From a virus: a stretch of 28,039 nt of DNA. Of the stretch, positions 1 through 28,039 are shown piece by piece. The stretch lies in IMG/VR virus record IMGVR_UViG_3300017755_000070, positions 1 through 28,039 of that record. The stretch is one strand, 5' to 3'. The position numbers and the translations under genes are program-made. Each line of letters begins with the position of its first letter. Within the stretch, counting starts at the first letter, position 1. The notes beneath the pieces were generated by a model. That model ran no database searches. It saw only the letters and a list, made by a program, of their open reading frames with translations, and was not told the origin of the DNA.

Positions 1-28
1 CATTTCAATTCACTTAGTAGGATAAACC

Positions 29-601
29 ATGAACATATTTTATTTGAATCGTGACCCTATCGAATGTGCTTTACAACATTGTGATAAGCACGTGGTAAAA
101 ATGATTATAGAATATGCTCAACTCATGTCAACAGCTCACCGTGTATTAGATGGTGAGCTGTTTTTTGACAAAGCTAAGAATGGTCGTAAGTTAAGAAGAT
201 TTAGATTACCTGATGATAGAGATTCAATACTCATGTTATCAGTACACGAAAACCACCCATCTAATATATGGTTAAGAAAAGCCGATGCCAATTATAATTG
301 GTTGTGGGAAATGTGGTATCATTTAAACAAAGAATATACATACAGATATGGTAAAACTCATGCCTGTTATAGATTGGTCAATAATCTAAAAGAAACACCA
401 ATGAACATACCAAAAGGTAGTTTTACGCCACCAACACCAGCGATGCCTGAAGAATGTAAAATTGCCGGTGATTCTCTAGGGTCGTATCATAAGTATTATA
501 TAGAGAAGAAAAATTATTTCGCCAAATGGACTGATAGACAAATTCCAACTTGGTATACTGAGGGACTAAATAACTACAATGCCAACATTTCAATTTCTTA
601 A
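29..601 (+). CDS. Conserved marine T4-like phage protein of unknown function (190 aa)
   Basis: I do not recognise a function. The N-terminus (MNIFYLNRDP, then CDKHVVKMI and AQLMSTAHRVLDG around residues 18-42) looks like a protein I associate with marine T4-like phages, where it is usually left unannotated. The middle is rich in Trp and Tyr (residues about 80-115) and the C-terminus contains SYHKYYIEKK and a PTWY motif. No signal peptide or membrane segment is visible, so a cytoplasmic protein is likely. The start ATG follows a weak purine stretch (TAGGAT). The last 23 bases overlap the next gene, which suggests translational coupling. The PTWY ending recalls the end of T4 endonuclease V (DenV), but nothing else matches, so no enzyme name is given. 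Confidence 0.8.
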   Translation: MNIFYLNRDPIECALQHCDKHVVKMIIEYAQLMSTAHRVLDGELFFDKAKNGRKLRRFRLPDDRDSILMLSVHENHPSNIWLRKADANYNWLWEMWYHLNKEYTYRYGKTHACYRLVNNLKETPMNIPKGSFTPPTPAMPEECKIAGDSLGSYHKYYIEKKNYFAKWTDRQIPTWYTEGLNNYNANISIS

Positions 602-875
602 CAATGATACCGGTGAGTTTTTTGAAGATTTTTTGACAAACTCCAAAAGAGAGGACTTACTTGCTAAGAATCCTCACATACAACAAATACCAACTCCATT
701 CGCAATTACTTCTATGGAAGGTAGTTATCACGGAAAAACTGATGACTCTTGGAAAGAGGTATTATCAAAGGTTGCAGAAGCACACCCTGAGTCTACAGTC
801 GGCCAAAGATATGGTCGAAAAGATATAAAACAATCGAAAACATCAAATATACTCCAGAAATGGAGAAACTCTTGA
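579..875 (+). CDS. Small conserved phage protein with FmdB-like N-terminus (98 aa)
   Basis: The N-terminal stretch MPTFQFLNNDTGEFFEDF resembles the start of FmdB-type proteins (MPTYEY followed by G-x-x-F-E). The paired Cys residues of the FmdB zinc ribbon are absent, and no Cys occurs in the protein at all. The C-terminal part (KEVLSKVAEAHPES, then a basic tail) is typical of a small protein I associate with T4-like cyanophages. Its function is unknown. The gene starts inside the end of the preceding gene. Its last 16 bases overlap only a possible upstream extension of the next frame, whose better start is at 914. Confidence 0.75.
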   Translation: MPTFQFLNNDTGEFFEDFLTNSKREDLLAKNPHIQQIPTPFAITSMEGSYHGKTDDSWKEVLSKVAEAHPESTVGQRYGRKDIKQSKTSNILQKWRNS

Positions 876-913
876 ATTTCTATATTATGCAATCACCAAT
901 TAAAGGAGAGTTC

Positions 914-1174
914 ATGTATAGACGTTCAATGCAAATCGAGATGCGACACGAAAAAATTTACAATAAACCTAAAAAAGATGTAAAGATGGTAGAAGTCAAA
1001 GAAGATTTTTGGAGTCCAGAAAATATTGCAAAGAACCGAGCGGCATATGAAAGAGAATGGTATCCTTGGAAAGCTGAAGGAAAAACTAGACAAGAGTGGT
1101 TATCTGAGGGCTGGAAAAAACAATATAAAGATGGATGTGGACTCAAGAATCCATGGGAAGAAGAGGCGGCTTGA
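914..1174 (+). CDS. Small hypothetical phage protein (86 aa)
   Basis: The start at 914 was chosen because the best ribosome-binding site of this neighbourhood (AAAGGAGAG at 902-910) lies directly in front of it. An earlier in-frame ATG at 860 would add 18 residues and overlap the previous gene but has no such signal. The protein is highly charged, rich in Lys, Glu and Trp, with a C-terminal part of the form W-Y-P-W-K-A-E-G-K-T-R-x-E-W-L-S-E-G-W. I do not recognise the family. It lies five bases ahead of the nuclease gene, with which it is probably co-transcribed. Confidence 0.65.
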   Translation: MYRRSMQIEMRHEKIYNKPKKDVKMVEVKEDFWSPENIAKNRAAYEREWYPWKAEGKTRQEWLSEGWKKQYKDGCGLKNPWEEEAA

Positions 1175-1179
1175 TATAG

Positions 1180-1851
1180 ATGGGATTTTATAAGCATCAA
1201 ATTAGTGAATTAGATTTTGATTTAAAAACAAAAACAACAGAAGATGGCAGGCGTTACTTAACACCAAGTGGTGACGCTTATCCATCTGTTACAACAATTC
1301 TATCTCAATATAATAAAAAGGCCATAATGGAATGGCGTGAAAGAGTTGGTGCTGAAGAAGCAAACAAAATATCAAGACTTGCAGCCAATCGTGGTACAAA
1401 GGTACATTCACTATGTGAACATTATCTACTCAATGATTTATCAGATTTAAAAATAAAATCTTTGATGCCTGATGTAAAGCAAATGTTCAATAGTATCAAA
1501 CCAATAATGGATGAAAAAATTAGTGTAGTGTATGCCTTAGAACAAGCATTATATTCTAATACTATGAAACTGGCAGGTAGAGTAGATTGTATTGCAAAAT
1601 GGGATGGTGCAACCTCTATTATAGATTTTAAAACATCCAGTAAACCAAAAAAAGAAGAGTGGATACAAAACTACTTTATGCAATGTACCGCATACGCCTT
1701 GATGCTTGAAGAGTTAACTAATGTACAGATAAATGAAATTGTGGTTTTAATTGCTGTTTATGATGATGAACCACAAGTATTTGTAAAAGAAAAAGAAGAG
1801 TTTATACAGCCTTTATGGCAATACATAGACAAATATTGGGAGAGTCATTGA
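1180..1851 (+). CDS. PD-(D/E)XK exonuclease, RecB/Cas4-like (223 aa)
   Basis: This is a predicted metal-dependent DNA exonuclease. The RecB/Cas4-type PD-(D/E)XK signature is visible in order: His76 in KVHSLCEHY, Asp136 in GRVDCIAKWDG, Asp149 and Lys151 in IIDFKTSSK, and the Gln168/Tyr172 motif (QCTAY) that follows the active site in RecB-family nucleases. The N-terminal PSGDAYPSVTTIL is also usual in phage members of the family. I see no four-Cys iron-sulfur cluster signature, so it is closer to the phage exonuclease group than to cluster-bearing Cas4. In T4-like marine phages such proteins are thought to act in host DNA degradation or recombination; that role is inferred. The stop codon overlaps the -35 box of the promoter for the next gene. 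Confidence 0.85.
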   Translation: MGFYKHQISELDFDLKTKTTEDGRRYLTPSGDAYPSVTTILSQYNKKAIMEWRERVGAEEANKISRLAANRGTKVHSLCEHYLLNDLSDLKIKSLMPDVKQMFNSIKPIMDEKISVVYALEQALYSNTMKLAGRVDCIAKWDGATSIIDFKTSSKPKKEEWIQNYFMQCTAYALMLEELTNVQINEIVVLIAVYDDEPQVFVKEKEEFIQPLWQYIDKYWESH

Positions 1852-1876
1852 CTTTTCGTGAACCGAGATGTATAAT
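1848..1876 (+). promoter_or_regulatory. Sigma70-type promoter
   Basis: TTGACT at 1848-1853, a 17-base spacer and a perfect TATAAT at 1871-1876. The next start codon is at 1905, leaving room for a short leader with a GAGG ribosome-binding site. This is near-consensus for a bacterial housekeeping sigma factor, so it is probably used early by unmodified host RNA polymerase. It would drive the genes from 1905 through gp33 and gp59. Confidence 0.7.
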
Positions 1877-1904
1877 AATATTATGATAACAAGTGAGGTA
1901 AATT

Positions 1905-2138
1905 ATGCCAATCATTACAGAAGAAGTAAAAGAACAGGTTGAACAGGTTGTGACTCAAGCAACTGAAGCGGTTTCATCAGTTCAACCTATATTAAATTGG
2001 GAAAACAAAGCTGAAATTATGGTCTTTATGGCTGTAATTGTAGGTCTATGGCTTTTTTCAAAAGTAACAGCTTGGGCATTGAAATTATGTGCAGGTATAT
2101 TCTTACTTGCTGGCTCATTCATAATCATTTTTAATTAG
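1905..2138 (+). CDS. Small membrane protein (77 aa)
   Basis: An amphipathic, Glu/Gln/Val-rich N-terminal helix (residues 1-28) is followed by two hydrophobic stretches (about 37-54 and 57-75) separated by a short turn containing a Lys. This suggests an inner-membrane hairpin protein. I do not recognise the family. It is the first gene behind a near-consensus sigma70 promoter and has a GAGG ribosome-binding site, so it is probably expressed early and well. A membrane role in takeover or exclusion is conceivable but nothing in the sequence proves it. Confidence 0.7.
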   Translation: MPIITEEVKEQVEQVVTQATEAVSSVQPILNWENKAEIMVFMAVIVGLWLFSKVTAWALKLCAGIFLLAGSFIIIFN

Positions 2139-2147
2139 GAGAAATAT

Positions 2148-2573
2148 ATGCCAACCATCAGAGTTGAATACACAGAGCACGATACAAACGAACACATAAC
2201 TATTGATAGAGAAATTTCGGATCCATCAGAGATGGATAAAACTTTTGAGGACATCAAAAATATTGTGAACGGTTCTTCCACAGGAAGTTTATATGAGGGT
2301 TTTGAAGATCCTCAACAAACTTTTGAATTTACTGATGATACACCATTGTATTATAGTAGTTCAGCCGAACCAACCCCTTTTGAAAGAGTTGTTGCTGACC
2401 AAGTCGCATGGAATGAAAAAACAAAAGAGAATGGTCCTACATGGCCTTTTCCATATGATAGACCATCTGAGGGTAAACTATCAGAAGATATTGATGTTTC
2501 AGATAGACCCGCTCAACAAACTCTTAGAGTTGACTCTGATGAGGACAATAATTTTTATTATAATGGGGCTTAA
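2148..2573 (+). CDS. Hypothetical acidic phage protein (141 aa)
   Basis: Preceded by a good TAGGAG ribosome-binding site seven bases before the ATG. The protein is strongly acidic (many Asp and Glu, few Lys or Arg), starts with a short predicted beta strand (MPTIRVEYTEHDT) and has an aromatic and proline-rich middle (PTWPFPYDRP around residues 97-106). No membrane segment and no Cys. I do not recognise it. Acidic composition would suit a protein-binding or nucleic-acid-mimicking role, but that is speculation. Confidence 0.7.
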   Translation: MPTIRVEYTEHDTNEHITIDREISDPSEMDKTFEDIKNIVNGSSTGSLYEGFEDPQQTFEFTDDTPLYYSSSAEPTPFERVVADQVAWNEKTKENGPTWPFPYDRPSEGKLSEDIDVSDRPAQQTLRVDSDEDNNFYYNGA

Positions 2574-2575
2574 TC

Positions 2576-2800
2576 ATGGCTACAAAAGATGAGATGAAAA
2601 AATTTGCTATTGCAATTGAAGGTTTAGTTGCAAACACCGACTACACTTATCTTGAAGCTATCGTTGAGTATTGTAAAAAAACTGAACTAGAAATTGAGGT
2701 TGCAGCTTCGTTAATCAACGCAAATCTAAAATCAAAAATTGAATTGCAAGCAAGTGACCTTAATCTTCTTAAAACTAAAAATTCAAAATTACCAATATGA
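2576..2800 (+). CDS. gp33: gp33-like late-transcription co-activator (74 aa)
   Basis: In T4, gp33 links RNA polymerase to the sliding clamp and activates late promoters together with the sigma factor gp55. This short, mostly helical protein (YLEAIVEYCKKTELEIEVAASLIN, then LKSKIELQASDLNLL and a C-terminal KLPI) looks like the reduced gp33 homologues of marine T4-like phages; T4 gp33 itself is 112 residues. Position supports the call: it overlaps gp59 by ATGA and lies in the gp33-gp59-gp32 cluster known from T4. The late-promoter octamers elsewhere in the window are its expected targets. The assignment rests on remembered family features and synteny, not on a search. Confidence 0.7.
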   Translation: MATKDEMKKFAIAIEGLVANTDYTYLEAIVEYCKKTELEIEVAASLINANLKSKIELQASDLNLLKTKNSKLPI

Positions 2801-3417
2801 CTGGATATGAAACTTTTGCATTATACAATTCACTCAAGTTGCATTTTACAAAAGATAGTTTTGATTTTTTTAAGTATGGTGGTAAATCTAGGATATCAGT
2901 AAATGCCTTTGAGAATAGAAAAGACAAATGGCATTTTTACAAGATTTCAAGAAAGTATACTAAGAGAGATGAACTAATATTTTTCTTAGTATCTAATTTT
3001 TTAGAAAATGATAATATTTGGGCTGGTGAATTATTAGAAGAGAAGTGCCATAGGGTGCATCTAAATAGGCAGAGGGTTATTCAATCTCTCTCTTATACTT
3101 TTAAAAATGATTGTTTAAATTTATTTGAGGGCATACAAAATCCTAATGATGTAATTAAAACATCTGGTGAATACCCAATACTACTAAAAAAGGCATTACA
3201 AAAGGAGGTAGAGATTGAAACTCTTTGTATATTAAATAATATACTCAAGTTTTTTGGTATGTGGAACCGTAAGATATCCGATACAATACGTTGGCCAGAC
3301 TATTTCAAAAAGATAAGCAAGTATGCCCCATTTTTAAAGTATAATGTGTTACCTTATAGAATGACATTAAAAGAGGTTATAAATAAACAAGATGAAAAAC
3401 TTAAAGACACTATATAA
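2797..3417 (+). CDS. gp59: gp59-like loader of the replicative helicase (206 aa)
   Basis: T4 gp59 binds forked DNA and gp32 and loads the gp41 helicase onto gp32-coated strands. The length (206 against 217 residues) and layout fit. Conserved-looking blocks are the N-terminal YETFALYNSLKLHF, the basic FENRKDKWHFYKISRKY segment (residues 38-54), which corresponds to the RRDKYFFQKLSEKY block of T4 gp59, and LIFFLVSNFL followed by IWAGELL, which match the T4 ALIFISNLV and WIGD blocks. The start overlaps the gp33 stop by ATGA, and the end overlaps the next gene by 26 bases. Its partner gp32 is encoded two genes downstream, as expected. Confidence 0.85.
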   Translation: MTGYETFALYNSLKLHFTKDSFDFFKYGGKSRISVNAFENRKDKWHFYKISRKYTKRDELIFFLVSNFLENDNIWAGELLEEKCHRVHLNRQRVIQSLSYTFKNDCLNLFEGIQNPNDVIKTSGEYPILLKKALQKEVEIETLCILNNILKFFGMWNRKISDTIRWPDYFKKISKYAPFLKYNVLPYRMTLKEVINKQDEKLKDTI

Positions 3418-3940
3418 CGAATCTAGCTTAAGTAGGGTACATTCACATACTCAAGGTAGAAATGTCGGCATGATTACTGCCCATCGTGGTGAGTTTGACG
3501 CTTCTGAAAACAAGAAGAGGAACAAATCACTAGAGAAAGATATTCGTAAGGCCGGTCATGGTTTTATACGAGTAAAGGGTCGTTATATAGAGAATCATGG
3601 TACACCACAGGCAAGACCAGTTGATGAACATTCTTATCTAGTTGTTGGTAAGAAAGGTAAAGATGGTGGTGCATTAAAAGGTTTTCTCAAGAAACATGGT
3701 GAGAAATACGGACAAGATTCTGTATTACACAAATCACATGATTCTAATGAAGCACATTTACATGGTACCAAAGAAGGTGGTTATCCAGGTAAAGGTAAGA
3801 AAGAAAGTGTAGGAACTTTTCATCCAAACCGTGCAGGTGAGTTTCACACGGCTATGAAAGGTAAAAGAACATTTGCATTTGAAGAGGTAAGTTTTACAAC
3901 ACCTGTAACATTCTCTTCAAGGCAAGAAGCAGAATTTTAG
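3392..3940 (+). CDS. Conserved phage protein of unknown function (182 aa)
   Basis: The protein is rich in His, Lys and Gly, with repeated short basic or glycine-containing turns (GHGFIRVKGRYIENHGTP, then VVGKKGKDGG and GYPGKGKKESVG). Two conserved-looking aromatic strands lie near the C-terminus (FHPNRAGEF and KRTFAFEEVSF). I recall related proteins in podoviruses and myoviruses beginning with a segment of the form S-R-x-x-x-H-T-Q-x-R-N-x-G-x-I-T-A-x-R-G-E, without a known function. The gene overlaps gp59 by 26 bases and is the last one before the gp32 promoter. The many His residues could bind metal or DNA, but no defined catalytic motif was found. Confidence 0.75.
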   Translation: MKNLKTLYNESSLSRVHSHTQGRNVGMITAHRGEFDASENKKRNKSLEKDIRKAGHGFIRVKGRYIENHGTPQARPVDEHSYLVVGKKGKDGGALKGFLKKHGEKYGQDSVLHKSHDSNEAHLHGTKEGGYPGKGKKESVGTFHPNRAGEFHTAMKGKRTFAFEEVSFTTPVTFSSRQEAEF

Positions 3941-3969
3941 TTGACAACTAAAATAAATTATATTATGAT
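3941..3969 (+). promoter_or_regulatory. Sigma70-type promoter of gp32
   Basis: A perfect TTGACA (3941-3946), a spacer of exactly 17 bases and TATGAT (3964-3969) begin right after the stop codon of the previous gene. The gp32 start is at 4029, giving a leader of about 50 bases that ends in AAAGGA. A dedicated strong promoter fits the high amounts of ssDNA-binding protein needed during replication. Confidence 0.75.
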
Positions 3970-4028
3970 ATGTAAGTGGACAAGACGTTTATATTCCGTT
4001 AATACTCCGTTTATACGAAAGGAACATT

Positions 4029-4907
4029 ATGAGTAGTTTCGCAAACCTCAAGAGAGATCGCAACTCTTTGTCTAAACTAAACAAAGCGATAGAGTCCTCA
4101 AAACAACCAGCAGAAGCTGGGTCAAGAGATGATACAAGATTCTGGCAGCCAACAGTAGATAAGTCTGGTAATGGCATGGCAGTTATTCGTTTCTTACCTG
4201 CACCGCCACTTGATGGTGATGATTCATTACCTTGGGTAAGAGTATTCTCTCATGGTTTTCAAGGACCAGGTGGGTGGTATATTGAAAATTCTCTTACAAC
4301 TATCAACGAGAAAGACCCAGTAAGTGAGTATAACTCAACTCTCTGGAATTCTGGTGTTGAAGCAAATAAAGAGATTGCTAGAAAACAGAAGCGTAAGCTC
4401 TCTCACATTTCTAACATCTTGGTTGTTTCAGATCCAGGTAACCCTGAGAATGAGGGTAAAGTTTTTCTCTATAAGTATGGTAAGAAAATCTTTGATAAAC
4501 TTACAGAGGCAATGAACCCTGAGTTTCAAGATGAGAAAGAGATTAATCCATTTGACTTTTGGGATGGTGCTAATTTCAAACTCAAGATTCGCAAAGTAGA
4601 AGGCTATCGTAATTACGACAAGTCTGAATTTGCAAGTCCATCGGCTTTATTTGATGGAGCAGATGAGAAACTGGAGGAAATATACAAGAAAGAATTTTCT
4701 CTAAAAGAGTTTCTTAATAAGTCAAACTTTAAGGCCTATGATGTTCTAAAGGCAAGACTTGACAAAGTTCTTGGTGCAACGCCAGAACCAAAAACTGAAG
4801 TTGTAACAAATAGTATTTCAGATGACGAAGCATCATCATTTGATACTACAAGTATTGCAAGTGAAGAAGATGACTTAGATCATTTTAAAGATTTAGTGAA
4901 TAACTAA
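4029..4907 (+). CDS. gp32: gp32 single-stranded DNA-binding protein (292 aa)
   Basis: Coats ssDNA during replication, recombination and repair. Recognised by the core GGWYIENS, KRKLSHISNILVV (121-133) and DPGNPENEGKVFLYKYGKK (135-153), which align with the T4 blocks containing KRKTS, ANILVV and PENEGKVFKYRFGKK. The basic N-terminus (KRDRNS, residues 8-13) corresponds to the cooperativity-type LAST motif, and the Asp/Glu/Ser-rich C-terminus (residues about 264-292) to the acidic protein-interaction tail. The T4 zinc site (His64, Cys77, Cys87, Cys90) is lost: the aligned Cys positions are Ser88, Asp96 and Ser99, and the whole protein contains no Cys, although His75 remains. It has its own promoter and terminator. 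Confidence 0.95.
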   Translation: MSSFANLKRDRNSLSKLNKAIESSKQPAEAGSRDDTRFWQPTVDKSGNGMAVIRFLPAPPLDGDDSLPWVRVFSHGFQGPGGWYIENSLTTINEKDPVSEYNSTLWNSGVEANKEIARKQKRKLSHISNILVVSDPGNPENEGKVFLYKYGKKIFDKLTEAMNPEFQDEKEINPFDFWDGANFKLKIRKVEGYRNYDKSEFASPSALFDGADEKLEEIYKKEFSLKEFLNKSNFKAYDVLKARLDKVLGATPEPKTEVVTNSISDDEASSFDTTSIASEEDDLDHFKDLVNN

Positions 4908-4931
4908 ATTGTTCATAATGTGAACATTTTT

Positions 4932-4956
4932 AACCCCGCTTCGGCGGGGTTTTTTT
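4932..4956 (+). terminator. Intrinsic terminator after gp32
   Basis: A perfect GC-rich stem (AACCCCGC / GCGGGGTT) closes a TTCG tetraloop and is followed directly by a run of seven T (4950-4956). It lies about 25 bases behind the gp32 stop. Read on the - strand the hairpin is followed by only a short mixed AT stretch, so it should act mainly on gp32 transcripts. The stop codon of the convergent 54-residue ORF overlaps the T run. Confidence 0.95.
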
Positions 4957-5119
4957 ATGGTTTATGTTCACTAAAAAGTTTTATTTCTTTTATAACATCT
5001 CTATTAAACATTACCTGATACCAAGTGGCTATTTTTTTGTTTGATGTTATGAGTTTTATAGAACCTTTTTTGTCAATTACTGCAAACTTGTTTACAGGTG
5101 GCATTGTTGGGTCTATCAT
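4955..5119 (-). CDS. Small hypothetical protein, last gene of the tail operon (54 aa)
   Basis: An ORF of 54 codons starts at 5119 with an ATGA overlap with the stop codon of the lysozyme-bearing tail protein and has a good ribosome-binding site (GGAG at 5127-5124 on the - strand, four bases before the ATG). It ends at the T run of the gp32 terminator, so two convergent transcription units meet here without spare sequence. The protein (MIDPTMPPVNKFAVIDKKG to a C-terminal EHKP) is basic and has no recognisable domain. Tight coupling suggests a tail-assembly or structural accessory role, but this is inferred from position only. Confidence 0.55.
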   Translation of the reverse strand: MIDPTMPPVNKFAVIDKKGSIKLITSNKKIATWYQVMFNRDVIKEIKLFSEHKP

Positions 5120-6963
5120 ACTGCTCCAGAAGCTAGTTGTCCATAATCACTACTATCATCCCTCACTATGGTTTCTTTTTCTAAAACTGAATTATTATTA
5201 TTTGTAACCACTTTTATTTTTTGATTTTCTTCACCTGCGGCCGCAGTTTGCAATCTTTTACCTTTTGCTATAACAGCAGAGGCTGCCGATAAATCAGAAC
5301 CACCTGAATTATCACCTGCACTCGCTACAAGTGAAACAATTGTTGGACCACGAGCACCAACTTGACCATACCATTTACTATCTTTTAATTCTTTTGAGGC
5401 AGTTACAAAATCACCATCTTTTAGAGCTGCAGCTGCTTTTTTAAATTCTGTATACCAAGCACCCATATTAAATGATAAATCAATCAAGGCGGCTTTACCG
5501 GCTTTATTTGCCTTATCATAACCTGGTGTTCTCTCTGCAATTTTTTTGTGTTTAGCATAATCTGATTCAAAAAGATTATTCACTTCTGTAGCAGTAAACA
5601 TTCGGTTCATATGTTCTGGTAATGTGCTACCATCACCAATTAAATGACCTACACCAACGTGCCACAAACCCTTAGGGTCTTTATATGGTTCGTATTTCAC
5701 ACCTTCATGTCCAATAATCATTGCTTTAATATCATCATCACCTGAAACTTTAGTTGGCGATTCATCATTAGCACCACCAGCTGCACCGCCATCTCCACTT
5801 AGACCTTGTGCTTTACTGGTTCTATCACCACTTTCTGGTACTGCTACAGGAGATGTAGATCCTGCAGCATAATCAGATGTAACAACTTCCTCTATTTCTT
5901 TTGATGATTGGTCTTGACTAGGATTATTTTGTTGTTTTTTTATTCTCTGAAATTCTTTTTCAACCATTCTATCATCATACTCTCTTTGAGCCTTGTCAAC
6001 AGAAAAAGCTTGATTTTTAGTAAGTCCAAATTTATCTGTTAAATTTGCTCGAGCAGGTAAACCACCTATTACACCTTTCGCACTTACACCCTGTTGAAGT
6101 TTACCTTCATCTCTAAATCTTCTTCTAATACTTTGTCTTAATTTTCTATCTTCTTTTTCTTGTAGGTCTTTTTTTTGTTCATCTGATAGTTCTATGCCTA
6201 TAAAATTTCTTATGCTAGGTATAACTAATGGTTTTAATCTATCTGGTAGTTTTTCAAATCCTTTTTTTAGTAAACTTTTTGTAAAATTTTTAAAAGGCTC
6301 AAGATACTTATTTTTAAACACCTCATAACTCTGACCAATCTTAGATGTAAATTCATCTATCTTTTCCATGAATTTATCTTTTGCTTCGGTCAATTGTTCT
6401 ACAAGAACATCTATACCTAAAAGTTCATAGAAAAATTTGAAAATACCTTTAAATGCCTCAGTAAAAGAAAATTTTTCAAAAGCCTCACCTATACTTTTTT
6501 TAATATCTTCCCAGAAAAGGGCAATCAAGCCAGTTAAAAAAGCACCTTTAAGTATAATGTCAAGCATTGTTTTAAAAAAGTCTACTATACCTCCTAAAAT
6601 ACCTTTTGATTTTTTTGGTTTATCTGGTTTTTTAATTGAAGTTGGTGTAGTATCTGTTATACCTGATAAAGCGTCAATAGTAGCAGGTTTATCACCCATA
6701 ACTTCAACAATTGATGCTACTCTATTGGAAACACCAGTTATATCTCTAGCTATAGATGACAAAAAGTTAAAGTTTGTTTTTATACTTGAAACTAAGCTTT
6801 CGGTTTGTTTTATACGCTGAACAGTTTGTTTTTCAGATTTTTCTGTATCATCATCTTTTTTACCACTAGAAAGAGCGCTACCAATACCTTTCATAGTTCC
6901 CTTGAAAGAACTTTTTATTTGGTCTGCTACAAAACCACCTACTTGGTCATATACATCAGCCAT
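5116..6963 (-). CDS. Virion structural protein with C-terminal T4-type lysozyme domain, tape-measure candidate (615 aa)
   Basis: The N-terminus (MADVYDQVGGFVADQIKSSF) is nearly identical to that of the neighbouring 650-residue protein. A hydrophobic, possibly membrane-inserting stretch follows at residues 118-152, then the shared FSFTEAFKGIF motif (about 165), long charged helical regions and a Ser/Gly/Asp-rich linker. Residues about 415-555 form a GH24 lysozyme-like domain: Glu420 and Asp429 match T4 lysozyme Glu11 and Asp20 with the same spacing, followed by GVGHLIGDG. The position of T4 Thr26 is His435. The domain probably cuts peptidoglycan during DNA entry, replacing the lysozyme missing from gp5. 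Order behind gp26/gp51 and the hydrophobic segment suggest a tape measure or a protein packed with it; this is inference. Confidence 0.8.
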   Translation of the reverse strand: MADVYDQVGGFVADQIKSSFKGTMKGIGSALSSGKKDDDTEKSEKQTVQRIKQTESLVSSIKTNFNFLSSIARDITGVSNRVASIVEVMGDKPATIDALSGITDTTPTSIKKPDKPKKSKGILGGIVDFFKTMLDIILKGAFLTGLIALFWEDIKKSIGEAFEKFSFTEAFKGIFKFFYELLGIDVLVEQLTEAKDKFMEKIDEFTSKIGQSYEVFKNKYLEPFKNFTKSLLKKGFEKLPDRLKPLVIPSIRNFIGIELSDEQKKDLQEKEDRKLRQSIRRRFRDEGKLQQGVSAKGVIGGLPARANLTDKFGLTKNQAFSVDKAQREYDDRMVEKEFQRIKKQQNNPSQDQSSKEIEEVVTSDYAAGSTSPVAVPESGDRTSKAQGLSGDGGAAGGANDESPTKVSGDDDIKAMIIGHEGVKYEPYKDPKGLWHVGVGHLIGDGSTLPEHMNRMFTATEVNNLFESDYAKHKKIAERTPGYDKANKAGKAALIDLSFNMGAWYTEFKKAAAALKDGDFVTASKELKDSKWYGQVGARGPTIVSLVASAGDNSGGSDLSAASAVIAKGKRLQTAAAGEENQKIKVVTNNNNSVLEKETIVRDDSSDYGQLASGAV

Positions 6964-8916
6964 TTAGATTGCAAAGCCTCCAGGAATATTAATTTGTTTG
7001 AATAAATCTTGATTTATAACTGGTGGTGCTTTTTTACTACCACCCGTTTTTCCTTTACTACTATTATTATTTGTTTGACTTTCTACTTGAATACCTCCAC
7101 CTTTAGGTGCTGATTCCATTCTTTGACCTTCTGATACATAATTAGAACTCTCTGACATAGCAGCGCCTGATGGTGCTTTCTTTGTACCACTATCATAGAT
7201 AGATGGTGAACTACCACCAGAACCAGGTGCCATTGGTTCATTACCATATTGTTCTTGTAGAGCTTTCGTATCAATACCCATACCACCCATGGTGCCACCG
7301 ATTAAACTATCAAGACCGCCTGATACATTCTTTACATTTTTAGCCCTTGATTCCTCTGTTGATTCTTTTCCTTTAAAGTTTTTTATTGCAGGATTATTCG
7401 CCAAATTATTTAATGCACCAAATAAAGCAGTTTGCTTATCTTCACCTTTCGCACTTTTAATACTTTGAATCCCACCTTTTAAATCACCAGTAACAGCGCC
7501 AGCATCTACACCCATATCTTGACCCATGCTACCAAACATACTACTAAAACCTTTTTTGGCCATGCCACCTGCATTTATAGAATCACCACCACCTTTTAGT
7601 TTACCCATCATTGGCATAATATTATTACCAAGCATATCACTTGCACCAGTATTTTTCATGAAGTTACCCATTGCTCCTCGCATACTATCACCTTGTGAAG
7701 ATGCTTGTGCTGGTGCAGTAGAAGTTTTTACCATGTTTTTACGGTCGAAACCACCAGCTTTTGTAACTGTTATTTCATCCATCATTATGGGTTTTCCACC
7801 AGATGGGCCTTTATCTATTATTGGTCCCTCACTAACCTTACTCGGACTTGAATCATCTTTATTTGCAGGTATATTGAGTTCATTAGGATTAGGCCCATTT
7901 GTTTTCTCATTCGTGACTCGTGGTGCATCTCCGTAACTATCGCTACCTGAAGAATCTTTTTTAGAATCTTCTTCAGGTTCTTTTGGAGGTTTACCTGAAA
8001 ACATACTACCGAGAAAAGATTTTATTTTATCAAATACATTTCCTATGATATTAAATAATCCCTCAGCAAAATCATCTGGTATAAGACCTATAGTTAAAAA
8101 TTCAACAAGTCCTTGAAAAGCGTTTGTGAAGCTAAATACTTCACCTTCATTGGCGCCCATAATACCATCATAAATTCCTTTAAGCACAGCGGCAATAGCA
8201 AAAACAATTAAAGCATATGGGCCAGCAACTGCTACTAGAGCTCCACCAGCCATTATTCTTGAAGCCACGGTAGCTAATACCCTTCCACCACCACCAAATA
8301 TAGCTCTTGTTATCCCTTTTTTTATTTTTTTAAATAATTCTCCAGTTTTTGAAAAAACATTTTTAAGTGCCTCTTTAATACGTTTAGCAATTCCCTTTGC
8401 AAACTCGACACCTAATATAGTTGCTAATGTTTGTCCTATACCTCCAGCGCCGCCTGTTAAACCAAGACCTTTTGAAGCTGATCTACCGGTTTTCATACCT
8501 GATTTTTGTTCAACTTTGAACACTCTTCTAAACAACTCTTCAAAGTTTTCTTTTTGTTTTTGTTTATAGAAAAAATCTTCAGCTCTACTTTTCTTTATAA
8601 TTTTTGGTATTTTATCAACATTTTTTGAAATCAGACCTATTTCTTTAGAAATTGTTGGTAATACTGATGAACTTGATAAGATTGATTGTAAACTTTGGTT
8701 TATATTCATCAAAGTAGAATCTACGCCACCCAACTTATTACCAGATTTTTCTGGTACTGGTTTATTATCAGATCCCATTTGTTGAGTTTTTGAACCGCCA
8801 GTTATACTTTTGGCAGCACCAGATAAACTTTTAACAGAACCTTTTACGGCACTTTTAAAAGAACTTTTTATCTGGCCAGCTATAAAGCCACCTACTTGGT
8901 CATACACATCAGCCAT
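6964..8916 (-). CDS. Virion structural protein, best tape-measure candidate (650 aa)
   Basis: It starts directly behind the stop of the gp51-like frame and ends directly before the ATG of its relative, so the three are translationally coupled. It shares with that relative the N-terminal tag (MADVYDQVGGFIAGQIKSSF), a central hydrophobic stretch (about residues 209-251), the FSFTNAFQGLVEF motif (about 259) and a C-terminal stretch of the form I-Q-V-E-S-Q-T-N-N-N. Instead of a lysozyme domain the C-terminal half is a Gly/Met/Ser-rich region (about 400-560). In tailed phages the gene after the frameshifted tail-assembly chaperones is normally the tape measure, and the length is close to T4 gp29 (590). 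No sequence similarity to gp29 was recognised, so the role stays inferred. Confidence 0.75.
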   Translation of the reverse strand: MADVYDQVGGFIAGQIKSSFKSAVKGSVKSLSGAAKSITGGSKTQQMGSDNKPVPEKSGNKLGGVDSTLMNINQSLQSILSSSSVLPTISKEIGLISKNVDKIPKIIKKSRAEDFFYKQKQKENFEELFRRVFKVEQKSGMKTGRSASKGLGLTGGAGGIGQTLATILGVEFAKGIAKRIKEALKNVFSKTGELFKKIKKGITRAIFGGGGRVLATVASRIMAGGALVAVAGPYALIVFAIAAVLKGIYDGIMGANEGEVFSFTNAFQGLVEFLTIGLIPDDFAEGLFNIIGNVFDKIKSFLGSMFSGKPPKEPEEDSKKDSSGSDSYGDAPRVTNEKTNGPNPNELNIPANKDDSSPSKVSEGPIIDKGPSGGKPIMMDEITVTKAGGFDRKNMVKTSTAPAQASSQGDSMRGAMGNFMKNTGASDMLGNNIMPMMGKLKGGGDSINAGGMAKKGFSSMFGSMGQDMGVDAGAVTGDLKGGIQSIKSAKGEDKQTALFGALNNLANNPAIKNFKGKESTEESRAKNVKNVSGGLDSLIGGTMGGMGIDTKALQEQYGNEPMAPGSGGSSPSIYDSGTKKAPSGAAMSESSNYVSEGQRMESAPKGGGIQVESQTNNNSSKGKTGGSKKAPPVINQDLFKQINIPGGFAI

Positions 8917-9120
8917 CTATCTCTTAGCCCTTTGCATTTGTTGTTGTAGCTCAAGTCTTTCTTTTTCTTTTTTCAAGTAATCTACTAATAGAGAGATATA
9001 GATATTTCTTTCCCACGGTATCATATCCTCCAATTCAGACAAACTATACTTATGGTGTTGCATTAAAGCAAAGTTTGTTTCATAATAGTTTTTCAGAGTG
9101 TCATAACGAAAGATTAGACG
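8917..9120 (-). CDS. gp51: gp51-like frame, expressed as -1 frameshift extension of gp26 (67 codons)
   Basis: The -1 frame relative to gp26 is open from the frameshift site for 67 codons to TAG at 8919-8917, abutting the ATG of the next gene. Its product (YDTLKNYYETNFALMQHHK, then YSLSELEDMIPWERNIY and a charged helical end) looks like the small gp51 hub-assembly proteins of T4-like marine phages. Between the preceding in-frame stop and the conserved-looking region there is no ATG, GTG or TTG; the first ATG (codon 20) lies inside the block and lacks a ribosome-binding site. Translation as a gp26-gp51 fusion of 310 residues is therefore the simplest explanation. gp51 acts in baseplate hub assembly in T4; a tape-measure chaperone role is inferred from lambda GT. 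Confidence 0.7.
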   Translation of the reverse strand, partial: RLIFRYDTLKNYYETNFALMQHHKYSLSELEDMIPWERNIYISLLVDYLKKEKERLELQQQMQRAKR

Positions 9121-9848
9121 AAAAAATTTTGCATACCCTTTACAGTAATTTGTTCATTGTGTCCACATTTAGGACAATTAAAATCCAAATCTTTTTTTAC
9201 TTCAGGCATGGTACTAAAGAAGTCCTTAAACTTTTCTAAATCTTTTTGTTGTAATGAATCTACAAATTCTTCTAACTCTTTTTTAGGAGTATCTTTTGCG
9301 TAATACATTTGTTCTTCATCATAAATGTAATCAATACAATCAATTAAAACTTTTAACATAGCTTCATTTTCATTCATTTTATCATACTTCTCAAACATTT
9401 CAAAAGTTGGATACTTTAAACAAACACCAACTTTTTCTGTTATTTGTATTTTATCAACATGATTATCATGTATTGTTGGTTCAATTTCTAATATATTAAC
9501 ATCAAAATCAACAACATGATTACATTTCTTTTCTTCTTCTTCACCATCTACATTCGCATTACATTTATATTTTAAATTTACTACTTCATCAACCGATCTA
9601 GCTCTTAGGTTCATGAATAGATATTCTAAATCGAAAGATGGTAAATTATCTACATCTACTTCATCTAACAAACAGTTTTTTAAAACATTTCTGATTGTTG
9701 TTACTAATTCTTTTGTGTCATCTGATTCTGCTGACATCAAAAAAAGTTTTTGTTCTTTGACCAAAAAAGGTCTATAACGAACTGATTTACCGGATGATAT
9801 AAGTTTCAACTCATACGTTGGTACATCTAGTCTTGGTAATTTAATCAT
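9114..9848 (-). CDS. gp26: gp26-like baseplate hub assembly protein (244 aa)
   Basis: Resembles the T4_baseplate family that contains T4 gp26. It starts with LPRLDVPTYELKLISSGK and a RYRPFLVKEQKLFL block, followed by a helical stretch with FDLEYLFMNLRARS (72-85). Two Cys pairs, Cys96/Cys109 and Cys225/Cys228 (CPKCGH), probably form one zinc ribbon built from distant parts of the chain. The zero-frame protein ends Phe-Phe-Val right after a T TTT TTC slippery sequence, and a fraction of ribosomes is predicted to continue into the gp51-like frame. In T4, gp26 is needed for hub assembly. Here it stands between the tail-tube-type protein and the tape-measure candidates, as a tail chaperone would. 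Confidence 0.85.
   Translation of the reverse strand: MIKLPRLDVPTYELKLISSGKSVRYRPFLVKEQKLFLMSAESDDTKELVTTIRNVLKNCLLDEVDVDNLPSFDLEYLFMNLRARSVDEVVNLKYKCNANVDGEEEEKKCNHVVDFDVNILEIEPTIHDNHVDKIQITEKVGVCLKYPTFEMFEKYDKMNENEAMLKVLIDCIDYIYDEEQMYYAKDTPKKELEEFVDSLQQKDLEKFKDFFSTMPEVKKDLDFNCPKCGHNEQITVKGMQNFFV
9120..9141 (-). promoter_or_regulatory. Putative programmed -1 ribosomal frameshift site in gp26
   Basis: On the - strand the zero-frame codons AAT TTT TTC GTC TAA contain the heptamer T TTT TTC (9126-9120), of the X XXY YYZ type, on which Phe-tRNA can re-pair in both ribosomal sites. An SD-like AAAGGG (9141-9136) lies nine bases upstream, close to the spacing of the stimulator in E. coli dnaX. The zero-frame stop comes two codons later. 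No strong downstream hairpin was seen by eye. Confidence 0.65.
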
Positions 9849-9866
9849 AATTTTTTCACCTATTAA

Positions 9867-10589
9867 TTAAAAAAGATTTCTTACTAAATTCGCACCTTTA
9901 CCTCCAAGTAAAGAAGCTGCAGCTTGACCTATGTCATAACCACCCTCATAAACGGTACTATACTTTTGATATGCAAAAGAAACTGATAGTCTATGAAAAC
10001 CATCATCAGACCAACTTAACGGTTGAGGTGCAACACCAACTGGGTAAGCGTCCTCTAAATTTACAACATAAATTTGTTTTATAAAATCATCATATTGTAT
10101 AATTTTAAGTTGAGTGTAATAACTTGATAATTGACCTTTTGGGAATCTCATATTGTTTGTGTCTGGTGGCATAATAGATTCTGTCCACCTTTCAAATAAT
10201 TTTCTTTCATAAAACTGATTACTGCAAATGAATGTTAAGTTTATATCAGCATATGATCTTTGATAAGGTACTTTAAAGATTGGACCATATATCTTAACAT
10301 CAGCCGTTTGAAATGTTTTTCCTGGTAACTCAGCAGATTCACATTGCAACGCTAAGTATCTTGAAAGAGCTGAAGTTCCTCCAGTAGATCTACCTAATGC
10401 TTTATTTACAACATCAGAGATGTCACCAAATACAGAGTTTGGAAAATTGAGTATTTTTTCTATCACAGAATTACCAACCGATTGATTAATATATGGTGGT
10501 ATCGGTAATATAACCTCAAACCTGGATGGCCTTGCTGGACCATCTTTTCCTTGCATATTTGATAAAAACAAATTAGGTGAAAATGACAT
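9867..10589 (-). CDS. gp54: gp54/gp19-family tail-tube-type protein, probable baseplate-tube initiator (240 aa)
   Basis: The pattern RPSRFEVILPIP near the N-terminus, LALQCESAELPGKTFQTADV in the middle, then YGPIFKVPYQRSY, a FYERKLFERW helix, and YTQLKIIQYDD with the C-terminal YPVGVAPQPLSW, is typical of the contractile-tail tube fold (T4 gp19 family), which also includes the tube initiators gp48 and gp54. Because gp48 is encoded separately and gp26/gp51 follow, gp54 is the most likely identity, though it is shorter than T4 gp54 (320). It could also be a second tube protein. A good AAGGAG ribosome-binding site precedes the start, and a CATAAATA late-promoter octamer lies 23 bases upstream. 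Confidence 0.75.
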   Translation of the reverse strand: MSFSPNLFLSNMQGKDGPARPSRFEVILPIPPYINQSVGNSVIEKILNFPNSVFGDISDVVNKALGRSTGGTSALSRYLALQCESAELPGKTFQTADVKIYGPIFKVPYQRSYADINLTFICSNQFYERKLFERWTESIMPPDTNNMRFPKGQLSSYYTQLKIIQYDDFIKQIYVVNLEDAYPVGVAPQPLSWSDDGFHRLSVSFAYQKYSTVYEGGYDIGQAAASLLGGKGANLVRNLF

Positions 10590-10612
10590 TATGTCTCCTT
10601 GTTAAGTCTAAG

Positions 10613-10620
10613 TATTTATG
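10613..10620 (-). promoter_or_regulatory. Late-promoter-like octamer upstream of gp54
   Basis: CATAAATA on the - strand, one base from the T4 late consensus TATAAATA and matching the NATAAATA form reported for cyanophages. It lies 23 bases before the gp54 ATG and overlaps the gp4 stop codon. It would start a transcript for gp54, gp26/gp51 and the two large structural proteins. Confidence 0.55.
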
Positions 10621-11056
10621 CCAATCCTAAATGTTTTTCTGTTACAAGTTTGAATTCCCAACCACGTTCTTGACAAAATATATCAGCTGCTCGCCATTTT
10701 TCTTGATTTACAGCATATGTGGCGGCTTCTTCTAAAAACTTTTTTGTTTTTCTTTTTTGTTTTGGTGGTTTAGTTTGTCTATCAGGTTTAACTTCTAATA
10801 TAAAAGTTTTTTGTTTTGTCTTTACTATGAAGTCTGGAAAATAACGGTGAACTCTCTGATCAACTGGTGAACGATAACGTATTGGTAATTCTTCAGATGC
10901 CCACCACACAACGGCTTCATTCTCATCAAGATATTTCATCATACGAAGTTCCCATGATGAACGATATATGATATTGCCGGAATTACCATTGTATTTTTTA
11001 GGGTTTTGTGGTGTAAATCGTCCTTTATAATACGTTTTTTCTCGTTTGGATGTCAT
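10616..11056 (-). CDS. gp4: gp4-like head completion nuclease (146 aa)
   Basis: T4 gp4 completes the DNA-filled head and carries a nuclease-like fold. Length and sequence fit: KGRFTPQNPKKY at the N-terminus, YRSSWELRMMKYLDEN (31-46), WWASEELPIRYRSPVD and HRYFPDFIVKT. A PD-(D/E)XK/TnsA-like catalytic set is visible as Glu36, Asp75 and Glu88-x-Lys90 (EVK). A basic Lys/Arg stretch follows at about 92-106, as expected for a DNA-end-binding protein. It is the most upstream gene of the - strand tail operon and is divergent from gp48, with 31 bases between the two start codons. Confidence 0.88.
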   Translation of the reverse strand: MTSKREKTYYKGRFTPQNPKKYNGNSGNIIYRSSWELRMMKYLDENEAVVWWASEELPIRYRSPVDQRVHRYFPDFIVKTKQKTFILEVKPDRQTKPPKQKRKTKKFLEEAATYAVNQEKWRAADIFCQERGWEFKLVTEKHLGLA

Positions 11057-11061
11057 AAATA
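11054..11061 (+). promoter_or_regulatory. Late-promoter-like octamer upstream of gp48
   Basis: CATAAATA on the + strand, 26 bases before the gp48 ATG and with an AAAGGA ribosome-binding site between. Its first three bases are the complement of the divergent gp4 start codon. The spacing is nearly the same as for the copy upstream of gp54, which supports both. It would drive the baseplate operon. Confidence 0.6.
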
Positions 11062-11087
11062 ATATGTATTCAACATAAAGGACTACT

Positions 11088-12428
11088 ATGGCACTTTTCG
11101 GACTCGGAGATATAAAATTTGATAAAGGCCCTGTTAGATCAGGACCTCTTGCACCACTTACTAAATCAAAATATGAAAAAACAAATTTCAGATATCCACT
11201 TGATATAGGTAATGCCGATAAAGGTCATTACATGGTTTTATATATTAAAAAACAAAAGGAAACCAGATTTGGAGGTGAAGGTGAAAGTGATCCCGCTGCC
11301 GGTATGCAATCTGAATCTGGTTTTACTGCAGCCGCAAATCAAAATAAACTAATGGGTGGTGGAGCTGCAGCTTTATCTAAAACAGGAGCCGGTAGTAAAC
11401 TATCAGGTAGTTTAGCAGCTGCTCAAAATTTTGCCACAGGAGTTTCTGCTGGAATTAACTCTGCAGCTGATAAACTTGGTAGTGCCGTGAGTGGTGTAAC
11501 CGACAAAATATCAGAGGTTGGTGGTAACGTACAAGCAGGTTTGAATAATGTATTTGGTATGAAAAAATTACCTCTCGGAGGTAATTCAGCTGCTCAAAGA
11601 AGTGTGATTTCGACAAATATTAAATCAATATCAGCTGATAGGGGTGCAGGTGCAGGAGGTCTGGCAAGGACCGTTTCAGAAACAAAAGCTGCTGTAACAC
11701 TTTATATGCCAGAAACTTTGATGTTTAATTTTTCACAAAGTTTTCAACAAGCAAATGTAGGTAAAGAGTTGATAGGTCAAGTAGCGGCGGCTACTGGTCT
11801 TAACGACCCATCTAAACCTGAGATGAGAAAACCAACAGCAGAATCTGCAGCAAGAATTGCACAAGAAGTTGGGGCCAGAGGAGCAGGTGCATTAACGGGT
11901 AGTCCTAGTAGTGCAGCTGTTGGGGCAGCTATACTTGGTAGTGTTGTAAACCCAATGTTAGAAATGGTTTACTCTTCACCAAATTTTAGGTCTTTTCAAT
12001 TTGATTTTAACTTTTATCCAAGAGATGAAAAAGAGGCTCTTGAAGTGCAAAAGATACTTAAATTATTAATGTTTCATCAAGCACCAGAAATATTAGCTGG
12101 CGCACCTGGATTTTTAGTCCCTCCTTCAGAATTTGATATAAAATTTTATTATGCTGGTAAAGAAAATATGAACATACCGGTTATTGCACCAAATGCCGTT
12201 CTCACAACAATGGATGTAAACTATGCACCACAAGGTGCAAGCTTTTATGAAGTACCAGGTGAAACGAGTCCAACATTAGGTGGGACAGGTATGCCATTTG
12301 CAGTAAATTTAGTTTTACAATTTCAAGAAACAATATTTCTTACTAAAGGTGATTTTCATGATGAAAAAAGTGAAATTAAACCGGCAGGCCAAAAAGCAAG
12401 AAATGATCCAAGTAGGGACTCTTACTAA
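11088..12428 (+). CDS. gp48: gp48-like baseplate tail-tube cap protein (446 aa)
   Basis: gp48 sits on the baseplate hub and starts polymerisation of the tail tube. The family signature FRYPLDIGNADKGHYMVLYI (34-53) is clear. A YMPETLMFNFSQSFQQ block follows near residue 206 and a tube-fold-like C-terminal half (FQFDFNFYPRDEKEALEVQK, then PSEFDIKFYY and NAVLTTMDVNYAP). Between residues about 62 and 195 lies an Ala/Gly/Ser-rich, low-complexity insertion that makes it longer than T4 gp48 (364). Preceded by AAAGGA and a late-promoter-like octamer. First gene of the + strand baseplate operon. Confidence 0.88.
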   Translation: MALFGLGDIKFDKGPVRSGPLAPLTKSKYEKTNFRYPLDIGNADKGHYMVLYIKKQKETRFGGEGESDPAAGMQSESGFTAAANQNKLMGGGAAALSKTGAGSKLSGSLAAAQNFATGVSAGINSAADKLGSAVSGVTDKISEVGGNVQAGLNNVFGMKKLPLGGNSAAQRSVISTNIKSISADRGAGAGGLARTVSETKAAVTLYMPETLMFNFSQSFQQANVGKELIGQVAAATGLNDPSKPEMRKPTAESAARIAQEVGARGAGALTGSPSSAAVGAAILGSVVNPMLEMVYSSPNFRSFQFDFNFYPRDEKEALEVQKILKLLMFHQAPEILAGAPGFLVPPSEFDIKFYYAGKENMNIPVIAPNAVLTTMDVNYAPQGASFYEVPGETSPTLGGTGMPFAVNLVLQFQETIFLTKGDFHDEKSEIKPAGQKARNDPSRDSY

Positions 12429-12442
12429 CAATAGGTAATTAA

Positions 12443-13111
12443 ATGGCAAAATATTTCAAACATTTTCCAAAAACTTTTTATACACCCGATACAGATACGG
12501 ATGGCTTAGATACAGTCACGAATGTTATTGCTAGATTTAAAATAGCAGATGGTCTAATAGAAAATACAAATATGTTCTACCCATATGATGTTCAAGATAC
12601 TGATACACCAGAAATCATTGCAGATAAAATGTATGGTACTCCAGAAAGACATTGGATTGTTTTATCTCTTAATAAAATAATAGACCCACAATGGGACTGG
12701 CCAATGCGACAAGAAAACTTTGTCGAGTATCTAAATAAAAAATATGAAACAGAGGGTACCGGAAATAACACAACAGGTGTATCTTGGGCTTTAGATGAAA
12801 GTAATATTCAGGCTTACTATAAAACAGTAACAAGAACAATTACTGCTGGGGCTTCAAGTAGGGTCTCTCGCAGTAATAGTCAAATAGTAGAGAAACTTGA
12901 GATTGATGCTAGTACATATGCTAATGTTGCCATATCAACCGATAATTATACTTTAAAAGATGGTAATAAAGTTATAGAAACAGTAACAAAATCAACTGAA
13001 AGTTATTATACATATGAGTTCAATTTGAATGAAGCAAAAAGAACAATTAGAATACTACAACCAGATTTTGCACTTGAATTAGATAAATCATTTAAAAAGG
13101 TATTTAGATAA
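12443..13111 (+). CDS. gp53: gp53-like baseplate wedge protein (222 aa)
   Basis: gp53 clamps neighbouring baseplate wedges together around the hub. Recognised by the N-terminal YFKHFPKTFY, ARFKIADGLI with MFYPYDVQDTDTPEIIADK, and the hallmark YGTPERHWIVLSLNKI (64-79) followed by DPQWDWPM, which correspond to the gp53 family pattern of Tyr-Gly-x-x-x-x-His-Trp-Ile-Val-Leu. Length is close to T4 gp53 (196). The stop codon and the ATG of the next gene share one base (TAATG), indicating coupled translation. Confidence 0.9.
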   Translation: MAKYFKHFPKTFYTPDTDTDGLDTVTNVIARFKIADGLIENTNMFYPYDVQDTDTPEIIADKMYGTPERHWIVLSLNKIIDPQWDWPMRQENFVEYLNKKYETEGTGNNTTGVSWALDESNIQAYYKTVTRTITAGASSRVSRSNSQIVEKLEIDASTYANVAISTDNYTLKDGNKVIETVTKSTESYYTYEFNLNEAKRTIRILQPDFALELDKSFKKVFR

Positions 13112-14454
13112 TGGCTGAAGAGCTCCGTGACTCGCAACAGTTTCATGTTAACGAGTTAGTAATCGTATCAAAAGGTGAATCAATAGATATAAAAGAAATT
13201 TTTTCAGAATTAAATCTGTTTGATTCTTTGTATATGCCTGTAATGAGTGGTAAACTTATAATATCAGATTCTACAGGGTTATCATCAAAACTTTTATTTG
13301 ATGGTTCAGAGGTTTTATTAATTGATGTATCAAAAGTAGAAGGTTCTGATATAGGGCAATTTAAAAAAGCATTTAGAATATATAAACAGTCTGATCGTAT
13401 GCCAGCCACAGAGAGAACAGAACAATATGTTTTAAGTTTTGTTTCTGATGAACTTCTTTTTTCAGACCAACAACGTGTAAATCAGTCATACAGAATGACT
13501 TATATGGAAATGGTCGAGAGAATAATGATAGACTATTTGAAAATACCACCAAATAACTTAAATGGAGTTTATGAAGAATCAGCCGGTGTTCGTGACATAA
13601 TAATACCAAATTTAAGACCAATTGAAGCTATACAATGGCTTGCTAAAAAAGCAGTTAATATGGATAACTCTCCTAGTTACATATTTTTTCAAAACTTAAT
13701 AGGATATAACTTTATAACTATATCTAAACTTTTGTCTGAACCTGATATTATAGATATTAATTTTAAAACAAAAAATCAAAACGATAGCGCTTCTGCATTA
13801 TCAGAATTATCTACGGCAAGATCTTTTGAAGTTGTATCACAATCTGATGGAATTAAAAAAACACGAGCTGGGGTAAATGCTGGTACTTTTATTGGATTTG
13901 ATCCTTTAACTCGTATGATTTCAAGAAAATCTATGTCGTATAGTGACCATTATGACAATATGAAGCACTCAAATGACACACCAAATTTCGCTGCACAAAT
14001 AAATAAAGATGGCATTTTAAACACGGCTATGTATGATTCAAAAATTGTTTTAGATACATTCAGCACAGCAAGACAATTAAGTCAGTATGTCAAATCACAT
14101 GATCCAGAATCAATTGCATATGGTTCAAGAACAGAGGATTATGTTTTTCAAAGAAAAGCATTATTTCAAAATTTAGATTCTAAAAAAATCAACATAGTTA
14201 TGCCCGGTAATTTTCAACTCACAACTGGTTTTAATGTAAATGTAGATGTGCCATTCTTTGGAAGTAAAGAAGAAGGAGATGAAAACAAAGATCCTAGTTT
14301 ATCTGGTAAATATTTAATTGTAGGATCAAGACATATTATAAAAGGTGATCCTGCGACACATGAAACAGTTATAGAGTGTGCTTCAACATCTTCTGACCAA
14401 GAATTTATAACAGAAAGTACATCTTCACAAACCGAAGCATTAGAGTCTTATTAA
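13111..14454 (+). CDS. gp27: gp27-like baseplate hub protein (447 aa)
   Basis: gp27 forms the trimeric ring of the hub that connects gp5 to the tail tube. The sequence has the features of the marine gp27 group: FHVNELVIVSKGESIDIKE at the start, an N-terminal domain with SLYMPVMSGKLIISD, the RMTYMEMVERIMIDYLK helix and LRPIEAIQWLAKKAV (about 169-183), and a C-terminal domain with LTTGFNVNVDVPFF and KYLIVGSRHIIKGD before the ending. Position directly ahead of gp5, its binding partner, and behind gp53 supports the call. Slightly longer than T4 gp27 (391). Confidence 0.85.
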   Translation: MAEELRDSQQFHVNELVIVSKGESIDIKEIFSELNLFDSLYMPVMSGKLIISDSTGLSSKLLFDGSEVLLIDVSKVEGSDIGQFKKAFRIYKQSDRMPATERTEQYVLSFVSDELLFSDQQRVNQSYRMTYMEMVERIMIDYLKIPPNNLNGVYEESAGVRDIIIPNLRPIEAIQWLAKKAVNMDNSPSYIFFQNLIGYNFITISKLLSEPDIIDINFKTKNQNDSASALSELSTARSFEVVSQSDGIKKTRAGVNAGTFIGFDPLTRMISRKSMSYSDHYDNMKHSNDTPNFAAQINKDGILNTAMYDSKIVLDTFSTARQLSQYVKSHDPESIAYGSRTEDYVFQRKALFQNLDSKKINIVMPGNFQLTTGFNVNVDVPFFGSKEEGDENKDPSLSGKYLIVGSRHIIKGDPATHETVIECASTSSDQEFITESTSSQTEALESY

Positions 14455-14455
14455 A

Positions 14456-15433
14456 ATGAAAGAACAAGAACAATTTTTAGGTAGAGAGGGTTTTGTTTGG
14501 TGGACTGGTATTGTTGAAGATAGACAAGACCCACTTAGATTAGGCCGTTGTAGAGTGAGATGTGTTGGTTGGCACCCCAACGATAAGATGCGTGTGCCTA
14601 CAGCTAATTTACCATGGGCTCAATTGATGTTACCTACAAATAATCCACACCCATACCCACCTAAAGAAGGTGATATGGTATTTGGTTTTTTTCTTGATGG
14701 AGAAAGTGCTCAAGATCCAGTAATATTAGGGGTTTTTCCAAGTATACCTCTTCAAGAGCCAAATCCCCAGGAAGCATTTAACGACCCCAGGACACAAGAA
14801 GAATTAGATATTGCACCAATTAAACCAACTGGCGCACCTTATGATGATGATGGTAAACCAACTAAAGTTGTACCTGCAAATGCAACTGCAAATAATTATC
14901 CTAGAAATTTAGATGAACCAACGACTTCAAGACTTGCAAGAAATGAAACAGCAAATACAGAATCGGCTGTATTATTTAAATTAGGTAGAATAGAGGCCAA
15001 TAATACATCATCAGTTGAACCAGTTCCTTCATATAATGCAACATACCCATATAATAAAGTGTATGAATCTGAGTCTGGTCATGTCATGGAGTTTGATGAT
15101 ACAAGAGATAATGAGAGAATACATCTATACCACCGTGCAGGTTCGTACATGGAGTTCAATCCTAATGGTGATAGAGTAGAAAGAATACAGAGAGATAAGT
15201 TTACTGTGGTCGTCAAGGACGAGTCTGTATTGATACAAGGAGATGTAAACATTCAAGTAGATGGCGACTATAATTTAAATGTAACAGGTGATGTAAAAAT
15301 AAACGGACAAACAATCAATCTTAACAATGGTTCTAAAGGAGCTGCAAGAATTGACGATACAGTTGCAGACATTGACCCAATAGGAGATGGTACAATATCT
15401 TCTGGTTCCGGTACTGTTAAGATTGGAGATTAG
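14456..15433 (+). CDS. gp5: gp5-like baseplate hub spike without lysozyme domain (325 aa)
   Basis: The OB-fold domain is seen at residues about 11-100 (VWWTGIVEDRQDPLRLGR, then RVRCVGWHP, LPWAQLMLP, GDMVFGFFLDGE and DPVILGVFPS). A region with SESGHVMEFDDTRDNERIHLYH follows (about 204-225), as in VgrG/gp5 spikes. The C-terminal beta-helix has the usual strand repeats (KDESVLIQGDVNIQVDGDY, then NLNVTGDVKINGQ, about 251-285). T4 gp5 (575 residues) carries its lysozyme between the OB fold and the beta-helix. Here that domain is absent, and a lysozyme is found instead in the 615-residue protein of the - strand operon. Two bases separate it from gp27. Confidence 0.9.
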   Translation: MKEQEQFLGREGFVWWTGIVEDRQDPLRLGRCRVRCVGWHPNDKMRVPTANLPWAQLMLPTNNPHPYPPKEGDMVFGFFLDGESAQDPVILGVFPSIPLQEPNPQEAFNDPRTQEELDIAPIKPTGAPYDDDGKPTKVVPANATANNYPRNLDEPTTSRLARNETANTESAVLFKLGRIEANNTSSVEPVPSYNATYPYNKVYESESGHVMEFDDTRDNERIHLYHRAGSYMEFNPNGDRVERIQRDKFTVVVKDESVLIQGDVNIQVDGDYNLNVTGDVKINGQTINLNNGSKGAARIDDTVADIDPIGDGTISSGSGTVKIGD

Positions 15434-15434
15434 G

Positions 15435-15442
15435 TATAAATA
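15435..15442 (+). promoter_or_regulatory. Exact TATAAATA late-promoter octamer next to the gp25 start
   Basis: A perfect match to the T4 late consensus, two bases behind the gp5 stop and only four bases before the gp25 ATG (15447). A transcript from it would begin at or just inside the start codon, so it may be a leaderless promoter, serve genes further downstream, or be chance. Confidence 0.35.
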
Positions 15443-15446
15443 GAAG

Positions 15447-15851
15447 ATGGCAGAAATAACAATAAAAAACGAAAGATCGTTTACAGATTTAGATTTGAAT
15501 TTTAATATACATCCTACTACAAAGGATATTAATAAATTCAAAAATGAAAACGCTGTAATTAACTCGGTTAAAAATTTAGTTTTAACAAGTAACTACGAGA
15601 GGCTTTTCCAACCACAAATAGGGTCTGGTTTAAAACGACTTCTCTTTGAACAGGTGGATAATGTTACAGCAGCTTTACTTGAGAGAGAGATTTCAGAAAC
15701 CATAACAAATTTTGAACCTAGAGTTGACTTGAAAGATGTTGTAGCCTCTGGTTTTCCGGATGAAAATGGTTATAAAGTAGAGATAACTTTCTTTTTAGTT
15801 AACAATCCTAGCCCAATTACAGTAGATTTCTTTTTAGAGAGAGTAAGATAA
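15447..15851 (+). CDS. gp25: gp25-like baseplate wedge protein (134 aa)
   Basis: gp25 starts sheath polymerisation and joins the wedge core bundle with gp6 and gp7. The GPW/gp25 family features are present: FNIHPTTKDINK, AVINSVKNLVLTSNYERLFQP and GSGLKRLLFE, with the diagnostic Glu90-Pro91-Arg92 (EPR) motif in NFEPRVDL, then a C-terminal strand VEITFFLVN. The length equals the family norm (T4: 132). It is followed without any gap by gp6, its wedge partner. Confidence 0.95.
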   Translation: MAEITIKNERSFTDLDLNFNIHPTTKDINKFKNENAVINSVKNLVLTSNYERLFQPQIGSGLKRLLFEQVDNVTAALLEREISETITNFEPRVDLKDVVASGFPDENGYKVEITFFLVNNPSPITVDFFLERVR

Positions 15852-17045
15852 ATGGCAGACCGACTTAGAGTAACAGAACTTGATTTTGATTCAATCAAAA
15901 CGAATTTAAGATCATTTCTACAACAACAAAAAGAATTTTCAGATTACGATTTTAGTGGTTCTGGTTTATCAATTCTTTTAGATATATTGGCCTATAATAC
16001 ACATTATAATGCTTATTATCTAAACATGGTTGCAAATGAATCATTTTTAGATACCGCTTTGCTTCGTGAATCTACTGTATCACACGCCAAAACATTAGGT
16101 TACACCCCACATTCTAAAAGATCACCCACAGCAACAATCACACTTACAGCAAATTCTGACACAACAACTGTTGGTAGTTTAACACTACCTGAGGGTTTTT
16201 CATTTTTATCAGACCAAATAGATGGTAAGTCATATAATTTTGTTTCTCTAAATGATGTAGTTGTAACAAAGACCAATCAACAATATGTTTTTACTGATTT
16301 ATCTATAAATGAAGGTCAATTGATTACTAATCAGTTTGTATATTCAGAATCAAGTAATCCAAAACAATTGTTTACATTACCAGATAAAGAGATAGATAGC
16401 ACAACAATTAAAGTTGTTGTTCAACCTAATGTAGCAAATACAGCCACTAAGATTTTTAATAAAGTAACAGATATATTAGATGTTGATGGTACATCAGAGG
16501 TTTTCTTTGTTCAAGAAAATAGAGATGGTAACTATGAAATATATTTTGGTAATGGTAGTGTAGGTAAAAAATTAAATGATGGATCAGTTCTAAGTGTGAC
16601 CTACTTAGTTACAAATGGAATAGCTTCCAATAAAGCAAACAATTTTGTTCAGAAAACATCACTTACTGATTCAAATGGTGATGGTGTTACAGTAACGATT
16701 AATCCAACTGGAGCTGCATCAGGTGGTTCTGATAAAGAATCAGTAGATTCTATAAAGTTTACAGCACCAAATCAATTCACATCTCAAAATAGGTTTATCA
16801 CTAAAAAAGATTATGAAACATCTATTTTAAAAGATGTGCCTAGTGTAGAATCGGTTTCTGTTTGGGGTGGTGAAGATAACGTGCCTATTGTTTATGGTAA
16901 AGTATTTATAGCACTTAAAGCAAAAGATAATTTTTTCATATCAGAGGCAGAAAAAACAAGAATTATAGACAAGATTTTAAAACCAAAAGCTATCATTGGG
17001 GCTCAAATTGAAATTGTTACCCAAGTATTACACATATTCTCGTAA
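15852..17045 (+). CDS. gp6: gp6-like baseplate wedge protein, N-terminal part up to a frameshift (397 aa)
   Basis: gp6 forms the ring that holds the wedges together. The start RVTELDFDSIKTNLRSFLQ, GLSILLDILAYNTHYNAYYLNMVANESFLDTA (split by no gap) and ESTVSHAKTLGYTPHSKRSP are typical of gp6 and related baseplate J-like proteins, as are NRFITKKDYE and the VESVSVWGGED block (about 313-341). The reading frame ends early at TAA 17043-17045. The reading frame one base back continues without a break into a sequence that fits the missing gp6 C-terminal half. The last residues QVLHIFS are therefore probably out-of-frame. One extra base at the CCC of 17020-17022 would give a single protein of about 685 residues, close to T4 gp6 (660). 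Confidence 0.85.
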   Translation: MADRLRVTELDFDSIKTNLRSFLQQQKEFSDYDFSGSGLSILLDILAYNTHYNAYYLNMVANESFLDTALLRESTVSHAKTLGYTPHSKRSPTATITLTANSDTTTVGSLTLPEGFSFLSDQIDGKSYNFVSLNDVVVTKTNQQYVFTDLSINEGQLITNQFVYSESSNPKQLFTLPDKEIDSTTIKVVVQPNVANTATKIFNKVTDILDVDGTSEVFFVQENRDGNYEIYFGNGSVGKKLNDGSVLSVTYLVTNGIASNKANNFVQKTSLTDSNGDGVTVTINPTGAASGGSDKESVDSIKFTAPNQFTSQNRFITKKDYETSILKDVPSVESVSVWGGEDNVPIVYGKVFIALKAKDNFFISEAEKTRIIDKILKPKAIIGAQIEIVTQVLHIFS

Positions 17046-17113
17046 ATACAAACGTCTTATTTGATAGAAGAAAAACCACACAAACAGAAACAGGTTTTAA
17101 AGAATCTATTAAG

Positions 17114-17908
17114 TTGTCAATATTAACATATAACTCAACTAACTTAAATAGATTTAATAGTAATTTTTCAGCTTCTAAATTATCTAAAGCAATAGACGAT
17201 ACAGATAGAAATGCAATATTAGGTTCGGAAACAAATGTTAGATTACAAAAAAGAATAAAACCAACGATTGGTTTAGGAACTTATACGATTGATTTTGGTG
17301 AAAAGTTAAAAAGAGGCACAGCAGAGGAAAAACTTACTACAACTGAATTTATTGGATTTGATAATACTGGTGTTGCAAGGTCTGTATCTTTTGAAGAAGT
17401 GCCACAGTCATCAACTGGTGTTTCTCGAATAACAATTGAAAATCCTGGAATAGGGTTTACAGAGGCACCTACTGTAACAATTACAGGTGATGGTATTGGT
17501 GCAAAAGCTATTGCAACTGTAAGTCAAGGCGGCCTTACTTCTATTGAAATTACAGATAGAGGTGTTGATTATACAACAGCAACAGTTACACTTTCTGGAG
17601 GAAATGGTATAGGTGCCGAAGCAACAGCTATTGTTGATGCTAGAAATGGTACAATAAGAACAATCTTTTTTGATACTGATGGTAATAGACAAATCATCAA
17701 TGAAAATATAGGTGAAATAGATTATGAAATCGGTAGAATATCCATTAACAGTATAAACATTTCTAGTGTCGATACCGCTGATGGTCTTATAAGATTCACA
17801 GTTGGTTCTGAAGCTGGTGTTGTAGAATCAACCAGAGATAATATTGTTGCAATAGATCCTGAAGATCCTTTAGCAATAGTAACAACTCTTGAGGCAGTTG
17901 AAGATTAA
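17114..17908 (+). CDS. gp6: gp6-like baseplate wedge protein, C-terminal part after the frameshift (264 aa or more)
   Basis: The first possible start in this frame is a TTG at 17114 without ribosome-binding site. The frame is open further upstream, beyond 17022, with a fitting sequence (VNTNVLFDRRKTTQTETGFK), so this is the second half of gp6 and not a separate gene. The segment LTYNSTNLNRFNSNFSASKL with AIDDTDRNAILGSETNVRL (about residues 4-45 of this part) is the usual gp6 region that follows the J-like domain. After it come two glycine-rich repeats (GIGFTEAPTVTITGDGIGA and a second copy about 40 residues later) also seen in the next wedge protein. It ends one base before the gp7 start codon. 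Confidence 0.8.
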   Translation: MSILTYNSTNLNRFNSNFSASKLSKAIDDTDRNAILGSETNVRLQKRIKPTIGLGTYTIDFGEKLKRGTAEEKLTTTEFIGFDNTGVARSVSFEEVPQSSTGVSRITIENPGIGFTEAPTVTITGDGIGAKAIATVSQGGLTSIEITDRGVDYTTATVTLSGGNGIGAEATAIVDARNGTIRTIFFDTDGNRQIINENIGEIDYEIGRISINSINISSVDTADGLIRFTVGSEAGVVESTRDNIVAIDPEDPLAIVTTLEAVED

Positions 17909-20900
17909 ATGGGAAAAACATACGACATTATTCCATCTTCATTAAAAACTTCACTACTTGTAAATAGACAAGTACCAGAGTTTGTTCGTGAAGAACATCC
18001 ACTCTTCATTTCATTTTTGGAGGCTTATTATGAGTTTCTTGAAAATGAACAAGGTGTTCAAAATAATGATCTTACAAAGACATCAAAAGATTTAAGGTAT
18101 CTTCATGACGTAGATTTTTCAATAGATGCTTTTGAAAATAGTTTCTTAAATCAATATGCCAATCTTGTACCAAAAGATGTAAAAGTAGATAAAGCATTTT
18201 TAATTAAAAATTTATTACCTTTATATCTAGCTAAAGGTAATCCAAAATCTTTTCAACTTTTATTTAGAATGTTTTTTGGAGAAGAAGTTGAAGTTGTTTT
18301 TCCTGCTGACCAATTGCTTAGAGCTTCAGATGGTAAATATGCCTCTGAAAGTATCCTTACGATTTCTGATGAGGTAACTTCATTTTACAAAGGCACAGGG
18401 CTTAAAAATCAATCAATATTATTAGCTCAAAAATCCACACCTGATCAATTTGATCTTAGAATAAATGGTATAAAAAAAGAAAATGAAACAGATTATATTG
18501 TTAGAGTAGAAGATCAAAAAGTATTTTTTAATGATGTAGTAACTGTTAAAAGAGATATATTGGGTAATGTTGTTGTTGGTACTAATTTACAGTTTATTGA
18601 TATAAAGTCATCTTCACCCTCCTATAATTTACAAAGTTTTGTAGATTCTGGTGAAATTTCACCAGGAAATACAACGATAACATTTAAAGATGCTACATCA
18701 GGTGGAGATGTAACAAAAACAATTTTATTGGTATCAAATTCAACTAATTTACGAGTTACAAGTGCTTATGCAAATGCAAATACTTTTGGAGATAACACTT
18801 CATTTTTAACAACATCAAGTGTTTCTGCAACTCCGGCTAGTAATGCTGATATAAGAGTTACATATAAATCTTTTAATGATGGTTTACTTAAAAACAGACA
18901 ATTTACAGGATCCACTTCAAATTCATCAATAATTGTTGAAAGAGTTTTTCCTAGAAAAATTGATATATTACCTAAGATAGAATTATTTTTTGACCCAAGA
19001 AAATCTGATGGCTCTTTTGAACAATCAGAAGAAGTAACATCAACTATACTTGTTCAGAATACAGTTATTAATATATCAACAAATACTTTTTCATCATTAG
19101 AGGAAATAAGAGTCGATAAAGGTGGTAGACTCTATAATATTGGTGACCCAGTTGGTATTATTGCAGGTGGTTTTTCAACAAAGGCCACAGCTCAAGTAGC
19201 CTCTTTAGGCACAGAGTTTTTAAGTAACCCTACAGTTAATACTGGAGGTGCTGGATTTGCAGTAGGTGGTTTATTTCAAGGCGGTAATACAGAAACAGGT
19301 TTTGTTTTATACACAGTTAAACCTGCAATTGATACCTCTGGTAATAATACACCAAACACTTTTATTTTAATGGGTGAAACTTATGATGCTACTGTAACAA
19401 ATAATTCATCACAGACATATGCTGATTTGATTATAGCAAATGCAAATGGAACATATGCTGGTGCTTTTGGTAACACTCAAGTTACGACACCTACTGTGGA
19501 TTCAAGAATAAAACACGTTGTTAATTCAACAGTTCAAGCTGTTTCAATAGGACCAGTTCAAAATGTATTACTTGTGACATCAAATACAACAACAACAGAT
19601 TTACCATTAGATGGTGCAGGTGCTCTTGTAGAAGTTGCAGCTAGAACAACTGCTGATGTTGGTTCTCTTAAAAGTTTAGGTAAACTTCAGATGGCCAGCT
19701 CTAACGGTGTTGCTAATGTTGGTAATAATTATACAGTCGGTGATATTATAGAATTTGATAGTCCAGGTGCTGGTGATGGTGCATTAGCGAGAGTATCAGA
19801 AACAAATGCAAAAGGTCATATAATCAATACAGAGTTTGAATATCCACATTATGAAAATTTTGGAACAGGGATTAGGAATAATTATGCTTTCATAGCAACT
19901 GTTGTGGCTAATACAGGATTTAGAGGTGTAACTGCTATACCTAATGTTTATGTTTCTAGTGTTGTTACTGAAGCAATAAATTTATCTACATCACAATATC
20001 CTAATGTTAATGTAGGTTTAAGTGGTGTTTATTTGACACCTCAATCTAATCACAATGGACTTACACTTGCGGAGGGTGATAACCCTGTGAGAATAGGTGA
20101 TATAATTTCTGTGTTAGGTCACGAAAGAAAAGTGATCAATGTATCATCAAATATTAGCGTAAATGCAATAGGTTATAATACAAATAGATATGGTGTTGTA
20201 ACTCAAAATACAGGTAATTATCAATCATACTCTAGTAATTTAAGTCCTGTTCTTGATTCGCAAGTAGGTAATACGGGTAACGCAGGTGGTTACATAACAA
20301 GAACAATAAGCGTTGATTCATTAGCTCAGTACGCTAATTTAAATGTAAGACCAGTCTTTCATTATACATCAGGTCCAAATACAAAATCACAAATAATGCT
20401 TGATGATATAAATGTAGATAGTATGGTTTACACTTTCGGTGAATGGAGTAGTTCACAAAATACTGCTCTTGAGTCTTTTACTAGATTTGATGGTTCACTA
20501 AAATTTCCATACGAACATGATGGCGGATATCTTGGTGGTTACAATTCACCTTCAAATATGCTTGATACGGCAAATTTCTGGGAACAGAGAAGCCCTAGAA
20601 TGGGATCAAACACAGCTGATTATGGTCAAGCTTTTTCTGGTAGAGTTGCTTTTAGTGGCGGTGATTTTTATCCAACATTTACAAAGCTGTTGGGTTCAGG
20701 CCCATTAGGTGAATTTTCCGGAGGTGAACGTGGTAAAGGGCGATGGGTGTTGATGGCTCACGGTCCAAATGAAACTCCTAGAGATTTTTCGACTGTTGGT
20801 GGCACAGTATATAGAAATGTTTTTGGACAATATGATGATTTAAATTTTGCATCAGGATTATCAGGTGTCCCATTTATAACAAGTAATACAAATACTTTTG

Positions 20901-22120
20901 GTGCAGAGGCTAATGGACAAATAAGATATGCTGGAGATGGATTTGGTGCCAATGATAATAAAAACTGGATCGAAAGAGCTACCAGTAATGCTATATCTAT
21001 AAGTGAGCAAAAGTACATTTACGCAAATACATACAATGCAAACAATTCACATTTCTGGCTAAGAGGCCCAGTTATGTCATTAGGTGAAAGTCCAACATTT
21101 ACATTTGCTTCTTGTTTATTTGGTGATGCTGTGGGCACTTTAAACGTACACTTTGATGTCGTAGAAAGTAACTCAAATCCAGAAACTTTACATAGTGGTG
21201 GATTCTTAACAGTTGATAAACCTTTTCCAAGTGAAATAGACTTCTTAAAATTTGGGAACACTTCTTACTTTGGAACTCGTGGTCTTGCAAACTCTTTAGA
21301 CCCTATAAGCATAAGTGCTCAGTCATCAAACGTATTTGGTGCACCAATGAGTATTGATACCAATTTTCCAAAAGGCGGTGCAGCTTACGATACGGCTCAC
21401 TTACCAAATGTTTCAATCTTTAGAACTAATTTGGCAAATGAAATCGCCTCTTCAGCAAACGCTGTAATTAATGTCGCTTGTCTTTTAGGTGATGGTGAAG
21501 AAATAGTTGCTCAAACAGATGATACAACAAAGGGTACAATAAACACAATTAGAATAGTAGAGGCAGGTGATGGATATGTAGCCATACCGGATATTGACTT
21601 AACAGGCTCTGGTGATGGAACTGCTACAGCAAACGCCGTATTAACAGATTCAGTTTCAACAACAGAAGGTAGGTTTACATCTTCAGATGGTCTATTATCA
21701 TCCAGAGAAAGAAGAATACAAGGTAAAAATTTCTATCAAGATTTTGTTTATGTAACAAAGGTGCCATTAGAATTTTCAAAATACAAAACTGTATTGAAAG
21801 GTTTATTACACCCAGCTGGGTACAAAAATTACGCTGAATTTGAAGCAAGAGAAATATCTAACGTAAATGTATCAGCAAGTGGAACTGTATCAAATTCAAT
21901 ACCTGGTACTATAAACGTATCAAACAGTATAAGTGTGGTTGGTACAAATACTGCATTTAATATTGCTGTTTCAAAAGGTACAATCTCTGTAGGTTCTTCT
22001 AAATTAGCTGTAAATGGTGAAAATCGTGTAATTAGTAGCGTTATATCTAATACAAGTTTAACTGTTGAAAGTGCATTTACTCAAGTGTCAAATGGTCAAT
22101 CCGCTATAATTTTGGTATAA
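17909..22120 (+). CDS. gp7: gp7-like baseplate wedge protein with internal lectin/MAM-like stretch (1403 aa)
   Basis: The N-terminus (YDIIPSSLKTSLLVNRQVPE, then FVREEHPLFISFLEAYYEFLE, 25-45; KAFLIKNLLPLYLAKGNPKS; FRMFFGEEVEV) is the mark of the large wedge protein that follows gp6 in marine T4-like phages, corresponding to T4 gp7 (1032). The conserved-looking end (RRIQGKNFYQDFVYVTKVPL, HPAGYKNYAEFE) lies near residues 1270-1312, followed by a short beta-rich module. Residues about 780-1190 look inserted: SQIMLDDINV resembles the end of MAM domains, and LRGPVMSLGESPTFTFASCL followed by GTLNVHF resembles the core strands of MAM/jelly-roll carbohydrate-binding domains. This part may face outward from the baseplate; that is inference. 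Confidence 0.85.
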   Translation: MGKTYDIIPSSLKTSLLVNRQVPEFVREEHPLFISFLEAYYEFLENEQGVQNNDLTKTSKDLRYLHDVDFSIDAFENSFLNQYANLVPKDVKVDKAFLIKNLLPLYLAKGNPKSFQLLFRMFFGEEVEVVFPADQLLRASDGKYASESILTISDEVTSFYKGTGLKNQSILLAQKSTPDQFDLRINGIKKENETDYIVRVEDQKVFFNDVVTVKRDILGNVVVGTNLQFIDIKSSSPSYNLQSFVDSGEISPGNTTITFKDATSGGDVTKTILLVSNSTNLRVTSAYANANTFGDNTSFLTTSSVSATPASNADIRVTYKSFNDGLLKNRQFTGSTSNSSIIVERVFPRKIDILPKIELFFDPRKSDGSFEQSEEVTSTILVQNTVINISTNTFSSLEEIRVDKGGRLYNIGDPVGIIAGGFSTKATAQVASLGTEFLSNPTVNTGGAGFAVGGLFQGGNTETGFVLYTVKPAIDTSGNNTPNTFILMGETYDATVTNNSSQTYADLIIANANGTYAGAFGNTQVTTPTVDSRIKHVVNSTVQAVSIGPVQNVLLVTSNTTTTDLPLDGAGALVEVAARTTADVGSLKSLGKLQMASSNGVANVGNNYTVGDIIEFDSPGAGDGALARVSETNAKGHIINTEFEYPHYENFGTGIRNNYAFIATVVANTGFRGVTAIPNVYVSSVVTEAINLSTSQYPNVNVGLSGVYLTPQSNHNGLTLAEGDNPVRIGDIISVLGHERKVINVSSNISVNAIGYNTNRYGVVTQNTGNYQSYSSNLSPVLDSQVGNTGNAGGYITRTISVDSLAQYANLNVRPVFHYTSGPNTKSQIMLDDINVDSMVYTFGEWSSSQNTALESFTRFDGSLKFPYEHDGGYLGGYNSPSNMLDTANFWEQRSPRMGSNTADYGQAFSGRVAFSGGDFYPTFTKLLGSGPLGEFSGGERGKGRWVLMAHGPNETPRDFSTVGGTVYRNVFGQYDDLNFASGLSGVPFITSNTNTFGAEANGQIRYAGDGFGANDNKNWIERATSNAISISEQKYIYANTYNANNSHFWLRGPVMSLGESPTFTFASCLFGDAVGTLNVHFDVVESNSNPETLHSGGFLTVDKPFPSEIDFLKFGNTSYFGTRGLANSLDPISISAQSSNVFGAPMSIDTNFPKGGAAYDTAHLPNVSIFRTNLANEIASSANAVINVACLLGDGEEIVAQTDDTTKGTINTIRIVEAGDGYVAIPDIDLTGSGDGTATANAVLTDSVSTTEGRFTSSDGLLSSRERRIQGKNFYQDFVYVTKVPLEFSKYKTVLKGLLHPAGYKNYAEFEAREISNVNVSASGTVSNSIPGTINVSNSISVVGTNTAFNIAVSKGTISVGSSKLAVNGENRVISSVISNTSLTVESAFTQVSNGQSAIILV

Positions 22121-22123
22121 ATA
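22116..22123 (+). promoter_or_regulatory. Exact TATAAATA late-promoter octamer next to the gp8 start
   Basis: A perfect match to the T4 late consensus that overlaps the gp7 stop codon and stands four bases before the gp8 ATG (22128), the same arrangement as at gp25. The expected transcription start would fall at the start codon. Confidence 0.35.
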
Positions 22124-22127
22124 AACA

Positions 22128-23810
22128 ATGGCAACGAATTTATCTACAAAAACATTAGAGTTAAGAAACGCAGAAGCTTTCGCAAACTCTTTCTCATCTG
22201 AAATTTCATATATTTTTATAGGAGATAGCACGCCATATCTTAATGATGCAAATTCTCCACCACAAATAGTACAGACACCAGAAGTTTTATCTGATGTTTT
22301 AAATTCAATGGTTGCTTTGAAAAAAGTAACTGCTGGTGAAGTAAAGTTATCTGTGCCTAGAGTTGATTGGACTTCAGATACAAAATATATGCAATTTGAT
22401 AATTTAGCCGTAACAGAACAATTAATAGAGGGTGATGCTTCTATAAACACAAAACCATTTTATGTTATGGCACCCAGCACAAGAAATGTGTATAAATGTT
22501 TGTCAAATGGTAGTGGTTCAATTTCAACAGTAGAACCCACCGGAGATTATTCAACATCTAATGGTGTTGTTGATAATACTGGTTCTGATGGTTATGTTTG
22601 GAAGTATATGTATAACATAAGAGATAGCGACCAGTTTGTCAATTCAACTTTTATACCTGTGCCAACAAGAAATTATACCGATTTTACACCATCTTCTGAT
22701 ACTGTTTATGGTAGTTATAGTATCAGAAACGATACTGTTGTTGAAGGAGAATTAACAACTATCGTTGTTACACATCCAGGTTCAGGATATAGAGATTTTA
22801 CTAACGTAAGAACATTTGCATTTGAAACCACAAATACTAACACATCAGATGGTAAGAATAGAACCATACAGGTAACTGGTGCATTTTTAAGTGAAGTTGG
22901 CTTAACAATTGATCAAGTTGCTTCAGCTAATATGACTGTATCTGGTGGGGCTAGTTTATTTTCTGACGATACTTTTATTGAATCCGTTGATACAGTAAGA
23001 AATAAAATAACACTTACAAAACCAGTTTTAGCTAATAGTGATGGTAGTGTTTCTAATACCATTTCACTAACCACAAGAATTTTTGTTGATGGTGTTACAA
23101 CAGCATCAGAACCAGCAGAAACTTCAGCTATTTTAGGTTCAAGTGGTGCAATACAAAGGGCTAATGTTACACAATTTGGAAGTAATTATGCAGATAAAAT
23201 AAATGTAAAAGTATTCGGCACTGCTACTTCTAATATTGCAAATTTAAGAGCTGTTATACCACCATTTTTTGGTCATGGGTTTGATATAGGTAAAGATTTA
23301 TTTGCGAATAGTGTTGTGGCTGTTTCAAAATTTGGTGAAATAGACTCTACTGAAGGTGGATTAGTTCCTTCAGATTTTAGTTTTAGGCAAATAGGTCTTA
23401 TTAGAAACCCTTATAAATATGGTGTAAATACGATTAGTTCAAGTAGTAATACAGCTGATGGTGCTAATACGGTTGTAAGACAAACGACAAAAGTTTTTGT
23501 TTCATCTGGTGTATCTTATGATGACCAAGAATTTGTTTTTCAAGGAGATTCATCTACCGACTATACAGCTGGTGGATTTGTACATAGAATAGAAAGTGCT
23601 ACATTATTAGAAGTTACTCAAATTCAAGGTGAACTAGAAGTAGGAAAAGTATTAGTTGGTAGTAATTCAGGTGCATCAAGGGTAATTACACAAATTATAG
23701 ACCCAGAATTTGAACCCAAATCAGCTGATTTACTTTTTGTTGATAACAGGAACCCAATTACAAGAACAGATGGCCAAGCAGAGAGTGTTAGACTAACTAT
23801 AAGATTCTAA
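22128..23810 (+). CDS. gp8: gp8-like baseplate wedge protein (560 aa)
   Basis: gp8 is a dimeric wedge protein of the outer baseplate. T4-like features are SVPRVDW (75-81, T4 IPRRDW), NVYKCLSNG (120-128, T4 VYRCLD), a PTG turn, and DGYVWKYMYNI (154-164, T4 DGYVWEYLFEI), in the same order and spacing. The protein is longer than T4 gp8 (334): a beta-rich second half (about 230-560) contains a VTHPGSGYRDF glycine turn similar to those of gp6 and gp7 and an end module FEPKSADLLFVDNRNPITR common in phage structural proteins. Eight bases separate it from gp7. Confidence 0.85.
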   Translation: MATNLSTKTLELRNAEAFANSFSSEISYIFIGDSTPYLNDANSPPQIVQTPEVLSDVLNSMVALKKVTAGEVKLSVPRVDWTSDTKYMQFDNLAVTEQLIEGDASINTKPFYVMAPSTRNVYKCLSNGSGSISTVEPTGDYSTSNGVVDNTGSDGYVWKYMYNIRDSDQFVNSTFIPVPTRNYTDFTPSSDTVYGSYSIRNDTVVEGELTTIVVTHPGSGYRDFTNVRTFAFETTNTNTSDGKNRTIQVTGAFLSEVGLTIDQVASANMTVSGGASLFSDDTFIESVDTVRNKITLTKPVLANSDGSVSNTISLTTRIFVDGVTTASEPAETSAILGSSGAIQRANVTQFGSNYADKINVKVFGTATSNIANLRAVIPPFFGHGFDIGKDLFANSVVAVSKFGEIDSTEGGLVPSDFSFRQIGLIRNPYKYGVNTISSSSNTADGANTVVRQTTKVFVSSGVSYDDQEFVFQGDSSTDYTAGGFVHRIESATLLEVTQIQGELEVGKVLVGSNSGASRVITQIIDPEFEPKSADLLFVDNRNPITRTDGQAESVRLTIRF

Positions 23811-23819
23811 AGGTAAAAG

Positions 23820-26800
23820 ATGGCATTAGACGAATTTAAAACAACTCCATACTATGATGATTTTGACGAAGATAAAAATTTTCATAGAATACTTTTTCAA
23901 CCAGGTAGGGCGGTTCAAGCTCGTGAGTTAACACAATCACAAACAATACTACAAGACCAAGTTACTAAATTCGGTAATCATTTATTTAAAGATGGTTCTA
24001 AAGTAACTGGAGCGGATGTTTTTGGTGTTGGTGAAGGTAAGATAGATAAATTAACTATAAATTTACAACCCTCTGTTAATCACATAAACTTATCACCAAT
24101 TAACCCAATTACGGGTGTATCGGTAAATGTAGCAAGTTTTATAAATGGTTATGTAACAGTTCCAATCACAGGTATAAAAGATTCTGCAAACACTAAAAAT
24201 ATATTTTTTGTGCATCACGCTGATGCAGCTGATGCTGTTACAAATGACCCACCTACGTTATATGTTTCACATATCAAATCAATAGGTTTATACCTTGCTA
24301 ACGGTGCATTAAATTCAGTTAATGCTAATGGTAGTAGTGGTGTAACTTTAGGTAATGTTAGTGTTGGTGCAAATGCAACTTTAAATGTATACTCTTCAAT
24401 TGTAGTAAATACAGAAAATCTAATAACACAAGTAACTGCAAATTCAAATCCTTATGGTGATGCTAAACTATTAGGTGTAACAGAAGGTGTTTTCTATACA
24501 AGTGGTGTTTTTGTAAAGAATCAACAACAGATAGTTGCAGCTGACAAATATGGTAAAACTGCAAATGTTTCAGTAGGATTTGACGTAACAGAAAGTATAG
24601 TAAAATCTTCTGATGATAGTAGTTTACTTGACCCTGCTTTAGATTCTTCAAACTATTTAGCTACTGGTGCTGATAGATATAAAATTAATTTAACTTTATC
24701 AAGAAAACAATTAGACGATACAACAAAGTCAATACCAGAATTATCTACATCAAAGTATATAGAAATTGCAAGATACAAAAATGGTCAATTAGTCAAAGAT
24801 GCTACTAAAACAAAATATTCTGATTTAGGTAGAACACTTGCAAGAAGAACTTTTGACGAATCTGGTGATTACATAATAAGAGGCCTTGAACCTAGAGTTG
24901 CTAATTTAGGAAATTCATCAAATGGTATTCTTACGGTAGACAAAGGTAAAGCTTATGTAAAAGGTTATGAAATATTAAAAATAGCTGATACAAATATAAA
25001 TTTACCAAAAGCAAGAGATACAGAAACAGCTAACACTTATAGTTTAGAACAATCATATGGTAACTTTATCTTTATTAACGGTGCAAATAACACCTTATTT
25101 ACAGATAATGTATCATTTCCTAAAATTTCACTACACTCATCAAATTTGGCAAATGGCGGACCACAGTCAACAGTACAATCATTTGCACAAAATACAAAAA
25201 TAGGTGAGGCTCATGTAAAGAATATAGAGTTCTTTAAAAATGATAGTTCGGGTAGAGAAAATAATGTATATAAGTTATCACTTTTTAATGTTAGAAATAC
25301 AAGTAATTTACCACTAAGTTTAACAAGAACCGTGGTTGGTATAGGTGTAAATAATTCTGCTAATGCTAATGCAAACTTAGATTCTACATCTATTCAAACA
25401 CATAGAACACCGGCTCAATTAGCAAACGGCACAAATAACATGGTCGTTGTTGATGCGACTGATATTCGTATTGGTGATATGGTAGAAGGTCATAATGTAT
25501 CTAACAACGGGCCAGTAGCTGCAGGAAATACTGGTTCAGCATCTTTAGCTCAACAAGGTCTTGGTAGAAGAATAGCATATGTTACAGCTGTTAGAGGTAC
25601 AAATGTTGAAATAAGTTGTACGGTATTTTCTGGAACAACCACCGACCTAGGTGATGGTTTCTTTACTAATTCTGGTTCAAATAACTATACTTTTAGTAGA
25701 TCTGTTTTTTCAGATGCAAATGAAGATACTTCACTTTTCCCAATGTCATATAATTATGTGGCAAATACTGGAACTGAAAGTTTTAGTTATCAAATAAGAA
25801 AACTTTTTCCTTCAGTTAGTTTTACTGGAGGTGTAGGTACAATACAATCTGGTGATGGTGATAAAACTTTTGTAGCTGCATCATCAACAACTGCTAAACA
25901 AAAAAATTATCAAGTAACTGTTACCGGTTCTGGAACATCTACAAATCCAGTAGGACTTCAAGTCCCAGTCATAGACTCTGTTACAGTAACAGGCGGTGCT
26001 ACACCGGCTGCTGAAATAAATCTTGGTGATGGCTCATTTGGTGGTACTGCAAATGTTATAGCAACTTTACAGGTTCAAAATGGTCAAGGTGATAGAAGAG
26101 TATTAACATCAAGAAAAAAATATAAAAATTATGCAAATGGTACACACACTCAAGTAGATGGTGGTAAAACTAAAAGAGTGTCATTAGGTCAAGGTCATGT
26201 TATAAACGTAGAGGCAATTTACATTGCAACTCCAGGAAATAATGCTACTGATGCCAACGTAAATGTAAGAAATGCTTTTACTTTTGATACGGGCCAAAGA
26301 GATAGTTTCTTTGATTATGGCACTATTAGATTGAAGGCTAACAACTCATTAGCAAATGGTTATCCAGATACATCAACAATAAATGTTGGTGTAATGAATG
26401 TGATATTCCATCACGTTGAGGCAAACGGCCTTGGTTATATTGATTCAGCTTCATACAACCAAGTTTTAAAGTATGAATCAATACCACAATTTACTAAAAA
26501 AGATGGTACTATCATATCTTTAAGAGATAGTATAGATTTCCGACCATATAGAACTGCTGATAACACACCTAACGCATACTCAAATAATAATATGGTATTT
26601 TCTAAACTAGAAATGCCAGATTCAGAAGATCCAACAGCTGTTATGAAATTATCATATTTCATACCTAGAAATGATAAATTAGTTTTAGGTTTTGATGGTA
26701 ACTTTAGAGTTATTCAAGGTGAACCTGCTTTAAATGACCCACCAACCCCAGCAGATGATCCTGATTCAATGACTGTGGCTAAATTGGCCTTAGAGGCATA

Positions 26801-28039
26801 CACAGCACAGGCAAGTAATGTAAAATTAGAGATTGTTAAAAACAAAAGATATACAATGAAAGATATAAGCGGTCTTGATGATCGTTTAACAAGAGTTGAA
26901 TATTATACGTCTTTAAATTTACTAGAGAGCGAATTAGCCTCAACAACTTTCTTTTCCAACAACAATACTGAACTTCTTAGTAATGGATTTGTTGTAGATC
27001 CGTTTAGAGGTCATAGCATAGGTGATGTTGCTAACCCTGATTATAAAATTGCTGTTGATCCAGCCAACGGTCTTATGAGACCTAGATTTAAGGCTAATGC
27101 AGCTTCAGCATCAGAATCGACACTAAACGCCTCTTTAAGAAATACTGGCAATAGATTAACATTAAATTATGGTACAGATGTTTATACTGCACAGGCAGTT
27201 GCGACTGGTACAATAAATGTTAACCCATTTAATGTAGTTGGTTTTGTAGGTCATGTTAAACTTGCAACTGAAGTAGCTACTTACGCTGATTTTGGTGCGA
27301 GACCATTTGTTGGAGTTAACACAGAAGGTAACTCAGATAATTATGAATATGGAGAAAACTATACAGGTTCAACATGGAGTGAATGGAATTTAGTTAGTTA
27401 TGATAGAAGTGATGCAAAAGTGTTTACATACTATGATACAACAAACCAAAAAGTAAAAACAACTACATCAGCTGAAGAAGCAGGATATTATAGTCAAAAA
27501 ACTGAAACTGATAAAGTTTTTTATTATGCAGCTTCTCAAAATATTGACTTTGAAATTTATGGTTATAAACCTAACACGATTGTTCATGCCTTCATAGATA
27601 ATAGAAATGTATCAGATAGGCTAAATAGATTTAACTCTGATACATCTGCTTATGAAAATTCTGTAACAATCATATCTGATGAAAATGGTTTTGCAAAAGG
27701 TAGAATAATATTACCGAATAATCCAGAAACAAACGAACAGTTTTTTGCTGGCGAACATCAGATTATATTCTGTGATGCTATTATTAATCCTACATTTCAT
27801 ACAACATTAGCTTCAACTAGATATTTTTCTGGAACTCCTAGAGTTGAAACAACTGAAGCAGAAGATTCTGTTGTACAACAAATACCAGCTCAACCAGCAA
27901 GTTATGATTGTGATTTCTATTGGGATCAAGTAAATCAAAATCCTGATTGTATTACACTTGCTCAAAAAAATGCAGATTTAGTTAATAGAGAGGGTCTTGA
28001 TTCTACTGTTGTAAACAATTGGGGACCAATAATATACTC
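23820..28039 (+). CDS. Large baseplate/tail structural protein, DUF4815-type, incomplete at window end (at least 1406 aa)
   Basis: The frame is open from the ATG at 23820 (behind AAAGGTAAAAG) to the end of the window, so the C-terminus is missing. The N-terminus (YYDDFDEDKNFHRILFQPGR, then AVQARELTQSQTILQDQ, 31-47, and FGNHLFKDGS) matches the DUF4815 type found in many marine phage structural proteins. Further features are a YLATGADRYKINLTLSRK stretch and TVDKGKAYVKGYEI (about 375-388), and long Asn/Thr/Ser-rich beta regions. In cyanophages such a protein follows gp8 and takes the place of T4 gp9/gp10, which join the baseplate to fibres. Which of these it replaces cannot be told from the sequence. 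Confidence 0.85.
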   Translation, partial: MALDEFKTTPYYDDFDEDKNFHRILFQPGRAVQARELTQSQTILQDQVTKFGNHLFKDGSKVTGADVFGVGEGKIDKLTINLQPSVNHINLSPINPITGVSVNVASFINGYVTVPITGIKDSANTKNIFFVHHADAADAVTNDPPTLYVSHIKSIGLYLANGALNSVNANGSSGVTLGNVSVGANATLNVYSSIVVNTENLITQVTANSNPYGDAKLLGVTEGVFYTSGVFVKNQQQIVAADKYGKTANVSVGFDVTESIVKSSDDSSLLDPALDSSNYLATGADRYKINLTLSRKQLDDTTKSIPELSTSKYIEIARYKNGQLVKDATKTKYSDLGRTLARRTFDESGDYIIRGLEPRVANLGNSSNGILTVDKGKAYVKGYEILKIADTNINLPKARDTETANTYSLEQSYGNFIFINGANNTLFTDNVSFPKISLHSSNLANGGPQSTVQSFAQNTKIGEAHVKNIEFFKNDSSGRENNVYKLSLFNVRNTSNLPLSLTRTVVGIGVNNSANANANLDSTSIQTHRTPAQLANGTNNMVVVDATDIRIGDMVEGHNVSNNGPVAAGNTGSASLAQQGLGRRIAYVTAVRGTNVEISCTVFSGTTTDLGDGFFTNSGSNNYTFSRSVFSDANEDTSLFPMSYNYVANTGTESFSYQIRKLFPSVSFTGGVGTIQSGDGDKTFVAASSTTAKQKNYQVTVTGSGTSTNPVGLQVPVIDSVTVTGGATPAAEINLGDGSFGGTANVIATLQVQNGQGDRRVLTSRKKYKNYANGTHTQVDGGKTKRVSLGQGHVINVEAIYIATPGNNATDANVNVRNAFTFDTGQRDSFFDYGTIRLKANNSLANGYPDTSTINVGVMNVIFHHVEANGLGYIDSASYNQVLKYESIPQFTKKDGTIISLRDSIDFRPYRTADNTPNAYSNNNMVFSKLEMPDSEDPTAVMKLSYFIPRNDKLVLGFDGNFRVIQGEPALNDPPTPADDPDSMTVAKLALEAYTAQASNVKLEIVKNKRYTMKDISGLDDRLTRVEYYTSLNLLESELASTTFFSNNNTELLSNGFVVDPFRGHSIGDVANPDYKIAVDPANGLMRPRFKANAASASESTLNASLRNTGNRLTLNYGTDVYTAQAVATGTINVNPFNVVGFVGHVKLATEVATYADFGARPFVGVNTEGNSDNYEYGENYTGSTWSEWNLVSYDRSDAKVFTYYDTTNQKVKTTTSAEEAGYYSQKTETDKVFYYAASQNIDFEIYGYKPNTIVHAFIDNRNVSDRLNRFNSDTSAYENSVTIISDENGFAKGRIILPNNPETNEQFFAGEHQIIFCDAIINPTFHTTLASTRYFSGTPRVETTEAEDSVVQQIPAQPASYDCDFYWDQVNQNPDCITLAQKNADLVNREGLDSTVVNNWGPIIY

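Follow-up and report, generated by a model that had tools for sequence, protein, structure and literature searches.

Frameshifting of the G-T type is conserved among long-tailed phages with the exception of T4 (Atkins et al. 2016, PMC5009743). For T4-like phages, the PRFect article (PMC10274946) cites Vladimirov et al. 2022 both for a short gene accompanied by a fused long gene and for T4 gp26 and gp51 as short and long tail assembly chaperones (TACs). A second article (PMC12846349) cites the same work for poly-T frameshift signals in the TAC-N genes of these phages. T4 gp26 and gp51 are also listed as hub assembly chaperones, and gp51 is reported as required yet absent from the particle (PMC3004832). 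The tail chaperones of T4-like phages have been published already, as apparently have the poly-T frameshift signals in them. In the open-access literature searched we found neither codon controls nor clade differences in stimulators.

We analyzed a 28-kb virus record from IMG/VR (the window, 28,039 nucleotides), in which a homolog of gp26 is followed by an overlapping gp51-like frame. Judging from sequence and from a structure model, a conserved -1 frameshift very probably yields a short (gp26) and a long (gp26-gp51) tail assembly chaperone at this locus. The case rests on the slip site, the phase of the tail, the conservation of both, the lack of a gp51 start codon, the TAC-like predicted fold and the one-frame gp51 of T4. 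Each of these is described below.

Layout of the gp26-gp51 junction

The features of the locus are listed in Table 1. Read directly in the gp26 frame, the 3' end of gp26 is GTA AAG GGT ATG CAA AAT TTT TTC GTC TAA. The -1 frame after the TGA at 9156-9154 reads ACA AAT TAC TGT AAA GGG TAT GCA AAA TTT TTT CGT CTA, and it stays open for 67 codons past the heptamer, up to the TAG at 8919-8917, which is abutted by the next ATG at 8916. We searched the -1 frame of the window for ATG, GTG and TTG between the TGA and the slip site and found none. The locus thus has the arrangement of the G/GT type, in which the second frame (in -1, rarely in -2) overlaps the first, lacks a start of its own and is reached through a slippery site close to where the first frame ends.

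Table 1. Features of the gp26-gp51 locus and its neighbors in the window
Feature	Position	Strand	Evidence
Tail tube-like protein gene, upstream	9867..10589	-	PHROG 45 tail tube, E 1.6e-35
gp26 homolog, 244 aa, predicted short form of the tail assembly chaperone	9114..9848	-	Pfam PF12322, PHROG 150, predicted fold
Last -1-frame stop 5' of the slip site, TGA	9154..9156	-	sequence
SD-like AAAGGG, 9 nt 5' of the heptamer; weakly supported as stimulator	9136..9141	-	codon bias; anti-SD pairing not above synonymous controls
Spacer, 9 nt, from AAAGGG to the heptamer	9135-9127	-	sequence
Slippery heptamer T TTT TTC (gp26 frame AAT TTT TTC)	9120..9126	-	sequence; T TTT TTY in 77/77 relatives, 2/75 internal Phe-Phe controls
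gp26 stop codon TAA	9114..9116	-	sequence
gp51-like tail, 67 codons + TAG, -1 relative to gp26, predicted C-terminal part of the long form	8917..9120	-	PHROG 634; -1 in 76/77 relatives
ORF of 650 aa immediately downstream; tape measure on position alone	6964..8916	-	context

A sequence-only reading of this DNA had joined gp26 to the -1 frame at this heptamer, had seen no usable gp51 start after the upstream TGA, and had given the fusion a length of 310 residues. Direct reading bears out the coordinates and phase of the heptamer, the absence of a start and the length (243 + 67 = 310 aa). The same reading counted two codons between the heptamer and the gp26 stop, where there is actually one (GTC).

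Conservation of the heptamer and the -1 phase

Using gp26 alone as the query, we retrieved 80 relatives from IMG/VR, which were therefore not selected for the signal; all of them carry TTTTTTC in the equivalent position and have the tail in the -1 frame. Annotated phages and loci related to S-PM2 and HTVC008M brought the set to 194 junctions, of which 84 share less than 90% gp26 identity. Subtraction of the T4 type and the Ackermannviridae type left 77 non-redundant relatives of the frameshift type. Every one of the 77 possesses T TTT TTY in the gp26 frame at the junction Phe-Phe pair (TTTTTTC in 73 and TTTTTTT in 4), located 0 to 2 codons before the gp26 stop, and the gp51 tail is in the -1 frame in 76.

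Internal Phe-Phe pairs of the same genes are encoded by T TTT TTY in 2 of 75 cases, and codon usage alone predicts T TTT TTY at about 0.43 per sequence. Among sequences with less than 80% identity, the second Phe codon at the junction is TTC in all 41 of the window type and S-PM2 type, where TTC makes up 26-31% of Phe codons. The heptamer at the gp26 junction is thus far above chance, with the proviso that these counts share ancestry and are not independent, so the corresponding probabilities are indicative only. With the S-SCSM1 gp26 as the query, 80 more loci were retrieved, and all 80 have TTTTTTC. The heptamer and the -1 phase are kept in Kyanoviridae, the pelagiphage HTVC008M, KVP40, the Aeromonas phages Ah1 and CC2, Caulobacter phage Cr30, Sinorhizobium phage phiN3, Rhizobium phage IG49 and Stenotrophomonas phage Marzo. 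Alignment of the junctions across relatives had been proposed beforehand as a check on the heptamer, the -1 phase and the SD-like element; the first two are conserved, and the third proved weaker.

Could gp51 instead be a small gene in its own right, with translation beginning at a non-canonical codon close to the junction, by re-initiation past the gp26 stop, or at the internal ATG at 9063-9061, which lies 19 codons 3' of the heptamer? Public records give gp51 its own CDS, which begins 2 nt past the gp26 stop in S-PM2 and is annotated from about 50 nt inside in HTVC008M, and in S-SCSM1 the tail has an ATG close to its beginning. However, in 75 of the 77 relatives no ATG, GTG or TTG occurs in the -1 frame from the upstream stop to the slip site, and 38 of the 77 also lack a start in the first 12 codons 3' of it. 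Initiation at the internal ATG would lose the conserved stretch RLIFRYDTLKNYYETNFAL, and an independent start leaves both the conserved T TTT TTC and the one-frame gp51 of T4 unexplained. We therefore consider a separate gp51 gene very improbable.

Runs of six or seven A or T can slip, and an RNA polymerase that adds one T within the run would produce some mRNAs with gp26 and gp51 in a single frame, encoding the identical fusion protein. Selection for polymerase slippage should lengthen the run; instead, 73 of the 77 relatives keep exactly six T and then a C, even though TTT is the preferred Phe codon. The phase of the run relative to gp26 is also fixed, and the SD-like codon choice and the S-PM2-type hairpins (see below) fit ribosomal slippage, so transcriptional slippage seems to us still less probable than an independent gp51 start.

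Homopolymer runs are also common error sites, and the change of phase could in principle come from sequencing or assembly. This explanation, whose probability is next to nil, is refuted by conservation, since the identical phase occurs in well over 150 loci, from isolates as well as metagenomes, down to about 25% gp26 identity. Ribosomal frameshifting at the heptamer is the reading that we carry forward.

Candidate stimulatory elements

The dnaX signal of E. coli consists of an A AAA AAG heptamer, an SD-like element and a 3' hairpin. The sequence-only reading had proposed a dnaX-like layout for the window, with AAAGGG upstream of the heptamer as the SD-like element. Of this layout the heptamer stands, as does the position of AAAGGG; the stimulatory role of the latter is less secure, and no 3' hairpin was detected in the window's clade.

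By codon choice (sequences with less than 80% identity), the Lys ahead of GGN is encoded by AAG in 8 of 11 members of the window clade versus 24% elsewhere in the genes, and the corresponding Glu codon in the S-PM2 clade is GAG in 14 of 23 versus 29%. By energy, the predicted pairing of the window with the 16S tail (-4.5 kcal/mol) is no better than that of synonymous recodings (p = 0.46). Many S-PM2-type phages possess GGAGGG, with a predicted pairing of -9.8 kcal/mol. With the codon-bias test positive and the energy test negative, AAAGGG is a weakly supported candidate stimulator in the window.

Downstream of the heptamer, predicted folding is characterized by a mean z of -2.40 in S-PM2-type sequences (control -0.19) and of 0.08 in the window clade. 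A common downstream RNA structure was sought with alifold across 39 S-PM2-type and 26 window-type sequences and was rejected, as no pairs were obtained. Structure appeared only within two S-PM2 subgroups, in each of which none of 200 column shuffles was as stable; with only one double-changed pair, covariation support for these hairpins is thin. A third S-PM2 subgroup gave no structure. The hairpins of the two cyanophage subgroups, GTTCTATAATA...TATTATAGAAC and TATGGCTCA...TGAGTCATA, are unrelated to each other and occupy one place 3' of the heptamer.

An excess of synonymous conservation (0.25) in the first eight tail codons of the window clade was considered as a sign of an extra RNA element. 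We do not claim such an element because other stretches of the tail have an excess of 0.10-0.18 and single distant codons are equally invariant.

Protein families, predicted fold and gene neighborhood

The gp26 of the window matches Pfam PF12322 (T4_baseplate, E 1.2e-60) and PHROG 150 (E 7.8e-65). The tail matches PHROG 634, baseplate hub assembly catalyst (E 4.3e-26, with a query peptide that began two residues before the listed tail), as well as the end of PHROG 150. By sequence homology of both parts, the PF12322 domain and the gp51 tail, the locus belongs to the T4 gp26/gp51 family.

In T4, residues 1-201 of the 249-aa gp51 match PF12322 (E 7.7e-55) and are followed in the same frame by the homologous tail; gp51 of EcS1 and 44RR aligns in the same way. 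In none of these three phages does gp26 end with a slippery site, and all three encode gp51 separately, in the opposite orientation. Hence T4 gp26 and gp51 are a short and a long paralog, and these phages, which lack the slip site, encode the long protein in a single open frame. Among the ORFs of the window, a 28-kb fragment, we found no second gene for a one-frame long form.

An AlphaFold2 model of the window gp26 (pLDDT 85.5) has as its top three solved matches 3fgx (Z 8.2), 2ob9 (HK97 gp13, Z 7.6) and 3klu (Z 7.3), although Z values of this size are near the chance range and can reflect a common arrangement. The matches are confined to residues 1-95; the following ones have Z 5.1 and 2.9, the latter being the next unrelated one. 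All of the top three are phage tail assembly chaperones (PMC9603447). The fold evidence carries weight because all three belong to the family predicted by gene order and the frameshift layout, and we take the modeled chaperone fold of gp26 as supportive rather than decisive. A search of solved structures by sequence with a gp26 profile gave no match. The window gp26 is larger than the solved chaperones and has an extra C-terminal region with a zinc-ribbon-like CxxC.

No match to the 650-aa downstream ORF was found among annotated phages. In HTVC008M and Cr30, gp51 is followed by one small ORF and then by an annotated tape measure gene. The proposal of the sequence-only reading that gp26 and gp51 are a tail chaperone pair is supported by the predicted fold, the gene order and the one-frame gp51 fusion of T4.

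The two genes downstream of gp51 (5116-8916), encoding products of 650 and 615 aa, share the N terminus MADVYDQVGGF-A-QIKSSFK, with 35% identity over 110 columns. The 615-aa product contains a phage lysozyme domain (PF00959).

Proposed mechanism

We propose that gp26 and gp51 are overlapping parts of a single gene that encodes tail assembly chaperones. The majority of ribosomes would terminate at the gp26 stop and release the 244-aa short form. A minority would slip back by one base on T TTT TTC, where the two tRNA-Phe could re-pair with TTT TTT; these ribosomes would read past the stop into the gp51 tail and produce the long form of 310 aa. If the two forms act as lambda G and GT do, the domain that they share would cover the tape measure protein, the gp51 tail would bring in the tail tube protein, and both forms would leave afterwards. 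We infer the slippage, as well as its frequency and the roles of the two forms.

Variant lineages and annotation

S-SCSM1 retains TTTTTTC but has an 11-nt insertion (AATCCTAATAG) immediately 3' of the gp26 stop (locus 2470-2495), which shifts the tail from the -1 frame into another phase, with an ATG near its start. Its nearest relatives (79% and 76% gp26 identity) have the usual layout and lack the insertion, which may be a real change, a case of -2 shifting or a sequencing error.

In the Ackermannviridae (S118, phiA8-29, HMGUkp5, Ds5CZ) and Vibrio phage K353, a gp51-like tail with the motif MPWHL follows gp26 in the -1 frame and has no evident start codon. ATT TTC or CTT TTC replaces TTT TTC in these phages, so that only T TTC could re-pair. 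A scan with the phiA8-29 gp26 as the query matched phiA8-29 alone.

We tentatively suggest, as a possibility somewhat short of even, that the frameshift is homologous throughout and that its stimulators have come to differ between clades, across the S-PM2 type, the window clade, the Ackermannviridae and the T4 branch. Many S-PM2-type phages combine a strong GGAGGG with a hairpin just past the gp26 stop, drawn from at least two unrelated hairpin sequences. The window clade shows no strong SD or hairpin, and its ratio would be set by the heptamer and the local codon context. In the Ackermannviridae slippage might involve no more than the four bases T TTC, whereas the T4 branch would have given up slippage for a separate long gene.

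As the sequence-only reading had suspected, gp51 starts in relatives are forced, being annotated just past the gp26 stop, further inside, or not at all. The gp51 tail lies unannotated between gp26 and the next gene in S-WAM1, S-CAM4, Ah1 and CC2. The gp51 "baseplate hub assembly catalyst" in the records of T4-like marine phages examined here would be only the C-terminal part of a frameshift product, which would correct an annotation pattern repeated across those records.

Comparison with known systems

As in lambda G/GT (PMC5009743), a short form and a -1 extended long form would come from one overlapping gene in the window; the slip site lies a few codons before the stop. The window gene follows one for a tail tube-like protein and precedes an ORF that is a candidate tape measure by position. 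A TAC-like predicted fold is common to the window and the lambda G/GT-related chaperones. Unlike lambda G/GT, the window gene belongs to the PF12322 (T4 gp26) family and is larger than the solved chaperones, and its slippage is predicted from sequence.

The poly-T frameshift in the TACs of Vandenendeviridae and Andersonviridae (PMC12846349) resembles the window in having a T-rich slip site near the TAC-N end, a -1 frame that is open to the tape measure (in the window, to the ORF in that position), and a tail that is often misannotated. The motif reported for them is GTTTTT, and that of the window is T TTT TTC; the likeness is one of layout.

With dnaX the window shares an SD-like element about ten bases 5' of the heptamer. 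The two differ in the heptamer itself, T TTT TTC in the window and A AAA AAG in dnaX, and no hairpin was detected in the window's clade. Many S-PM2-type relatives, like dnaX, combine all three parts, an SD-like element, a heptamer and a downstream hairpin.

The domain and the tail are homologous between T4 gp26/gp51 and the window, but in T4, EcS1 and 44RR the long form comes from a separate gene, whereas here the tail follows gp26 in the -1 frame. The cyanophage and pelagiphage branch would thus follow the usual tail-chaperone plan, and T4, the often-cited exception, would be the branch that uses two genes. The two-gene T4 and the frameshift branch would then lend themselves to a natural comparison, each setting the ratio of short to long form in its own way.
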